Assembly (NCBI GenBank): GCA_015064155.1
Contig: SVST01000001.1
Coordinates: 62,001 to 126,000 of the forward strand
Length of the DNA: 64,000 bases
DNA from: Oscillospiraceae bacterium
GTDB lineage: Bacteria > Bacillota > Clostridia > Oscillospirales > CAG-272
Direction of reading: 5' to 3'
Shown here: piece after piece, positions 1-64,000 of the stretch
How positions within the stretch are numbered: position 1 is the stretch's first letter
How the letters are laid out: each line of letters opens with the position of its first letter
Program-made: the position numbers and the translations under genes
Notes under the pieces: generated by a model
The model's input: only the letters and a program-made list of their open reading frames with translations
Database searches by the model: none
What the model was told of the DNA's origin: nothing

Positions 1-527
1 TTGATCATGATCGTAAAAACCACCGCCGCCAAAAGGGGAATGATAATCACGAAAACCAGTGCGCTTTTGACGTTCACCGTAAATGCCATGATCATGGCAC
101 CGAATACGATGATTGGCGAGCGTAAAAGCAACCGGAGCGTCATGTTGACGCCCGATTGAAGCTGGTTGATATCCGAGGTCATACGGGTAATCAGCGTGGA
201 AACACCGACGCTGTCGGTTTCGGCATAAGAGAGCTTTTGAATATGCGCAAAGAGATCACGGCGAATTCCCGCGCTGAATCCAACCGCCGCACGAGCCGCA
301 AAATACTGCGCGATGAGGGCGCACGTCAAGCCGATGATGGCAAAGCCTGCCAAAAGGGCGCACATCGAGAAAATATAAGGCTTGTCCCGGTTGGCAATTC
401 CAACGTCAATGATCTCTTTGACAACCAAAGGGACCAGTAAATCAAAGATGGCTTCCAAAAGCTTAAAGAGAGGACTGATTACGCATTCCTTTTTGTAAGG
501 CTTTAAATAAACGAGCAGTCGTTTCAT
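1..527 (-). CDS. ABC exporter permease/ATPase, N-terminal part (cut by window edge)
   Basis: Only the first 175 or so residues are inside the window; the gene runs off the left edge. The protein opens with a short basic stretch (MKRLLVYLKPYKKE), followed by hydrophobic segments and a loop with YAETDSVGVSTLITRMTSD. That is the coupling region of the type I exporter transmembrane domain found in multidrug and lipid ABC half-transporters. An ATP-binding domain is expected to follow but cannot be seen. The ATG at 525-527 is preceded by an AAAGGA ribosome binding site. A TATAAT-like -10 on the minus strand lies at 579-584. Its substrate cannot be told. Such half-transporters usually come in pairs, and the partner would lie to the left. 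Confidence 0.8.
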   Translation of the reverse strand, partial: MKRLLVYLKPYKKECVISPLFKLLEAIFDLLVPLVVKEIIDVGIANRDKPYIFSMCALLAGFAIIGLTCALIAQYFAARAAVGFSAGIRRDLFAHIQKLSYAETDSVGVSTLITRMTSDINQLQSGVNMTLRLLLRSPIIVFGAMIMAFTVNVKSALVFVIIIPLLAAVVFTIMI

Positions 528-644
528 GCTGAGCGTTCCTTTCTCGGTCAACATCGGTGAAAGTATATTAACCTTATTATTATACCTCTTTTTTATGATG
601 AATAATAGAACGTTTTATGAATAAATTCAAAACCTGAGGTGAAC

Positions 645-680
645 AAAAAAGAGCAACGGCATTTTTCGTTGCTCTTTTTA
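645..680. terminator. Bidirectional rho-independent terminator
   Basis: A stem of GAGCAACG (651-658) and CGTTGCTC (667-674) has an A-run on the left and a T-run on the right. It can end transcription from either side; the obvious user is the minus-strand gene at 706-1161. Confidence 0.8.
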
Positions 681-705
681 TGGGGGGGGATCCGCAGACG
701 ATTGC

Positions 706-1161
706 TTATCTTCTCCTTTTTCGTTTTGGCGGGCGTATTCCCAGCATGGCTCCCAGGACTGTACACAGTAAAAAGCCAATGTGTAACAGACAAGAAATCA
801 CCGTGGAATATCCCGAGGATTCGGATTTGAAAAACAGAGAGCCCAAAAGGAAAACCAGCGTGAGCAGAGAGCCTTCGAGCAAGCCGCAAAAAAGTGCCGC
901 ATGACGGCGTATTTTTCCAATGGCAAATCCGCCCGCTACAGCCGATACGGCGGCAATGATAAGTGCCGTTGGGCGAATCAACCGATCCGGATTTGACGTG
1001 AAGCATAAAGCGGCTGCCGTAAAGGTTAAGAGGAAAAGTCCGACCGCAAGCGCGATAACAAGGGCTTTCAGCAAAGACGAAATCCATGACAAAATCGAAT
1101 CGTCAACGGTGTCCTTTGGTGTGTTCCGCGGGACCGAATGTGCGGTTACATGCTTCTTCAT
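706..1161 (-). CDS. TIGR04086-family (YrzE-like) membrane protein
   Basis: This 151-residue protein has a polar N-terminus of about 25 residues, then four hydrophobic segments (roughly residues 26-52, 62-82, 88-110 and 118-140) and a very basic C-terminal tail (PPKRKRRR). Length, topology and position directly downstream of yajC match the TIGR04086 family of small Firmicutes membrane proteins, whose function is unknown. GGAGG sits 6 bases before the ATG at 1159-1161. It probably shares the yajC promoter, with a 79-base gap between the genes, and ends at the terminator at 645-680. Family membership is judged from pattern and neighbourhood only. Confidence 0.7.
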   Translation of the reverse strand: MKKHVTAHSVPRNTPKDTVDDSILSWISSLLKALVIALAVGLFLLTFTAAALCFTSNPDRLIRPTALIIAAVSAVAGGFAIGKIRRHAALFCGLLEGSLLTLVFLLGSLFFKSESSGYSTVISCLLHIGFLLCTVLGAMLGIRPPKRKRRR

Positions 1162-1240
1162 AAAAAACCTCCGTGCGAGCGTGCTTGGTACAGCATATTC
1201 GTACGAAGGTCTTTTTATTCCGTTTTGCCAAAAGGGAAGC

Positions 1241-1570
1241 TCAGTTTTCGGGTTGTTCCGCTTTTACGTCAACGCGGCTGATCGCGGTTTTCAGGATACG
1301 GATCTTGGTGCGCTCGTGGGTGGTTTCGATCACGCAGGTTTCATCCTTGATGCTGACAACTCTGCCGATGATGCCGCCGATGGTGGTAATCTCATCGCCA
1401 ACCGCCAAATTGTTGCGCATGTTTGCATTTTCCTTCTCCTGCTTTTTCGAGGGACGGATTCCCACAAAGTAAGAAATGACGAACATCGCAACCAGCATCA
1501 GGATCATAACAAGACCGCTGGCACCGCCACTGCTTTGCGTCTGTGCTTCCAGAGCAAACGTAAAATTCAT
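1241..1570 (-). CDS. yajC: YajC, preprotein translocase accessory subunit
   Basis: The 109-residue protein has one membrane anchor at about residues 15-37, followed by the family's IRPSKKQEKE-type basic junction. A small soluble domain with VGDEITTIGGIIGRVVSI comes next. Both features are diagnostic of YajC, which associates with SecDF around the SecYEG channel. secD and secF are not in the window; the TIGR04086 gene follows. The ATG at 1568-1570 has a GGAGGA site just upstream. A minus-strand promoter at 1606-1634 fits this gene. Confidence 0.93.
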   Translation of the reverse strand: MNFTFALEAQTQSSGGASGLVMILMLVAMFVISYFVGIRPSKKQEKENANMRNNLAVGDEITTIGGIIGRVVSIKDETCVIETTHERTKIRILKTAISRVDVKAEQPEN

Positions 1571-1605
1571 TGAAAATTCCTCCGTTTCATTATGATATCC
1601 CTATT

Positions 1606-1634
1606 ATTGTAAACTTTTTTCCATGAATAAGCAA
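1606..1634 (-). promoter_or_regulatory. Sigma-A-type promoter for yajC
   Basis: On the minus strand TTGCTT (1629-1634) is separated by 17 bases from TACAAT (1606-1611), about 35 bases upstream of the yajC start codon. Confidence 0.6.
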
Positions 1635-1722
1635 GGGTCAATTTGTAAATATTTTTTGTACAGCGCGTTTTTTGCTCTTTTTTTGAAAAAAACAGAACAA
1701 ACTGAAAATAATAAGAAAAAAC

Positions 1723-1751
1723 TTGCTTTTTTCTCTCGCTTGTGGTATACT
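1723..1751 (+). promoter_or_regulatory. Sigma-A-type promoter for rimM-trmD
   Basis: TTGCTT (1723-1728), a 17-base spacer and TATACT (1746-1751) lie 40 bases upstream of the rimM ATG. It diverges from the yajC promoter in the same intergenic region. Confidence 0.75.
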
Positions 1752-1790
1752 GAGAAAAAGATTCTTAGAAAACGAGGGACACCGACGTAT

Positions 1791-2315
1791 ATGAAGCAAG
1801 CATATTTGGAATGTGGCAAGATTATCAATACACACGGCTTTCGGGGAACGGTCAAGCTGGAGTGCTGGTGCGATTCTCCCGAGGTTTTGAGAGGGCTGAA
1901 GCATTTATGGTTTCGTGTCGGCGAGCAATACAGCGCGCGCCGCGTTTTGCATGCCTCGGTTTTTCGTCAGTTCGTGCTGGCTGATCTGGAGGGAATAGAC
2001 AGTGAGGAGGCGGCGAACGCATTGCGGGGAACCACCGTTTATGCCGCACGCGAGGATTTACCGCTGGCGGATGGCGATGCCTTTATCGTGGATCTGATCG
2101 GACTTCCCGTACGCGATGCCGACAGCGGTGTGCTTTTGGGCGAGCTGGTCGACATCAATACGGCGGGGGTGCGTGATCTGTACGTCGTTCGGACTGCTAC
2201 GGGAGAGTATATGGTTCCTGCCGTTCCCGCGTTTGTGGTGAAGGTGGATGCGGAGGATGCCGTCTATATTCGTCCCATTCCGGGGCTTTTGGACGGAGGT
2301 GCCGAAAACGTATGA
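1791..2315 (+). CDS. rimM: RimM, 16S rRNA processing / 30S maturation factor
   Basis: The 174-residue protein has the RimM opening GKIINTHGFRGTVKLE (residues 7-22) for the beta-barrel N-terminal domain. A C-terminal PRC-barrel half follows, with FIVDLIGLPV and the closing VYIRPIPGLLD. RimM binds ribosomal protein S19 and aids maturation of the 30S head. An upstream in-frame ATG exists at 1623, but the start at 1791 matches the family N-terminus, follows a GAGGGA site and lies just downstream of the promoter. It overlaps trmD by 4 bases, the common rimM-trmD coupling. Confidence 0.93.
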   Translation: MKQAYLECGKIINTHGFRGTVKLECWCDSPEVLRGLKHLWFRVGEQYSARRVLHASVFRQFVLADLEGIDSEEAANALRGTTVYAAREDLPLADGDAFIVDLIGLPVRDADSGVLLGELVDINTAGVRDLYVVRTATGEYMVPAVPAFVVKVDAEDAVYIRPIPGLLDGGAENV

Positions 2316-3022
2316 TGCGCTTTGATATTATGACGCTGTTTCCCGATCTGGTACAGACCGTGCTTGGTGAGAGCATTCTCGGTCGGGCGCAGAAAAACGG
2401 TGCAATCTCGGTCAGAACGCACAATATCCGCGATTATACCGAGGACAAGCACCGTCGCGTGGACGATACCCCTTACGGCGGCGGCAAAGGGATGCTGATG
2501 ATGGCACCTCCCATTTACAACTGCTATCAGGCCGTTTTGAAGCAGCAGGAGGCAGAAGAGCTGAATACAGATATGCGACGCCGTGTCATCTATCTTTCCC
2601 CCATGGGCAAGGTGCTGACGCAATCGCGTGCTGCCGAGCTTGCTCGGGATTATGACAATCTGATTTTGCTTTGCGGACATTACGAGGGTGTTGACCGACG
2701 CATTGTGGACGAAATCGTGGATGAGGAAATTTCGATCGGAGATTTTGTACTCACGGGCGGAGAGATCCCTGCGTGTATTTTGACCGATTGCGTGGCACGC
2801 TTGGTAGACGGCGTTCTTTCGGATGCCGAGTGTTACGAAAAGGAAAGCATTTCCTCGGGAATGTTGGAATATCCTCAATATACCCGTCCCTATGAATATC
2901 ACGGAGTAAAGGTTCCCGACGTGCTTTTGTCGGGGCATCATGCAAATATCGATCAATGGCGCGAGGAGCAGGCGATTTCTTTGACCGAACGGCTGCGTCC
3001 CGAGCTTTTGAAACGGGATTGA
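2312..3022 (+). CDS. trmD: TrmD, tRNA (guanine-37-N1)-methyltransferase
   Basis: The 236-residue protein begins MRFDIMTLFPDLV. It carries the trefoil-knot SAM-binding signatures DTPYGGGKGMLM (about residues 50-61), LCGHYEGVDRR and FVLTGGEIPA, all typical of SPOUT-class TrmD. It methylates G37 next to the anticodon to prevent +1 frameshifting. Two adjacent ATGs exist (2312 and 2315); the second gives the canonical N-terminus. The GGAGGT at 2295-2300 serves either. The rplS gene that often follows trmD is absent; a terminator and then a polymerase-like membrane protein follow. Confidence 0.95.
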   Translation: MMRFDIMTLFPDLVQTVLGESILGRAQKNGAISVRTHNIRDYTEDKHRRVDDTPYGGGKGMLMMAPPIYNCYQAVLKQQEAEELNTDMRRRVIYLSPMGKVLTQSRAAELARDYDNLILLCGHYEGVDRRIVDEIVDEEISIGDFVLTGGEIPACILTDCVARLVDGVLSDAECYEKESISSGMLEYPQYTRPYEYHGVKVPDVLLSGHHANIDQWREEQAISLTERLRPELLKRD

Positions 3023-3029
3023 CGAAATT

Positions 3030-3065
3030 CTCCCCTTACATATTGCGTAAGGGGGGAGTTTTTTT
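3030..3065 (+). terminator. Terminator after trmD
   Basis: CTCCCCTTAC (3030-3039) pairs with GTAAGGGGGGAG (3047-3058, two extra G), followed by seven T. The G-rich 3' arm doubles as the only plausible ribosome binding site of the next gene. Confidence 0.7.
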
Positions 3066-3072
3066 GCGCTTG

Positions 3073-4881
3073 GTGAAAAAAAGCCGGCTGTTCGAGGGAG
3101 CGTGCGGAATATCTGCCGCGCTCGGACGAACCGTTTCCAAAAGCCGAATGATCACTTTTTTGTCAACGCTTTATCCGCGTATCGAACGACGAAGCCGAGA
3201 AAGGGCTTGCTCCTCCCGTCAGATTCGATTCTTTTTGCAATCCGCGGAACAAAGTGCTTTTTTTTCAAGCGGTGAACGCTTGTTACGGTTTCTTGGCTCT
3301 TTGTCGCTTTCCGCCTATGGACGTATGGGTGTGTTTTACGGTGTTTTTTCATCGGTCATACTGCTCACCCGGCAAAAATTTTCACTGCCGGCGACGATGG
3401 TGTCGCTTGGCATCGCGATCGCCTCGATCCCAATTTTGCACGTTGAAAAATCACTGTATACGGAGCTTGAGGACAGTCGGCTTTTAGGCGGCTTTTTGTT
3501 CGATTTTTGCGGCTTTCTTTGCCATGAAGAGCAACGCAAGGTAAAACGCTGTGCGTGGTTTCCTTTATTCGTTGCCTTTTTTGCGGCGGTTTTGGGGATC
3601 TATCTTCCAAGCCGTATTCTTTTCGGGATGCTTGCGGGAGGCATCTTGCTCTATCTGTTGTTCTTGATTCCCGAGCTCGGCGTTTGCGCCGTTTTCTTGG
3701 GATTGCCTTTTTTTCAACAGCTTTCCTCTCCCACGCTTTTTTTGATCCTGTTGAGTCTGCTCACTTGCTTGGCATGGTTGAAAAAGGTGCTTTTGGGGAA
3801 AAGAGTCGCAAGCTTTGATTTTTTGGATCGACTTGTGCTTCTTTTGGTCGTGCTGTATGCGTTGAGTGGGGTCGTCGGAGCCGGGGGGGCGAGCAGCGCG
3901 TGGGAGGGACTTTCCCGTGCCGCCTTGTTGGGCTTCTGGTTTCCCGTTCGAGGCCTCTTGGAAAACGAACGCTGGCAAAGGCGTGCGACGTTTTCCTTGT
4001 GTCTGTCGGCATCCTTTTGTGCATTGTTGGGGATTTTTCAGTATTTTTTTGCCGAACGTGAGCTTTTATGGGTAGACGCATCGCGCTTTTCAAGCCTTGG
4101 AAGCCGCGTGTGCGCCACGTATTCCAACCCCAATTTCCTGGCACTTTTTTTGGTGCTTTCCTTGCCTTTTTTCTTGGGGATCATTTTTAACAAATGCCAC
4201 CGCGCGTGGATTCGAAGCTTGGCAATGCTCGGCTTTTCTGCCGTTTGTCTGTGCCTGATTTTGACCTGGACGCGAGGCGCATGGCTGGGAGCTGCAGGGG
4301 AGGTCGCGGTCTTTTTGCTGCTTTGCGGGAAAGAATCTCTTGCCGTTTTTTTGATGCTTCCGATTCCCGTGGCAGCCGTTCTTCGTTTTTTGCCGTATCC
4401 GGTTCGGTTGCGTTTTTTGAGCATTGGCAGCCTTGGGGAGTCGTCGATCCGTTACCGTCTTTATACGTGGCGCGGAGTGCTTCGGATGCTTTCTGCACAC
4501 CCGTTTGGGATCGGAGTGGGAGAAACCGCCTTTCAGGCAATCTATCCGATCTATGCGGTCAGCGGAACCGAGCGTGTGATGCACGCACACCGCTTGGATC
4601 TGCAGGTTCTGACCGAACACGGCGTGATCGGCTTTTGTGTGTTTCTCCTCTTTTTTCTCCTCATATTGCTTCGCGTGCTTTATGCACTCAAGTGCGCGAA
4701 AGGACAAGCGCGTATCGGTATTTTATCGGCTTTTTGTGCGATTTTGGGGGCAACGGTCATGGGATGCTTCGACTATATCTGGTATCATTTTGGAAATTTT
4801 ACCCTGTTTTTTATGATAGCGGCTTGGTGTTGTGTCAGGTTTTCCAAGGAGGGAGAGGAGGAATATCATGTCAAAGCGTGA
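3073..4881 (+). CDS. O-antigen ligase / Wzy-like polymerase family membrane protein
   Basis: From the chosen GTG start this is 602 residues. About 140 residues are moderately polar, then at least ten hydrophobic helices follow. A large loop near residues 470-520 contains YTWRGVLRMLSAHPFGIGVGE, with conserved Arg and His residues typical of the Wzy_C / O-antigen ligase domain. Such proteins join or polymerise lipid-linked glycans at the outer face of the membrane. Start choice is uncertain: in-frame TTG at 3064 and 3070 and GTG at 3073 all follow the G-run at 3051-3058. The longer frame back to 2956 overlaps trmD and is unlikely. It overlaps the next gene by 14 bases, so the two DUF4330-like proteins are probably co-translated partners. 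Confidence 0.7.
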   Translation: MKKSRLFEGACGISAALGRTVSKSRMITFLSTLYPRIERRSRERACSSRQIRFFLQSAEQSAFFSSGERLLRFLGSLSLSAYGRMGVFYGVFSSVILLTRQKFSLPATMVSLGIAIASIPILHVEKSLYTELEDSRLLGGFLFDFCGFLCHEEQRKVKRCAWFPLFVAFFAAVLGIYLPSRILFGMLAGGILLYLLFLIPELGVCAVFLGLPFFQQLSSPTLFLILLSLLTCLAWLKKVLLGKRVASFDFLDRLVLLLVVLYALSGVVGAGGASSAWEGLSRAALLGFWFPVRGLLENERWQRRATFSLCLSASFCALLGIFQYFFAERELLWVDASRFSSLGSRVCATYSNPNFLALFLVLSLPFFLGIIFNKCHRAWIRSLAMLGFSAVCLCLILTWTRGAWLGAAGEVAVFLLLCGKESLAVFLMLPIPVAAVLRFLPYPVRLRFLSIGSLGESSIRYRLYTWRGVLRMLSAHPFGIGVGETAFQAIYPIYAVSGTERVMHAHRLDLQVLTEHGVIGFCVFLLFFLLILLRVLYALKCAKGQARIGILSAFCAILGATVMGCFDYIWYHFGNFTLFFMIAAWCCVRFSKEGEEEYHVKA

Positions 4882-5365
4882 ATCACGACACCGATTGACG
4901 TGGGTCGATCGGATGCTGATCTGTTTGCTTGCCGTGGGAATTGGTCTGGGGGTATGGTATTGGAAGAGCAGGAAAGACGACGCGCGTTCAAACGCTACGG
5001 TGATCTATACGCTGTGCGTTTCGGATGCGGAGTTGAATTTGCAAGAGGGGGCGGAGTCGTTGATTCCGATTGGCAGTGCCGTTACGAATGCCAACGGAAC
5101 GGCGGTTCTCGGTTATGTGGTCGGTCTGCAAGCACGACCTGCATGGGAGGCAACGGTTTGGGACGAAAAAATTGCATTCGTACAGCTGCCGAATCGCACC
5201 GAGCTGCTCGTGCGTGTACGTGCCGATGCCCAAGAAAAAGAGGGTGACGGCTTTCGCGTTCGGGATATCCGCATCGCCGCCGGCTTGCAGGGGGATTTTT
5301 GTGTAGGTGCGGTCTTTGCAAAAAATGCATCGATTATCCGTGTGGAAAGGGAGATTGCGGAATGA
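4868..5365 (+). CDS. DUF4330-like membrane-anchored protein (first of pair)
   Basis: This 165-residue protein has a basic N-terminus, a single membrane helix at about residues 14-30 (MLICLLAVGIGLGVWYW) and an extracytoplasmic domain. The domain has an IPIGSAVTNANGTAVLGYV-type turn and ends in FAKNASIIRVE. The layout of anchor plus small beta-rich domain with a G-x-V...G pattern resembles DUF4330 proteins, whose role is unknown. The ATG at 4868 follows GGAGGAATATC and overlaps the end of the polymerase-like gene. A 4-base overlap couples it to the next gene, which shares the same architecture. Confidence 0.5.
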   Translation: MSKRESRHRLTWVDRMLICLLAVGIGLGVWYWKSRKDDARSNATVIYTLCVSDAELNLQEGAESLIPIGSAVTNANGTAVLGYVVGLQARPAWEATVWDEKIAFVQLPNRTELLVRVRADAQEKEGDGFRVRDIRIAAGLQGDFCVGAVFAKNASIIRVEREIAE

Positions 5366-5850
5366 AAAACGTAACGAAGCGGAGAGGAAGCATGCTGGAC
5401 CTGTTTTTGATCCTTTTGCTTCTTTTGTGTGTCGTAGGTATGATTTTGAAGGATCGGAATCTTTCCGGGTCGCACGAATCGGAGCAAACGCAGGAATTCG
5501 TCATAACGCTATGCTCGCGGGCAGTGGATGCAAGTGTTTTGGAGTGCATCGAGGTTGGAGAATCGGTGTATGGAAAGGACGGACAGCCGATCGGACGTGT
5601 CTTGGAGGTTGCCTCGGCGGCACAACCCGTTACCTTGATTCGAGATGGCAAGGTGTACGTTGGAGAATGGGACCGCCAACGGCTTTGCAGAGTACAGCTT
5701 CGTGTTTATACGCAGGGAACCGTACGCGACGGCGTTTTTCTTTTGTTGGGACGAATCCCGCTGCCCCTCGGAGGCACAATGATTCTCAAGGGTGCATATA
5801 CCGAGATGGAATATCAGATGCAAAAAGTTGAACCGTCTGCCTCTTCATGA
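5362..5850 (+). CDS. DUF4330-like membrane-anchored protein (second of pair)
   Basis: This 162-residue protein has the same plan as its upstream neighbour. A basic start (MKNVTKRRGS) leads into one membrane helix at about residues 12-28 and then an outside domain. The domain has CIEVGESVYGKDGQPIGRV and a late hydrophobic LPLGGTMILKG segment. The aligned G-x-x-V and I-G-x-V positions suggest an old tandem duplication, though identity is low by eye. Its ATG overlaps the preceding stop (ATGA). I infer a polysaccharide-export or envelope role from the adjoining ligase-like gene; nothing in the sequence shows an enzyme. Confidence 0.5.
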   Translation: MKNVTKRRGSMLDLFLILLLLLCVVGMILKDRNLSGSHESEQTQEFVITLCSRAVDASVLECIEVGESVYGKDGQPIGRVLEVASAAQPVTLIRDGKVYVGEWDRQRLCRVQLRVYTQGTVRDGVFLLLGRIPLPLGGTMILKGAYTEMEYQMQKVEPSASS

Positions 5851-5938
5851 GATCCTTTTTTCTCGGTTTTGGTCGATTTTCTATGGAAAATGCACGAAAA
5901 GTTGCGCGTGGATTGTGAAAAATACGATAGAATGTCTA

Positions 5939-5967
5939 TTGATTTTCGGACGCTTTTTTGATATACT
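5939..5967 (+). promoter_or_regulatory. Sigma-A-type promoter for ptsH
   Basis: TTGATT (5939-5944), a 17-base spacer and TATACT (5962-5967). The leader holds a small hairpin, GGTCTTT/AAAGACC (about 5985-6010), without a T-run. Confidence 0.7.
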
Positions 5968-6034
5968 ATTTACAGATATATTATGGGTCTTTATCTTTGG
6001 ATGAAAGACCACGTTTAGAATTGGAGCGTTTGAT

Positions 6035-6301
6035 ATGATTTCTCGTGACGTTGTTATTACCAATGCCAGCGGCTTGCACGCAAGACCCGCTACGTTTTTT
6101 ATCCAGAAGGCAACCTCTTACCAGGCATCGATTTGGCTGGAAAAGGATGAGCGCAGAGTCAATGCAAAAAGCTTGTTGGGCGTGCTTTCCCTTGGTGTCG
6201 CAAAAGGGATGACCGTAACCTTGATCGCTGACGGTCAAGACGAAAATGCCGCAATTTCGGGCCTTATTGAGCTGATCGACAGCGGATTTTCGGAAATCTG
6301 A
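6035..6301 (+). CDS. ptsH: HPr, phosphocarrier of the PTS
   Basis: The 88-residue protein carries the active-site motif GLHARPA, with the phospho-accepting His at residue 15. It also has the regulatory-serine motif NAKSLLGVLSL, with Ser at about residue 46. Presence of Ser46 implies control by HPr kinase/phosphorylase and CcpA-type carbon repression, as is usual in Firmicutes. It accepts phosphate from enzyme I and passes it to sugar-specific EIIA proteins. ptsI is not next to it. A TTGGAGCG site lies 10 bases before the ATG. Confidence 0.95.
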   Translation: MISRDVVITNASGLHARPATFFIQKATSYQASIWLEKDERRVNAKSLLGVLSLGVAKGMTVTLIADGQDENAAISGLIELIDSGFSEI

Positions 6302-6321
6302 ATAGAAAATCGGATAAGGTG

Positions 6322-6370
6322 TGGGCGGTGTGATAGGCGAATTGAGAGCAGTTCGTGAAGCACCGCCCCA
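6322..6370 (+). terminator. Possible weak terminator between ptsH and uvrC
   Basis: TGGGCGGTG (6322-6330) can pair with CACCGCCCCA (6361-6370; one extra C) across a 30-base loop. There is no clean T-run, so it may be a pause or processing hairpin. Confidence 0.3.
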
Positions 6371-6394
6371 TTTCGTATGGAAAGGAGCGCACTC

Positions 6395-8251
6395 GTGGCA
6401 TTGACGGAGGAAAAGCGAAAATCGCTGTTGGAAAAAGCAAATACGCTTCCGCTGTGTCCGGGTGTGTATATCATGCGCGACCGAGGGGGAAAGGTGATTT
6501 ACGTCGGCAAGTCGCGTAAGCTGAAAAGTCGCGTATCGCAATATTTCCAAAACAGCGAAAAGAACGCCAAAACGGCGCGTATGGTGTCGATGGTAGCCGA
6601 CTTTGACTACTATCTTTGCGACACGGAGATGGAGGCGTTATCACTGGAAAATACGCTGATTAAGCAGTATACGCCAAAGTATAATATTCGCCTCAAGGAC
6701 GCCAAATCCTATCCCTATATCAAGCTGACCGCCGAGGAATATCCCCGCCTTGTGTTTACGCGCAAGCGAGAGAACGATAAGGCAAAGTATTTCGGTCCCT
6801 ATTCGGGGGTGAGCACCGCTATCTCTTTGCTGGAGCTTTTGCGTCGGGTTTTGCGGCTTCCCACCTGCAAACGGCAATTTCCGCGCGATATTGGAAAGGA
6901 ACGTCCGTGTATTTACTACCAGATGGGACGATGCAGCGGTCTTTGTACGGGAAAGGTTACGCGGGACGAGCACGTCCAAGCAATGAAATATGCCGCCGAT
7001 ATTCTCAACGGAAAGGATGCTTCGGTTCGTTGTGAATTGGAGCGCGAGATGTATGCGCATGCCGAGGCAGAGAGATACGAGGCGGCGGCGCAGTGCAGAG
7101 ATACTCTGAATGCGTTGAAAAGCCTGGGAGAAAAACAAAAGGTGGTTGGAAATCCCGATGCCGAGTATGACGTGATTGCCGTTTACAGTGACGATTTCTG
7201 TTCGTGTGTGTCTGTTTTTTACGTTCGCGCAGGCGTTTTGCAGGATAAAGCCGACTACGTGTTCGGTGCCGACAGTATTTTGGAAGCCGAGGATATGAGT
7301 ACCTTCCTTTGCGAGCATTACAAGGCGCGCGAATATATTCCGCCGCAAATTTTGTTGTCCTTTTCGCAAGGTCCGGAGGATCGCGAGATGCTGTCGTCCT
7401 ACCTTTCTCGGCAGGCGGAGCGAAAAATAACGGTGCGTCAGCCCGAGCGAGGAACGCTTCGTACGTTGTGCGAAATGGTGGAAAAGAATGCCGCCGACCG
7501 TGCCAAGCAGTACCGGTTGGATAGCGAACGGAGCGAGGGGACGCTTGTTCGTCTTGCCGAGCTTTTACAGCTGGAAAGCTATCCCACAAGGATCGAGGCA
7601 TACGATATTTCCAACGTCGGCAAGGAGCATCTGACCGCAGGAATGATCGTTTGCCGAGATGGAAAATTTGCGAAGAGTGATTACCGTTCGTTTAAGATTC
7701 GAACGGTGCGGGGAACCACGGATGACTATGCCTCCATGCGGGAGGCAATCGACCGCCGCTTGGCGCATCTTTCCGATGAACAGGGCTCGTTTTCCGAGCT
7801 TCCCGATCTGATCCTTTTGGATGGCGGACGGGGACACGTCGGTGTTGTACGTGCGCTGCTTGCCGAGCGCGGACTTGATCTTCCCGTGTTTGGTATGGTC
7901 AAGGATGATTTTCACAAAACGCGTGCGCTTTGCACCGAGCATGAGGAAATCAGCATTGCCAAGGAGCAGGACGTTTTCTCGTTGATTTATCGGATTCAGG
8001 AGGAGGTCCATCGTTATACGGTGGGCAAAATGGATGCCGCAAAGCGGAAGACCGTGAAAACCTCGGTTCTGACGCGGATTGACGGAATCGGTCCCACAAA
8101 GGCGAAAAAGCTGCTTGCCGCATTCGGCGGAATGAGGGGCTTAAAGCAGGCATCGAAGGAGCAGATTGGTGCCGTTTCGGGCATTTCGGCACGCGATGCC
8201 GAGGCGGTTTGGCAGGATCTGCACCCCTCAAACAAGGAACGAAAGGAGTGA
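6395..8251 (+). CDS. uvrC: UvrC, excinuclease ABC subunit C
   Basis: This 618-residue protein has the GIY-YIG nuclease core (CPGVYIMRD...VIYVGKS, about residues 22-43) for the 3' incision. A UVR motif for UvrB binding lies near residues 200-235 (AERYEAAAQCRDTL). The RNase-H-like C-terminal nuclease includes LILLDGGRGH. Tandem helix-hairpin-helix motifs close it (GIGPTKAKKLLAAFGG). With uvrB and uvrA at 31.6-36.5 kb it completes nucleotide excision repair. The GTG at 6395 follows AAAGGAG by 7 bases and is preferred to the ATG at 6377, which lies in the ribosome binding site itself. rsmD begins 8 bases after the stop. Confidence 0.95.
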   Translation: MALTEEKRKSLLEKANTLPLCPGVYIMRDRGGKVIYVGKSRKLKSRVSQYFQNSEKNAKTARMVSMVADFDYYLCDTEMEALSLENTLIKQYTPKYNIRLKDAKSYPYIKLTAEEYPRLVFTRKRENDKAKYFGPYSGVSTAISLLELLRRVLRLPTCKRQFPRDIGKERPCIYYQMGRCSGLCTGKVTRDEHVQAMKYAADILNGKDASVRCELEREMYAHAEAERYEAAAQCRDTLNALKSLGEKQKVVGNPDAEYDVIAVYSDDFCSCVSVFYVRAGVLQDKADYVFGADSILEAEDMSTFLCEHYKAREYIPPQILLSFSQGPEDREMLSSYLSRQAERKITVRQPERGTLRTLCEMVEKNAADRAKQYRLDSERSEGTLVRLAELLQLESYPTRIEAYDISNVGKEHLTAGMIVCRDGKFAKSDYRSFKIRTVRGTTDDYASMREAIDRRLAHLSDEQGSFSELPDLILLDGGRGHVGVVRALLAERGLDLPVFGMVKDDFHKTRALCTEHEEISIAKEQDVFSLIYRIQEEVHRYTVGKMDAAKRKTVKTSVLTRIDGIGPTKAKKLLAAFGGMRGLKQASKEQIGAVSGISARDAEAVWQDLHPSNKERKE

Positions 8252-8259
8252 GCACCGAC

Positions 8260-8841
8260 ATGATGCGAATTATTACGGGAAGCGCACGAGGAACCCGTTT
8301 GCAAACGCTGACGGGTGAAAATACGCGACCAACGGCAGAACGAACGAAGGAAGCGATTTTTTCGGTTTTGCAGTTTGAATTGCAAGGGAAAAGCGTATTG
8401 GATTTGTTCGCAGGCTCGGGACAAATGGCACTGGAGGCACTCAGCCGCGGGGCGGAGCATGCCGTGCTGTGTGACGCATCTCGGGAGGCTTGCCGTGTTA
8501 TTGAGTCAAATGCCGTGAAAACACGACTTCTTTTGAAGTGCGAAATCTATACCTTGGATTGGTCGCTGCTGCTTCGGAATCTCAAGGGAAGACGTACCTT
8601 TGGGTTGGTCTTTTTGGATCCTCCTTACGCAATGGGTGCCGTTCCAAAGGTGTTGGAGAAGCTGTTGGAGAGCAGATTGCTTGACGAAAATGCAAAGATC
8701 GTCTGCGAAACGGCTGAGGAGCAGGACGTATTTCTTGACAATGCGCTTTTGCGCTCTCAATTTGAAATTTTGCGAACGGCGCGATACGGTGCGGCGTTTG
8801 TGACGATACTGAAATGGAAGGGAGAGGGGGAATCCGAATGA
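8260..8841 (+). CDS. rsmD: RsmD, 16S rRNA (guanine-966-N2)-methyltransferase
   Basis: The 193-residue protein has the RsmD opening MRIITGSARGTRL and the SAM-binding loop LDLFAGSGQMALEALSRGA (from about residue 47). The catalytic motif is DPPY (FLDPPYAMG). It methylates G966 in the 30S subunit. Two ATGs (8260, 8263) follow AAAGGAG at 8242-8248. It overlaps coaD by 4 bases; the rsmD-coaD pair is common across Firmicutes. Confidence 0.93.
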   Translation: MMRIITGSARGTRLQTLTGENTRPTAERTKEAIFSVLQFELQGKSVLDLFAGSGQMALEALSRGAEHAVLCDASREACRVIESNAVKTRLLLKCEIYTLDWSLLLRNLKGRRTFGLVFLDPPYAMGAVPKVLEKLLESRLLDENAKIVCETAEEQDVFLDNALLRSQFEILRTARYGAAFVTILKWKGEGESE

Positions 8842-9323
8842 GTCTTGCAATTGTACCCGGAAGCTTCGACCCGATGACAATGGGACACCTTGACTTGATT
8901 CGTAAGGCGGCAAAACGCTACGATGAGGTTGTGGTGGCGGTGATGATTAACCCGTCCAAGCGATATCTGTTTGATTTGGAAACGCGCCTGGAGATTGCCA
9001 GACTTACGGTAGCCGACGACAAACGGGTTCGCGTGATTGCAGATCGCGGACTTCTGATCGATCTGTATGACCGTCTGGGCGCAAAGGCCGTTTGCAAGGG
9101 CTTTCGGAATCAAACCGATTACGAATACGAGCTGCACATGGCAGACTGGAACCGTGACCACAATCCCCGCTTTCGTACCGAGCTGATCTATTCGCACGGA
9201 CAGTATGCAACGCTTTCTTCGACAGAGGTCCGAGAAATGCTTGCACGGGGAGAGATTCCCAAAGAGCAAGTACATCCAAATGCGTTATCCCTGATTTTGA
9301 CAAAATTAAAAAAGGAGCTTTGA
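8838..9323 (+). CDS. coaD: CoaD, phosphopantetheine adenylyltransferase
   Basis: The 161-residue protein has the nucleotidyltransferase signature GSFDPMTMGHLDLI (TxGH motif at residues 14-17), GFRNQTDYEYE, and LSSTEVREM near the C-terminus. Together these are diagnostic of CoaD. It transfers AMP to 4'-phosphopantetheine in coenzyme A synthesis. The ATG at 8838 overlaps the rsmD stop and follows GGAGAGGGGG. Length matches the family (about 160). Confidence 0.96.
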   Translation: MSLAIVPGSFDPMTMGHLDLIRKAAKRYDEVVVAVMINPSKRYLFDLETRLEIARLTVADDKRVRVIADRGLLIDLYDRLGAKAVCKGFRNQTDYEYELHMADWNRDHNPRFRTELIYSHGQYATLSSTEVREMLARGEIPKEQVHPNALSLILTKLKKEL

Positions 9324-9324
9324 T

Positions 9325-9972
9325 ATGAAAACCACACAAACCAAATCGTTCTTTTGGACACAGCTTTTGACCACGGCACTGTTGGGTGCGCTTTTGGGAA
9401 TTTTACTGATCGTGCTGTCGGTCAGCTTCCTTTTGAAGGTCATTTTCGTCGTTATGGGAATTATGACGATTCTCTCGGCAATTCCCATGCTGGCGTTTGG
9501 ACTTTCCAACCTGAGTGATCGCGCGGGACGTATGTCCTTTGCTTTTTCGTTGCTTTCGATTCTGATGGGTATCGTAATGATCTTTTGGCACAGCGATATC
9601 TTGCTGATTATCGTAGGTGTTTATTTCCTCATTTTCCCCATCGTGGAAATTTTGGCGGCGCGTGACCGTGCGGCGCGGGCAAAAAGCGAGCTTCCCAAGA
9701 TGATTCTCGGTGTTGTGTTGTTGCTTTTGGGACCTGCCAGAACACTGGATATTTTGTTTGACGTGGCAGGATACGTCGTTTTGGGTCTTACGGCTCTGTC
9801 CGTCCTCATTTCGCTGATTACCTATTTCACAAGCAAAAAGAAACAGGCGACCGCAACGGGAAATCGCATTTTTGTTGACCGTGACGGTGACGGTACGATT
9901 GATGCCGTTTTCGTAGATCGTACGTATGATGCCGATGCCAATGCGGCAAGCAATGATCGGGAGAAGCAATGA
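9325..9972 (+). CDS. DUF308/HdeD-like membrane protein with Asp-rich tail
   Basis: This 215-residue protein has about six hydrophobic segments between residues 12 and 168. They are arranged as paired hairpins with FVVMGIMTILSA- and IIVGVYFLIFPIVEI-type repeats, as in DUF308/HdeD-like proteins. After a basic linker (TSKKKQ) a soluble tail carries DRDGDGTIDAVFVD. This resembles a calcium-binding DxDxDG loop. The start follows AAAGGAGC within the end of coaD, and the stop overlaps the next gene's ATG by 4 bases. Function is unknown. Confidence 0.55.
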   Translation: MKTTQTKSFFWTQLLTTALLGALLGILLIVLSVSFLLKVIFVVMGIMTILSAIPMLAFGLSNLSDRAGRMSFAFSLLSILMGIVMIFWHSDILLIIVGVYFLIFPIVEILAARDRAARAKSELPKMILGVVLLLLGPARTLDILFDVAGYVVLGLTALSVLISLITYFTSKKKQATATGNRIFVDRDGDGTIDAVFVDRTYDADANAASNDREKQ

Positions 9973-11366
9973 GCCGATCCAAAAAACTGGCATCGAACAC
10001 GCTGTTGATCGGTGTGGGAACCGTTGGCTCCAAGCTGTTGGTCTTTCTCTTAATGCCGTTTTATACGGCATGGCTGACAACCGCCGAGTTTGGAACCGCG
10101 GAGCTGCTTACCTCCACTGCAAATCTGTTAATTCCCATTGCATGCTTGGGAATTACGAACGGAATTTTTCGCTTTGCGGCAGACCGATCAAGCAATAAAG
10201 CCGAGGTTTTCTCTTCGGGAGTGGCTCTTTTGGGAATGGGGCTTGCGGGCTTTGTTTTCCTTTCGCCGCTTCTTTTGTTGGTAAAATATTTTTCCTCTTA
10301 CTATTTTTTGATTCTTGCATACGTGCTTGTTGCAAATCTGCAATCGGTTTGCGCACAGTACGTGCGCGCCATTGACGATACCCGCTTGTTCGCGATTCAA
10401 GGCATATTCAATACGGCACTCACCGTTGTTTTCAACGTGTTGTTCTTGGCGGTTTTTGATTTTGGCTTGATCGGGTACGTGCTTTCGGTGATCGTTGGAA
10501 ATCTCGTCACGGTAGCCTTTTTGGTTTGGCGAGCAAAGCTGTGGCGCGTTTTCCGTCCGTCGGCGGTTCGTTGGCAGCTGATTAAGGAGATGTTGATTTT
10601 CAGCCTGCCGTTGGTTCCCACCACCGTGTGTTGGCTGATTACCGATCTTTCCGACCGTTATATGGTTACGGCAATCTGCGGAGAGGCTGCCACGGGAATC
10701 TATTCGGCATCCTATAAGATTCCAACACTCGTCAATCTTGCTTCGGGGATTTTTATGCAGGCATGGCAGCTTTCGGCGGTGGCTGAATCGTCGGACGAAA
10801 GCGAATGCTCCCGTTTCTATTCGCAGGTTTTCGGCGGCTTTCTGTCCCTTGCATTTCTCGGGAGCGCGGGTCTGATCGTTTGCTCGCAGCTTTTTACCGG
10901 CATCTTGCTCAACAGTGCTTACGCGGATGCGTGGCAGTATATGCCAACTCTTTTATGTGCCGTTGCCTTCGAGGCTGTCGTTTCGTTCCTTGCTACCGTC
11001 TATATGGTAAAAAAGAAGAGTATGCACTCTTTCCTCACGGCAATGATCGGAACGGTACTCAACGTCGTACTCAATCTGTTGCTGATCCCCAGGCTGGAAG
11101 CCGCGGGCGCCGCGATTGCCACGATGGTCAGCTACGGTGCCGTGTTGGCGGTGCGCTTGGTGGACGTTCGTCGCCTGATGCGCTTTGATATGCACGTGTT
11201 GCGGCTTTTGGTCAATGTGCTCCTGCTTTTGGGAGAGGCGGCGGTGATGACCTACGTAAAGACCGGGAAGCTATTGTTTACCGCGCTGCCGGCTCTTGCG
11301 CTGTTTGTCATCAACGCACCCATGCTGTTGAAGTCCTTGAAACGGTTGCTCTTGAAAAGAGCTTGA
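9969..11366 (+). CDS. Polysaccharide/oligosaccharide flippase (MATE/Wzx-like)
   Basis: The 465-residue protein has 12-14 hydrophobic helices. Its N-terminus (NTLLIGVGTVGSKLLVFLLMPF, then EFGTAELLTS) is typical of the Wzx/MurJ-like polysaccharide biosynthesis family. A central FSLPLVPTTVCWLITDLSDRYM stretch also matches that family. It should flip lipid-linked sugars across the cytoplasmic membrane. No glycosyltransferases adjoin it, so the substrate is unknown; the O-antigen-ligase-like gene at 3.1 kb is a possible partner. It overlaps the DUF308-like gene by 4 bases and ends in a strong terminator. Confidence 0.85.
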   Translation: MSRSKKLASNTLLIGVGTVGSKLLVFLLMPFYTAWLTTAEFGTAELLTSTANLLIPIACLGITNGIFRFAADRSSNKAEVFSSGVALLGMGLAGFVFLSPLLLLVKYFSSYYFLILAYVLVANLQSVCAQYVRAIDDTRLFAIQGIFNTALTVVFNVLFLAVFDFGLIGYVLSVIVGNLVTVAFLVWRAKLWRVFRPSAVRWQLIKEMLIFSLPLVPTTVCWLITDLSDRYMVTAICGEAATGIYSASYKIPTLVNLASGIFMQAWQLSAVAESSDESECSRFYSQVFGGFLSLAFLGSAGLIVCSQLFTGILLNSAYADAWQYMPTLLCAVAFEAVVSFLATVYMVKKKSMHSFLTAMIGTVLNVVLNLLLIPRLEAAGAAIATMVSYGAVLAVRLVDVRRLMRFDMHVLRLLVNVLLLLGEAAVMTYVKTGKLLFTALPALALFVINAPMLLKSLKRLLLKRA

Positions 11367-11384
11367 CCCTTGCTCTGCAAGCTT

Positions 11385-11420
11385 GAACCCTACTTGCTTT
11401 CGGTAGGGTTCTTTTTCTTT
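11385..11420 (+). terminator. Terminator after the flippase gene
   Basis: GAACCCTAC (11385-11393) pairs perfectly with GTAGGGTTC (11403-11411), followed by TTTTTCTTT. Confidence 0.85.
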
Positions 11421-11455
11421 CTTTTTCTTCCTTTGTAAAAAAATATATCCCGTTA

Positions 11456-11484
11456 TTGACAATGTCGATAAAAGATGGTAAAAT
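11456..11484 (+). promoter_or_regulatory. Near-consensus sigma-A promoter for the LRR lipoprotein
   Basis: TTGACA (11456-11461), a 17-base spacer and TAAAAT (11479-11484), about 58 bases upstream of the start codon. Confidence 0.8.
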
Positions 11485-11542
11485 AAAGGTGACTTTTACA
11501 GATTGAAGCGTCTGCTTATGCAATATGGAAAGGAAGCTCTAT

Positions 11543-14068
11543 ATGAAGAAAAGAATCGTTTTGTTTGTTGTCGGCATTTTGATGCTGAGCATTCTGGCGG
11601 TCGGCTGTTCCAAAGAAAAGGGGGACGCTGAAGAATCCGCACACATCCACGATTTTGGGAAATGGAAGGAAACGCAGGCACCGAGCTGTGAGGAGCACGG
11701 CATCCGAGTCAGAACCTGCCGGGATTGCGAGGAGCAAGAAAGCGAGGAGGTTTCTGCATCGGGACATCATTTTGATGCGGACGGTCTTTGTAAAAATTGC
11801 AATGCCGATCTGTCGGAAATAGGGCTTGAATTGTTTTTGGAGGAGGACGGATATACCGTTCTGTCCTACGAGGGGAACGCTCCCTCGTTGACCTTGCCCG
11901 ATACGTATCTCGGAAAGCCGATCGTCAAAATCGGGACGAGCGCATTTTCCGAGTGTACCAAGCTGGAATCACTCACGCTCCCCGCAAACGTCAAAACAAT
12001 CGGGGATGCCGCGTTTTACAAATGTACCGCGCTTCGTGAGATCGTCTTACCCGAACGGCTGCAGAGCGTTGGAAACAGTGCCTTTGCATTCTGCTTTGAA
12101 TTACAATCAATTGAGCTTCCCGTGGGCGTGACGTCCTTGGGAGAGTCCGCTTTTTTAAACTGCGGAGCCTTGAACGTCATACGGTTGACCGATCATATTG
12201 TGGACATTCCGCAAGCTTGCTTTTTCGGATGCGGATCCTTGCAGGAACTTACGCTTCCCGCACAGCTGCGCACGATTGGGAAAACCGCTTTTTCCAACTG
12301 CTCACAACTGAAAACCATTGTCTTTCCGAGCACGCTGCAGAGCATCGGAGAGGGGGTTTTTGAATCTTGCTTTGCTTTAACCGACGTCGTCATTCCAAAC
12401 AGCGTGACCTATCTCGGCAGCGGCGCATTCAGTGCTTGTACGAGCCTTCTGACCATTACGGTTCCCGGCAGTATTTCGGTGATCCCCGATTCTTGCTTTG
12501 CCGATTGTAAATCCTTGAGTAGCCTTACGGTCGGTGACGGAGTGCGAGAGATCCAATTCAATGCGTTTGGGGATTGCAAAAAGCTTCAAGCCGTTGTCAT
12601 TTCGCCAAGCGTTACCGAGGTTCATGAGGAAGCCTTCTTTGGATGCGACGGAATTTTGAAGGCTACCGTTGCGGTTTCGCACGTGTCTGTGCTTCCCAAA
12701 ATGAATCTGGAGGACGTGACCTTGAATTTCGGGGATCGCGTCAGCTCCTACCTGTTTTACGGCTGTGCGAATTTGAAAACGGTTCAGTTGACCGAATCGA
12801 TTTCCAAAATCGGTACGGAGGCGTTTGCAAATTGCACCTCGCTGACGGAATTTATCATTCCAAAGAGTATTACGGAAATCGGCAGAGCCGCTTTTTCGGG
12901 TTGCACTGCGCTGCAACGGGTGGAAATTCCCACGTCGATCACGAAAATTGAGCAATCGCTCTTTGCGGGATGCACGGCACTGACCGAGATCACGATTCCC
13001 GACAGCATCACGCACGTCGGCTATCAGGCCTTTTTGGGATGCAGCGGGTTGACACACGTGACCGTTCCCGACAGTGTGAAAGAGATCAGCCAAGGAGCAT
13101 TCGCGGAATGCAGCTCCTTGACGTCGGTCAGCTTGCCCTTTATCGGTAGGGTCAACGGAACCGTTTCTCCTCAGTATTTCGGATTTATCTTCGGTGCAAG
13201 CGTTGCAAAAACGCAAGGCGAATTCGTTCCCGCTTCGCTGAAAACCGTGGAGATCAGATCGGGCGTGCAGATTTCTCCCTCGGCATTTGAGGGGTGCAGA
13301 TCGCTTGTATCGATCAAATTGCCTGCAACCATCTCCCAAATCGGGGCGGCTGCCTTTAAGAATTGCAGCTCGCTTTCCTCGTTTGCTTTTCCGCAGGGAA
13401 TAACGGAGATTGCCAAAGAGGCATTTGCGGGGTGTGAATCCTTCACCGAGCTTTTGCTTCCCACGTCGGTGAAAAAGATTGGAGATTCCGCATTCAAGGG
13501 GTGCAACGGGTTAGAGAGCTATACGGTTCTCGGAAACGTGACCCAAATCGGGAGATTGGCTTTTGCCGACTGTCAGGCACTTCGTGAAGTGATTCTTTGC
13601 GAGGGCGTACAATCGATCGGAGATCAGGCGTTTGCAAGGTGTACCTCCTTGACGGATGTCAAGATTGCCCAAAGTGTTACTTCGGTTGGTAATACCGTTT
13701 TCTTGGGGTGCGGTCCCGCATTGGAATTGGTGGACGGGATTTATTACGTTGACACGTGGGTGGTTGGCTACGATCCTGCGGCAACCGTGGGTGCTTTGCG
13801 AGAGGAAACGGTTGGCGTAGCATACCAAGCGTTGTATTTCAGCAATTTTACCGTTCTTACCATGAGCGATAACGTCAGATATATCAACGACCAAGCCTTT
13901 GCAAACAGTACGGCACTTCAACGGATCGAGCTTTCAGAGGGACTGGTATCGGTTGGAAATCGGGCATTTTATAACTGCCGAAATCTGACGAGTGCTACGA
14001 TTCCGTCTTCGGTTGTCAATCTTGGCGAGGAAATTTTCTTCGGCTGTGACTTGTTGGTGACCGAATAA
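11543..14068 (+). CDS. BspA-type leucine-rich-repeat surface lipoprotein
   Basis: This 841-residue protein starts with a lipoprotein signal (MKKRIVLFVVGILMLSILAVGC; lipobox LAVGC, Cys22). A short His/Cys-rich segment follows (HDFGKWKET, then CRDCEEQ and CKNC), which may bind metal. From about residue 120 to the end there are some 25-30 LRR_5 repeats of about 23 residues with the pattern IGxxAFxxCxxLxxVxIP. One interruption with SPQYFGFIFGAS (near residues 545-555) and a non-repeat patch near 735-765 break the array. Such proteins are displayed on the cell surface and in other bacteria mediate adhesion. The start at 11543 is preferred because AAAGGA lies inside the alternative start at 11525. 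It is a single-gene unit with its own promoter and terminator. Confidence 0.85.
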   Translation: MKKRIVLFVVGILMLSILAVGCSKEKGDAEESAHIHDFGKWKETQAPSCEEHGIRVRTCRDCEEQESEEVSASGHHFDADGLCKNCNADLSEIGLELFLEEDGYTVLSYEGNAPSLTLPDTYLGKPIVKIGTSAFSECTKLESLTLPANVKTIGDAAFYKCTALREIVLPERLQSVGNSAFAFCFELQSIELPVGVTSLGESAFLNCGALNVIRLTDHIVDIPQACFFGCGSLQELTLPAQLRTIGKTAFSNCSQLKTIVFPSTLQSIGEGVFESCFALTDVVIPNSVTYLGSGAFSACTSLLTITVPGSISVIPDSCFADCKSLSSLTVGDGVREIQFNAFGDCKKLQAVVISPSVTEVHEEAFFGCDGILKATVAVSHVSVLPKMNLEDVTLNFGDRVSSYLFYGCANLKTVQLTESISKIGTEAFANCTSLTEFIIPKSITEIGRAAFSGCTALQRVEIPTSITKIEQSLFAGCTALTEITIPDSITHVGYQAFLGCSGLTHVTVPDSVKEISQGAFAECSSLTSVSLPFIGRVNGTVSPQYFGFIFGASVAKTQGEFVPASLKTVEIRSGVQISPSAFEGCRSLVSIKLPATISQIGAAAFKNCSSLSSFAFPQGITEIAKEAFAGCESFTELLLPTSVKKIGDSAFKGCNGLESYTVLGNVTQIGRLAFADCQALREVILCEGVQSIGDQAFARCTSLTDVKIAQSVTSVGNTVFLGCGPALELVDGIYYVDTWVVGYDPAATVGALREETVGVAYQALYFSNFTVLTMSDNVRYINDQAFANSTALQRIELSEGLVSVGNRAFYNCRNLTSATIPSSVVNLGEEIFFGCDLLVTE

Positions 14069-14100
14069 CGTGGAGGGTTCTGTCATATAGGCAGAACGAG

Positions 14101-14144
14101 AAAAAGCACAAGCGTCTTTTTCAAGGGACGCTTGTGCTTTTTTT
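14101..14144. terminator. Bidirectional terminator between LRR gene and murE-like gene
   Basis: GCACAAGCGTC (14106-14116) pairs with GACGCTTGTGC (14127-14137), with an A-run to the left and a T-run to the right. It serves the convergent genes on both strands. Confidence 0.9.
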
Positions 14145-15645
14145 ATGTTTTTAAAAGAGTGTTTTGCGGTTTTTCTTTTTGTGCGGTGATAAAAGCTTCA
14201 ACAATTTCGCGTTCGGAAAAGGGGAGCTTTTGCGTGCCGATCAGCTGATAGGCTTCATGTCCTTTTCCCGCAAGGACCAAAATCTCTCCGTGCGCAGTGT
14301 GCTCCAGCGCATATCGAATTGCTTCTTTTCGGTCGGGAATCGAAACGAACGGTGTGTCTGTCCCCGAAAAGCCGACGGCAATGTCGGCAATAATTGCCTC
14401 GGGATCTTCTTTGCCGGGGTTATCCGAGGTCAGAATTGCGCGGTCGGCATAAAGGGCGGCAACTCGTCCCATCTCGGCACGGCGCATTTGCGTGCGTTCG
14501 CCAACCGATCCGAACAGTACGGTTAACCGGGAGGGGTGATATTCGGCAAGAGAGGTCAAAAGCTGCTGCAGGCTGGCACCGTTGTGCGCGTAATCCAGGC
14601 ATACAAAGGCTCCCGACGGAAGCAAAATGGTTTCGGAGCGTCCCGTGACAGCCGCTTGCTTGAGCGATTCACTTGCAACCGAGAGATCGATTGCAAACCT
14701 TTCGGTTGCCACGGCCAAGGCAAGAGCCGCATTTTGTGCGTTGATCTTTCCCAAAAGCGGGAGAGAAACCGGAGAACGGGTTTCGTTTCGACAAAGATCA
14801 AAGGAAACCCCGAGCCCGTTTTCAAAGCGTTCGGGACGTATGCTTTGGATATAAAAATCAGCACGTTCATCAAGTGCAGAACAAAGGAAGCACTTGTCTT
14901 TCTCAATTCCTTTGTTTAACTCTGCCGCAAAGGGATCGTCCGCCCAAGAAATGAAGCGTCGGAACGGGAATTCGGTAAACAGCCGCTTTTTGCAAGACTT
15001 GTATTCCTCCATATCCCGATGTTCTCCGTCCCCGATGTGGTCGGGGAAGAGATTGGTGAAGAGAACGGTGTCAAATTCGATGCCGTCGGCTCGGAATTGC
15101 TTGAGTGCTTGCGAGGAAACCTCCAAAACCGCCGTTTGAATTCCGTCCCTTAGCATCTCGGAAAAGGTACGTTGCAGTGTGACGGCATCGGGGGTGGTGT
15201 TTTTGGTATCCATGCGTTTGTTGCCGTATAAGATACCGTTGGTTCCGATATATCCGCACGGGATCGACGATCGGTTCAGAATCTGTGCGATCAGACGTGC
15301 CGTGGTGGTTTTGCCTTTGGTGCCCGTGATTCCGATGACGCGCATTCGTTTGGTGGGATGTCCGTAAAAGCGGCAGGCAAGCGTTGCAAGCGTCCTCCGT
15401 GTATCCTCTACGTAGAAAACCGTTGCATCGATTGGAAGATCGAGTTTTTTTTGCGCCACGAAGGCTCGGCAGCCGTTTTCATAGGCAGCGCGTGCATAGG
15501 AATGCCCGTCGGCAACGGCTCCCGCAATGCAAACGAAAAGGGAGGAGGAGCTTGCCAATTTGGAATTTTCGGTTAAATTCGTGATTTCCAGTGTGGGAAT
15601 CGGTTGGTGCGCACTCAGGTCGAAGGTCAGGGAAGAAAGCTTCAT
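14143..15645 (-). CDS. murE: MurE-like UDP-MurNAc-tripeptide synthetase
   Basis: The 500-residue protein has the three-domain Mur ligase plan. An N-terminal domain has SSLFVCIAG and DGHSYARAA. The central ATPase has GITGTKGKTTTARL (P-loop at about residue 108), then KNTTPDAVTLQ and EVSSQAL. The C-terminal domain contains YAHNGASL and SDNPGKEDPEAI. It should add the third amino acid to UDP-MurNAc-L-Ala-D-Glu in the cytoplasm. The canonical diaminopimelate motif is DNPR; here the Arg is Gly (DNPG), so the amino acid added is uncertain. It overlaps the racemase gene by 4 bases and is the last gene of a three-gene unit, which suggests a specialised ligase. A second, canonical murE may exist elsewhere. 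Confidence 0.85.
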   Translation of the reverse strand: MKLSSLTFDLSAHQPIPTLEITNLTENSKLASSSSLFVCIAGAVADGHSYARAAYENGCRAFVAQKKLDLPIDATVFYVEDTRRTLATLACRFYGHPTKRMRVIGITGTKGKTTTARLIAQILNRSSIPCGYIGTNGILYGNKRMDTKNTTPDAVTLQRTFSEMLRDGIQTAVLEVSSQALKQFRADGIEFDTVLFTNLFPDHIGDGEHRDMEEYKSCKKRLFTEFPFRRFISWADDPFAAELNKGIEKDKCFLCSALDERADFYIQSIRPERFENGLGVSFDLCRNETRSPVSLPLLGKINAQNAALALAVATERFAIDLSVASESLKQAAVTGRSETILLPSGAFVCLDYAHNGASLQQLLTSLAEYHPSRLTVLFGSVGERTQMRRAEMGRVAALYADRAILTSDNPGKEDPEAIIADIAVGFSGTDTPFVSIPDRKEAIRYALEHTAHGEILVLAGKGHEAYQLIGTQKLPFSEREIVEAFITAQKEKPQNTLLKT

Positions 15646-16382
15646 GGTTCGGTTTCCTCCTCAAATTCATCGGGGAAGCCGATCGGAGTTTTGCCGCAGG
15701 CAAGAATGGTTTGGTATGCCAATATTTCCAAGGAATCCACAAAGGGGAGCTTGTCCGAAAGGGTGGGCTTCAAAAGCGAAAGCTCGGTGCATCCCAACAC
15801 GATTGCTTCACAGCCGCGCTCCAAAAGATCCCTTGAGATGGCAAGCAGAGCCTCGGTATCGGCGGGACGGTTTTGCTTGATTTGCTCGTAAATGATTGCC
15901 GAAACACGCGCTTGCTGTTCCTCCGAGGGGGTTATACAAGAGATGCCGTTTCGTTGACAGATTTTTTTATATGCCTGCGATTTCACCGTTCCCTCGGTGG
16001 CAAGCAGACCAAACGTCGTGATTCCGCGACGCTTCAGGTGAAGCACGGTTTCCTCGATGATATTGATCAGCGGAACGGGGAGATCTTGACACAATCCATC
16101 ATAGAAATAATGCGCTGTGTTGCAGGGGATCACGATTCGGTCAACCCCTGCTTTGAAGAGTCGAAGTGCTTCCTCTTTCATCACGGGAAGCGGATCACGG
16201 TCGGATTTTCCAAGGATAAATGCCGTGCGATCGGGGGTGGTTGCGCGACTGCTGATCAGCATATCAATGTGGTCGGCATCGCTTTCGGCTTTCGTGTGTG
16301 AAATCAACAGCTCGCAAAAATAAACGGTTGACATAGGACCGAGTCCGCCGAGAATTCCGAGCAAAGGAGCTTTTTTTGTCAT
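15642..16382 (-). CDS. Aspartate/glutamate racemase family protein
   Basis: The 246-residue protein has the N-terminal GILGGLGPMSTVYF signature. Both catalytic cysteines are present, in IPCNTAHYF (about residue 86) and VLGCTELSL (about residue 198), as in the cofactor-independent Asp/Glu racemase superfamily (YgeA/RacX group). It interconverts L- and D-amino acids; which substrate is not visible. Four-base overlaps on both sides tie it to the MurE-like ligase and the pre-ATP-grasp-like protein. A role in supplying an amino acid for a peptidoglycan peptide is therefore a reasonable inference. murI is not otherwise in the window. Confidence 0.85.
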   Translation of the reverse strand: MTKKAPLLGILGGLGPMSTVYFCELLISHTKAESDADHIDMLISSRATTPDRTAFILGKSDRDPLPVMKEEALRLFKAGVDRIVIPCNTAHYFYDGLCQDLPVPLINIIEETVLHLKRRGITTFGLLATEGTVKSQAYKKICQRNGISCITPSEEQQARVSAIIYEQIKQNRPADTEALLAISRDLLERGCEAIVLGCTELSLLKPTLSDKLPFVDSLEILAYQTILACGKTPIGFPDEFEEETEP

Positions 16383-16795
16383 ACGTAGCCTCCTTTTTCA
16401 ATCGGAGCCTTTTCACCGAACCAAACGCGGTACATCTCGGGTCGATCGGCAATCACAAAGCGACACTCCAAATCATCGTGGTGCTCCCACACGAATTTTG
16501 CGTAGTATTCCGAGCAGGGAAGCAGATACAGAATGACGTCGGCATGTCCGAACTGCTCGGAAAATTCCTTGAGTGCGTGTAGCATCAGCTGTTCTCCCAA
16601 GGTTTTGTGAATGACGTGGTATTTCATGCAAAGGCTGAATCGAAGCGCAAGGGGAATTTTGTCGCAGAAAACGTGCGAGATGACGTTATATTTTTTGTAC
16701 ATACGCTGTGCCGTTTGAACCGCCTCGGGGGAGATCCCCAGAATTACGGGAACCAGCTCACCCGAAAGTATGTCTTCGGTTACAAAATCCATCAT
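16379..16795 (-). CDS. Stand-alone pre-ATP-grasp-like domain protein
   Basis: This 138-residue soluble protein runs ELVPVILGISPEAVQTAQRMY, then a basic and hydrophobic middle. VILYLLPCSEYYAKFVWEHH and CRFVIADRP follow. By eye this resembles the N-terminal (pre-ATP-grasp) domain of D-aspartate-ligase-type ATP-grasp enzymes, which open with PVLLG...YGMAR and LLLVPCGDNY-type motifs. The ATP-grasp catalytic domain that should follow is absent: the stop overlaps the racemase start. The ATG at 16793-16795 follows AGGAGG. A longer reading back to 17452 has no support and runs antisense to the acetyltransferase gene. Function unknown; it may be a binding or regulatory subunit of the cassette. Confidence 0.5.
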   Translation of the reverse strand: MMDFVTEDILSGELVPVILGISPEAVQTAQRMYKKYNVISHVFCDKIPLALRFSLCMKYHVIHKTLGEQLMLHALKEFSEQFGHADVILYLLPCSEYYAKFVWEHHDDLECRFVIADRPEMYRVWFGEKAPIEKGGYV

Positions 16796-16823
16796 CGATT
16801 CCTCCTTTCTTTCGCATATTGAT

Positions 16824-16829
16824 ATTTTA
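16824..16829 (-). promoter_or_regulatory. -10 element for the pre-ATP-grasp/racemase/murE unit
   Basis: TAAAAT on the minus strand, with an upstream TGG forming an extended -10, lies about 30 bases before the first gene. No convincing -35 is seen. Confidence 0.5.
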
Positions 16830-16892
16830 CCATAGTTTGCAAAAAAATAAAAGAGCTCTTTTGAAAATACTTTCGAATTTTTTGAAAAACTG

Positions 16893-16921
16893 TTGCATTT
16901 TCGTTGAAAATTCTTTATAAT
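16893..16921 (+). promoter_or_regulatory. Sigma-A-type promoter for the GNAT gene
   Basis: TTGCAT (16893-16898), a 17-base spacer and TATAAT (16916-16921), diverging from the murE-like unit. Confidence 0.75.
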
Positions 16922-16957
16922 GATAAGGAGTACAAGCAAAGGATCAATGGGAAGAGC

Positions 16958-17557
16958 ATGAAGAAAGAAAAGATCTACCGCGTGTTTTCGCATTTGCCGG
17001 AGTTGACGACACAAAGGTTGACGTTGCGGAAAATGATGGTATTGGATGCCTCGGATATGTACGAATACGCAAGCCGTACCGACGTTACCAAATATTTGAC
17101 CTGGCACCCACACCCGGACCGCACGTATACCAAGGAATACCTGCAGTATTTGGGGAGCAGATATGCGGGCGGAATGTTTTACGATTGGGCGATCATTTTT
17201 GAACCCGATTGTAAAATGGTGGGAACCTGCGGCTTTACCTCGTTTGACTGTGCGGCTGACAGCGGGGAGGTCGGGTACGTTCTCAATCCCGAATATTGGG
17301 GAAAGGGAATTGCCACCGAGGCACTTTTGCGCGTGATGCAATTCGGCTTTGAAACGTTGGGGCTTCACCGTATTGAGGCTCGTTTTATCGAGGAGAATGA
17401 CCGTTCCAGACGCGTAATGGAAAAGGTTGGCATGACCTTTGAGGGGATACACCGCGAGGCAATGCTGATCAAGGGAAGCTATATGAACATTGGAACCTGC
17501 GCCATTTTGCGCAATGAATGGGAAGCCTTGCGCGCAAAAAAGGCAAGAGGTGAATAA
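16958..17557 (+). CDS. GNAT N-acetyltransferase, RimJ/RimL type
   Basis: The 199-residue protein has TQRLTLRKM near the start, CGFTSFD, and the acetyl-CoA-binding stretch EVGYVLNPEYWGKGIATEAL (about residues 105-124). HRIEARFIEENDRSRRVMEKVGM follows. These define the RimJ/RimL branch that acetylates protein N-termini or small molecules. The substrate is not predictable. The ATG at 16958 has only a weak GGGAAGAG site; an upstream in-frame ATG at 16904 lies before the predicted transcription start. A terminator follows at 17569-17610. Confidence 0.88.
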   Translation: MKKEKIYRVFSHLPELTTQRLTLRKMMVLDASDMYEYASRTDVTKYLTWHPHPDRTYTKEYLQYLGSRYAGGMFYDWAIIFEPDCKMVGTCGFTSFDCAADSGEVGYVLNPEYWGKGIATEALLRVMQFGFETLGLHRIEARFIEENDRSRRVMEKVGMTFEGIHREAMLIKGSYMNIGTCAILRNEWEALRAKKARGE

Positions 17558-17568
17558 AACAAGAAGAA

Positions 17569-17610
17569 TCGGGGATATCCTTTTTCAACGGGGGATCCCC
17601 GAATTTTTTT
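17569..17610 (+). terminator. Terminator between GNAT gene and rubrerythrin
   Basis: TCGGGGAT (17569-17576) pairs with ATCCCCGA (17595-17602), followed by a run of seven T that abuts the rubrerythrin ribosome binding site. Confidence 0.75.
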
Positions 17611-17623
17611 GGAGGTATCAAAA

Positions 17624-18184
17624 ATGGCAGGTTACACAATGCAAGGCGCAATGATGGAAAAATTGGCAGGCAGCGAGACCGAAAAGAATCTTCACACGGC
17701 ACTCAGCGGTGAATCCCAGGCGTATTTGCGCTACAAATGGTTTGAGAAAAAGGCGAAAGAAGACGGCTACGTTGAGGTTTCTCAGGTTTTTCGAGACACC
17801 GCTGCCAATGAAATGGAGCATGCGGAGATTTGGTTCAAATATCTTGGCGGATGGTCGGGAACCGAACGAAATCTGGATGCCGCGGCAAACGGGGAGCATT
17901 TTGAATGGGCTACTATGTACGCTGAATTTGAAGAAACAGCTCGTAAAGAAGGATTTGAAGCCATTGCAGATCTGTTCAAACGCGTGGCAAGCATTGAAAA
18001 AATGCACGAGGAAAGCTATCGCACCGCATGGCAAGAGGTGAAAAACGGAAAGGTATTTACCTCGGACAGTCCGTCTACCAAATGGATCTGTATCAATTGT
18101 GGGTACGTGGTAGAGGGAAAGGAACCGCCTGCTGTTTGTCCTACCTGTTCTCATCCGCAAGGGTATTTTAAGAAAAAGAAATAA
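17624..18184 (+). CDS. Rubrerythrin
   Basis: The 186-residue protein has a ferritin-like four-helix domain with diiron-ligand motifs. These are ESQAYLRY (about residue 30), NEMEHAEIW (about 64) and EKMHEESY. A C-terminal rubredoxin-like iron site has CINCG and CPTCS. It reduces hydrogen peroxide in the cytoplasm of anaerobes using electrons from a rubredoxin or NADH reductase. GGAGG lies 8 bases before the ATG. It appears to be transcribed on its own; its promoter is not obvious because the upstream gap is filled by a terminator. Confidence 0.95.
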   Translation: MAGYTMQGAMMEKLAGSETEKNLHTALSGESQAYLRYKWFEKKAKEDGYVEVSQVFRDTAANEMEHAEIWFKYLGGWSGTERNLDAAANGEHFEWATMYAEFEETARKEGFEAIADLFKRVASIEKMHEESYRTAWQEVKNGKVFTSDSPSTKWICINCGYVVEGKEPPAVCPTCSHPQGYFKKKK

Positions 18185-18190
18185 AAAGTA

Positions 18191-18230
18191 CGGGGGGAGA
18201 GGTTGACGGTGCAAACTTTTCCCCCGTTTG
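18191..18230 (+). terminator. Weak terminator-like hairpin after rubrerythrin
   Basis: CGGGGG (18191-18196) can pair with CCCCCG (18221-18226); only a short TTTG follows, so efficiency is doubtful. Confidence 0.35.
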
Positions 18231-18292
18231 CGTTCTAAAAGAAGGAGAACCCCCATATAGTGTACCAACACGGTATTATGGGAGGTTTTAGA

Positions 18293-19771
18293 ATGCCTGA
18301 ACATTCAATTTATAAGGACATAGCCGAAAGGACAGGCGGAGATATTTACGTTGGTGTCGTCGGACCTGTCAGAAGCGGAAAATCAACCTTTATCAAGCGA
18401 TTTATGGAGTCGGTCGTATTGCCGAACATCGGAGAGGGGTATTCCAAGGACCGCGCACGCGATGAGCTTCCCCAGTCGGCGGCAGGGAAAACGGTGATGA
18501 CCACCGAGCCAAAGTTTATTCCCGAGGAAGCAATTCCCGTGATTCTGGATAACAACGCACAGCTGCGCGTTCGGATGATCGATTGCGTAGGGTATCTGAT
18601 TCCCGAGGCAATGGGAGCGATCGAGGACGGACAGCCCCGCATGGTGCGTACTCCTTGGCGCGAGGAAGCCATGCCGTTTGTTGAGGCTGCCGAAATGGGG
18701 ACGCATAAGGTCATTACCGAGCATTCTACCATTGGGATGCTGGTGACAACCGACGGTTCGATCGGTGAGATCTCCCGCGATTCCTATCTTGAAGCAGAGG
18801 AACGGATCGTCGGCGAATTAAAAGCCATCGGGAAACCGTTTGCCGTAATTCTCAATTCCAAGATTCCCGAGAGCGAGTCGGCAAGAGCCTTGGCACTGGA
18901 GCTGGAAGAAAAATATCGCGTTCCCGTGGCTTTGGTGAGCTGCTTGGAGCTTGATGCCGAGGATATCCGTCATATCTTGGGACTTGTGCTGGAGGAATTT
19001 CCGGTTACCGAGATCAGCGTCAGAACCCCCGAGTGGTTGACCTCGCTGGATCCGTCGCACCGTATTTGCAGCTCGGTTCAAGCTTCCATCCGTGCGTGCG
19101 CGGACGGTGTTCGCCGTATGGGGGACGTAAAATCGGCATTTTTGCCGATGACGGAGAACGAATACGTTGATAGCGTGCAGATCGATCTCTTGGATCTTGG
19201 AACGGGCAAGGCAAGGCTTTCGCTCTCTATGAAGGATGGACTTTACTATTCGGTAATCAGCGAGTTGACCGGCTTTTTGATCAAGGGCGAGGAGGAGCTG
19301 ATAAAGCTCTTGCGCGAGCTGGCTTTGATCAAGGAAAAATACGACAAAGTGTCAAAGGCTTTGGAGGCGGTCGAGCAGAATGGCTACGGAATCGTGATGC
19401 CGGACGTGGAGGATCTTCGCCTGGAAGAACCGAAGATCGTCAAGCAATCGGGCGGCTACGGTGTCAAGCTTCGCGCGGCGGCACAGTCGATCCACATGAT
19501 TCGTGCCAATATCGAAACCGAGATCAATCCCATCGTGGGAACCGAGCAGCAATCCGAGGATCTCGTACGCTATATGTTGCGTGAGTTTGAGGAGGATCCC
19601 AAGAGCATTTGGGCAACCAATCTTTTTGGCAAATCGCTTTACGAGCTGGTCAACGAGGGACTGCATACCAAATTGGAGCACATGCCCCAGGAATCGCGCA
19701 ACAAGCTTTCCGAAACGCTGGAGCGTATCATCAACGAGGGAAGCAACGGACTCATTTGTATTCTTCTGTAA
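18293..19771 (+). CDS. spoIVA: SpoIVA, spore coat morphogenetic ATPase
   Basis: At 492 residues it matches the length of the Bacillus SpoIVA. The N-terminal Walker A is GVVGPVRSGKSTFIKRF (about residues 22-38). AQLRVRMIDCVGYLIPEAMGA is a G3-like segment, and the C-terminus ends in the family's hydrophobic NGLICILL. SpoIVA polymerises by ATP hydrolysis around the forespore and anchors the coat. The ATG at 18293 follows GGGAGG; the in-frame ATG at 18260 is less good. A CATATAGT at 18254-18261 resembles a sigma-E -10 element, as expected for a mother-cell gene, but no firm -35 is seen. Its presence implies an intact sporulation programme. Confidence 0.95.
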   Translation: MPEHSIYKDIAERTGGDIYVGVVGPVRSGKSTFIKRFMESVVLPNIGEGYSKDRARDELPQSAAGKTVMTTEPKFIPEEAIPVILDNNAQLRVRMIDCVGYLIPEAMGAIEDGQPRMVRTPWREEAMPFVEAAEMGTHKVITEHSTIGMLVTTDGSIGEISRDSYLEAEERIVGELKAIGKPFAVILNSKIPESESARALALELEEKYRVPVALVSCLELDAEDIRHILGLVLEEFPVTEISVRTPEWLTSLDPSHRICSSVQASIRACADGVRRMGDVKSAFLPMTENEYVDSVQIDLLDLGTGKARLSLSMKDGLYYSVISELTGFLIKGEEELIKLLRELALIKEKYDKVSKALEAVEQNGYGIVMPDVEDLRLEEPKIVKQSGGYGVKLRAAAQSIHMIRANIETEINPIVGTEQQSEDLVRYMLREFEEDPKSIWATNLFGKSLYELVNEGLHTKLEHMPQESRNKLSETLERIINEGSNGLICILL

Positions 19772-19796
19772 TCAAGAGTTTCCATTAAAAAGAAAC

Positions 19797-19845
19797 GCAC
19801 GGAACGCAGGGCTTTGCAGCTTACGTTCCGTGCTGTTTTGTTATT
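19797..19845 (+). terminator. Terminator after spoIVA
   Basis: GCACGGAACG (19797-19806) pairs perfectly with CGTTCCGTGC (19824-19833), followed by TGTTTTGTTATTTT. Confidence 0.85.
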
Positions 19846-19875
19846 TTGTTAAAATGCCGTGATTAGTGCACGTGT

Positions 19876-20624
19876 TTATGTCTCTTGAAAATGAATCTCT
19901 TCGTAGGAAATCTCGCTGTTTTCCCCCAGCAGAATGCTTGCCCATTGCTCGGCAGTTCCTTTGTACGTAATTATTTCAAAGTAACAGTAAACGTCATCGG
20001 AAACGAAGCGCAAACTGACGGGAATCGTGATGCTGCTGGAGGAGAGTGTATCAGAACCGCTTGCAATACCGATTGTGCCGTCGCGGATTACGGATGCCGA
20101 ATTATATCTGATCATCCAATTGCCTACGTAGACGATACCGCCCTCCGCTTTGCGCATCTGCAAGCAACCGTCGAAGGCTTGCACCCCAATATGGGTCACG
20201 CTGTCCGGAATATCAAGGTTTTTCAACTGCGTACATTTGTAAAATGCATACTCATTGATCGTTGTCAGCGTGGAGGGAAGAGTCACCGTTTTTAATTTGC
20301 TGCAAAGATCAAAGAGATGATTTTCAAGAACCGTCACTCCCTCGGGGATGCTGACGGTGGTCAAAACAGAGCAGTTCTTGAAAGCCTCCTCAGCGATTTC
20401 GGTTACAGCATTGCCGAGTGTGATGTCGGTCAGCTTGATGCAACTCAAAAAAGCACCTTTGCCGATTTTTTCAACACCGTTACACGCGTGTATGAGATCG
20501 GGATTGAGCGTCCCCTCTTCGTTGCAAACGGTTACGGTTTTCAGCAGTGAACACTCCGCAAAGGAAGCATGGAAACCGACAGTGTGAGTGCCAATCCGAT
20601 TGAAAGAAGTCGTTTTTTGTTCAT
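19876..20624 (-). pseudogene. Frame-broken leucine-rich-repeat surface protein gene
   Basis: A good start (AAAGGAG, then ATG at 20622-20624) opens a signal-peptide-like sequence, MNKKRLLSIGLALTLSVSML, but that frame stops at 20541. The LRR_5 coding sequence lies in another frame. It is open from before 20580 (VGFHASFAECSLLKTV) through ITEIAEEAFKNCSVL and INEYAFYKCTQLKNL to the stop at 19876. It has no ATG with a ribosome binding site of its own. The simplest reading is a frameshift between about 20545 and 20620, with loss of most repeats compared with the 841-residue LRR lipoprotein at 11.5 kb. A sequencing error would also explain it. The 190-codon downstream part could start at TTG 20448, but no ribosome binding site supports that. 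Confidence 0.7.
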
Positions 20625-20644
20625 TGTTTTCTCCTTTGTTGATG

Positions 20645-20807
20645 AAAAATAAAAAATGCGTAGCCGAAGCTACGCAAAAAAACGCATAGCTCCGTTTTGC
20701 TGCGACACAACTTTCGTCCTAAAAAGGTAGGCGAAAAAAGAGTATACGTTTTTATCGGGAAATAAAAACGCTACCGATTTTTAGAACGTATTCAGTTGTG
20801 TCGCAGA
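20645..20807 (-). promoter_or_regulatory. Structured leader with terminator (riboswitch-like), class unknown
   Basis: Read on the minus strand, RNA would begin close to 20807 with a perfect 13-bp stem (20795-20807 with 20700-20712). This encloses a second stem (20772-20785 with 20719-20730) and a 9-bp hairpin (20763-20771 with 20747-20755). A 16-base pyrimidine-rich bulge lies at 20731-20746. Next comes a terminator: TGCGTAGC/GCTACGCA with a TTCG loop (20657-20676) and a T-rich tract down to 20645. GCTATGC (20684-20690) can pair with the terminator's 5' arm, forming an alternative hairpin around seven T. The RBS and ATG follow at once. This is the layout of a transcriptional riboswitch or attenuator, but I recognise no known class; T-box and c-di-GMP hallmarks are missing. 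Confidence 0.55.
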
Positions 20808-20811
20808 TTCA

Positions 20812-20839
20812 TTATAGCGCACCGAAATGCTTTTGCAAA
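20812..20839 (-). promoter_or_regulatory. Promoter for the structured leader and LRR gene
   Basis: TATAAT on the minus strand (20812-20817) has a TTTGCA-like -35 (20834-20839) 16 bases upstream. Transcription should start at the first base pairs of the leader stem. Confidence 0.65.
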
Positions 20840-20888
20840 CAGTTTTTTTGCTTTTTTCCGGCTTTCCGCCAATTTTTTGTGAAACGAA

Positions 20889-20906
20889 AACCACCGATTG
20901 GTGGTT
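20889..20906 (-). terminator. Second hairpin downstream of spo0A
   Basis: On the minus strand AACCACC and GGTGGTT form a 7-bp stem with a 4-base loop, followed by TTCGTTT. It probably backs up the stronger terminator upstream of it. Confidence 0.45.
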
Positions 20907-20914
20907 ATGACTAT

Positions 20915-20963
20915 ACAAAAAACTCCGAACCGATGGGCTTGTATGACCCAATCAATTCGGAGT
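20915..20963 (-). terminator. Terminator after spo0A
   Basis: On the minus strand ACTCCGAA (20956-20963) pairs with TTCGGAGT (20922-20929) around an inner GATTGGG/CCCATC helix, followed by TTTTTTG. Confidence 0.75.
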
Positions 20964-21018
20964 ATTCATAGGGATAACGAAAAAAGTTTATTGGCTGAAA
21001 CCCTCAAGCCCATCGGTT
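20928..21018. repeat. 14-bp perfect inverted repeat spanning the spo0A 3' region
   Basis: AACCGATGGGCTTG (20928-20941) and its exact complement CAAGCCCATCGGTT (21005-21018) are 63 bases apart. The left copy is inside the terminator stem, so the spo0A mRNA 3' end could form either the terminator or a long-range helix. Confidence 0.7.
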
Positions 21019-21095
21019 TTTCAAGCGTTTTTTGACGGGACATCCTTTCGTGCGAGCTTCCGAAAATCTTTAAACGTAAGGAAATTTCGGTTGCT

Positions 21096-21881
21096 TTAGA
21101 ACATCTTATACTTCAATCTCAAATTATCCGCGATCATCGCGATAAACTCCGAATTCGTGGGCTTTCCGCGGTTGTTCTGAATGGTATATCCAAAATAGGA
21201 GTTGAGGGTATCCACGTCGCCTCTGTCCCACGCGACTTCAATCGCGTGGCGAATCGCGCGCTCGACGCGGCTAGTCGTGGTTTGGTACTTTTTTGCCACG
21301 GAAGGGTAGAGGACCTTTGTGACACTGTTGATAATATCGCTGTCCTGAATGGTGAGCAGAATTGCCGTCCGCAGATATTGATAGCCCTTGATATGCGCGG
21401 GAACACCGATCTGGTGGATGATCTGCGTGACCTGCGTTTCGATATCGGGACCTTGCGCGGTCGCTTGCATTGCAATGGCGGGGATATCCTTCTTTCTGCG
21501 AGAGAGAATACTTTCCACGTGCTCGCAAAGGCTGTTGACGTTCACCGGCTTCAAAAGACAAAGCTCAGCCCCCGCCTCGGTTGCTTGAATAAAGACGTTT
21601 TGATTGGACACCGAGGAGATTACGATAAATGCAGGTGCCTTGTCTTGCGCCCAATCCATACTGCGGCTGTTTCGCAAAACGCCGATACCGTCCAGCTTGG
21701 AAAGCCAAACGTCCATCAACACGATATCGGGGTGCAGCCGCGACATTTTCAAAATTGCCTCTTCGCCGTTTGCGGCTTCCTCGATCCCGCGGTAGCCTGC
21801 GTGCAAGAGTCCTTCCCGTAAGCTGCTTCTTGAGTGTGCATTTTCATCAACGATCAAAATTTTAGCTGTGTATTCCATCAT
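21096..21881 (-). CDS. spo0A: Spo0A, master regulator of sporulation
   Basis: The 261-residue protein has an N-terminal receiver with the phospho-acceptor in [14 protein letters not shown] (Asp at about residue 57), the acidic DEN pocket near residue 12 and LLKPVN (Lys at about 112). The C-terminal Spo0A DNA-binding domain has [32 protein letters not shown] (recognition helix) and [16 protein letters not shown]. Phosphorylated Spo0A binds TGTCGAA boxes and switches the cell into sporulation. GGAGG precedes the ATG at 21881; a second ATG follows directly. Its own promoter is at 21919-21947. spoIVB, often upstream, is not here. Confidence 0.97.
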
Positions 21882-21918
21882 TTCATTCCTCCAGAATTTT
21901 CCAGTTATTTACAGGAAT

Positions 21919-21947
21919 ATTTTACCATATTCTGGAAATAATTGCAA
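21919..21947 (-). promoter_or_regulatory. Sigma-A-type promoter for spo0A
   Basis: Minus strand TTGCAA (21942-21947), a 17-base spacer and TAAAAT (21919-21924). A TGTCGAT at 22032-22038 (plus strand) differs from a Spo0A box by one base and might mark autoregulation; that is a guess. Confidence 0.65.
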
Positions 21948-22080
21948 TAGATTTTTCGCGAAATACTTTCCAAAATTTACATATTTTTACTGGCAAAAAT
22001 TACCAAAAATAATCAGAAAAAGGAAAAATCGTGTCGATTACAAAATAAATATGGAATTACGTCCATTTCCAAATCGGATT

Positions 22081-22230
22081 TTGCTTTCATGCGAAAGGGG
22101 CTGTGTCAGGCAGATGCAGAAGACGGGATTTGCCACTCGTGGCCGTACGAGGGTAGCAAAGAGAGGCAAGCGCTACCGAAAAGCCACCTAAAAACGAGGA
22201 AATCCGCCGATTTTTTGTCGGCGGATTTCA
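22081..22230. other. Intergenic region with several hairpins, no gene recognised
   Basis: The 498 bases between spo0A and rluB hold no convincing coding frame. From 22081 to 22230 the base composition turns GC-rich and structured. There is GCCACTCGTGGC (22132-22143), GGTAGC (22152-22157) facing GCTACC (22172-22177), and a strong stem GAAATCCGCCGA/TCGGCGGATTTC (22198-22229). The last could terminate rluB on the minus strand, since CGTTTTT follows, or end a small plus-strand RNA. I recognise no known RNA family. The remaining 22231-22379 shows nothing clear. Confidence 0.4.
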
Positions 22231-22379
22231 ACTTTATAAAGAAAATTCAGTAAAAATCATCTGTTTTCTTTTTTTCGGCTTCGTGGCTTTTGTTCTGCAC
22301 TGAATGAATCAGCCCCTCAAATTTGTGCTCGGATTGTTTTGGCAGACTTCGGATGATGAGATCTGTTCATATCATTGCA

Positions 22380-23102
22380 TTATTGCCGCACTTGCGGAGA
22401 AGATAAGTAGCGCACCTCTTCCTCGGTAAGCTCTCTCCATTTTCCAAGCGGGAGCGTGCCGAGTCGCAGCTTTCCGATGGCAACGCGCTGCAGGCTGTTG
22501 ACCTTTAGTCCAACGGAGGCACACATTTTTCGGATTTGCCGATTGCGTCCCTCAAAGAGTGTCATTTCCAGGACGTCGGGAGCCAGCTTGCGTATCTTCA
22601 CGGGGAGCAGGGTGTAGCCGTCGATCTTCATGGGGGAAGAGAGGGTTGCAAGCTGCTCTTTGGTGGGAACTGCCGATACCGCAACGTGATAGATTTTGGG
22701 GATTTCATGACGAGGATGGGTCAGTCGGTTGGTGAATTCTCCGTCGTCGGTCAATAGGAGCAAGCCCTCGGAGTCCATATCCAAGCGTCCTACGGGGTAT
22801 AGACGAGTATTGGCATTCGCAACCAATTCCGCAACGGTCTTTCTGCCCTTTTCGTCCTGCAGTGTCGTCACGTATCCGCGGGGCTTGTTGAGCATGACGT
22901 ATCGATGTGCGCAGTTGTTGCGCGGTTTGATTTGTTTTCCATTGTATTCGATAACGTCCACCTCGGGGAGGACTTTATCGCCAAGCTTTGCAAGCTCGCC
23001 GTTAACGCGCACGAGACCCTTCGCAATGGCATCCTCAGCGGCGCGGCGAGAGAGCGTACCGCTATCGGTAAAAAATTTTTGAAGGCGTATCGGTTCCGCC
23101 AT
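22380..23102 (-). CDS. rluB: RluB-type 23S rRNA pseudouridine synthase
   Basis: The 240-residue protein has an S4 RNA-binding domain (IRLQKFFTDSGTLSRRAAE, then GLVRVNGELA, residues 5-50). The RsuA-family catalytic core follows, with MLNKPRGYVTT and the active-site Asp in PVGRLDMDSEGLLLLT (about residue 106). EGRNRQIRKMC lies near the C-terminus. It converts a uridine of helix 80-93 rRNA, or the RsuA 16S site, to pseudouridine; RluB is the closer match by length. It lies 37 bases downstream of the carboxypeptidase gene, in the spore-gene neighbourhood usual for Clostridia. Confidence 0.88.
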   Translation of the reverse strand: MAEPIRLQKFFTDSGTLSRRAAEDAIAKGLVRVNGELAKLGDKVLPEVDVIEYNGKQIKPRNNCAHRYVMLNKPRGYVTTLQDEKGRKTVAELVANANTRLYPVGRLDMDSEGLLLLTDDGEFTNRLTHPRHEIPKIYHVAVSAVPTKEQLATLSSPMKIDGYTLLPVKIRKLAPDVLEMTLFEGRNRQIRKMCASVGLKVNSLQRVAIGKLRLGTLPLGKWRELTEEEVRYLSSPQVRQ

Positions 23103-23139
23103 GCTGCTTCCTCTTTTCTATGTTTCTGCTTCTGTATTG

Positions 23140-24309
23140 CTATTTGAACAATCGTTGAAAAAACGCTTTGATTCGTTGCCAAAGGCCTTTTCGTTTTACC
23201 TGCGCCGCGCAGACCTCGTTGCTTGCGGTCAGTGCGACTCTCCCAAGCTCTTCCGCCTCACCGTTTCCGTCGCGATCGGCGCGAAATACCAAATATCCAA
23301 CCGGTTCATTCTGTGTAATCGGTGCATACAGAAAACGGGGCAGCTCGACCGTGGTATCTACCGTGATGCCTTGCGCGGGAATCGTAATGCGCAATCCATC
23401 GGCATTCGATACCCAAACCAACGTCTCCGAGCCTCCCACCACCGGTAGGGAAATTTTGAAAGCCTCGGGGGCAACGAGCGTGACGGAACGGTAACGGCTA
23501 AACCCAAGATCAAGCAGTGCGGTATGATCCTGCCAATCGTTCGGAGCGTTCAGCGTAACCGAGATCATGCAAACGCCGTTTTTTTCGGCGGCGGAAACCA
23601 AGCATCTGCCGCTTTTTTTGGTGAAGCCGGTTTTCATTCCGATACAGCCGTCGTAGGTTCTTAGCAGCTTGTTGTGGTTTACGAATAAGCGCGTGCGTTC
23701 CTCTTCGTCGGACGAAACGGAGATGCGTTCGGTAGAAACAATCTTTCGCAGCCACTCATTCTCCAAAACCGCCTGCGCGATTTTGGAAAGCTCGTATGCG
23801 GTTGTGTAGTGATTCTCGTCGTCCAGCCCGTGTGGGTTGACAAAATGGGTGTTGACCAAGCCGAGTGAAAGTGCCGTACGGTTCATTTCATCGGCAAATG
23901 CCTCCACGCTTCCGAAAAGCCCGATGGCAATTGCGGCGGCGGCATCGTTCGCCGATTCCAAGAGAAGTGCGTATAAAAGCGTTTCCAAGGAGAGAACCTC
24001 TCCCTCGGTAAGATAGATCGAGGAGCCCTCCACACCGACCGCACGCGCATCGACCCTGATCAGGGTATCGCTTGACGCGCAAGAGGCGGCAACGAGTGCC
24101 GTCATCAGCTTGGTCGTGCTTGCCATGGGAAGTCTTTCATGTGCATTTTTTTCATAAACGACGTCACCGCTGTCGGCTTCTATCAGAATCGCGCTGTGCG
24201 CAGAAACCGTGGGAGTCGTGTCGTCCTTGGCGGCAATGCGCAAGGGGACCCACGAAAAAAGGATTGCCCAAGCAAGCAGAACGGAGAGCAGCTTTCGATT
24301 GCGTGACAT
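23140..24309 (-). CDS. D-alanyl-D-alanine carboxypeptidase (DacF-like)
   Basis: The 389-residue protein starts with a signal peptide (RKLLSVLLAWAILFSWVP). The three penicillin-binding motifs follow: SxxK in MASTTKLM (about residue 62), SxN in ESANDAA (about 119) and KTG in IGMKTGFT (about 225). A C-terminal beta domain and a basic amphipathic tail (RIKAFFQRLFK) complete the S11 family layout. The tail likely anchors it to the outer membrane face. It trims the terminal D-Ala of peptidoglycan stem peptides. Its position beside gerW and spore genes suggests a DacF/DacB-like role in spore cortex. The ATG at 24309 is 7 bases from GGAGGA and is preferred to 24324. Confidence 0.92.
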   Translation of the reverse strand: MSRNRKLLSVLLAWAILFSWVPLRIAAKDDTTPTVSAHSAILIEADSGDVVYEKNAHERLPMASTTKLMTALVAASCASSDTLIRVDARAVGVEGSSIYLTEGEVLSLETLLYALLLESANDAAAAIAIGLFGSVEAFADEMNRTALSLGLVNTHFVNPHGLDDENHYTTAYELSKIAQAVLENEWLRKIVSTERISVSSDEEERTRLFVNHNKLLRTYDGCIGMKTGFTKKSGRCLVSAAEKNGVCMISVTLNAPNDWQDHTALLDLGFSRYRSVTLVAPEAFKISLPVVGGSETLVWVSNADGLRITIPAQGITVDTTVELPRFLYAPITQNEPVGYLVFRADRDGNGEAEELGRVALTASNEVCAAQVKRKGLWQRIKAFFQRLFK

Positions 24310-24399
24310 AAACGGTTCCTCCAAAAAGCAGACGATACTAAAGTATACTTTGGGGAGGCGCGTAATATGTCAAGCAAGCGGATTGACTTCGATATCTTT

Positions 24400-24861
24400 T
24401 TATGCGTTCTTATTGCGCAGCTTTTCTGCGTACTCGGCTTCCTTAGAGGAGGCATCCTTTTCGGATTGCTCGGACTTTTCGGATCCGATTACCGATTTGA
24501 TGCGGTTGATGATATCGGGGGTGCGCTCCAAAATATCGGTAATCTGCTCCAGAGGACCTGCTTTTTCCGCGGTCATCGGCATCATTTCAACGTTTCCGGT
24601 GGGAGAAACGACCAAAAAACCGACGGGAGTGACGGTAACACCGGTTCCGCCGCCGGCGCCAAAGTTCTTTTTGGTGCTTTTGGAGGTCGGAACGTCCAGT
24701 CCTCCGGAGGCAAAGCCCATGGAAACCTTGGACACGGGAATAATCACGGTTCCGCTTGGTGTAACGATTTGATTGCCGAGCACGGTATTGGCGTCGATGA
24801 TGGTTTTGATTTGATCCAAAGAGCTGTTGATAATGTCTTTGATAGAGGATTCTTTTTCCAT
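24400..24861 (-). CDS. gerW: GerW/YtfJ family sporulation protein
   Basis: The 153-residue protein has DANTVLGNQIVTPSGTVIIPVSKVS, then a glycine-rich patch (FGAGGGTG) and VTPVGFLVVSPTGNVEMM. These are the hallmarks of the GerW (YtfJ) family, required in Bacillus for germination with some nutrients. A charged C-terminal tail (SEKSEQSEKDASSKEAEY) follows. The DUF2953 gene lies 25 bases upstream on the same strand, the ytfI-ytfJ arrangement. Expression in the forespore is expected from the family; no clear sigma-F/G promoter is visible here. Confidence 0.9.
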   Translation of the reverse strand: MEKESSIKDIINSSLDQIKTIIDANTVLGNQIVTPSGTVIIPVSKVSMGFASGGLDVPTSKSTKKNFGAGGGTGVTVTPVGFLVVSPTGNVEMMPMTAEKAGPLEQITDILERTPDIINRIKSVIGSEKSEQSEKDASSKEAEYAEKLRNKNA

Positions 24862-24886
24862 GGTTGACTCCTTTTCGGTTGTTACC

Positions 24887-25633
24887 TTAAATTTTCTTGC
24901 TTCGTGCTTTTTTTACCCGCGCCCGCAGAATCTTTTTTCGGGTGCTTTGATGGGTGGTAAGCAGCTTGAGTGCCAGTGATATGAGCTTTGACACGTAGAG
25001 GGAGCATTCGATATCAATATTTGCCGAGGTCGCTCCCGAAAGATAATCGGGGGAGATTTCCAGCTCTCCTTCTCGGCTTGGAACACGCTTGAAATGTGTA
25101 TCGATCCATCCCAAGAGAAAGGATGCGCTTTGCAGGACCGTTCCGTAGAGAATCGCCGTTTTCGCGGCATCCTCGGTACCGACGTGAATCTGCATGGCGC
25201 GAATGCGCAAACGAATTTGTCCCTTGGTTTCTTTTCGTAAGGTTTTGAGAAGCTGTAGGATCAGCTCCAAATTTTCGATCAAACGCAAAGGGGAGGACTT
25301 GGATTGCCCGTGCTGTTGGGCTCTTTTTTTCTTTTGCAATGCGCGCACTTTTTTTCGTTCTGCGCGCGTGTGGGCTCTTTGTGCGGCTTTTTTTTGCCGC
25401 CTGAGCTCTCGACGCAAAACCCGTTCGGGATTGCGGCAGCGAGAAAGATTCTTTTTCTTCTTTTCTTCCTTTTTTTTGGTTCGGATGGGAATCGGGATGC
25501 CGCAGATATAAACGGTTATGCGCAGATTCTCACGGTAACGGATCCGCAATTTTGCCCGTCCAAAAGCCAGCAGCAAACCCAAAAGCAGCAGAATCCCACC
25601 CAAAACGGCAAGAATAATCCACAAAACGTTCAT
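24887..25633 (-). CDS. DUF2953 (YtfI-like) membrane protein
   Basis: The 248-residue protein has one N-terminal membrane helix (residues 4-24) and a short beta segment (RIRYRENLRITVYICGIPI). A very basic stretch of about 60 residues follows (KKKEEKKKK, then RAERKKVRALQKKKR), then a C-terminal domain with ILYGTVLQSASFLLGW. This fits the DUF2953 family that accompanies GerW/YtfJ in endospore formers. The basic linker is longer than usual by my judgement. It overlaps scpB by 4 bases, so it is read from the scpA-scpB message. Biochemical function unknown. Confidence 0.75.
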   Translation of the reverse strand: MNVLWIILAVLGGILLLLGLLLAFGRAKLRIRYRENLRITVYICGIPIPIRTKKKEEKKKKNLSRCRNPERVLRRELRRQKKAAQRAHTRAERKKVRALQKKKRAQQHGQSKSSPLRLIENLELILQLLKTLRKETKGQIRLRIRAMQIHVGTEDAAKTAILYGTVLQSASFLLGWIDTHFKRVPSREGELEISPDYLSGATSANIDIECSLYVSKLISLALKLLTTHQSTRKKILRARVKKARSKKI

Positions 25634-26370
25634 TGAGGATCGGGGAGCATCTCTTGCTCGGCTTCTTGCGCGGGTTGTGCGCCGTTTTCAAATACGACGT
25701 CCTCTTCCTCGGAATCGGTAGGCTCTTCATAGTCCTTGGCAGGCATCGGTTCTTCTTCGATCGTCAGCTGTTCACCCGCCTCGGCAAGGTCAGCCTGCGC
25801 GGCGGCAACGCTGAGTGCTTCGGTTGCGGGCAGCTCGTCAAGGGTGTTGATGCCGAATACACGCAAGAATTTATCGGTGGTTACGTAAAGCATCGGACGT
25901 CCCGGGGCATCCAGCCGTCCCGCCGCCTCAATAAGTCCCTTATCCAACAGCGAATTGACGGCATAGGAGCTGTCAACACCGCGCACCAGATCGACAAAGG
26001 AACGGGTAACGGGTTGGTTGTAGGCAACCACGGCAAGCACCTCCATCGAGGATGCTGAAAGGTTGCCGCCGCGACGAATGCCGAGGGCTTCGCGGATATA
26101 GGGAGCATATTGTTCTCTTGTTGTCAACTGACAGGTGGTGGGATACATGAGGAGCTGAATCCCGTGATGGGTATTTTCCTCGTCAAAGCGCTCTGCCATT
26201 TGCCGTACCATCGTTTTGATATCCTTTACACTCAGCGACAAAACCTCGGCAAGCTTATCGTAGCGCATGGGGTAGCCCGCGGCAAAGAGAATCGCCTCAA
26301 TGGCTTGCTCAATTTCCTGCGCGGAGGTCAAGGGCTCCAAAATCGGAGCAGGTGTTTTTTTCGTTTCCAT
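25630..26370 (-). CDS. scpB: ScpB, condensin-complex winged-helix subunit
   Basis: The 246-residue protein has the ScpB core: QAIEAILFAAGYPMRYDKLAEVL, LTTREQYAPYIREALG, and LAVVAYNQPVTRSFVDLVRGVDS. YVTTDKFLRVFGI closes the second winged helix near residue 180. About 65 further residues are acidic (EEEPMPAKDYEEPTDSEEED), beyond the usual family end near 190. ScpB dimers bridge ScpA and SMC to compact and segregate the chromosome. It lies 3 bases after scpA. A 4-base overlap joins the DUF2953 gene. Confidence 0.93.
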   Translation of the reverse strand: METKKTPAPILEPLTSAQEIEQAIEAILFAAGYPMRYDKLAEVLSLSVKDIKTMVRQMAERFDEENTHHGIQLLMYPTTCQLTTREQYAPYIREALGIRRGGNLSASSMEVLAVVAYNQPVTRSFVDLVRGVDSSYAVNSLLDKGLIEAAGRLDAPGRPMLYVTTDKFLRVFGINTLDELPATEALSVAAAQADLAEAGEQLTIEEEPMPAKDYEEPTDSEEEDVVFENGAQPAQEAEQEMLPDPQ

Positions 26371-26373
26371 TGT

Positions 26374-27525
26374 TTACGGCTCCTGTTTGATGTTCAAGTT
26401 TTGGGTGGTACCGTCAAAATCCTTTGATTTTTCCGCCATGGTACGAACGATCTCGTTCATGTCCAGTCCGATATCGTCAAGGATATCCTCGTCATCCTCC
26501 GAAAGCCGATTGTCAAGCAGCTCGGCAATACGCGCTTCTTCCTCAAGATCGCTGTCGTCGTCGGGTACCGCCTCCAAGGCATCAAGAAGCGAGCGTTCTT
26601 GTGCTTCCTTGGCAAGGCGGCGTTCCTCGGCACGCTTGGCACGTTCCTCGGCACGAATGCGCTTCTTTTCGGCAAGCTTTTGCTCGCGAATGATGCGACG
26701 TTGCTCCCGGTGCATCTCCGCCTTGGAGGAAAGGGGAATCGGCTCGCCGTCGTCGTAAACGCGCGGCTTTTTCTCACCCTCGGGAAGCTCCGGCTCCTCG
26801 TTGACCACGAATTTCGTATCGGTTCCGTGAATGACCACGTAATTCTCGGGGTCTTCCTCGATCAGAATCTTCCGAACCTTGATCAGCTCCAAAATTCCGA
26901 GGAAAATGGCAATCATATCGGGAAGCGAGGTTGCATCCGACAGAAGATCCTTCATCGAAGGATTCTTGCGCTTGTTGATGTGATGTAGGATTCCCACGAT
27001 CTTGACCTCAACCGGTACGATGGGCTTTGCAATCATGGGAACAAACACCTGCTTTTCAGCCTTCGGGCGGCTTTCGTTCGCCGCGATGATGCGCCGCACC
27101 GCTGCGCAAAGAGAGGTGACCTGCTGGTCGGCAACGTAGGTGGTGTCTACCGAGATCTCGTCGGTATCCTTGACGAACCGACCGCTGTACCGAGCATAAA
27201 GCGGTGCCATTTTCTGTGCAGCCTGCTTTGCTTGTTGGTAACGGAGAAGGGCATCCGCCAGCTCTGCGCGGGGGTCTTTTTCGTCGGGCTGCAAGCGAGG
27301 CAGGAGCATACTGCTCTTGATGCGCATCAATTCGCTTGCCATCACGATAAATTCACCCGCCAGCTCCATATCCATGCTTTGCGCTTGGCGGATGTACTCC
27401 AAATATTGGTCGCAGATCACGGAAATGGGAATATCCTCAATATTCACTTTGTTTTTCTGGATGAGCATCAGCAAAAGATCCAGAGGACCTTCAAACTGCT
27501 CGATCCGATAGGTGAGGGCTTCCAT
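26374..27525 (-). CDS. scpA: ScpA, condensin kleisin subunit with long charged C-terminal extension
   Basis: The 383-residue protein begins with the kleisin N-terminal region (YRIEQFEGPLDLLLMLIQKNKVNI) that binds the SMC neck. MELAGEFIVMASELMRIKSSMLLP follows. The C-terminal winged helix (MKDLLSDATSLPDMIAIFLGILELIK) ends near residue 235. The family is normally about 250 residues. Here about 130 more follow: a coiled-coil-like basic run (REQKLAEKKRIRAEERAKR) and then an acidic run (PDDDSDLEEEARI). The extension has no similarity I recognise. The scpA-scpB order is standard. Confidence 0.92.
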   Translation of the reverse strand: MEALTYRIEQFEGPLDLLLMLIQKNKVNIEDIPISVICDQYLEYIRQAQSMDMELAGEFIVMASELMRIKSSMLLPRLQPDEKDPRAELADALLRYQQAKQAAQKMAPLYARYSGRFVKDTDEISVDTTYVADQQVTSLCAAVRRIIAANESRPKAEKQVFVPMIAKPIVPVEVKIVGILHHINKRKNPSMKDLLSDATSLPDMIAIFLGILELIKVRKILIEEDPENYVVIHGTDTKFVVNEEPELPEGEKKPRVYDDGEPIPLSSKAEMHREQRRIIREQKLAEKKRIRAEERAKRAEERRLAKEAQERSLLDALEAVPDDDSDLEEEARIAELLDNRLSEDDEDILDDIGLDMNEIVRTMAEKSKDFDGTTQNLNIKQEP

Positions 27526-27559
27526 CAGTCGGTGGATTCCTTTCTGTCAGAATGATAGA

Positions 27560-28300
27560 TTATTTTCCGAGAAGCGGCAAGAAAATGAATTTCAAGGAAA
27601 GATCTTGGATCGGAGTGGCAACCAGTTCGATCAGCTTGTCGGCGATCCATCCGAAGGGGGAGAAATCGAACATGTTGGACAGCACAAGGAGTGCCAGAAG
27701 CGTGCCGAGCATGATCTGACGCTCGTACTTCATCAGTCCGAAATAGTACTTTGTGGGCAAGAAGGTCAGTGCGAAGCGCGAGCCGTCAAAGGGCGGGATC
27801 GGCAACAGATTGAACGCCATCAGGAAGAAATTGAGATATGCGCCCATAAAGCAGATCTGGTAGCCCCAATACGTCATGGTGATGCCTACGGTATCGAGCC
27901 TTGCGAATTTCATCGCAAGGAAGACGTACAAGGAGGACAAGAAGCCGAGCAACAGAGTAAAGATCAGCCCCAAAAGCAGGTTGGCACAAGGACCTGCCAT
28001 GGCAGTCAAAGCCATATCGCGCTTTGGCTTGCGGAAATAGCGGGAATTGATCGGAACCGGCTTTGCCCAACCGAAGCCGACGAGCAGCATACAAAGCGTA
28101 CCCATCGGGTCAAGATGCTTGGCGGGGTTGAGGGTCAAGCGACCGAGATTGTGCGCCGTGGGGTCGCCGCATTTCCACGCTACGTAGCCGTGCGCGGTTT
28201 CATGAATCGAAAGAGCCAAAAGGACGATGGGAAGAGAGAGCAACAGCGAGATCAGAATATCACGCGGACTTCCTCCGCCCGTGAGCATGGACAACAGCAT
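27560..28300 (-). CDS. Site-2 protease family (M50) membrane metalloprotease
   Basis: The 246-residue protein has 5-6 membrane helices. The zinc site is [17 protein letters not shown] (HExxH at about residue 33), and a later [13 protein letters not shown] carries the third zinc-ligand Asp (about 170). This compact form without PDZ or CBS domains is the YwhC/SREBP-like subgroup of S2P proteases. It cleaves membrane proteins inside the bilayer; targets are unknown. It sits between ysxC and scpA on the same strand, a frequent Clostridial arrangement with scpAB. Confidence 0.88.
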
Positions 28301-28326
28301 ACGTAAATCCTTTCTTTAACCAAAAA

Positions 28327-28935
28327 TTAAAGTTTCACGTCGGTATACTCGGAAAGCTTTTTCCAAAGGTCATTTTTTCCCTCGCCCTTCAAGGCGGAGT
28401 AGAAGATGATGGGGGTATCTGCGGGGATGTCGGGATGGGCGTGTAAAAGCTCCGCCGATTTTTTTCGCTCGGTTGCGTTGAGCTTATCGCATTTGGTGGC
28501 AACCACCACGAAGGGAAGCTCGGCTTCGCGCAGATAGGAAAGCATCATTTCGTCGTCTGCGGTGGGTCCCACGCGGCTGTCGATGAGCTGAACGACCAGT
28601 GCCAAGCGGTCAAGATTGGGGTTTTGCGTGAAATATCCGTCGGTGAGAGCCGACCATTTCTCCTTATCCTCGGGCTTTCTTTTTGCAAAGCCGTAGCCGG
28701 GGAGATCAACGAGGAACAATTGCTTATCTACGTCGTAAAAGTTGATGGTAATGGTCTTACCGGGGGCAGAGCTGACGCGAGCCAACGATTTTCTGCCGAG
28801 CAGGGAATTGATCAGCGAGCTTTTGCCGACATTGGAGCGTCCCGAAAAAGCAACCTGCGGAACGGGGTCGGTGGGGAATTGCTTGATCAGCCCCGCGCTG
28901 ATTCGCAGATCGACACGGTTGAGATTGAGCGACAT
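28327..28935 (-). CDS. ysxC: YsxC/EngB ribosome-biogenesis GTPase
   Basis: The 202-residue single-domain GTPase has G1 [14 protein letters not shown] (about residue 33), G3 VDLPGYGFAKR (the DxPGYG form specific to this family) and G4 ATKCDKLN (about residue 146). FYSALKGEGKNDL is the G5 region. It assists assembly of the 50S subunit and is essential in Bacillus. It lies 22 bases downstream of lon; the lon-ysxC order is conserved in Firmicutes, which supports the call. Confidence 0.95.
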   Translation of the reverse strand: MSLNLNRVDLRISAGLIKQFPTDPVPQVAFSGRSNVGKSSLINSLLGRKSLARVSSAPGKTITINFYDVDKQLFLVDLPGYGFAKRKPEDKEKWSALTDGYFTQNPNLDRLALVVQLIDSRVGPTADDEMMLSYLREAELPFVVVATKCDKLNATERKKSAELLHAHPDIPADTPIIFYSALKGEGKNDLWKKLSEYTDVKL

Positions 28936-28957
28936 GACAGCGTGTTGCTCCTTTCAT

Positions 28958-31393
28958 TTATTTTTCGTTCAAACGGACTGTGGCGGGATTGGAAACACCA
29001 ATCGGAATGTATTGTGCGGAGGCTGCCGTATCGTGCACTTTGGGAAGTTCCTCCTTGATCGACGGAAGCGGACAAAGGGCTTCGCGAAGCACGTCGGAGG
29101 CGCGCTTGCAGGAAACAAAGCGCAGATTGTCGCGCGCCAATGCGTCGATTTCTTCCAAATCACGCAGATTATCGGAGGGAATCAACACCGTTTTTACTCC
29201 TGCATTGTATGCCGCCATGGTTTTTTCTTTCAGACCTCCGATGGCAAGCACGTTTCCGCGCAGGCTGATTTCTCCCGTCATGGCAATATCACGGCGAACG
29301 GCTCTTCCGGTCAGTGCGCTGACCAGTGCCGTTACCATCGTAACACCGGCAGAGGGACCGTCCTTCGGTACCGCACCCTCGGGGAAGTGAATGTGAATAT
29401 CCTTGGTTTTGTAGAAATCGGCGGGGATGCCGTATTCGGCGGCAATCGAACGCACGAAGCTGACGGCAATTTGTGCCGATTCCTTCATCACGTCACCCAA
29501 GGAGCCGGTCGTTTCGATCTTGCCCGTTCCTTCCAAAACCGCAACCTCTACCTTGAGCATGCTTCCGCCAAGCTCGGTATAGGCAAGACCGTTTACGCAG
29601 CCGATTTCGTCCTCTTCCGAGATCAATTCGGGCAACAGCTTTCTTGCTCCGAGATATCCCTTGACGCTTGCTTGATCGATCACGATCTGCTTTTGTTCTT
29701 CCGAAAGCAGTTTTTTTCCTGCTTTTCTGCAAAGCGTTGCGATGGTACGCTCCAGATTTCGAACACCCGCCTCACGGGTATAGAAATCGATGATTTCCAC
29801 GAGTGCATCGTCGGTGATCTTCAGCTTTCTTCTGTTGAGTCCGTGACGCTTGTACTGCTTGGGAATCAGATGCTCCTTGGCAATCGCCAGCTTTTCGCGC
29901 TTGGTGTAGATTCCCAGCTCGATGATTTCCATTCGATCCATCAGGGGGCGGGGGATGTTGTCAAGTGAGTTGGCGGTTGCGATGAACATACAGTCGGACA
30001 GATCAAAGGGAAGCTCCACGAAATGATCGCGGAAGGACTTGTTTTGCTCGCTGTCCAAGACCTCAAGAAGCGCGGAGGTGGGATCCCCGTGGTTGTCACG
30101 GGTCAATTTATCGATTTCATCCAAAAGAATCAGAGGATTGCGAACCTTTGCCTGCGAAAGAGCCGTGATGATACGACCGGGCATTGCGCCGATGTAGGTT
30201 TTGCGGTGACCTCGGATGTCGGCTTCGTCACGTACACCGCCCAGCGACAAGCGCACGTATTTTCGATTCATGGCGCGCGCAATCGACGCGGCGATCGAGG
30301 TTTTTCCGACACCGGGAGGGCCTACCAAACAAAGAATCTGATTCTTCAAGTCGGGATTGAGCTGCTTGACCGCGATATATTCAACGATACGCTCCTTGAC
30401 CTTTTCCAAGCCCGTATGGTCGGCGTCGAGTACCTTTTGTACGGTATTGCAGTTGACGCGATCCTTGGTCGTTTTCGTCCAAGGAATATCCAGACAGGTA
30501 TCGAGATAGTTGGCAAGCACCGTGGATTCGGCAGAGCCGAACGGTGTTTTGGAAAGACGGTCATTTTCCTTGGTCAGCTTTTCTTCAACCTCTCGCGGCA
30601 GATTTGCCTCACGGATGCGTGCGGCAAATTCCTCTACCTCGCTGCCCTCGCCAAGCTCCTCCTGAATGACCTTGATCTGCTCGCGTAAATAGTATTCGCG
30701 CTGATTGCGGTTCATACGGGCATTGACCCGATGGCGAATCAGGGATTCCTCTTCCATGATCGCAACCTCGGATTCCAGAATCTCCAATACGACCTCTGCG
30801 CGTCGCAGGGGGTCGAAGCATTCCAAAACGGCTTGCTTGTCAAGATTGCGTACGAGAACATTGGCACCGATAAAATCCGAGAGAAGCCCCGGGTCGTCAA
30901 ACAGACGCGCCGTATTGAGCAGATCCTCGCTGTGCGTGGGGAGCATTCCTGCGTTACGTTCCAGTGCTTTCATCAATTCGTGTACGCAGGCTTCACCGCG
31001 CACACCGCCTTTTTCGGGCAACAGGATGGTTTTGCAGAGCAGATCGGCTTCCAAAAGCTCGTCGTTTTTGCGGTAGCGCAGAACGGTTGCACGCAAAAAG
31101 CCTTCGGCAATGATTCGCGTCTGCCCCTCGGGGGTGCGGATCATCTGCTTGATTTTTGCCACCGTTCCCACGTGAAAATAGGGGAAAGGATGCTCGGCAT
31201 TCGACTTTACGGTTGTTTCGTGGTACGACGTTAAAAAAATAAACGACTTTCCGCTGCTTGCCGCGCGTGCCGCCTGTGCGGCCTCCTTGTTGCCAACCTC
31301 AAAGTTGACGGTCATTGAGGGGAACGCAACGGTTCCGCGCAGCGCGATGGCGGGCAGTGTGAGTTCTTCGACTTTTTCGATGTAAGAGGGCAT
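28958..31393 (-). CDS. lon: Lon, ATP-dependent protease La
   Basis: The 811-residue protein has an N-terminal substrate-recognition domain (LPAIALRGTVAFPSMTVNFEVG), a coiled coil (QREYYLREQIKVIQEELGEG), and the AAA+ module. The Walker A is CLVGPPGVGKTSIA (about residue 360) and the Walker B ILLDEID. The protease domain has the catalytic Ser in PKDGPSAGVTM and the catalytic Lys nearby in GLKEKTMAA. It degrades misfolded and regulatory proteins in the cytoplasm. The ATG at 31393 follows GAAAGGA; a longer frame to 31624 would cross the uvrB promoter and is rejected. A TATAAT -10 lies at 31445-31450. Confidence 0.97.
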   Translation of the reverse strand: MPSYIEKVEELTLPAIALRGTVAFPSMTVNFEVGNKEAAQAARAASSGKSFIFLTSYHETTVKSNAEHPFPYFHVGTVAKIKQMIRTPEGQTRIIAEGFLRATVLRYRKNDELLEADLLCKTILLPEKGGVRGEACVHELMKALERNAGMLPTHSEDLLNTARLFDDPGLLSDFIGANVLVRNLDKQAVLECFDPLRRAEVVLEILESEVAIMEEESLIRHRVNARMNRNQREYYLREQIKVIQEELGEGSEVEEFAARIREANLPREVEEKLTKENDRLSKTPFGSAESTVLANYLDTCLDIPWTKTTKDRVNCNTVQKVLDADHTGLEKVKERIVEYIAVKQLNPDLKNQILCLVGPPGVGKTSIAASIARAMNRKYVRLSLGGVRDEADIRGHRKTYIGAMPGRIITALSQAKVRNPLILLDEIDKLTRDNHGDPTSALLEVLDSEQNKSFRDHFVELPFDLSDCMFIATANSLDNIPRPLMDRMEIIELGIYTKREKLAIAKEHLIPKQYKRHGLNRRKLKITDDALVEIIDFYTREAGVRNLERTIATLCRKAGKKLLSEEQKQIVIDQASVKGYLGARKLLPELISEEDEIGCVNGLAYTELGGSMLKVEVAVLEGTGKIETTGSLGDVMKESAQIAVSFVRSIAAEYGIPADFYKTKDIHIHFPEGAVPKDGPSAGVTMVTALVSALTGRAVRRDIAMTGEISLRGNVLAIGGLKEKTMAAYNAGVKTVLIPSDNLRDLEEIDALARDNLRFVSCKRASDVLREALCPLPSIKEELPKVHDTAASAQYIPIGVSNPATVRLNEK

Positions 31394-31444
31394 TGCTTTT
31401 TCCTTTCGGGTATGGGTTTTGCATTTAGACATAATTATTATCAC

Positions 31445-31450
31445 ATTATA
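31445..31450 (-). promoter_or_regulatory. -10 element for lon
   Basis: Minus-strand TATAAT about 52 bases upstream of the lon ATG, with an extended TGG before it. No good -35 is seen, and I find no CIRCE or CtsR-type repeat nearby. Confidence 0.5.
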
Positions 31451-31516
31451 CCATACTTTATTTAAAAAATCCATACTTTTCTCAAAAAATATTATGAAAA
31501 AGTTTTTTCGCGATTC

Positions 31517-31545
31517 TTTACTTGTCGGGGATTTTGTGTTATAAT
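31517..31545 (+). promoter_or_regulatory. Promoter for uvrB-uvrA
   Basis: TTTACT (31517-31522), a 17-base spacer and TATAAT (31540-31545), diverging from lon. No clear LexA/DinR box (GAACnnnnGTTC) is visible. Confidence 0.7.
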
Positions 31546-31581
31546 AAACGGAGATCATCAAACGTCGGGGAGGGATGCGCT

Positions 31582-33585
31582 GTGACGAACGATGCTTTTG
31601 TGTTGAAAAGTGAATATACGCCAACGGGAGATCAGCCGGCAGCGATCGATTCCTTGGCGGAGGGAATTCTCGGTGGAGAACGGATGCAAACGCTTCTCGG
31701 TGTTACGGGATCGGGAAAAACCTTTACCATGGCGAACGTGATTGCCCGCGTCAACCGCCCAACGCTGATTTTGGAGCCCAACAAAACGCTTGCGGCACAG
31801 GTTTGCTCCGAGATGCGCGAGTTTTTCCCCGACGCGGCTGTGGAATATTTCGTGTCCTATTACGACTATTATCAGCCCGAGGCATATATCCCCGGCAAGG
31901 ATATGTATATCGAGAAGGATGCGCTGATCAACGATGAGATCGACCGTCTGCGTCACAGTGCGACCAGTGCGCTGTTCGAACGTCGCGACGTGATTATCGT
32001 CGCATCGGTTTCGTGCATTTATTCCTTGGGTGACCCGAGTGAATACCAAGGGCTTGTGTTGGCGATTCGTCCGGGGTCGCAAATGGGACGGGATATTTTT
32101 ATTCGCAAGCTGGTAGCGAACAGCTACTCCAGAAACGATCTTTCCTTGCAGCGCGACTGCTTTCGCGTCAACGGGGACACGGTGGAGATCATTCCCGCAA
32201 ATATGAACGACAGCGCGCTTCGCGTGGAGTTTTTCGGAGATGAGATCGACCGTATATCGGAGATCAATATTGTTACGGGAGAACTGAAGCGACTTTTGCA
32301 GTATGCCGCCATTTATCCCGCCACGCACTATGCAGTGTCGGATGAAAAGCGAGAGGCGGCACTTGCCGAGATTGAACGCGAGATGTACGCAAGATCGGTT
32401 GAGTTTGAAAAAGAGGGCAAGCTGATCGAATCGCAACGAATTCGCGAGCGTGTGAAGTACGATTTGGAAATGCTGCGCGAGATCGGATTTTGCTCGGGCG
32501 TGGAGAACTATTCCCGCGTGCTTTCGGGAAGACCCGCAGGCTCCACACCGTTTACGCTTTTGGATTATTTTCCCGAGGATTTCGTGATGTTTATCGACGA
32601 ATCGCACGTCACGGTTCCGCAGGTTCGCGGCATGAGTGGCGGCGATACGGCACGCAAGAAAAATTTGGTGGATTACGGCTTCCGTTTGCCGTCGGCTTAC
32701 GATAACCGACCGTTGTTTTTTGAGGAATTTGAGCAAAGTATCCATCAGGTGGTATTTGTCAGTGCCACTCCGGGAGATTATGAAAATGCACACGCGGAGC
32801 GCACGGTGGAGCAGATTATCCGTCCCACGGGATTGCTTGATCCCGAGGTAGAGGTGCGACCCATTGAGGGGCAGGTTGACGATCTGATGGGCGAAATTCG
32901 CGAACGTGTCGCAAAAAACGAGCGTGTTTTGGTAACCACTCTCACCAAAAAGATGGCGGAGGATCTCACCGAATATTTCGAAACCAACGGCATCCGCGTG
33001 CGATATATCCACTTCAACGTGGAAACCATCGAGCGTATGGAGATTATCCGTGACCTGCGCATGGGTGTCTTTGACGTGCTTGTTGGAATTAACCTGCTTC
33101 GCGAGGGCTTGGATATTCCCGAGGTGTCGCTGGTTGCCATTTTGGATGCCGACAAGGAGGGCTTTTTGCGTTCGACGCGCTCCTTGATCCAAACGGTCGG
33201 ACGTGCGGCGCGAAATGCCGAGGGTAAAGTGATTATGTATGCCGATTCGGTGACCGCATCCATGCGCTCCGCCATCGAAGAAACCAATCGCCGCCGTGCC
33301 ATTCAGGATGCCTACAACAAAGAAAACGGTATCGTTCCCACCACGGTTGTCAAGGGAATTCGCGACATCATCGAGGTCGGTACGACCGAGGAAAAAGACG
33401 GAAAACGCCGCAAAAACGCAACTACGGATCGCAAATTGAGCAAGTCCGAGCTGGAAAAGCGGATCGCCGAGCTGACCGCCGAAATGAAGCGTGCGGCGCA
33501 AAAGCTGGAGTTCGAGCAAGCCGCTTTTTTGCGGGACGAAATTGCTCGGTTGCGTGAAACAAACGGCTCGTCCAAAAAACGCTGA
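31582..33585 (+). CDS. uvrB: UvrB, excinuclease ABC subunit B
   Basis: The 667-residue helicase-like protein has Walker [16 protein letters not shown] (about residue 40) and the damage-probing beta-hairpin [12 protein letters not shown] (about residue 93). [12 protein letters not shown] is the DEAD-like Walker [16 protein letters not shown] and QTVGRAARN form motifs V-VI, and a C-terminal UVR motif binds UvrC. It verifies lesions delivered by UvrA. The GTG at 31582 with GGGGAGG 8 bases upstream gives the family start ([14 protein letters not shown]); the in-frame ATG at 31522 lies within the promoter. uvrA follows after 28 bases. Confidence 0.97.
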
Positions 33586-33613
33586 CCGTTATTTTGATAG
33601 ACAGGAGTTTTTT

Positions 33614-36466
33614 ATGCCCAATCAGATTTCTATCCGCGGAGTCCGCGTACACAATCTAAAGAATATCGACGTGGAGATTCCAAGGGATCAGCTTGTGATT
33701 CTCACGGGTCTTTCCGGCTCGGGAAAATCCTCGCTTGCCTTTGATACCGTATATGCCGAGGGACACCGCCGATTCGTCGAGTCGCTGTCCTCCTATGCCC
33801 GTATGTTTCTGGGACAGCTGGACAAGCCCGATATCGATTCGATCGAGGGACTTTCTCCGTCAATTTCGATCGATCAGAAGACCACCTCTAAAAATCCGCG
33901 ATCAACCGTGGGAACCGTGACCGAGATTTACGACTATCTGCGTCTTTTGTATGCGCGGATCGGTATCCCGCACTGTCCCGTCTGCGGAAAGGAGATTCGT
34001 CAGCAAACGGTGGATCAGATCATAGACCGTATCATGATGTTCCCCGAGGGCGAACGCTTTATGGTGCTGGCGCCCGTTGTGCGCGCGCAGAAAGGTATGC
34101 ACGAAAAGGTGCTTGCCGACGCCAAAAAAAGCGGCTACGTCCGCGTGCGCGTGGACGGAAGCATGTACGACCTTTCCGAGGAGATCAAGCTGGACAAAAA
34201 TAAGAAGCATAACGTCGAGATCGTGGTTGACCGCTTGGTGATGCGAGGGGATATTCAATCGCGTCTTTCCGATTCGGTGGAAAATGCATTGAGTGCCGCC
34301 GACGGTCATCTGCTGATTTGTACCGTCCCACGGGAGGGCGAGGGGGAGGAATACGAATTTTCGCAGAGCTATGCCTGCGAGGAGCACAATATTTCGTTTG
34401 GCGAATTGGAGCCGCGTATGTTCTCCTTTAACAACCCAACGGGAGCGTGCGCACGTTGTGCGGGAATCGGAGATCTTCGCCGCATTGCGCCCGAACGCTT
34501 GATTCCGAACCGCTTTTTGTCACTCAGCGAGGGCGCGATCAACGTCAACGGATTTAAAACGCTGGAGGAAGAAAGCTGGAACGGGCCGTTGTTTTCTGCG
34601 GTGGGTGAGCGCTTCGGCTTTGATCTGCACACACCGCTTTCGGAGCTTTCCGACGATCAATATCAAAAGCTTTTGTACGGAACGGGTGACGAAATTTACG
34701 ATATTCACCGTTGGTACGGACGGGAAGAGCATCACCAAAAGGTCAAATTCGAGGGCTTGGTGAAAATGATCGAAACCCGTATGCAAATGATGGGGAACGA
34801 ATATTACGATCAGTTTGTTGAGGAGGCACCCTGTCCCTCGTGTAACGGCTGCCGCTTGGCTCCCGCACCGCTTGCCGTCACGGTGGGCGGACTGAATATC
34901 CACGAGCTTTGCTCACGGTCGGTCGAGGAGGCACTGCGCTTTGTCAATTCGCTTTCTCTGTCCGATACCGAGCAAACCATTGCCGCGGAAATTCTCAAGG
35001 AGATTCGCGCAAGGCTGGGCTTTTTGGTCAGTGTGGGATTGGATTATTTGACGCTTTCTCGGAAAGCGGGGACGCTGTCGGGCGGTGAAGCGCAACGGAT
35101 CCGTCTTGCAACGCAGATCGGTTCTTCCTTGGTGGGTGTGCTGTATATTTTGGACGAACCGAGCATCGGCTTGCATCAGCGTGACAATTCCAAGCTGATC
35201 GACACGCTCAAACGATTGCGCGATCTTGGAAATACCGTGATTGTTGTCGAGCATGACGAGGAAACGATGGAAAATGCCGATTATATCATCGATATCGGAC
35301 CCGGCGCGGGGATTCACGGAGGACGCGTGGTTGCAGCGGGAACTCCGAAGGAGATCATGGAGAATCCCGCTTCGATTACGGGTGCTTACCTTTCGGGCAG
35401 ACGGAAAATTGCCGTGCCGGAGAAAAGAAGAAGCGGAAACGGGCATGCTCTGCGTGTGATCGGTGCGCGCCACAACAATCTGAAAAATCTGAACGTGGAG
35501 ATTCCCCTCGGCTGCTTCGTGTGTGTCACGGGCGTTTCGGGCTCTGGAAAGTCCTCGCTCATCAACGGCATTTTGTATCCTGTGTTGGCGGAAAAGCTCA
35601 ACCGCGCGATCACCTTTGCGGGAAAACACGACGCGGTGGAGGGAATCGAGCATTTGGATAAGGTGATCTGCATCGACCAAAGCCCGATCGGACGAACCCC
35701 TCGCTCTAACCCCGCAACCTACACGGGACTCTTCTCCGATATTCGCGATTTATTCGCACAAACCAAGGATGCCAAGGCAAAGGGCTTCAAGCCGGGACGC
35801 TTCTCCTTTAACGTCAAGGGCGGCAGATGCGAGGCTTGCGAGGGCGACGGTGTGAAATGTATCGAGATGCACTTTTTGCCGGACGTATACGTGACGTGTG
35901 ACGTATGCAAAGGAAAACGGTATAACCGTGACACCTTGGACGTGCACTACAAGGGCAAGAATATTTCCGACGTGCTGGAAATGACGGTGGAGGAGGGACT
36001 TACCTTCTTTGACGGGATTCCGTCGATTCAGCGCAAGCTGCAAACGCTGTACGACGTGGGTCTTGGTTATGTAAAGATCGGACAGTCCTCTACCACGCTT
36101 TCGGGCGGCGAGGCACAGCGGGTGAAGCTTGCAACCGAGCTTGCAAAGCGTGCCACGGGGCGCACCATTTATATCTTAGACGAGCCGACCACGGGTCTTC
36201 ATACCGCCGACGTGGCAAAGCTGTTGGAGGTCTTGCAGAGGCTGTGTGACAACGGAAATACGGTGCTTGTCATCGAGCATAATCTGGACGTTATTAAATC
36301 TGCCGATTGGCTGATCGATTTAGGACCCGAGGGCGGTGACGGCGGAGGAACCGTCGTGGCTTGCGGAACCCCCGAAGCCCTCTCAGCGGTTGCCGAATCT
36401 TACACCGGAACCTATCTCAAAAAATGGCTGGAAAAGGCGGCAAGCACAAAGACGGTCCACAACTGA
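33614..36466 (+). CDS. uvrA: UvrA, excinuclease ABC subunit A
   Basis: The 950-residue protein has two ABC ATPase modules with Walker A motifs [13 protein letters not shown] (about residue 32) and [14 protein letters not shown] (about 640). ABC signatures are [13 protein letters not shown] and [13 protein letters not shown]. Zinc-binding pairs include [20 protein letters not shown] and CDVCKG. The N-terminus ([18 protein letters not shown]) is canonical. The UvrA dimer finds bulky DNA lesions and loads UvrB. ACAGGAG precedes the ATG at 33614. Length is normal (about 950). A terminator follows. Confidence 0.98.
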
Positions 36467-36488
36467 ATACGCAGTTTCAAAAGAGTAC

Positions 36489-36529
36489 GGAGCTTTGGGA
36501 AAAAGAGATACCAAGGCTCCTCTTTTTTT
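36489..36529 (+). terminator. Terminator after uvrA
   Basis: GGAGCTTTGG (36489-36498) pairs with CCAAGGCTCC (36511-36520; one mismatch), followed by TCTTTTTTT. Confidence 0.75.
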
Positions 36530-36560
36530 GCTTTTCAGCCCGTTTTTTTTAAGGCGGTGC

Positions 36561-36589
36561 TTGACTTTTGCCGTATATAATGTTATAAT
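36561..36589 (+). promoter_or_regulatory. Promoter for the aromatic amino acid operon
   Basis: TTGACT (36561-36566), a 17-base spacer and TATAAT (36584-36589). The 60-base leader is too short for a T-box and shows no attenuator, so control at this promoter is not evident. Confidence 0.85.
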
Positions 36590-36651
36590 ATAAACTAATT
36601 ATAAATATTTGTCCTCGTTCGTGTGAGGAAAAAGGGAGAGAATACAAAGAG

Positions 36652-37737
36652 ATGGATTTGTTGGAGCAAGCAAGAGAGATTATCAATGACGTTGACGCGC
36701 AGATGGCAGAGCTTTTTGTACGCCGTATGAAAGCGGTTGAAATGGTTGCCGATCATAAGAAAAAGCACGGGCTTCCCGTATTGGACGAGCACCGCGAGCA
36801 AGAGGTGATTCGCAAGGGTGCGGGTCGTGTGGAGGACGATACGCTTCGTGCGTATTACGTCAACTTCATCCAAAGTAATATGCAGATCTCACGCGCCTAT
36901 CAGTACCGTCTGTTAGAGGGAATGCGGGTCGCGTATGCAGGTACCGAGGGAGCCTTTGCGCATATCGCAACGGGCAAGATTTTCCCGGGTGCGCAACGCG
37001 TAGCCTTCGGAAATTTTGCCGATGCTTATGCAGCGGTGGAAACGGGGGACTGCGATGCTGCGGTTTTGCCGACGGAAAACAGCTCCAACGGTGAGGTTGG
37101 TCAGGTGACCGATCTGATGTTTTCGGGCAATCTGTACGTCAATGCCGCGTACGATCTGGCTGTTTCACACGATCTGTTGGTTCTTCCGGGAACCTCCATC
37201 GAGGAGATCCGTACGGTTGTAAGCCATCCGCAGGCACTCGGTCAGTGCGCGGATTACATCCGCAAGAATCGGTGGGCGCAGGAGGAATATGCCAATACCG
37301 CACTGGCGGCTGAGATGCTTGCCAAGCGCGGCGACCGATCCTTTGCAGCCATTGCCAGCAAAGAGGCGGCAGAGCTGTTCGGCTTGGAGGTGCTTGCGCA
37401 AAATATCAACGCAAGCCGTAACAATACCACGCGCTTTGCGGTGTTTTCACGGTCGGATCATCTTCGCAGAAAGCCGCAGATGGGTGAGCATTTTATCATG
37501 GTTTTCACGGTGAAAAACGAGGCGGGCGCATTGGCGCGCGCAATCGACGTCATCGGTCACCACGGCTTCAATATGCGCAATCTCAGAAGCCGCCCCATGA
37601 AAGAGCTTTTGTGGCAATATTATTTTTACGTTGAGATAGAGGGAAACCTCCACACCGAGGCGGGACGTTCGATGCTTCTTGATTTGGGAGCGTATTGCGA
37701 TTGCTTGAAAGTGATCGGTTCCTTCGTTTTGTCATGA
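36652..37737 (+). CDS. pheA: Chorismate mutase - prephenate dehydratase (P-protein)
   Basis: The 361-residue bifunctional enzyme has three parts. Residues 1-88 form an AroQ-type chorismate mutase (LLEQAREIINDVDAQMAELFVRRM...KKKHGLPVLD). Prephenate dehydratase spans about 92-270 (VAYAGTEGAFAHIA, LPTENSSNGEVG, then NNTTRFAVF with the catalytic TRF). An ACT regulatory domain follows (FTVKNEAGALARAIDVIGHHGFNM, about 280-355). Its feedback motif reads LRSRPMKE rather than the classical ESRP, yet Arg and Pro are kept, so phenylalanine inhibition is still likely. It makes phenylpyruvate from chorismate and is the first gene of the aromatic operon. Confidence 0.95.
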   Translation: MDLLEQAREIINDVDAQMAELFVRRMKAVEMVADHKKKHGLPVLDEHREQEVIRKGAGRVEDDTLRAYYVNFIQSNMQISRAYQYRLLEGMRVAYAGTEGAFAHIATGKIFPGAQRVAFGNFADAYAAVETGDCDAAVLPTENSSNGEVGQVTDLMFSGNLYVNAAYDLAVSHDLLVLPGTSIEEIRTVVSHPQALGQCADYIRKNRWAQEEYANTALAAEMLAKRGDRSFAAIASKEAAELFGLEVLAQNINASRNNTTRFAVFSRSDHLRRKPQMGEHFIMVFTVKNEAGALARAIDVIGHHGFNMRNLRSRPMKELLWQYYFYVEIEGNLHTEAGRSMLLDLGAYCDCLKVIGSFVLS

Positions 37738-37752
37738 GAGGAGGACGTCGCT

Positions 37753-38784
37753 TTGATATTACATATGAATTTGCCGCAAAACGGATATGACATTATCTTG
37801 GAACGCGGTTCTTTAAAGCGCGCGGGGGAGCTGTTGAACTTGAATCGCCGCGTGTTGATCGTCACCGATACCGGGGTTCCGGCACTCTATGCCCAAACGC
37901 TGGCGGCACAGTGCGCAAATCCCGTTATCGAAACCGTCCCCACGGGCGAGGGAAGCAAGAGCTTTGCCGTGTTGGAGCAGCTTTGCCGCGTGATGATGGA
38001 GCATCATTTTACGCGCTCGGATTGCGTGGTCGCAGTTGGCGGCGGTGTGGTAGGCGATCTGGCAGGCTTTACGGCGGCATCCTATATGCGAGGGGTCGAT
38101 TTTTATAATTGTCCCACTACGGTGCTGTCGCAGGTCGATTCCTCGATCGGAGGAAAGGTCGCGATCAACCTGGATCACGTCAAAAACATCGTGGGCGCGT
38201 TTTATCAACCAAAGCGCGTGCTGATCGACCCCGACGTGCTGTCCACACTTCCCGCGCGTCAGATTTCCAACGGACTTGCCGAGGCGGTGAAAATGTCGCT
38301 GACCTCGGACGCGGAGCTGTTTGCGATTTTTGAAGACAGAAATGCGATCGAACGGATCGATACGGTAATCGAGCGTGCGCTTCGCATCAAAAAGGCGGTT
38401 GTGGAGGAGGACGAAAAAGAAGCCGGACTTCGCAGAATCTTGAATTTCGGGCATACGCTGGGGCATGGGGTTGAGGCGCAAAACGATCGCAATCACCTCT
38501 ATCACGGAGAATGCGTGGCTTTGGGAATGCTTCCGATGTGTGCGGAGGAGGTACGCGCACGCTTGCTTCCCGTATTGGAATCGCTTGCGCTTCCCACACG
38601 GATTGAAGACGAGATGGAGCTTGTTTTGGATGCCGCATCGCACGATAAAAAATGCAAGGGACAGTCTATTTCTGTGGTATACGTGCCGCGTGTGGGTGAA
38701 TTTGAGATCCGTACGTTGCCCATTGAGGCTTGGAAGCACGAGATACGAAACACCGTGATAGACAGCGGAAAGGAGTCAACATGA
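37753..38784 (+). CDS. aroB: 3-Dehydroquinate synthase
   Basis: The 343-residue protein has AVGGGVVGDLAGFTAASYMRG (about residues 95-115), PTTVLSQVDSSIGGKVAINL and the zinc-ligand His motifs FGHTLGHGVEAQ and HGECVALGM, all diagnostic. It converts DAHP to 3-dehydroquinate using NAD and zinc. The start is taken as TTG 37753 because GGAGG (37740-37744) is 8 bases away; ATG 37765 would need a 20-base spacing. It begins 15 bases after pheA and overlaps aroC by 4. Confidence 0.96.
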   Translation: MILHMNLPQNGYDIILERGSLKRAGELLNLNRRVLIVTDTGVPALYAQTLAAQCANPVIETVPTGEGSKSFAVLEQLCRVMMEHHFTRSDCVVAVGGGVVGDLAGFTAASYMRGVDFYNCPTTVLSQVDSSIGGKVAINLDHVKNIVGAFYQPKRVLIDPDVLSTLPARQISNGLAEAVKMSLTSDAELFAIFEDRNAIERIDTVIERALRIKKAVVEEDEKEAGLRRILNFGHTLGHGVEAQNDRNHLYHGECVALGMLPMCAEEVRARLLPVLESLALPTRIEDEMELVLDAASHDKKCKGQSISVVYVPRVGEFEIRTLPIEAWKHEIRNTVIDSGKEST

Positions 38785-39869
38785 AAAATACCTTTGGAAG
38801 CAGTGTAACGATGACGCTGTTCGGTGAGAGTCACGGAAGCGAGATCGGCGTTGTTTTGGATGGGGTGGCTCCCGGTCTTTTGATCGACGAGGATTTTATC
38901 CGTTCCCAACTGTATCTGCGCCGTCCGCACGGAAAAATTTCAACGGCACGCGTGGAGGACGATCCTTTTCGTATCGTCAGCGGTGTGTTTGAGGGGCGCA
39001 CTACGGGAACCCCGATCTGTATTCTGATTCCCAATACAAATACCCGAAGCGGTGATTATTCCAAGGGACTTCCGCGCCCGGGACATGCCGACTATACCGC
39101 CGAATGCAAATATCACGGGTATCAGGACTACCGTGGCGGAGGACATTTTTCGGGAAGATTAACGGCTCCCATTGTGGCAGCGGGCGCGATTGCACTGATG
39201 ATGCTTCGCAAGAACGGCATTGAGATCGGCACGCATATCAAAACGCTGGCAGGGATCGAGGATCGACCGTTCGGTCACCTCCAAACCGATATTGAGCTGC
39301 TGGGGGATGCGTTGTTTCCCGTGTTAAGGGAATCCTCGGCTCTTGCCATGCAACAGGCGATTGAGCAAGCGGCCCAAGACGGCGACAGCGTCGGAGGCGT
39401 TTTGGAAACTGCGGTGATCGGAATGCCGTGCGGAGTGGGAGAGCCTTGGTTCGATACGGTCGAGGGGGTTCTTTCGCACGCGTTATTCTCAATTCCGGCA
39501 GTAAAGGGCGTGGAATTCGGCGAGGGCTTTGCCTTTGCCGATATGCGCGGCAGCGAGGCGAACGACGGCTTGCGTGCCGTTGGCGGAAAGGTTGTAACCA
39601 CCACCAATCACAACGGCGGTATCAACGGCGGCATTACCAACGGGATGCCGATCTTATTCCGCTGTGCGGTCAAGCCGACACCGTCCATCTTTTGCGAGCA
39701 GGACAGTGTCAATCTGCAAACTATGCAAAATGAAACGCTTACCTTAAAGGGACGGCACGATCCTGCGATTATCCACCGCGCGCGCGTTGTCGTTGACAGC
39801 ATCACCGCATTGGTTTTGTGGGATTTTCTGGCACAACGCTTTGGAACCGATTTTGCCGACATAGATTGA
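38781..39869 (+). CDS. aroC: Chorismate synthase
   Basis: The 362-residue protein starts FGSSVTMTLFGESHGSEIG and contains RPGHADYTAECKYHG and RGGGHFSGRLTAP. Further matches are GVEFGEGFAFADMRGSE and RHDPAIIHRARVVVDS, matching all AroC signatures including the flavin-binding arginines. It converts EPSP to chorismate with reduced FMN. AAAGGAG precedes the ATG at 38781, which overlaps the aroB stop. 41 bases separate it from the aroE::aroK fusion. Confidence 0.97.
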   Translation: MKNTFGSSVTMTLFGESHGSEIGVVLDGVAPGLLIDEDFIRSQLYLRRPHGKISTARVEDDPFRIVSGVFEGRTTGTPICILIPNTNTRSGDYSKGLPRPGHADYTAECKYHGYQDYRGGGHFSGRLTAPIVAAGAIALMMLRKNGIEIGTHIKTLAGIEDRPFGHLQTDIELLGDALFPVLRESSALAMQQAIEQAAQDGDSVGGVLETAVIGMPCGVGEPWFDTVEGVLSHALFSIPAVKGVEFGEGFAFADMRGSEANDGLRAVGGKVVTTTNHNGGINGGITNGMPILFRCAVKPTPSIFCEQDSVNLQTMQNETLTLKGRHDPAIIHRARVVVDSITALVLWDFLAQRFGTDFADID

Positions 39870-39910
39870 TTCGAAAAAATTTTTAATGGGAACTACAAGG
39901 AGGGAAGAGC

Positions 39911-41146
39911 ATGCAATACGGATGTATCGCAGAGCACTTGGGACACAGCTTTTCCCGTGAAATACACGGCGCATTAGCGGACTATTCTTACGAGCTTCGC
40001 GAGCTGACTCCCGAACAGTTGGATGGGTTTATGCGCGAGAAGGAATTTTGCGGAATCAACGTGACGATTCCGTATAAGGCTACGGTGATCCCCTATTTGG
40101 ATGAGATCGACGAGGCGGCACAAAGGATCGGTGCCGTGAATACCGTGGTCAACCGCAATGGAAGGCTGTACGGCTACAACACCGATTTTTACGGAATGAG
40201 CGCGATGATCGCGCATTTGGGGTTGTGTCTTGCAGGGAAAAAGGTTGCGGTGCTGGGCACGGGAGGAACCTCGCATACCGCGTGCGAGGTAGCAAGGTCT
40301 ATGGGAGCAAAAAGTCTTTTGACCGTTAGCAGAACGGCACGTGACGGTTGTATTACCTATGCCGATCTGGTGCGAGAGAACACCGACACACAAATTTTAA
40401 TCAATACGACCCCTTGCGGAATGTATCCGAATCCCGAGGGAAAAGCGGTGGACGTTGCCGCGTTTCCCGCATTGGAAGGAGTGGTGGATGCCGTTTATAA
40501 TCCGTTGCGTCCACAGCTTGTGATGGATGCAATGGCAAGAGGAATCCCTGCCGAGGGCGGACTTTATATGCTGGTTGCCCAGGCAGTGCGCGCGTCCGAG
40601 ATTTTTTTGGATACCGAATATCCCGCCGATACCACGGAAAGGGTTTATCGCAAGATCTTTTTGCAAAAGGAGAATATCGTGCTGGTCGGAATGCCCGCGT
40701 GCGGAAAAAGCACGGTCGGCAGGCTGATTGCCGAGCATACGGGAAGAGCCTTTTGCGATCTGGATGAGGAGATCGTCAAGGCTGCGGGGATGTCGATTCC
40801 CGAAATTTTCCAAAGGGACGGTGAGATCGGCTTCCGCAATTTGGAAACGCAGGTTTTGAAAGCGGTCGCACAGCAGAATTCCATGGTGCTGGCAACCGGC
40901 GGTGGAGCAATTTTACGGGATGAAAACGTGGTAGCACTTCGCCGTAACGGACGGCTCTATTTCATTGACCGTCCCTTGGAGGAGCTGATGCCCACCGAGG
41001 ATAGACCCTTGGCATCCTCGCGCGAGGCAATTCGCAAGCGATTTGAGGAGCGATATCCTCGGTATTGCGCAGTCGCCGATTCCCGCGTTCCCGTTTACGG
41101 AGATGCAGAGGCGGTTGCAAGATCGATAGAACAGGAGATGATATAA
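39911..41146 (+). CDS. Shikimate dehydrogenase - shikimate kinase fusion
   Basis: The 411-residue fusion runs as follows. Residues 1 to about 245 are AroE: HLGHSFSREIHGAL, the catalytic Lys in NVTIPYKATVIP, GAVNTVVNRNGRLYGYNTD and the NADP loop VLGTGGTSHTACEV. Residues from about 256 to 411 are AroK: Walker A VLVGMPACGKSTVGRLI, FCDLDEEIVKAAG, FRNLETQVLKAV and the glycine loop LATGGGAILRD. It reduces 3-dehydroshikimate, then phosphorylates shikimate, two consecutive steps. The junction is a short charged linker (TTERVYRKIFLQKEN). No frameshift is seen, so it is a true single-chain fusion. Confidence 0.95.
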   Translation: MQYGCIAEHLGHSFSREIHGALADYSYELRELTPEQLDGFMREKEFCGINVTIPYKATVIPYLDEIDEAAQRIGAVNTVVNRNGRLYGYNTDFYGMSAMIAHLGLCLAGKKVAVLGTGGTSHTACEVARSMGAKSLLTVSRTARDGCITYADLVRENTDTQILINTTPCGMYPNPEGKAVDVAAFPALEGVVDAVYNPLRPQLVMDAMARGIPAEGGLYMLVAQAVRASEIFLDTEYPADTTERVYRKIFLQKENIVLVGMPACGKSTVGRLIAEHTGRAFCDLDEEIVKAAGMSIPEIFQRDGEIGFRNLETQVLKAVAQQNSMVLATGGGAILRDENVVALRRNGRLYFIDRPLEELMPTEDRPLASSREAIRKRFEERYPRYCAVADSRVPVYGDAEAVARSIEQEMI

Positions 41147-41147
41147 C

Positions 41148-41621
41148 GTGAAAATCTACGTTTTGAACGGTCCGAATCTCAATATGCTGGGGATTCGAGA
41201 GCCCGCGCATTACGGAAAGACCTCCTATGCCGATCTCGTTGCAAAGATCGAGGAATACTGTCGTGATCGAGGTGTGACGGCGGTTTGCCGTCAGACCAAT
41301 CACGAGGGAACGCTCGTCGATTGGATTCAGGAGGCTTATTTCGAAGAGATCGACGGAATTGTAATCAATCCCGGAGCCTATACCCATACCAGCATTGCCT
41401 TGCTGGATGCCGTGAAGTCGGTTGGCATTCCCACCGTGGAGATCCATATTTCCAAGGTGGAGGAGAGAGAGGATTTTCGTCAGGTCAGCTATATCCGCGC
41501 CGCCTGCATCAAAACCATCACCGGACACGGAACGCACGGATATCTGGAGGCGGTTGATGCCTTGTTGGAGCATGGTAAGTCTGCGTCGGAGAAAGGAGCA
41601 CCGGGGTCTTCATGCAAGTAA
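41148..41621 (+). CDS. aroQ: 3-Dehydroquinate dehydratase, type II
   Basis: The 157-residue protein has LNGPNLNMLGIREPAHYGK (catalytic Tyr about residue 22 and Arg), QTNHEGTLVDWI, INPGAYTHTSIA (catalytic Asn and His) and VEIHISKVEEREDFR. The last keeps the Glu-x-His and Arg residues, although the usual N-x-H in HISNVH is K-x-E here. It removes water from 3-dehydroquinate. The start is GTG 41148, one base after the fusion gene's stop, with ACAGGAG 10 bases upstream. It overlaps aroA by 10 bases. Confidence 0.95.
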   Translation: MKIYVLNGPNLNMLGIREPAHYGKTSYADLVAKIEEYCRDRGVTAVCRQTNHEGTLVDWIQEAYFEEIDGIVINPGAYTHTSIALLDAVKSVGIPTVEIHISKVEEREDFRQVSYIRAACIKTITGHGTHGYLEAVDALLEHGKSASEKGAPGSSCK

Positions 41622-42829
41622 CGGTTTTACCAAGCAAAGCCCGTGGGCAAATTTCGGCACCGCCGTCCAAGAGCATGGCGCATCGCTTGCTGATCTCGGC
41701 GGGACTTGCCACGGGAACCTCCCAAATTTTCGGGATTTCCCGGTGTGAGGACGTATTGGCAACCGTGGATTGCCTTCGCGCGTTGGGAGCTGATTGCCGC
41801 GTGAATGGAGATTGCGTCACCGTGACGGGCATGGATGCAAGCACGGCACAACCCAAAGTGCCTCTCGTTTGCCGAGAAAGCGGCAGTACGCTACGGTTTA
41901 TGATTCCGATCGCACTGCTGTCGGGAGAAAAGGTGACGCTGCAGGGTGCGCCCTCCTTATTGGCGCGTCCCATGGGCGTTTACGAAACGCTTTGCAGGGA
42001 GCAGGGGCTTGCTTTTTCGCAAGAGAAAGCGGGAATTACCGTCAAGGGACCTCTGACGGGAGGCATTTATACGCTTCCCGGAAACGTCAGCAGCCAGTTT
42101 ATCAGCGGGATGCTGTTTGCACTTCCGCTTTGCGGGGAGGACAGTGAAATTCGGTTGACTCCGCCCGTGGAGAGTCGATCGTACGTCGATTTGACGCTTT
42201 CCGCGCTGCGGGCATTCGGAATTGTTGCCGAATGGCGCGACGATACGACGCTTTCCGTGCCCGGAGGGCAGACCTATCTGCCGCAAAATATCACGGTGGA
42301 GGGCGATTATTCCAACGCAGCGTTTTTGGATGCGTTGGGGCTTCTCGGCGGAAACGTGCGCGTGGACGGCTTGCTGGAGAACAGCTTGCAGGGTGACCGC
42401 GTCTACAAGAAGCACTTTGCGGCATTGCAAAGCGGACATCCTACGATCTCTCTTGCCGACTGTCCCGACCTGGGGCCGATTCTTTTCAGTCTTGCCGCGG
42501 CATTGAACGGTGCGGTGTTCACCGATACCCAAAGACTTCGCATCAAAGAAAGCGACCGAGTTGCCTGCATGAAAGAGGAGCTGGAGAAATTCGGCGCACG
42601 TCTTTTGATCGGTGATAACACCGTAACCGTAGAAAAGACTCCCCTCCACGCACCGACACAGCCGCTTTACGGACACAACGATCATCGCATCGTCATGTCG
42701 ATGGCGGTTCTTGCAACACGGTTTGGCGGTACGATTCTCGGTGCCGAGGCGGTAGCCAAGAGCTTTCCCGACTTTTTTGACAGGCTGCAGATGCTTGACG
42801 TACGGGTTCAGATTGAAAACGATCGGTGA
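41612..42829 (+). CDS. aroA: EPSP synthase (3-phosphoshikimate 1-carboxyvinyltransferase)
   Basis: The 405-residue protein begins with APPSKSMAHRLLISAGLA (shikimate-phosphate Lys/Ser/Arg). It contains CRESGSTLRFMIPIALLSG, GNVSSQFISGMLFALP, RIKESDRVACM and GHNDHRIVMSMAVLA. It joins shikimate 3-phosphate to phosphoenolpyruvate. The segment corresponding to the inhibitor-binding loop reads CRESGSTLRF, without the LGNAGTA of class I enzymes. Length is slightly short (usual 420-430). It overlaps aroQ and lies 37 bases before tyrA. Confidence 0.95.
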   Translation: MQVTVLPSKARGQISAPPSKSMAHRLLISAGLATGTSQIFGISRCEDVLATVDCLRALGADCRVNGDCVTVTGMDASTAQPKVPLVCRESGSTLRFMIPIALLSGEKVTLQGAPSLLARPMGVYETLCREQGLAFSQEKAGITVKGPLTGGIYTLPGNVSSQFISGMLFALPLCGEDSEIRLTPPVESRSYVDLTLSALRAFGIVAEWRDDTTLSVPGGQTYLPQNITVEGDYSNAAFLDALGLLGGNVRVDGLLENSLQGDRVYKKHFAALQSGHPTISLADCPDLGPILFSLAAALNGAVFTDTQRLRIKESDRVACMKEELEKFGARLLIGDNTVTVEKTPLHAPTQPLYGHNDHRIVMSMAVLATRFGGTILGAEAVAKSFPDFFDRLQMLDVRVQIENDR

Positions 42830-42866
42830 AGAAGAGAACGATAGCATAACCTAAGGAAACGAAACT

Positions 42867-43730
42867 ATGGAACTTACCTCAAATACCAATATTTTGATTG
42901 TCGGACTCGGCGTAATCGGAGGCGGCTACGCAAGTGCTTTGACAAAGCAAGGATTTCGCGTGAGCTGTATCACCAAGAATCCGGAGGACATTGCATACGC
43001 AAAGGAACGCGGGATGATTCGGGTGGGAACCACCGAGCTTGATCCCAACCTGATCGGAGCTGCCGATTTGATCATTTTTGCCGTTTATCCGCAAATTTTT
43101 ATCGATTGGGTTCGAACCAATCAGGTACTTTTCAAATCGGGCACGCTGATTACCGACGTTACCGGTGTCAAGGGCGGCGTTGTTGCCGAGGTGCAATCCT
43201 TTCTGCGCCCCGACGTGGAATTTATTGCCGCACATCCGATGGCGGGACGCGAAAGAAGCGGTGTGGAATTCAGTGATGACCGTGTCTTCAAGGGTGCCAA
43301 CTATATCATTACGCCCACCGAGAAAAACACGCCCGAAGCAATTGCGGTATGTCGCAGGCTGGGCGAGCTTTTGGGCTTTGCAAGAATCAGCGAGCTAAGC
43401 CCCGCTGAGCACGACGAAACGATTGCCTTTTTGTCCCAGCTTACGCACTGTATTGCAGTCGTACTGATGACCTGCAACAATGCGCCGTCATTGGAAAAAT
43501 ATACGGGTGACTCATTCCGCGATCTGACGCGGATTGCCAAGATCAACGACGAGATGTGGTCCGAGCTGTTTTTGTGGAACCGCGACGCGCTTCTTGGCGA
43601 AATGGACCGCTTTTCGAATGAATTCGCACGCTTGCGAGCCATGCTGGAAACGGGTGACCGTGAGGGAATGCGCGAGATGATGCGTGCTTCCACCGAGCGT
43701 CGCGCGCTGTTTGATAAACCCACCGTTTGA
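42867..43730 (+). CDS. tyrA: Prephenate dehydrogenase
   Basis: The 287-residue protein has an N-terminal dinucleotide fold (ILIVGLGVIGGGYASAL, residues 9-25), the DVTGVKGGVV segment, AAHPMAGRERSGVEF with the catalytic His (about residue 118), and FLSQLTHCIAVVLM in the helical dimerisation domain. It oxidises prephenate to 4-hydroxyphenylpyruvate for tyrosine. There is no C-terminal ACT domain, so feedback control may differ from longer TyrA forms. It is the last gene of the aromatic operon. Confidence 0.93.
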   Translation: MELTSNTNILIVGLGVIGGGYASALTKQGFRVSCITKNPEDIAYAKERGMIRVGTTELDPNLIGAADLIIFAVYPQIFIDWVRTNQVLFKSGTLITDVTGVKGGVVAEVQSFLRPDVEFIAAHPMAGRERSGVEFSDDRVFKGANYIITPTEKNTPEAIAVCRRLGELLGFARISELSPAEHDETIAFLSQLTHCIAVVLMTCNNAPSLEKYTGDSFRDLTRIAKINDEMWSELFLWNRDALLGEMDRFSNEFARLRAMLETGDREGMREMMRASTERRALFDKPTV

Positions 43731-43783
43731 CCGACGTCACTTCCAAGTAAAATTAAGAAAATCAAGAAATGGAGATATAAAAT

Positions 43784-45064
43784 ATGAGCAACTACAAAAT
43801 TGAAACGAAATGCGTACAAGGCGGCTACACCCCCGGAAACGGTGAGCCGCGTCAGATTCCGATCATTCAGAGCACCACCTTTAAATATGCTACGAGCGAG
43901 GATATGGGCAAGCTGTTTGACTTGGAAGCATCGGGATATTTCTACTCCCGTTTGCAGAACCCCACCTGCGATGCGGTCGCCGCAAAGATTTGCGAGATGG
44001 AGGGCGGCTTTGCCGCAATGCTGACGTCCTCGGGTCAGGCTGCCAACTTCTATGCAATTTTCAATATTGCAAACTGCGGTGACCACGTTGTGGCATCGTC
44101 TACCATTTACGGCGGTACCTTCAATCTGTTTGCCGTTACCATGAAGAAAATGGGAATCGAATTTACCTTCGTTACTCCCGATTGCACCGAGGAGGAGCTG
44201 AATGCCGCATTCCGTCCCAACACCAAGGCGGTGTTCGGCGAAACCATTGCAAATCCCGCACTGACCGTTCTTGATATCGAAAAGTTTGCCAAGGCGGCGC
44301 ACGCGCACGAGGTTCCGCTGATTATCGACAACACCTTTGCAACCCCCGTAAACTGCCGTCCTTTTGAATGGGGTGCCGATATCGTCACCCACTCCACCAC
44401 CAAGTATATGGACGGACATGGCGCGGCGGTTGGCGGCTGTATCGTCGATTCGGGTAATTTTGATTGGTTGGCGCACCGCGAGAAGTTCCCGGGACTTTGC
44501 ACACCCGACGACAGCTATCACGGCATCGTTTACGCAGAGAAGTTTGGAAAGGGTGCGTATATTTACAAGGCAACCGCACAGCTGATGCGTGACTTCGGCT
44601 CTACTCCCGCACCGCAAAGTGCATTCTTGCTCAACTTGGGGCTGGAAAGCCTGCACGTTCGTATGGCGCGCCACTGCGAGAACGGCTTGGCTGTTGCGAA
44701 GTTTTTGGAGGCACACGAAAAGATCGCATGGGTTACCTATGCCGATTTGGAGTCCAGCCCCTATCATGAACTTGCCAAGAAGTATCTGCCCAAGGGAAGC
44801 TGCGGCGTTGTCAGCTTCGGTGTGCGCGGCGGAAGACAGGCGGCAGAGAAGTTTATGAAGCATCTCAAGCTTGCCGCAATCGAAACGCACGTTGCCGATG
44901 CCCGTACCTGCTGCTTGCATCCTGCCAGCGCAACCCACCGTCAGATGAACGACGAGGAGCTGATCGCGGCAGGTGTTTCGGGAGATCTCGTACGCTTGTC
45001 CTGCGGCTTGGAGAATGCCGAGGATCTGATTGCCGATCTTGCGCAGGCATTGGAGCAGATTTAA
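43784..45064 (+). CDS. metY: O-acetylhomoserine sulfhydrylase
   Basis: The 426-residue PLP enzyme of the Cys/Met metabolism family has IQSTTFKYATSEDMGKLF, YSRLQNPTCDA, LTSSGQAANFYAIFN and IIDNTFATPVNCRP. The cofactor Lys is in VTHSTTKYMDGHG (about residue 207). SFGVRGGRQAAEKFM is typical of the MetY subgroup. It makes homocysteine from O-acetylhomoserine and sulfide. GGAG lies upstream of the ATG. metA follows after 36 bases, so both steps of the acetyl route are encoded together. Confidence 0.93.
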   Translation: MSNYKIETKCVQGGYTPGNGEPRQIPIIQSTTFKYATSEDMGKLFDLEASGYFYSRLQNPTCDAVAAKICEMEGGFAAMLTSSGQAANFYAIFNIANCGDHVVASSTIYGGTFNLFAVTMKKMGIEFTFVTPDCTEEELNAAFRPNTKAVFGETIANPALTVLDIEKFAKAAHAHEVPLIIDNTFATPVNCRPFEWGADIVTHSTTKYMDGHGAAVGGCIVDSGNFDWLAHREKFPGLCTPDDSYHGIVYAEKFGKGAYIYKATAQLMRDFGSTPAPQSAFLLNLGLESLHVRMARHCENGLAVAKFLEAHEKIAWVTYADLESSPYHELAKKYLPKGSCGVVSFGVRGGRQAAEKFMKHLKLAAIETHVADARTCCLHPASATHRQMNDEELIAAGVSGDLVRLSCGLENAEDLIADLAQALEQI

Positions 45065-45100
45065 TTTTTTACACTTTGAAAGAAAGGACCGGTGAACGAT

Positions 45101-46018
45101 ATGCCGATCAAAATACCGAATGAGCTTCCCGCGGCAAAAACGCTTGCGGAGGAAAACATTTTCGTCATGTCCGAAACGCGTGCGAGCACGCAGGACATTC
45201 GACCCTTACGGATTCTTTTGTTGAATCTGATGCCAACCAAGATCGATACCGAAACACAGCTCTCCCGTCTTTTGGGAAATACCCCCTTGCAGGTGGAGCT
45301 GACGCTGATGCACACAAAATCACACCAGTCAAAGAATACTCCCGAGGAACATTTGCTCGCGTTCTACTGTACCTTTGATGACATCAAGGAGCAGAATTTC
45401 GACGGCTTGATCATCACCGGTGCACCGGTGGAGCTTTTGCCGTTTGAAGAGGTTGAGTATTGGGACGAGTTGTGTACGATTATGGAGTGGAGCGTGACTC
45501 ACGTGCACAGCACCTTCCATATCTGCTGGGGCGCGCAGGCAGGACTGTACTACCATTTTGGAATTCAGAAGCAACCGCTGGATAAAAAAATGTTCGGTAT
45601 CTTCCCGCACGTTGCCGACTATAAGCAATCCATGCTGTTCCGCGGCTTTGACGATATTTTTATGGTACCGCATTCGCGTCATACCACCGTTTTGCGCGAG
45701 GATATCGAAAAGATTCCCGAAATCAAGATTTTGGCATCCTCTCCCGAGGCAGGCATTTTTGCCATGTCTACCAGAAACGGTCGACAGATCTTTATTACGG
45801 GACACCCCGAATACGATGCGGGAACCTTGAATAAAGAATACGTTCGTGACGTCAACGCAGGAAAACCGATCGAAATTCCGAAGAACTATTTTCCCAACGA
45901 CGACCCCACCCAAGCACCCCCCGCTACGTGGCGTTCGAGCGCAAACCTTTTGTATAGCAACTGGCTCAATTATTTCGTCTATCAGACAACTCCGTTCCAT
46001 CTGGAGCAGCTGCACTGA
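45101..46018 (+). CDS. metA: Homoserine O-acetyltransferase (MetA family)
   Basis: The 305-residue protein starts [15 protein letters not shown] and has [23 protein letters not shown] and the nucleophile Cys in [16 protein letters not shown] (about residue 142). Catalytic His and Glu lie in ITGHPEYD. The acyl-specificity position in [13 protein letters not shown] is Glu, which in this family goes with acetyl-CoA rather than succinyl-CoA use and fits the adjacent metY. The ATG at 45101 is 12 bases from AAAGGA; the in-frame GTG at 45092 is too close. Confidence 0.95.
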
Positions 46019-46044
46019 TTTGGAGAATGAAAAAGGAGAACGCC

Positions 46045-47163
46045 ATGAAAAAGCTGGGTTTTGGCATGATGCGATTGCCGCTGCTGGATCAGGAAGACCC
46101 AAAATCGGTAGATTTTGAAGAGGTTTGCCGATTGGTGGATCGCTTTTTGGACGCAGGCTTTACCTATTTTGATACGGCATATATGTATCACAATTACGAA
46201 AGCGAGCGCATCGTCAAACGCGCGTTGGTTGACCGCCATCCGCGAAAAAGCTTTTCTCTTGCCTCCAAGCTGCCCAGTATGTTTTTGCAAAAGGAGGGCG
46301 ACCAGGAGCGTATTTTTGAGGAACAGCTTCTCAAATGCGGTGTCGGGTATTTCGATTATTATTTGATTCACAATCTGAATGCCAAGCATTACGAAATTGC
46401 AGAGCGTTTCGATAGCTTTTCGTTTGTTTCCCGTTTGAAAAGGGAAGGACGCGTCAGGAAAATAGGCTTTTCCTTTCATGATACCGCCGAGGTGTTGGAC
46501 CGTATCCTGACCGATCATCCCGAGGTTGATTTCGTGCAGATTCAGCTCAATTATCTCGATTGGGAGCACGAGAGCATTCAGTCGCGTCTGTGTTACGAAA
46601 CCTGCGTGCGTCACGGCAAGCCCGTGATCGTGATGGAACCGGTCAAGGGAGGGACGCTTGCAAAGGTTCCGCCTCGCGTGGAAGCACTTTTGACCGATGC
46701 GCATCCCGATTGGTCGATGGCATCCTGGGCAATTCGGTTTGCGGCAACGCAAGAAAACGTGTTCATGGTGCTCAGCGGGATGTCGGACATGACACAGCTA
46801 CAGGACAATATCGGATATATGGCAGATTTCGTGCCGTTGAACGAAAAAGAGCTTTCCTTGCTTCCCGAGGCGGTGAGGCTGTTGCATGCCGACATTGCCG
46901 TGGCTTGTACCTCGTGCCGATACTGCGTGGAGGGATGTCCGAAGAACATCGAGATCCCTAAATATTTTGAGCTTTACAATGCCGAGATGCGCGCACCGAA
47001 CACCGTGTTTGGTACGCATCAGGAATATTACGAAAATCTGACCGAAACGCATGGAAAGGCATCCGATTGTATTGGCTGCCGCCGATGCGAAAAGAGCTGT
47101 CCTCAGCATATACGGATTGTTGCGGCACTCAAAAACGTTGCCAAGGTTTTCGAAACAGACTAA
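46045..47163 (+). CDS. Aldo/keto reductase with C-terminal 2[4Fe-4S] domain
   Basis: The 372-residue protein has an N-terminal aldo/keto reductase barrel (LGFGMMRLPLL, YFDTAYMYHNYESE with Asp/Tyr, LASKLP with Lys and YLIHNLN with His). From about residue 285 a ferredoxin-like tail has CTSCRYCVEGCPKNIEIP and CIGCRRCEKSCPQHIRI, enough for two 4Fe-4S clusters. Such fused reductases are common in anaerobes; substrates are unknown. AAAGGAG lies 6 bases before the ATG. The gene begins 26 bases after metA and leads into the DUF1893 gene 17 bases later. Confidence 0.9.
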   Translation: MKKLGFGMMRLPLLDQEDPKSVDFEEVCRLVDRFLDAGFTYFDTAYMYHNYESERIVKRALVDRHPRKSFSLASKLPSMFLQKEGDQERIFEEQLLKCGVGYFDYYLIHNLNAKHYEIAERFDSFSFVSRLKREGRVRKIGFSFHDTAEVLDRILTDHPEVDFVQIQLNYLDWEHESIQSRLCYETCVRHGKPVIVMEPVKGGTLAKVPPRVEALLTDAHPDWSMASWAIRFAATQENVFMVLSGMSDMTQLQDNIGYMADFVPLNEKELSLLPEAVRLLHADIAVACTSCRYCVEGCPKNIEIPKYFELYNAEMRAPNTVFGTHQEYYENLTETHGKASDCIGCRRCEKSCPQHIRIVAALKNVAKVFETD

Positions 47164-47180
47164 AAGAGAGGTGCTTGTGC

Positions 47181-47612
47181 ATGACCGATTTGGAACGTGC
47201 GAAAAATTATCTGTCAAGTCACAAAAACCTGAAATGTGTGCTTTGGAAGCAGGACGTCCATTATGAAAGCGAAAAACGCGGGGTTGCCCCGATGATGGAG
47301 TTTTTGCAATCGGGAATCGATCTTTGCGGCTTTTCCGCGGCAGACCGTGTCGTCGGTCGCGGTGCGGCATTTCTTTTTGTACTTGCCGGTGTAACTTCGG
47401 TATACGGAGAGGTGATGAGCCAAGGAGCGCGCGAGGTGCTGGATCGATTCGGGGTACAGAACACTGCCGCCGTCGTGGTGAACCATATTATCAATCGGCA
47501 AGGGGACGGAATTTGTCCGATCGAATCGGCGGTTTGGGAGATTACCGACCCACAGGAAGCATACCATACGATCAAAACGCGCTTGTGCGAACTTCAAGCC
47601 CAACAATCGTAA
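47181..47612 (+). CDS. DUF1893 family protein
   Basis: The 143-residue soluble protein has DLERAKNYLSSHKNLKCVLWK and GVAPMMEFLQSG. The strongly conserved segment DRVVGRGAAFLFVLAGVTSVYGEVMSQGA follows, then ICPIESAVWEITDPQEAY. This matches DUF1893, a cytidine-deaminase-fold-like family of unknown role. The ATG at 47181 follows GAGAGG; the longer open frame before it lies in the reductase gene. It is probably in one transcript with the reductase. Confidence 0.75.
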   Translation: MTDLERAKNYLSSHKNLKCVLWKQDVHYESEKRGVAPMMEFLQSGIDLCGFSAADRVVGRGAAFLFVLAGVTSVYGEVMSQGAREVLDRFGVQNTAAVVVNHIINRQGDGICPIESAVWEITDPQEAYHTIKTRLCELQAQQS

Positions 47613-47644
47613 GGATTACATGGAAACGAAAGAAAGGAATTATT

Positions 47645-47872
47645 ATGGAACGGTTGCTTGCCATTTTAAAAAATATGCATCCCGACGTTGATTTTTCGGG
47701 AGATCAAGATTTGATTGCAGACGGAATTTTGGATTCCTTGGATATCGTGACGTTGATCACCGAGATCAATGCGGAATTCGACGTCAGCATTCCGGCAGAG
47801 GAGATTCTTCCCGAAAACTTCAACAGCGCAAAAGCAATTTACAACTTGATTGCCCGTCTTGACGAGGAATAA
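47645..47872 (+). CDS. Acyl/peptidyl carrier protein (DltC-like)
   Basis: The 75-residue acidic four-helix protein has the phosphopantetheine attachment serine in GILDSLDIVTLI (Ser at about residue 33). This resembles DltC more than fatty-acid ACP, whose motif is DSLDTVEL. AAAGGA precedes the ATG. It is followed 44 bases later by an MBOAT acyltransferase and then an SGNH-like protein, the order dltC-dltB-dltD without the activating enzyme. It likely carries an acyl or aminoacyl group for export to a cell-surface polymer. Confidence 0.8.
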   Translation: MERLLAILKNMHPDVDFSGDQDLIADGILDSLDIVTLITEINAEFDVSIPAEEILPENFNSAKAIYNLIARLDEE

Positions 47873-47916
47873 GAGCTTCGGTATCTTTATATTTTTTGAA
47901 AGGAGCGTGAAATCGG

Positions 47917-49506
47917 ATGCAATTTGCGTCGCTGTCTTTTATTCTGTTTGCCGCGATCACGGTGCTTTTGTATTATACCGTACCGAAAAAACGGCAGTGG
48001 TGGATTCTTTTGGCGGCAAGCTATCTCTTTTATTTTGCCGCGGGTGCATCCTATCTGCTCTTTATTCTGTATACCACGCTTGTTACATATCTCACCGCAC
48101 GCGTTTTGCAAAAGCATGCCGACAGAGAGGATGCATACGTCCGTGAAAACCGCGAAACGCTTTCCCAGGACGCGCGAAAGGCATACCGCGCAATGGGGAA
48201 GAAGCGACGCTTCCGTATTCTTATTTGCGGGCTGATTCTGGGCTTCGGTCTTTTGGCGGTGATCAAATACACGGCGTTTGCTCTGTCTGGAGTGAACGGT
48301 ATTCTGCGGCTTTTTACAACGGCGGAGCTTTCGATCCCGAACCTTTTGTTGCCGCTTGGAATTTCGTTTTATACCTTCCAGTCGATGGGATATCTCATTG
48401 ACGTCTGCCGAAAAAAGTGCCGCGCCGAGCAAAATATTGCCAAGCTCGCTTTGTTTGTTTCCTATTTTCCGCAGTTGATTCAGGGGCCGATCAGCCGTTT
48501 CTCATCACTCGGTGAACAGCTTTTTGTGGAGCATTGCTTCAACGGAGAAGAGTTCCGCGCGGGGATGCTGCGCGTTGCCTGGGGCTTTTTTAAGAAACTG
48601 GTGGTTGCCGATACCGTGGCACAGGGCGTTAAGGTGCTGATTGCCGAGTCGGGAGATTTTCAAGGCATTTACGTTTTTCTTTTGATTTTGCTGTATTCAA
48701 TTCAGATCTACGGTGATTTTACGGGCGGAATCGATATCACGATCGGTTTGTCGAGAATGCTCGGAATCAAGCTTGCCGAAAATTTTGACCGTCCGTTTTC
48801 CTCTACGTCCACCAAGGAATATTGGCGACGTTGGCATATTACGATGGGCTCTTGGTTTACCGACTACGTGTTTTATCCGCTTTCGGTCTGTAAACCGATG
48901 CAAAAGCTTTCAAAAAGCTCACGCGCAAGGCTCGGGGAAAAGCTTGGAAAGCGTATTCCCGTTTACCTTGCTACCATCGTCACTTGGTTTTTAACCGGAC
49001 TTTGGCATGGAGCCGGTTGGAACTTTATCGTTTGGGGTCTGCTCAACTGTCTTGTGATTCTTGTGTCGCAGGAGCTGACGCCCCTTTATCACCGCTTTCA
49101 CGCGAGATTTCCCCGGTTGGTCGTATCCGCACCGTGGATTCACTGGCAGATGATTCGTACCTTTTTGCTCATGGGCTTGATCCGTTCGCTCGACTGTTAC
49201 CGCGACGTACCCAAAACCTTCCGTTTGTGGGGCAGTATGTTCACCGTTTTCAATGCAGGAGAGCTGTTTCACGGTGGATTGACAGCGTTTGGGCTTACCG
49301 TAGCCGATTGGGCGGTGGTTCTCGTGGGGGTCTTGGTGATTTGGCAGGTCAGCCGAATCGGCAAGGACAAGCCGTTCTGCGACCGCATTGCAAAAAAGCC
49401 GATTCTCTGTACCGCGCTTCTTTGTATGACCGTTTTTGTGGTGCTGGTGTTCGGTGCATACGGCATCGGCTACGACGCATCACAGTTCATTTATAATCAA
49501 TTTTGA
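47917..49506 (+). CDS. MBOAT family O-acyltransferase (DltB/AlgI-like)
   Basis: The 529-residue protein has about 11-12 membrane helices and the MBOAT signatures LLPLGISFYTFQSMGYLID, YFPQLIQGPISRF, YGDFTGGIDITIGLSRMLG and EYWRRWHITMGSWF. The catalytic His lies in LTGLWHGAGWNFIVWG (about residue 367). These proteins pass acyl groups across the membrane to a surface acceptor, as in D-alanylation or alginate/peptidoglycan acetylation. Context with a DltC-like carrier favours the Dlt-like type. AAAGGAG lies ahead of the ATG. Confidence 0.9.
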   Translation: MQFASLSFILFAAITVLLYYTVPKKRQWWILLAASYLFYFAAGASYLLFILYTTLVTYLTARVLQKHADREDAYVRENRETLSQDARKAYRAMGKKRRFRILICGLILGFGLLAVIKYTAFALSGVNGILRLFTTAELSIPNLLLPLGISFYTFQSMGYLIDVCRKKCRAEQNIAKLALFVSYFPQLIQGPISRFSSLGEQLFVEHCFNGEEFRAGMLRVAWGFFKKLVVADTVAQGVKVLIAESGDFQGIYVFLLILLYSIQIYGDFTGGIDITIGLSRMLGIKLAENFDRPFSSTSTKEYWRRWHITMGSWFTDYVFYPLSVCKPMQKLSKSSRARLGEKLGKRIPVYLATIVTWFLTGLWHGAGWNFIVWGLLNCLVILVSQELTPLYHRFHARFPRLVVSAPWIHWQMIRTFLLMGLIRSLDCYRDVPKTFRLWGSMFTVFNAGELFHGGLTAFGLTVADWAVVLVGVLVIWQVSRIGKDKPFCDRIAKKPILCTALLCMTVFVVLVFGAYGIGYDASQFIYNQF

Positions 49507-49520
49507 TGGGGGAGAGAAGC

Positions 49521-50567
49521 ATGAAAAAAAAGATTGTCATCATTCTCTCATCCGTTGCGTTTGTATTGGTCACAGCAATCCTTTTACAGCTTGCAGGACT
49601 TCTTTTGATGCCCAAATATATGTCCTCGCTTTACGAGGGCGCGCTGATCCGCGAATATTACGACGAAAAGAACCCCTCGCATGACGTCATTTTTATTGGG
49701 GATTGCGAGGTTTACGAGGGCTTTACACCGCCAACCTTATGGGAGGAATACGGTATCACCTCGTATATCCGCGGCAGCGCGCAGCAGCTTGCGTGGCAAT
49801 CCTACTACCTTTTGGAGGATACGCTTCGATACGAAACTCCAAAGGTCGTGGTTTTCAACGTGCTGGCGCTGAAATACGGTGAGCCGCAAGAGGAATCCTA
49901 CAACCGCATGACGCTGGACGGCATGAAGCTGTCGATGTCCAAAGTACGGGCGATCAAGGCATCAATGACCGAGGGCGAAAGCTTTGCTTCATATTTGTTC
50001 CCGCTTTTGCGCTATCACAGCAGGTGGAAAGAGATCGGGAAAGAGGACTGGAGCTATCTGTTTTCCCGCGATACCGTTTCGCACAACGGATATTTGATGC
50101 AAACCGAAATTCGGGGAGGAAAATCAACGGTACAGCCGGTTCCGATCCTTGACACAAAGCTTCCCCAAAACGCTATGAAATATCTTGACAAAATGCGCGA
50201 TCTTTGTGCCGAAAAGGGAATTGAATTGATTCTCATCAAGGCTCCTACCAATGCACCCGTTTATCATTGGTACGACGAATGGGACGCAGAGATCGTGTCT
50301 TATGCCGAGGCGAACGGGCTGACATACTACAATTTTATTTCGCTGGAAGACGAAATCGGCATCGATTGGAATACCGACACCTACGATAAGGGCGTTCATC
50401 TGAACGTCTACGGCGCAGAGAAGCTGACCCGATATTTCGGCGAGATCCTTGCCGAGTGTCACGGGCTTGCAGACCGTCGATCCGATGCATCGCTCTCTGC
50501 CGTTTGGGCTGAAAAGCTGATTGCGTATTACGAGGAACGGAACCAAGCCAAAACGGGAGGAACGTAA
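49521..50567 (+). CDS. SGNH/GDSL-like exported protein (DltD/AlgJ-like), Cys at nucleophile position
   Basis: The 348-residue protein has an N-terminal membrane anchor (residues 4-27) and then an extracytoplasmic SGNH-like domain. Block I reads VIFIGDCEVYEGF; the usual serine of GDS is cysteine. Block V is present as DKGVHLNVYGAEKL (Asp and His, about residue 300). ELILIKAPTNAP is a central strand. It is the third member of the carrier-MBOAT set and would complete acyl transfer outside the membrane. GGGGGAGAG precedes the ATG. The unusual nucleophile could make it a thiol-based transferase or an inactive binding protein. Confidence 0.7.
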   Translation: MKKKIVIILSSVAFVLVTAILLQLAGLLLMPKYMSSLYEGALIREYYDEKNPSHDVIFIGDCEVYEGFTPPTLWEEYGITSYIRGSAQQLAWQSYYLLEDTLRYETPKVVVFNVLALKYGEPQEESYNRMTLDGMKLSMSKVRAIKASMTEGESFASYLFPLLRYHSRWKEIGKEDWSYLFSRDTVSHNGYLMQTEIRGGKSTVQPVPILDTKLPQNAMKYLDKMRDLCAEKGIELILIKAPTNAPVYHWYDEWDAEIVSYAEANGLTYYNFISLEDEIGIDWNTDTYDKGVHLNVYGAEKLTRYFGEILAECHGLADRRSDASLSAVWAEKLIAYYEERNQAKTGGT

Positions 50568-50569
50568 CG

Positions 50570-51136
50570 ATGTCTATTCTTTATGGGTTGCTTGCAATCG
50601 CAGTTTTTCTTTTGGGTTGGCCCTATTTCCGATGCTTTTTCAAGCGTGTGACGTGTATGAGAAAGCTCAAGAAAGTGTGCCGCACTAAGGGCTATCAACT
50701 GCATAAGACACATTTCTTTTGGTTTTTAGGTCATAAGAATGCAAAAAAGTGTGATTTTTATATAGAAACTCGGAATCAGGTGTTTGCCGTGAAGTTGTTT
50801 GGTATGCCAAACCGCCGCACCGTTTTGATATTCAAAGAGAACGGCGAATACATGATCCGCCGTTTCACGGCATTTATCTCCTATGGCTCTGCTGTTCGGT
50901 TCCCGATTGACAGCAAGCCGCGGAAGATGCCGACCTATCATTTTCGTTACCGATATCGGGATGCATGGGAGATCAAAACTCCAAGGCAAGTCCTTTTGGT
51001 CAATCCCGTTTCCATGGAATTTCGTCGAACACCTTCGCACGGAAAAGAGATTTTACTGGGCGCAGGAGAGGTGGTTTGCGGAATGGAGATCGATTCTTTG
51101 CCCCGTTTATTGGCAGATTTGGAGAGTGCATTATGA
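50570..51136 (+). CDS. Small membrane-anchored protein of unknown function
   Basis: The 188-residue protein has one N-terminal hydrophobic helix (residues 2-18, GLLAIAVFLLGWPYF). It is followed by a basic, cysteine-containing stretch and a soluble domain rich in Arg and aromatic residues (CDFYIETRNQVFAVKLFG, YHFRYRYRDAW). I do not recognise the family. The D-x-E-x...V-K spacing in the first segment recalls a PD-(D/E)xK core, but that is weak. It starts 3 bases after the SGNH-like gene and overlaps the first MutS-like gene by 4 bases, which suggests it works with that pair. Confidence 0.6.
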   Translation: MSILYGLLAIAVFLLGWPYFRCFFKRVTCMRKLKKVCRTKGYQLHKTHFFWFLGHKNAKKCDFYIETRNQVFAVKLFGMPNRRTVLIFKENGEYMIRRFTAFISYGSAVRFPIDSKPRKMPTYHFRYRYRDAWEIKTPRQVLLVNPVSMEFRRTPSHGKEILLGAGEVVCGMEIDSLPRLLADLESAL

Positions 51137-52584
51137 AAAATGCCCCAAGACTATTGCGTTACCGTGATACAGCTTGCTTTCCGCGGGAGCTGTTTTCAGA
51201 TCTTCAGCTGGATAAAATATTGAGCGCACACGCGGTTTCGATTTTGCAAAAACCTTGCGAAACAGCCGAAGCAGTGCGCCGTAACGAGCTTTTTGAGATG
51301 CTCGAAAACCGGGCTTTTTTGGAACGGGTAGAGAATTTGCGGTCGGTTCTGACCTCTCTCGCTCGGGGGTTACAGCTGTTACGGGATGCGAAAATTTTGC
51401 TCGACAGATACCATAGGTATGCCGAGGTTTTGAGCCTTTACGTGGAATCCTGCGAGATGCTTGCTTCAATGGATGATGTGGGAAGCCTTTTTGCAGACGT
51501 GGCGAATGCGTATTCAACGGAAGAAGAAAAGACCTCGCTTGCCAACGTCAAAAAAACGGCACAAAAAATCAGGCAATTGCTTGAAGAGGTGCATACTGGA
51601 CTTTTGTCTTTTTCAGATAAATGCTGGTTGACCCCCGACTGCGATGCCGTTGGTGAATTTGACCGTATTTGTTTCTGCGCTTCCTCGTTAGGCTTTTCCG
51701 TACCGCAAAAGAAACGCCAGAATGCGAAAATTAACATAGCTTTTTCCGACGCAATGTGCCATCTTCATGCGAATGCGGTTGACGAGATTGAAACAGAGAT
51801 GGCGCGGCTTGCGGATGTTGATCTTTCTGCTCCTGTGGTGTACCTTGATGAAATCAAATTTTATCTTGAAATACATAGCTTGACGAAAAGGGCACAAGAG
51901 ATCGGCGTGCCGCACGTCTTCGCAAAGGTTGCCAAGGCCCCGCAGTACATAGCGCGGGATTTGTATGATATTTCGCTGTTGGCAAAGAAATGTGAATGTA
52001 TTGTTCCCAACGATGTGGAGCTTGGCAACAAGGATCCGTTCTGTTTCTTGCTCGGTGCAAACGGAGGCGGAAAAACCACCTATCTTCGCGCACTGGGGAT
52101 CAATCTGCTTCTTTTCCTTGGGGGGTGTCCCGTTTTTGCCGAGAGGGCAGAGCTTTACCCGTTTGATCGGGTTTTTGCTCATTTTCCGAAGGACGAGCGC
52201 TTTGAGTCGGTGGGACGGCTGGAGGAGGAACGGCAACGGGTTGCAAAAATGCTTGTTGATTCGCAAAATCAAGCGGTGTTTCTTCTTTTCAATGAAACCT
52301 TTAGCGGGACCGATGAAACTCGTGGCTTTGACATGCTGAAGAATACTGCCGAGCAAATTGCCCGGAACGGTCATTTTGGTGTGTTTGTAACGCATTTTCA
52401 TGAGGTCATGTCGCTTGATTTCCCCGTGCTGTCGGCAGAGGTGGATCTATCTGACAAAAACCGGAGAACCTATCGCATTGTCAGGGCAAAGGGGGCTACA
52501 AGCTCCTATGCTGCCGATATTTTAAAAAAATACGGATTGGATCGGGAATCTCTTTTGGCAAGGAGGCATGGGAATGAAAATTAG
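51133..52584 (+). CDS. MutS-like ATPase without mismatch-recognition domain (first of tandem pair)
   Basis: The 483-residue protein has an all-helical first part (to about residue 300) resembling the MutS lever and clamp. A MutS-type ATPase follows, with Walker A FLLGANGGGKTTYLRALG (about residue 308). FPKDERFESVGRLEEERQRVAKML is a signature-like stretch, the Walker-B-like segment is VFLLFNETFSGTDETRGF, and HFGVFVTHFHEV carries the switch His. Walker B reads NE where MutS has DE. No N-terminal mismatch-binding or Smr domain is present. It overlaps both neighbours, so is translated with a second, distinct MutS-like protein. A role on DNA junctions or in recombination control is speculative. 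Confidence 0.75.
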   Translation: MKNAPRLLRYRDTACFPRELFSDLQLDKILSAHAVSILQKPCETAEAVRRNELFEMLENRAFLERVENLRSVLTSLARGLQLLRDAKILLDRYHRYAEVLSLYVESCEMLASMDDVGSLFADVANAYSTEEEKTSLANVKKTAQKIRQLLEEVHTGLLSFSDKCWLTPDCDAVGEFDRICFCASSLGFSVPQKKRQNAKINIAFSDAMCHLHANAVDEIETEMARLADVDLSAPVVYLDEIKFYLEIHSLTKRAQEIGVPHVFAKVAKAPQYIARDLYDISLLAKKCECIVPNDVELGNKDPFCFLLGANGGGKTTYLRALGINLLLFLGGCPVFAERAELYPFDRVFAHFPKDERFESVGRLEEERQRVAKMLVDSQNQAVFLLFNETFSGTDETRGFDMLKNTAEQIARNGHFGVFVTHFHEVMSLDFPVLSAEVDLSDKNRRTYRIVRAKGATSSYAADILKKYGLDRESLLARRHGNEN

Positions 52585-54046
52585 TCTTCTGTTTTTAAAC
52601 GAATCCGAGCCTCAGGCTCTGCCAATCTCTCAAAAGCTTATTTATCATCTTTCGTTGGATCGGTCCTTTTCCCGTATTTCGGTGGATGTAAAAAAGCGGG
52701 AATATTTTTTGTCTGTTTTATCAAATCTTATTGCGGATGAAGATACGATTCTTTATCGGCAAGAAATTTTAAAGGATTTTGTGGCGAATCCCACTCTTTT
52801 TGAAGAACTGGTTTCGCTGTCTGCTCGTTTTCAAGAGTTGCAGGCGGCGTACAAAAGGGTAGGAAAGGATGCGTATCACCTGAACACCACCGGGACAGCG
52901 TCTTTAGACGCATCGAAAAATTTGGTGAGTGCACAGGCACTTTCTCTCAAGCGTTCGTTGCTTTTTGTCAAGGCGTACGGGGATTTGCTGTCCCGATACT
53001 CGCTTGCTGCAAGGGGATTGCTTGGCTTTGCGTCGGCATGTAAGGATATCTCCGAAAATGCGGCTACGACGGAGCTGCTTGGGTTCTGTTCAAAATATGA
53101 AAATTTCAGTGCAACCGGCTTTTGGGATTTTAAGTTCTGTTTGAATGACGAGGGGCGCATGGAAATATATGAGCTGATCGACCATCGATATATCCATGTC
53201 ATTGATCCTGAGCAGAAAAAGAAGGGCTTTTCCCTTTTTAAACGAACGGAAGAGCCCAACTACCCGTGTCAACGCTTTTATCCTGCAAACGATGGTTTGT
53301 TTGAGAGCTTTGCAATTTCCGCACTGTCCGACCTTTCGGCACTGTTCGGGCGGCTTTGCGAGCAGATTTTTTCACAGTTCGCATCTCTTTCTCAAGAGCT
53401 TGACTTTTACGGCGTAGCACTGAAATATGTAAACGAGTTGACGGAAAAACGCGTTCCGATTTGCTATCCTACCGTTTCCCAAAAGCAGGAAACCCAAATC
53501 TGCGGCTTATACGATCTATATCTTTTGCTGTCAAAGCCAACCGTGCAAGATGTTATTCCAAACGATTTTTGCTTGGCGAACGGTATAGGTGGGCTTTTGG
53601 TCTTTGGGAATAACGGCAATGGAAAGACCGTATATTTGCGTTCGGTGGCAAGTGCCCAAATTCTTGCGCAGGCAGGGCTGCCGATTCCTTGCGAAAGTGC
53701 CCACATGATGCTGTTTTCACAGATTGCCACACAGTTTTCCGAGGCAGAAAAGGAATTTTGTGAGGGGAATGCAGCGGGACGCTTCGAGCAAGAGGTCCGT
53801 GAGCTTGCCCAAATGGTGGATACATTACACATGGGCGCGCTTGTCTTTTTGAACGAACCGTTCCAAAGTACGGCATATGCCGAGGGTGCGCAGGGGCTTT
53901 GTGAATTGCTGCGGTATTTTTCGGCAATTGGTATCCGATGGGTTTTGGTTTCCCATTTGCAGCAGCTGAAGGATGCTTTTAACGCGGAGGAAGCCCGGCT
54001 TGCATACATGTGTAATTATCGCATTGAGCAAGGCTTGAATCGATAA
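52574..54046 (+). CDS. MutS-like ATPase (second of tandem pair)
   Basis: The 490-residue protein has the same layout as its neighbour but low visible identity. A helical N-terminal two-thirds leads to Walker A LLVFGNNGNGKTVYLRSV (about residue 348). ATQFSEAEKEFCEGNAAGRFEQE and the Walker-B-like LVFLNEPFQSTAYAEG (again Asn-Glu) follow, then WVLVSHLQQLKDA. GGAGG is 7 bases before the ATG at 52574; the ATG at 52568 is too close. It overlaps the first gene by 11 bases. The pair probably forms a heterodimer, as MutS-family ATPases work as dimers. Confidence 0.75.
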   Translation: MKISLLFLNESEPQALPISQKLIYHLSLDRSFSRISVDVKKREYFLSVLSNLIADEDTILYRQEILKDFVANPTLFEELVSLSARFQELQAAYKRVGKDAYHLNTTGTASLDASKNLVSAQALSLKRSLLFVKAYGDLLSRYSLAARGLLGFASACKDISENAATTELLGFCSKYENFSATGFWDFKFCLNDEGRMEIYELIDHRYIHVIDPEQKKKGFSLFKRTEEPNYPCQRFYPANDGLFESFAISALSDLSALFGRLCEQIFSQFASLSQELDFYGVALKYVNELTEKRVPICYPTVSQKQETQICGLYDLYLLLSKPTVQDVIPNDFCLANGIGGLLVFGNNGNGKTVYLRSVASAQILAQAGLPIPCESAHMMLFSQIATQFSEAEKEFCEGNAAGRFEQEVRELAQMVDTLHMGALVFLNEPFQSTAYAEGAQGLCELLRYFSAIGIRWVLVSHLQQLKDAFNAEEARLAYMCNYRIEQGLNR

Positions 54047-54081
54047 AAAAGAATTTTATAACCAAGGAAAGGATTTTTGAA

Positions 54082-54579
54082 ATGAAGAAATTTTTATTGC
54101 TTCTGCTAACGCTTTGCATGGTATTCGGGGCGGTTTCCTGCGCAAAAGAACCGAGTGCATCGTTTGAACAGCCCGTTGTTATCAAGGGAGTAAAGATCTC
54201 GTTGGACGACGAGGCAAAGGACATTTTACCGGCAATGGGTGCGCTGATTGATTATGACGAAACCCCAACCTGCAACTACGAGGGAATGGATAAAACGTAC
54301 GTGTACAACGGTGTTCAATTGGAAACCTATACCATGAAAAATATCGAATACGTCCGAAAGATCCTGCTTTTGGATGACTCTTCCGAAACCCCCGAGGGGC
54401 TTCGTGTCGGAGCTTCCGAGGAAACTGTTACCGAATTTTACGGAGAGCCTACAGAAAAGTTTGACGGCGGCTACCGATATGATGACAAAAAGGATTCCAA
54501 CCGCTTGGAGATCGGTTTGCGCGACGGGAAAGTGACGTACGTTCTTTACTGCAAAATTGAGGGAAATAAGAAAAACTGA
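54082..54579 (+). CDS. Small lipoprotein of unknown function
   Basis: The 165-residue protein has a lipoprotein signal peptide (MKKFLLLLLTLCMVFGAVSC, lipobox GAVSC, Cys20). A single soluble domain follows, with VVIKGVKISLDDEAKDIL, YVYNGVQLETYTMKNIEYV and LRVGASEETVTEFYGEP. The last segment has the G-x-S-x-x-x-V-x-x-x-Y-G pattern of small SmpA/BamE-like lipoprotein folds, a loose resemblance only. AAGGAAAGGA precedes the ATG. It is the last gene before a bidirectional terminator and may share the message of the MutS-like pair, with a 35-base gap. Confidence 0.65.
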   Translation: MKKFLLLLLTLCMVFGAVSCAKEPSASFEQPVVIKGVKISLDDEAKDILPAMGALIDYDETPTCNYEGMDKTYVYNGVQLETYTMKNIEYVRKILLLDDSSETPEGLRVGASEETVTEFYGEPTEKFDGGYRYDDKKDSNRLEIGLRDGKVTYVLYCKIEGNKKN

Positions 54580-54602
54580 TACACGCTTCCATTTATAAAC
54601 GG

Positions 54603-54648
54603 AAAAACGCAGACTTCGAAGAAAAATCTTCGGAATCTGCGTTTTTTT
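54603..54648. terminator. Bidirectional terminator between lipoprotein gene and clpX
   Basis: ACGCAGACTTCGAAGA (54607-54622) pairs with TCTTCGGAATCTGCGT (54627-54642; two mismatches), with an A-run on the left and seven T on the right. Confidence 0.85.
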
Positions 54649-54660
54649 GTGGATGAAAGC

Positions 54661-56013
54661 TCACTCCTCTGCGTCGAGCAGTGCGCCGGACGTCAAAAGG
54701 GCAGCTTCCTCGCGGAGCAGCTTGTAATTGCTCTTTCCCGTGCCGCGGATGCAAGCAGGCGTAATTTCCACTTCCGCCACGTCGTGACGGGAGGGGATCT
54801 CGTACATGATCTCGGTCATTGCCGTTTCCATGATCGAACGCAAGCCGCGCGCACCCGTATTGCGCTCCAGGGCAAGATTTGCCACCTCTTCCAAAGCACC
54901 CTCGGCAAAGGTCAGCTTCACGCCGTCCATTTGGAACAGCTTTTCATACTGCTTGACAAGCGAGTTTTTCGGTTCGGTCAGAATGCGAACCAAAGCGGTT
55001 TGGTCAAGGTCGGAAAGCGGAACGATCATCGGGATTCGTCCCACCAATTCGGGGATCAACCCGAATTTTACGATGTCGTGAGGGGTCACGTCACGGAAAA
55101 TACCGCTGTCCTTGCGCTCGGACTTGGTTTTGATCTCGCCGCCAAAGCCGATGGTCTGGTTGCCCTTGCGCGCTTCGATCATCTTTTCCATGCCGTCGAA
55201 GGCACCGCCGCAAATGAAAAGAATGTTTTTGGTATTGATCTGAATAAATTCCTGATTGGGATGCTTTCTGCCACCCTGCGGAGGCACGTTGGAAACGGTC
55301 CCCTCCAGAATTTTCAACAGTGCTTGCTGAACACCCTCACCCGATACGTCACGCGTGATCGATCGATTTTCGCTTTTACGGGAGATTTTATCGATTTCGT
55401 CGATATAGATAATCCCGCGTTCGGCAAGCTCAATATTGTAATCTGCGGCTTGAATCAAGCGTAAGAGGATATTTTCCACGTCTTCACCAACGTAGCCCGC
55501 CTCGGTCAGCGTAGTTGCATCGGCAATTGCAAAGGGAACCTTCAGGGTCTTTGCCAGCGTTTGTGCAAGATAGGTTTTTCCAACACCCGTGGGACCGATC
55601 AGTAGCACGTTGCTTTTTTGCAGCTCAACATCATCCTCATTTTGCTCAGGCGCGGGGTCTTTTTTCTTTTTGCTCTTTTTCGGTTGCTTTTTTTCTTCCG
55701 AAAGAACACGCTTGTAATGGTTGTAAACGGCTACCGACAAGGCGATCTTTGCTTCATCCTGTCCAATGACGTATTTATCAAGGGTTTCCTTGATCTGCAT
55801 GGGGCGGGGAAGCTCGACCAAGGAAAGCTCACTTGCCGAAGCTGCTGCGGCTTCGGTTTCGGTGATCAGATCGTTGCAAGCCTCTACACAGAAATCGCAA
55901 ATATAAGCACCCGTGGGGGAGGGAATCAGAAAATCAACCTGATGCTCGTTTCTTCCGCAGAAGGAACAGTGGCGCAATCCCTTGGAGCCGTTGTTAGAGT
56001 TGTTGTTTGCCAT
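54661..56013 (-). CDS. clpX: ClpX, ATP-dependent unfoldase subunit of ClpXP
   Basis: The 450-residue protein has the N-terminal zinc domain ([11 protein letters not shown] and CDFCVEAC). The AAA+ core has Walker [19 protein letters not shown] (about residue 140) and Walker [11 protein letters not shown]. The ClpP-docking IGF loop is NQTIGFGGE (about residue 300). A basic linker ([17 protein letters not shown]) is longer than in Bacillus ClpX (about 420 residues). It unfolds tagged proteins and feeds them to ClpP. It lies 23 bases downstream of clpP in the tig-clpP-clpX unit. Confidence 0.97.
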
Positions 56014-56036
56014 GAATTGTCCTTTCCGGTTTGATA

Positions 56037-56648
56037 TCAGGGACGCTTTGTCAGCACGCGGTCGATCAGACCGTATTCCATCGCTTCGGCGGCGGTCATG
56101 TAGTTGTCGCGGTCGGTGTCACGTTCAATGATTTCCAACGGTTTACCGGTATTTTCCGCAAGGATGCGGTTCAAGGTTGCCTTGGTTTTGAGGATCTGCT
56201 CGGCTTGAATCTGGATATCACTTGCCTGACCGCGCGCACCGCCGAGAGGCTGGTGGATCATGACCTCACTGTGGGGCAGGGCAAATCTCTTTCCTTTCGT
56301 GCCGGAGGACAAAAGGAATGCCCCCATACTGGCAGCCATACCGATGCAGATGGTGGAAACGTCACATTTGATAAACTGCATGGTGTCGTAAATTGCCATG
56401 CCCGCAGTCACCGATCCGCCGGGAGAGTTGATATAGAAGGAAATATCCTTGTCGGGGTCGCTTGCCTCCAAAAAGAGCATTTGCGCAACCACCAAAGACG
56501 CGGTGGTGTCGTTGACCTCGTCCGACAAAAATACAATGCGGTCATTGAGCAAACGGGAGAAGATATCATAGGAGCGTTCTCCGCGGTTGGTCTGCTCTAC
56601 AACCATGGGAACCAGTGCGTTTTTGGTAAGATCCTTGTAATCGAACAT
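56037..56648 (-). CDS. clpP: ClpP, ATP-dependent protease catalytic subunit
   Basis: The 203-residue protein has the catalytic Ser in [12 protein letters not shown] (about residue 100), the catalytic His in [15 protein letters not shown] (about 125) and Asp in [10 protein letters not shown] (about 174). The N-terminal [20 protein letters not shown] is typical. The tetradecamer degrades unfolded proteins delivered by ClpX. The start at 56648 has GAGGT 7 bases upstream; the longer reading to 56696 is rejected. No propeptide is evident beyond the first dozen residues. Confidence 0.97.
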
Positions 56649-56717
56649 GATAAATACCTCTTTTCGGTAAGATTTGAACCGGAAGTCGCAAAGCAATTTC
56701 CGGTTCAGACAGTAGGA

Positions 56718-57995
56718 TTATTTTACGATAGCGTTTTCTTTTACGAAGTCCATTGCCTTCTTTACCTTCAGATCCTCAGCAACCGAATCTGCGGGAACCA
56801 TCTCGCGAACCTTATCGGCTTCCATGCCGTAAGCTTCGGCGATTCTTGCAATTTCAGCCTCGGTTTCAGCCTTGGTAACCTTGAGCTTTTCTTTCTTTGC
56901 AATGGTTTCAAGAGCCAAACGCAGCTTCACCTGCTTCTCAGCCTGCGGGCGGAGTTGCTCGCGCAGAGAATCCAGATTCATGCCGGTGTACTGGAAGTAG
57001 GTCTTGAGATCCAAGCCCTGCATACGCAAACGGTTGTCGTAGTCGCGAACGTAGTTCTCGGTTTCTGCAACGTACATCTGCTCGGGAATATCAGCAACCA
57101 GCTTCTCGATCAGCACCTCAAGGATTGCGTCCTCGAACTTGCGATCTGCCTCGTCCTCATGTCTTTTAGCAATTTTTGCCTTCACGTCGGCGCGATATTC
57201 ATCCATCGTATCAAATTCGGAAACGTCTTTTGCAAAATCGTCGTCCAGCTCGGGAAGCTCAACGTGCTTGATTGCGTGGATAACGGTCTTGAACACTGCA
57301 GCCTTACCTGCCAGCTCCTTTGCATGATACTCTTCGGGGAAGGTTACGTTCACGTCGAACTCCTCGCCGATCTTATGACCTGCAACCTGCTCCTCAAAGC
57401 CGGGGATAAAGTTGCCGGAGCCGAGCTTGAGGGGATAATCGTTCCCCTTACCGCCCTCAAATGCAACGCCGTCAACAAAGCCCTCGTAGTCGATGGTGCA
57501 AACGTCGTTCATTTCGGAAACACCGTCGGTAACCTCGATTTCTCTGGAGTTGCGCTCACGAACCATATTGATCTCGCGCTCAAGCTCCTCGTCGGTAACC
57601 TCTTCTACCTTCTTTTCTACCTCAATACCGGTGTAGCCTTCGATTTTAGCAGTGGGCTTAACAGCCAGCTTTGCGCTGAGAACAACACCGTTCTCGTCAA
57701 CCGAAACGATATCGAACTCGGGCTGACCTACCATATGCAGCTTGGATTCAGCCAATGCCGCGTCAAATGCATCGGGAAGAACCTCGTTGATAGCATCCTC
57801 ATAGAAAAATCCCTTACCGTACATCTTCTCGATGACAGCACGGGGAGCCTTACCCTTGCGGAAACCGGGAACGGTAATCTTTCCAACCTGCTTGCGGTAA
57901 GCGTTGGAAATCGCTTTTTGGAACGTGTCCTTATCAACCGAGAACTCAATTGTATAAACGTTCTTTTCGGTCTTTTCGGATTTGATCAAACTCAT
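56718..57995 (-). CDS. tig: Trigger factor, ribosome-bound chaperone
   Basis: The 425-residue protein has the ribosome-binding signature VPGFRKGKAPRAVIEKMYG (about residues 37-55). An FKBP-type domain follows (VCTIDYEGFVDGVAFEGGKG, FIPGFEEQVAGHKIGEEFDV, about 150-240), then a helical C-terminal chaperone domain. It shields nascent chains and has peptidyl-prolyl isomerase activity. The ATG at 57995 (MSLIKSEKTEKN) is 9-10 bases from GGAGG; the ATG at 58003 is too close. First gene of the tig-clpP-clpX unit, with its own strong promoter. Confidence 0.96.
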   Translation of the reverse strand: MSLIKSEKTEKNVYTIEFSVDKDTFQKAISNAYRKQVGKITVPGFRKGKAPRAVIEKMYGKGFFYEDAINEVLPDAFDAALAESKLHMVGQPEFDIVSVDENGVVLSAKLAVKPTAKIEGYTGIEVEKKVEEVTDEELEREINMVRERNSREIEVTDGVSEMNDVCTIDYEGFVDGVAFEGGKGNDYPLKLGSGNFIPGFEEQVAGHKIGEEFDVNVTFPEEYHAKELAGKAAVFKTVIHAIKHVELPELDDDFAKDVSEFDTMDEYRADVKAKIAKRHEDEADRKFEDAILEVLIEKLVADIPEQMYVAETENYVRDYDNRLRMQGLDLKTYFQYTGMNLDSLREQLRPQAEKQVKLRLALETIAKKEKLKVTKAETEAEIARIAEAYGMEADKVREMVPADSVAEDLKVKKAMDFVKENAIVK

Positions 57996-58047
57996 TTTTT
58001 CATGTCCTCCAAAATAAGAGATAAATAATTTTTTACATACATCATGT

Positions 58048-58076
58048 ATTATATAATTTTTTACAGCTTTTGTCAA
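58048..58076 (-). promoter_or_regulatory. Consensus sigma-A promoter for tig-clpP-clpX
   Basis: Minus strand TTGACA (58071-58076), a 17-base spacer and TATAAT (58048-58053): a match to consensus in all twelve positions. Confidence 0.9.
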
Positions 58077-58124
58077 TAGCTTTTGCAAGAAAAAGCGTCA
58101 AAAAAGCGTCAAAACTTGAAAAAA

Positions 58125-58859
58125 TCAAAAATCCGAGGCATAGATCGGCATCGGAGAAAATCCAATGGCGTCTGCTGCGCATAAAATCATTTCGATTCCT
58201 TCAAATTCCTGTCTGCGCGGCATATAGTACGCGCCGTGGATATGGCCGAAATAGCAGGACTTGATGCCGTATTCGTGCAAAACGTCCACGATTTCCCGAC
58301 AAACAAAGCCGTTCCACACGGGCGGAAAATGCAGAAAGACCAACACAGGCAGATTGTTGCCGTTTTCCCTTTGCAGCTTGCGCGCGGCATCCAAACTCAT
58401 GCGCAGGCGAATCACCTCGCGATTGACGATTCTGTTGTAATCAACGCTGCCCACCGTATGCTGTTGGTTTTCTTCCACAAACCAGCCGCGCGTACCGCAA
58501 ACGATACAGTCGTCCAAAAGATAGGCGTTGTTATAAAGCAGACGAATACTGCGAATGTCGTTTTCTTCCATCATAGCACGCATTTTGGATGCCGTGCTCC
58601 ACCAAAAATCGTGGTTGCCCTTTCCGATCAGCTTGGTTCCGGGAAGCGAATCCAAAAACAGAAGATCGTTCCTTGCGTCCTCCAGCTTCAGTCCCCAGGA
58701 AATGTCACCCGGCACGATCACCGTATCCTCGGGATCGACCACAGCCGTCCAGTTTTTTTTGATTTTTTGCATATAATCGGTCCATCTGGAACCGAATACT
58801 TCCATTGATTTCGAGCCGTCGCTGGAAAGATGCAGATCGGCAATTGCAAACAAGGCCAC
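58125..58859 (-). CDS. Metallophosphoesterase (calcineurin-like)
   Basis: The 244-residue protein has all five metal motifs in order: ADLHLS (residue 6), VPGDISWG, IGKGNHDFWW, VFLHFPP and CYFGHIHGA. It lacks membrane segments or a signal peptide when started at GTG 58859, which follows AAAGGAGG by 10 bases. The longer frame to 59051 would overlap the divergent DUF1540 gene. The substrate is not predictable; the compact form resembles small serine/threonine-phosphatase-like or cyclic-nucleotide esterases. Confidence 0.88.
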   Translation of the reverse strand: MALFAIADLHLSSDGSKSMEVFGSRWTDYMQKIKKNWTAVVDPEDTVIVPGDISWGLKLEDARNDLLFLDSLPGTKLIGKGNHDFWWSTASKMRAMMEENDIRSIRLLYNNAYLLDDCIVCGTRGWFVEENQQHTVGSVDYNRIVNREVIRLRMSLDAARKLQRENGNNLPVLVFLHFPPVWNGFVCREIVDVLHEYGIKSCYFGHIHGAYYMPRRQEFEGIEMILCAADAIGFSPMPIYASDF

Positions 58860-58880
58860 GCGGTGTTTTCCTCCTTTCGG

Positions 58881-58911
58881 TGAATGTGCGGGAAACAAAC
58901 AGGGTATACTG
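58881..58911 (+). promoter_or_regulatory. Promoter of the DUF1540 gene, sigma-G-like
   Basis: TGAATG (58881-58886), 18 bases, then TATACTG (58905-58911). This is close to the forespore sigma-G pattern TGAATA-N17/18-CATACTA, and no TTGACA-like -35 is present. It could also be a sigma-A -10 alone. Confidence 0.4.
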
Positions 58912-58967
58912 AACCATGTGAAAGAGTCTTTCTTTCTCGAATTACAAGAAAAAAGGAGAAACAACAC

Positions 58968-59156
58968 ATGGAAGACAAGAAGTACGAAAGCACTTGCGGC
59001 TGTAAGCACATCAAGGGCATCAAGTGCAACGTTCAGAATTGCTACTATCACGACATGGACACCTGCTGTACGGCAAGCGAAATTTCGGTTGGACCTCGCA
59101 GTGCGTGCAGCTCCGGCGAAACCCTTTGCGCAACCTTTAAGCCAAAGGCTGAATAA
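58968..59156 (+). CDS. Small cysteine-rich DUF1540 protein
   Basis: The 62-residue protein has eight cysteines in STCGCKHIKGIKCNVQNCYYH, CCTAS, SACSSG and TLCATF. This spacing is characteristic of DUF1540 proteins, which are mainly found in endospore-forming Clostridia. It may bind metal or form disulfides; the role is not established. AAAAGGAG lies 8 bases before the ATG. It is a single-gene unit with a forespore-like promoter and a GC-rich terminator, opposite in direction to all its neighbours. Confidence 0.8.
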   Translation: MEDKKYESTCGCKHIKGIKCNVQNCYYHDMDTCCTASEISVGPRSACSSGETLCATFKPKAE

Positions 59157-59176
59157 GACGTCGGACGGATTGAGAG

Positions 59177-59206
59177 GCAGAGGGCGCGAATGTGCCCTCT
59201 GCTTTT
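59177..59206 (+). terminator. Terminator after the DUF1540 gene
   Basis: GCAGAGGGC (59177-59185) pairs perfectly with GCCCTCTGC (59194-59202), followed by TTTTGG. Confidence 0.65.
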
Positions 59207-59218
59207 GGTTTGGAACGC

Positions 59219-60703
59219 TTATGCCTGAATATATTCCAGCACGGCTTTTGCCATTTCGGTGCGGTCAACAACCGCTTCGAAATTGACTTTACGGGTTGCA
59301 AGACCCGACAGGGGATAGGGAATTTCGGTGTTGGTTACGCGTGACAGCTCGTCAAGTGCTTCAAGCTCGGACGAGGGATCCTTACCCGTAACCGCGCGAT
59401 AAACGTTATTTGCAAACTTGTAGGGGCTGGCAGTCGAGTCGATCACCATGGGGCGGCTGTCGCCGGTTTCTTCGACGTAAGCCTTTGCGGCATGGATTGC
59501 CACCGCAGTATGCGTATCGGCAAGATACCCGTATTTTTCATAGGTTTCGTGAATGGTTTTTGCGGTATCGTCCTCATTGGTGAAGTATCCGCTGAAGTTT
59601 TTCTGAATTTTTTCCAGGGTATCGGCGTCGACGCTGTACACACCGTTTTTCTTCAACGCATCCATGTATGCTGCGGTTTTTTCGCTTCCTGCAGTGAAGT
59701 AAAGCAGACGCTCCAGATTGCTTGAAATCAGGATATCCATCGACGGTGACATAGTCAGATAGAACTCGCGGTTGCGGTCGTAGGTACCCGTGCGCAAGAA
59801 GTCGGTGAGAATGTTGTTGGTGTTGGAAGCGCAGATCATGTGACCGATCGGCACACCCATTTCCTTTGCCAGATAAGCGGCAAAGATGTTGCCGAAGTTT
59901 CCGGTGGGAACGCAAACGTTAAAGTTTTCTCCCACCTTACATTTTCCGCTGTTCAAGAGATCGCAGTAAGCCGATACGTAGTAAACGATCTGCGGAGCAA
60001 GACGTCCCCAGTTGATCGAATTTGCACTGGAGAAGAAATAGCCTTTCTCGTTCAGCTTTTCTGCCATTTCGGCATCGCCGAAGATGACCTTAACGCCGTT
60101 TTGCGCATCGTCAAAGTTTCCGCGGATGGCACAGACGTTGACGTTCGATCCTGTCTGCGTTGCCATTTGCAGCTTTTGTACGTGGCTGACACCGTCCACG
60201 GGGTAGAAGACCATGATCTTGACGCGGTCAACGTCGCGATATCCCTCAAGTGCCGCTTTTCCGGTATCTCCCGAGGTGGCGACAAGGATGAGAGCCGTGC
60301 GCTCTTCACCGGTTTTTACCAGTGCCCGAGAAAGCAAACGGGGCATGATCTGCAAAGCCATGTCCTTGAAAGCGGCGGTGGGACCGTGCCAAAGCTCCAG
60401 CGAATAAAAGTTGTCGTGGACGTTGACAAGCGGAGCCGCGCCTCCTACGAAGGATTTTTCGTCGTAGGCTTCCTGACAGTCAGCCAACAGCTCCTCGTAG
60501 GTGTAGTCGGTCAAGAATTTGGAAAGAACCTTAGCCGCGCGAACGGGATAAGTGTCCTTACAAAGTGCCTGCAGCTCGTCGGCAGAGAAAGTGGGCAAAG
60601 ACGCGGGGACGAACAATCCTCCGTCCTCTGCAAGACCTTGCTTGATTACCTGTGCGGCTGAGAATTTTGCGGGTTCACTGCTTCTTGTGCTTTTGTAAAA
60701 CAT
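59219..60703 (-). CDS. thrC: Threonine synthase
   Basis: The 494-residue PLP enzyme has AEDGGLFVPASLPTF near the start and the cofactor Lys in GPTAAFKDMALQIM (about residue 117). LVATSGDTGKAALEG is the phosphate loop, with CVPTGNFGNIFAAYLAKEMG and the long C-terminal domain of the bacterial/yeast-type enzyme. It converts O-phosphohomoserine to threonine. GGAAGGA precedes the ATG at 60703. It follows the dipeptidase gene by 31 bases and may be read with it. No threonine attenuator is visible in that short gap. Confidence 0.95.
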   Translation of the reverse strand: MFYKSTRSSEPAKFSAAQVIKQGLAEDGGLFVPASLPTFSADELQALCKDTYPVRAAKVLSKFLTDYTYEELLADCQEAYDEKSFVGGAAPLVNVHDNFYSLELWHGPTAAFKDMALQIMPRLLSRALVKTGEERTALILVATSGDTGKAALEGYRDVDRVKIMVFYPVDGVSHVQKLQMATQTGSNVNVCAIRGNFDDAQNGVKVIFGDAEMAEKLNEKGYFFSSANSINWGRLAPQIVYYVSAYCDLLNSGKCKVGENFNVCVPTGNFGNIFAAYLAKEMGVPIGHMICASNTNNILTDFLRTGTYDRNREFYLTMSPSMDILISSNLERLLYFTAGSEKTAAYMDALKKNGVYSVDADTLEKIQKNFSGYFTNEDDTAKTIHETYEKYGYLADTHTAVAIHAAKAYVEETGDSRPMVIDSTASPYKFANNVYRAVTGKDPSSELEALDELSRVTNTEIPYPLSGLATRKVNFEAVVDRTEMAKAVLEYIQA

Positions 60704-60734
60704 GATATATATCCTTCCTGATTTGGATTTTTTA

Positions 60735-61667
60735 CTAACGTGAAAACTGTTTTTTTGCGAATCGGTCGGCATTGTCAAAAAACAACTTCCCGATCAATTT
60801 CTCGGAATAGCCGTGACGGAGCATACATTCGGCAAGACGGGGAAGCTCCGAAAGACTTTGAATTTCAGGGAAAAGGTCGCATCCGTCCATGTCACATCCC
60901 AAAGAAAGGTGCTCCTCTGCGCCAAGCGACAGAAAATGCTCAACGTGGGAAAGCAGGGACTCTGTGGTGACGGTGCTGTGGGTGGTGATAAACCTTGCAA
61001 ACAGATTGATACCAATCAATCCGCCGGAGCGAATAACCTCTGCAATCTGTTCATCGCGGAGGTTTCGGGAAACGGGGCAAACGGCAAACGCATTGGAGTG
61101 CGTTGCCAAAATCGGTTTTTCGTATTCTTCCGAGAGCTCAAAAAGCTCTTGTGCCGCGCGAACCGACGCGTGTGAGACGTCAAGCAGCATTCCAAGCGAA
61201 AGCGCTTTTTTGGCGACTGCTTTTCCAAACGCGGTCAATCCGCAATCGGTATCGTGTGCACCGCCGATGCAGCTTTCTTTCGCCCACAGGGGGGTCAGGA
61301 TCCGAAAGCCCATCTTTTGCAAACGGTCGAGCCGGGAAAGATCCCCGTCAAGAATCCGTGCATCCTCAACGCTTGGTATCAGCCAGGGACGGGTGTCCGC
61401 GGCATCGGGATACGTGTCGGAAAGATTGACGGTCAATCGAGAAACCGCAGGGTCCCGCAACAGATTTTGATACGTCTGCAGCAGATGCTCCCAGCCTGCC
61501 TCATTGCCAAGGTGCGGCGGTGTCCAAAAGGCAACCACCTGTGCATAGCGGGAAAAGCCGCCTGCTCCTTGCAGGGAGATTGCCAAATCGTTTTTCGTCA
61601 GCTGCTGACCTTGTTTATACATCTCGTAAGGGGTGTCGCAATGCAGATCGAACAACGAAAGCTTCAT
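60735..61667 (-). CDS. Membrane-dipeptidase family (M19) metallopeptidase
   Basis: The 310-residue protein has the HxD zinc motif in LFDLHCDTPYEMY (about residues 8-10), ILTPLWAKES, LLDVSHAS (zinc His), ILATHSNA and CPVSRNLRDEQ, the renal-dipeptidase pattern. No signal peptide is present, so it is cytoplasmic. It cleaves dipeptides, possibly including those with D-residues from wall turnover. AGGAGC lies 6 bases before the ATG at 61667. It sits between yraN and thrC. Confidence 0.9.
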   Translation of the reverse strand: MKLSLFDLHCDTPYEMYKQGQQLTKNDLAISLQGAGGFSRYAQVVAFWTPPHLGNEAGWEHLLQTYQNLLRDPAVSRLTVNLSDTYPDAADTRPWLIPSVEDARILDGDLSRLDRLQKMGFRILTPLWAKESCIGGAHDTDCGLTAFGKAVAKKALSLGMLLDVSHASVRAAQELFELSEEYEKPILATHSNAFAVCPVSRNLRDEQIAEVIRSGGLIGINLFARFITTHSTVTTESLLSHVEHFLSLGAEEHLSLGCDMDGCDLFPEIQSLSELPRLAECMLRHGYSEKLIGKLFFDNADRFAKKQFSR

Positions 61668-61683
61668 AAGTGCTCCTTTTTCG

Positions 61684-62070
61684 TCAATAGGCTGCCTTAT
61701 AATGCTGAATCCGCAATACGCGCGGCTTCTTGTTTGCAACGGGCTTGGAGAGCCAAACCTCAATCACGTCCATACGCGGTTGCTTTTTGGTGGGATGCGT
61801 TCTCAAATATGCCTGTGCCGCGCGGCGCGTATGCAGTTGCTTGTCGCTGTGTACGGCAAGACTCGGCGGCGGTGCATTTTGCCAATCCTTTTCGTCATAC
61901 GTGCGTGTTTTGACTTCTACGAAGACAATGTCAAACAGCGTTGACGCAACGATATCGATCTCGCATTTGTCGGCAAACCAGTTTCGTTCCCTTACAGTAT
62001 ATCCGCGAAGCCGTAAATAGTTCGCAGCACGCTGTTCACCAAACGCACCGATCTCTTTGCTTGTCATCAT
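61684..62070 (-). CDS. yraN: YraN/UPF0102 family nuclease-like protein
   Basis: The 128-residue protein has GAFGEQRAANYLRLRGY, NWFADKCEIDIVA and FVEVKTRTYDE, the Glu/Asp/ExK layout of an Hjc-like restriction-endonuclease fold. The family function is unsettled. Three starts (GTG 62073, ATG 62070, ATG 62067) lie after GAGGAG; 62070 overlaps the rnhB stop by one base. The rnhB-yraN order is common in Firmicutes. Confidence 0.9.
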   Translation of the reverse strand: MMTSKEIGAFGEQRAANYLRLRGYTVRERNWFADKCEIDIVASTLFDIVFVEVKTRTYDEKDWQNAPPPSLAVHSDKQLHTRRAAQAYLRTHPTKKQPRMDVIEVWLSKPVANKKPRVLRIQHYKAAY

Positions 62071-62678
62071 CACGACTCCTCACGGTCCAAAAAGCGGATG
62101 AACTGCTTTCGGTGAATCGGGGAGGGACCGTACGTACGAAGTGCTTCGATGTGCGCCTTGGTGCCGTAGCCCTTGTGCTTGGCAATGCCGTATTGAGGGT
62201 ACGCGCGGTCAAGCTCCGTGCATTGGCGGTCACGTGTGACCTTTGCAAGGATCGATGCGGCGGCAATCGAGGGACTTGTAGCGTCACCCTTGATCACGGC
62301 ACGCGCGGGAATCTGAAAATCACGTGCGATATTGCCGTCGATCAACGCGAAATCGGCTTTGACGGACAACCCGTCAATGGCGCGTCGCATGGCTAACAGA
62401 TCGGCTTCGAGAATATTCAAGCTGTCGATCTCTTCAACACTTGCCTCGGCAATGCAGTAGGCAATGGCGTTTTCACAAATAAAATCATAAAGAGCCTCGC
62501 GCTTTTTTGCGGTCAGCTTTTTGGAATCGTTCAAACCCTCAATGACAAGACCCATCGGCAGAATACAAGCCGCGGCTACAACGGGTCCGCACAAAGGACC
62601 GCGTCCTGCCTCGTCCACACCGCAAACTGCCGAAAAGCCTTGCTCGGAAAGCTCGCTTTCCAAGTGATAATTAAGCAC
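62070..62678 (-). CDS. rnhB: Ribonuclease HII
   Basis: The 202-residue protein has the active site [18 protein letters not shown] (Asp and Glu, about residue 17), [13 protein letters not shown], and the later catalytic Asp in DFALIDGN. It also has [21 protein letters not shown]. It removes RNA primers and single ribonucleotides from DNA. The GTG at 62678, 6 bases after GGAGG, gives the family N-terminus; the longer frame to 62783 lies inside ylqF. It overlaps ylqF by 8 bases and yraN by one. Confidence 0.95.
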
Positions 62679-63558
62679 GGCGAACCTCCTCCTTGGAAAA
62701 ACGGTCGAGCGTAATTCTTGCAATCTTTGCCGCGCGGAATTCATCAAGCAGCATAATTGCGGTGCGCTCGGTGTTAATTTCACCGCCGCTGATCAAAAAT
62801 CCGCGCTTTTTTCCGATGGTGCAAAACAGATCGTAATCCGAAAGCTCCTCGTAATCGGTCATATCCCCCAGCTTATAGCGTGCGGCAAGCTCGTCGGGGT
62901 AAAGGGTACGCAAACGCTTGCACAAAACGCATGCCAGCGTTTCGATATCCAAAACGCCGTCGCGGATTGCACCCGTGAGTGCGAGATTTTCTCCCACGCG
63001 ACGCTCCTCAAACTTTGGCCAAAGAATTCCCGGCATATCCAAAAGGTCAACGCCGATGCCGGTGGAAACCCATTGCTTGTCCAGCGTAACACCGGGGCGG
63101 TTTTCCACCTTGGTCTTTTTATTGCCGCAAATGCGGTTGATCAGCGAGGATTTTCCCACGTTGGGGATTCCGAGTACCATTGCGCGGACGCGCCGTCCGT
63201 GCATGCCTTTCTCTTCGTAGCGGCGCAATTTCTCGGCAAGTATCTCCTTGATAACGGGTCCCATGCGGTTGATCCCCTCGCCCGTGATGCAGTCGGTGAG
63301 AAGACAAACCGTGTTCCCCTCGGTGTAGATTTCCTGCCAGCGTTTGTTTTGCCGAGGATCGGCAAGCGATGCCTTGTTCAACAGAAGAAGCGTCGGTTTC
63401 TCTGCTGTCAGCCTGGTTATTTCGGGGTTTCTGGAGCTGTAGGGGATACGCGCATCCAAAATCTCGATCACGATATCCACGTTTTTGAGGTTTTCCGAGA
63501 TCATGCGGCGCGTTTTCGCCATGTGACCCGGGAACCATTGGATTTGTTCTGACGGCAT
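62671..63558 (-). CDS. ylqF: RbgA/YlqF ribosome-biogenesis GTPase
   Basis: The 295-residue protein is a circularly permuted GTPase. G4 comes first ([11 protein letters not shown], about residue 58), then G1 [14 protein letters not shown] (about 130) and G3 [10 protein letters not shown]. The N-terminal [15 protein letters not shown] is the family signature. It helps late assembly of the 50S subunit and is usually encoded beside lepB and rnhB, as here. AGGAGC lies upstream of the ATG at 63558, 15 bases after lepB. Confidence 0.95.
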
Positions 63559-63573
63559 ATCGGGGCTCCTTTC

Positions 63574-64000
63574 TTAGGAAAATACGGTAAACGGGGAAAG
63601 ACGAAGAATCGCCTTGCCCAAAATACAGCGTTCGTCAATGAATTGCATTTCGTTTCGGCGGCTGTCCAAGGAATTGTTTCGGTTGTCACCCAGCACGAAG
63701 ACCTGACCTTCCGGAACGGTTGCCGAGAAAATGCCCGTGCTTGCGTCGTAATGATGCTGTGGGGCATCCTTGTAGAAGCCGTCCGGATATTTCAATACGG
63801 AATATTGGTCGTTGTACAGCTTTCCGTCAACCGTGATTTCGTTGGTGTTGAAATCGATAACCACCTGCTGTCCGCCCGTTGCGATCACGCGCTTGACTAT
63901 GATTTTTTCTTCTCTTTCAAATTCCGGCAGATGGAACACAACGATATCGTCCTGCTTTGGGGTATAGCCCACGCTCCAAATCAAAAGCTTTTCGCCCTCG
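63574..64000 (-). CDS. lepB: Signal peptidase I, C-terminal part (cut by window edge)
   Basis: About 141 C-terminal residues are visible; the gene continues past the right edge. It has the catalytic Lys region IVKRVIATGGQQV and the GDNRNNSLDSR box with the conserved Asp and Ser. FIDERCILGKAILRLSPF forms the final strand. The nucleophilic Ser and membrane anchor lie outside the window. It cleaves signal peptides from exported proteins. It is followed by ylqF in the standard lepB-ylqF-rnhB order. Confidence 0.93.
   Translation of the reverse strand, partial: EGEKLLIWSVGYTPKQDDIVVFHLPEFEREEKIIVKRVIATGGQQVVIDFNTNEITVDGKLYNDQYSVLKYPDGFYKDAPQHHYDASTGIFSATVPEGQVFVLGDNRNNSLDSRRNEMQFIDERCILGKAILRLSPFTVFS

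Follow-up and report, generated by a model that had tools for sequence, protein, structure and literature searches.

The window analysed here, a stretch of 64,000 nucleotides, carries on its minus strand a gene (19876-20624) that opens with a signal-peptide-like frame of 27 codons (20624-20541) and continues as a BspA-type LRR sequence in another frame. Because the LRR is open in a frame different from that of the ATG, the gene, as read, appears to be disrupted, unless a sequencing error is responsible, in agreement with an earlier sequence-only reading that had placed a riboswitch-like leader of unrecognised class before a broken LRR gene. The leader has Spo0A and SpoIVA as neighbours. The window also contains an open LRR_5 gene of 847 residues with a lipoprotein-like start (11525-14068, plus strand), which has no leader of this family.

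The leader was read directly from the sequence on the minus strand, with every coordinate re-read by script. It is preceded by a -35-like element, TTTGCA (20834-20839), and a -10 element, TATAAT (20811-20816), the latter not preceded by TG and placed one base off in the sequence-only reading (it lies at 20816-20811), pointing to a transcription start (+1) at 20804. The 5' strand of the closing stem P1, GCGACACAACT (20794-20804), begins at this putative start, and its 3' strand (20702-20712) is supported by folding and by covariation in alignment A1, described below. The 13-bp stem proposed previously is a real inverted match (20806-20794 with 20712-20700), its coordinates off by one, but the transcribed P1 would be of 11 bp and not 13 (20804-20794 with 20712-20702), because transcription probably starts at G20804. 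P1 encloses a GAATA bulge (20789-20793, its ATA at 20791-20789) and helix P2, of variable sequence, with a 5' strand (20778-20788) backed by the fold and a column-pair scan and a 3' strand (20715-20725) by the fold. Helix P3 pairs a 5' strand (20771-20775; fold and A1 covariation) with a 3' strand at 20726-20730 (fold), and hairpin P4, CGUUUUUAUU / GAUAAAAACG (20747-20770), was identified by the fold and the column-pair scan. The inner helices and the one-sided bulge of 16 bases between P4 and the 3' strand of P3 (20731-20746), which had been noticed before, are all present in the fold.

Two segments complete the predicted switch. The inner arm, AAAAACGUAUACUCU (20739-20753), is assigned by complementarity, covariation and partner permutation as the pseudoknot partner of a switch strand, GGAGCUAUGCGUUUUU (20678-20693), which may pair alternatively with the 5' arm of an intrinsic terminator to form an antiterminator. 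The terminator (20651-20676) consists of a hairpin with a TTCG loop (20676-20657) and a T-run, as read earlier, and is followed by the equally anticipated ribosome-binding site AAAGGAG (20631-20637, read directly; 20637-20631 in the direction of transcription) and ATG (20624-20622). Folding of 20812-20640, a stretch that takes in 8 bases upstream of the presumed start, gave -63.1 kcal/mol, where shuffled sequences averaged -33.0 (z -8.5) and 0 of 200 were as stable, bearing out the folding check that had been suggested. The second partner suspected for the terminator 5' arm proved real, the antiterminator pairing (20694-20683 with 20676-20665) being the minimum-energy fold of the window copy.

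Relatives, distribution and promoter

A blastn search of the window copy against its own genome (E up to 0.001) returned only itself, other copies being recovered with a covariance model, while the same approach against 60 relatives yielded homologues with promoter, stem and terminator in common. At an E cutoff of 0.01 the model (R1), built from the 28 sequences of alignment A1, matched 31 of the 35 genus genomes, with up to 12 copies in a relative's genome. Seven copies were among the matches listed for the host genome and eight were counted; we claim seven, as the eighth may be a weak match or an opposite-strand echo. The 64-kb window itself holds one copy (a weak opposite-strand echo of 23.8 bits was ignored). 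At least 144 of 394 genomes (37%) matched in a sample of the order spanning 73 of its 168 genera, as did at least 88 of 392 (22%) in a sample of the class, and in a phylum sample of 299 the host genome was the sole match among the best candidates per genome under strict filters. In these three samples scoring was confined to the top 7-9 candidates per genome, under strict filters, so that copy numbers are capped and genome counts are lower bounds, and the phylum sample doubled as a specificity control made of genomes rather than of shuffled sequence. A degenerate pattern was found in at least 117 stretches of GTDB genomes; the 80 matches listed were mostly MAGs titled Clostridia, Oscillospiraceae, Ruminococcaceae, Ruminococcus or Monoglobus, many of them, judging by their titles, from the guts of deer, goat, sheep and rabbit.

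The plasmid collection gave no match with the window copy as query, and viral contigs gave one. With only the L086 copy as query, stretches 77-79% identical were seen in MT835845.1 (2076-2235) and MT837627.1 (2227-2354), two unannotated records from human faeces titled 'Bacteriophage sp.'. The element was absent from the spoIVA neighbourhood at 29 other loci (33 other genomes had a match), among which no empty orthologous site could be read because the gene order around spoIVA differs.

For comparison across copies, the best 113 other matches and the 7 of the host genome were fetched, of 150 among the matches listed, giving 119 distinct copies, to which 125 further distinct copies were added out of 152, the rest being partial at the ends, duplicates or weak opposite-strand matches. 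Of the resulting 244 distinct copies, one could not be parsed; the other 243 were 133-241 nt long and were divided into three subtypes (A, 132; B, 86; C, 25) that differ in length and in the sequence of the switch strand. Tandem pairs of complete units separated by gaps of about 45-105 nt were observed at three loci (L210, 2160-2377 and 2482-2701; L268, 6458-6614 and 6661-6827; L357, 1501-1658 and 1726-1884).

The promoter belongs to the conserved unit. The consensus of 242 upstream regions, counted from the first base of P1, is TTGACA at -35 to -30 and TGnTATAAT at -15 to -7, and 163 of the 242 regions matched at least 10 of the 12 hexamer positions, against 12 of 1210 shuffles. As this sigma-A-type promoter lies at a fixed spacing, pointing in 212 of 243 copies to a start at the base that opens P1, that base is probably +1. 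Of the 212 copies with a -10 element in the standard place, 186 have an ATA that starts between +14 and +16, and 57 have any ATA in the control stretch from +31 to +40. This trinucleotide near +15, which may serve as a bend, as a binding site or as a signal for promoter-proximal pausing, and an RRCAA in the linker are the few conserved unpaired bases.

Covariation and the two partners of the switch strand

In alignment A1, 94.8% of the cells of a structure composed of P1, P3, the pseudoknot and the terminator were paired and 87 cells had changed on both sides, a result that 0 of 500 shuffles (which do not remove relatedness) and no slid version of the structure came near. Both-sided changes occurred at 7 of the 11 P1 pairs, and the pseudoknot helix was 96.3% paired. 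A scan of all column pairs with APC, on 97 sequences aligned by covariance model (9 of 106 rows had been dropped as at least 85% identical), identified 40 pairs above the top value of 6 column permutations, which again do not remove relatedness. Pairs in P1, P3, P4 and the terminator are among them, although this alignment (A3) had already been fitted to these helices by its model. Outside the model, pairs were detected in P2 and at the P2/P3 border, at positions read as the pseudoknot (91-201, 94-200, 96-199, 100-194 and 82-208, the last being A-T in the window copy and G-C in most copies) and at positions read as an alternative extension of P4 (59-96 and 54-100); five pairs (176-180, 106-164, 112-165, 118-132 and 96-120) had no structural reading. 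Two columns covaried with two others each, 96 with 59 and 199, and 54 with 120 and 100, which suggests that single bases have more than one partner, as they would in a switch, although indirect coupling could contribute. The A1 shuffles and the column-pair scan point to a conserved, covarying structured domain, as in a riboswitch, and the compensatory changes proposed as a check, in stems and terminator alike, exceeded those of shuffles. The pseudoknot and the relatives had no place in the sequence-only reading and were added by covariation and by the genome searches.

The switch strand (GGAG..UUUUU) finds its complement in AAAAA..CUCC of the inner hairpin, with a pseudoknot helix of about 15 bp in example copies and duplex energies between -20.5 and -13.6 kcal/mol (5-95%, 243 copies), and a second complement in the terminator, spanning its 5' arm and loop. 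In an ungapped register, applied to the 238 of 243 copies with an anchoring A-run, positions N1 to N4 were paired in 201, 183, 186 and 167 copies, values reached by 0, 0, 0 and 4 of 2000 shuffles. Permutation of partners within subtypes (2000 rounds, which do not remove relatedness) gave mean duplex energies of -14.1 kcal/mol for the pseudoknot, against -16.8 in the natural copies (z -19.1, n = 243, 0/2000), and of -12.3 against -14.2 kcal/mol for the antiterminator (z -12.6, n = 221, 0/2000), the weakest subtype result being that of the antiterminator in B (1/2000). The loop, the inner arm and the switch strand are all altered together in some subtype C copies with a terminator loop other than UUCG, L084 for example.

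The complementarity thus supports mutually exclusive folds in the expression platform, but other measures were weaker or negative. On A1 the antiterminator was 93.2% paired, not above shuffles (115 of 500 by cells paired, 71 of 500 by score), and when the 3' segment was folded alone the antiterminator won in only 17 of 243 copies, so that it was rejected as a general minimum-energy fold. Swapping switch strands between copies made it the minimum-energy fold in 36 of 729 cases, and comparison of the two proportions indicates that the minimum-energy measure carries little signal. Because the antiterminator wins in so few copies, antitermination must be kinetic or assisted. The pseudoknot linker is short (8 nt in the window copy) and has to pass P1 and P2, for which a sharp bend is needed; the ATA bulge may be that bend. 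It is pure speculation that in the off state a U-A-U triple helix might arise from three conserved runs, the U's of P4, the A's of the inner arm and the U's of the switch strand.

Genes behind the element

A ribosome-binding-site-like motif with an ORF occurred within 300 nt of 229 of 244 copies, at a median distance of 22 nt (a bare count without chance control), and in 190 of 244 a qualifying start codon lay within 59 nt of the terminator. No qualifying ORF was found in 15 of 244 copies, 11 of which have 215 nt or less of downstream sequence. The next ORF shared the strand of the element in 79 of 90 cases downstream and in 56 of 91 upstream, as judged with a crude ORF caller; a count of ORF overlap (49/91) was set aside since this caller retains spurious frames. 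Both figures (229/244 and 79/90) are consistent with a 5' leader of a same-strand gene, the position of a riboswitch.

The 229 downstream proteins are diverse. Single-linkage clustering gave a largest cluster of 78 members, examples of which were mainly LRR and lipoprotein-like, and other clusters of 15 SLOG-like proteins (named from sequence), 13 small Cys-rich proteins and 6 XRE-like regulators. Pfam analysis of 129 of the 229 found LRR_5 in 27, the largest family, and HTH_3 in 6, and no metabolic theme emerged from Pfam, NCBIfam, PHROGs and PADLOC for these 129 proteins. Members of the cluster of 13, found behind the copies at L082, L084, L114, L115, L132 and L134, are encoded 20-21 nt downstream of the element and share a motif like ITGVELTPGEPxVCLGNGEQGFECCCDECDYYLLCFPEFDP. 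Those of the cluster of 15, at L126, L128, L133, L139, L143 and L147, are small proteins that resemble SLOG/DprA by eye (FCGH...YLGGYGGFD).

A candidate riboswitch, its alternatives and known RNAs

We consider it likely, from the arrangement and covariation of these sequences, that the element represents a new family of cis-acting transcription-attenuator RNAs and is a riboswitch candidate. The P1 domain would present the inner arm, which would capture the switch strand in the pseudoknot, leaving the terminator arm free, so that the terminator could form and switch the gene off. Without capture, or after release, the switch strand would instead keep the terminator 5' arm occupied until RNA polymerase has passed, and the gene would be on. 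Because the fold is kept before unrelated genes across many families, the likeliest signal would be a ligand of the P1/pseudoknot domain, either a small molecule or an ion, and the placement of the module, promoter included, before many unrelated accessory genes makes these a regulon. Against a riboswitch stand the conserved unpaired bases, fewer than expected of an aptamer, and the lack of a common metabolic theme downstream.

These same features bear on a reading that we regard as possible yet unlikely, in which the leader is a protein-dependent antiterminator and a trans-acting RNA-binding protein chooses the fold by binding the GAATA bulge and the linker. The scarcity of conserved unpaired bases besides the ATA near +15 and RRCAA, the great diversity of the regulon and the failure of the antiterminator to win by energy alone in most copies would all suit such a protein, but no gene common to the copies was found among the first downstream genes. 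A switch with no dedicated ligand, in which the folds compete during transcription under the influence of temperature, transcription speed or magnesium, would likewise be compatible with one strand that has two alternative partners and with the little conserved unpaired core; we judge it doubtful, as the same fold before unrelated genes in many families suggests a common specific signal. The short tandem gaps, too short for a usual gene, imply that the first unit may yield a free-standing RNA, and promoter and terminator do delimit one of about 155 nt. Even so, a trans-acting small RNA with an incidental gene, towards which the copies lacking a qualifying ORF would also point, is improbable in view of the close start codons in most copies and of the joint variation of switch strand and terminator. 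A mobile inverted-repeat element (MITE or selfish repeat) merely carrying a promoter and terminator, the alternative already raised by the sequence-only reading, accords with the scattered copies, several per genome, with the tandem units and with the absence beside spoIVA elsewhere, but is highly improbable, because the inverted repeat P1 is internal to a conserved unit running from the -35 element to the terminator, with the promoter outside it on one side and switch strand and terminator on the other, rather than terminal, because ORFs show a strand bias, and because the promoter and both alternative pairings are conserved, the pairings tracking sequence changes from copy to copy; the window copy was also unmatched among plasmids.

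The preferred reading, a riboswitch candidate of unrecognised class, is further supported by comparison with catalogued RNAs. At Rfam 15 gathering scores no family, c-di-GMP, SAM, TPP, preQ1 and 6S among them, was detected on the window copy, the check that had been called for, or on the elements of 35 other loci: 18 of these loci gave tRNAs only, and the further 17, searched at E up to 0.5, gave no match on the elements. A relaxed search of the window copy (E up to 10) returned only sub-threshold matches, the best with an E of 0.056. The freshwater-2 RNA (RF02980) resembles the element in a weak 25-bit match over the switch strand, terminator, ribosome-binding site and ATG, which is below its gathering score of 49.9 and does not cover the P1 domain.

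In pseudoknotted transcriptional riboswitches such as preQ1-I and fluoride, too, formation of an intrinsic terminator depends on the state of one strand, for which a pseudoknot competes. The element differs from these in having no Rfam match, in its length of 133-241 nt and its pseudoknot helix of about 15 bp, in a predicted +1 that coincides with the start of the closing stem and in the unrelated accessory genes behind its copies. T-box leaders share the 5' position, the choice between terminator and antiterminator and the many copies per genome in Firmicutes, but no Rfam model reached threshold on the element, and the T-box model presumably belongs to the library searched. Like c-di-GMP riboswitches, the element occurs in multiple copies per genome before varied genes; it differs from them in fold and in its lack of an Rfam match.

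A pipeline for structured-RNA candidates of the human microbiome could have caught pieces of this RNA (PMC8040213), and a partial earlier listing is possible. No description of it was found in the literature searched, which covered abstracts and passages of PMC8040213 and PMC11109978. A large RNA family present in many gut Clostridia, with several copies per genome, has apparently gone uncatalogued.

Since one strand has two partners, direct mutational tests of the proposed switch are possible. We tentatively suggest, as a broader picture less probable than not, an unrecognised riboswitch distributed across much of one class that responds to a common signal, possibly a signalling nucleotide or ion, and governs a large accessory regulon of gut Clostridia, spreading as a promoter-plus-switch cassette before new genes. 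A predicted RNA switch without an Rfam 15 match is present in at least 37% of the order and at least 22% of the class sample genomes, and, if it senses a common signal, that signal would control many poorly understood genes of gut bacteria, among them those for LRR lipoproteins, small Cys-rich proteins, SLOG-like proteins and regulators.
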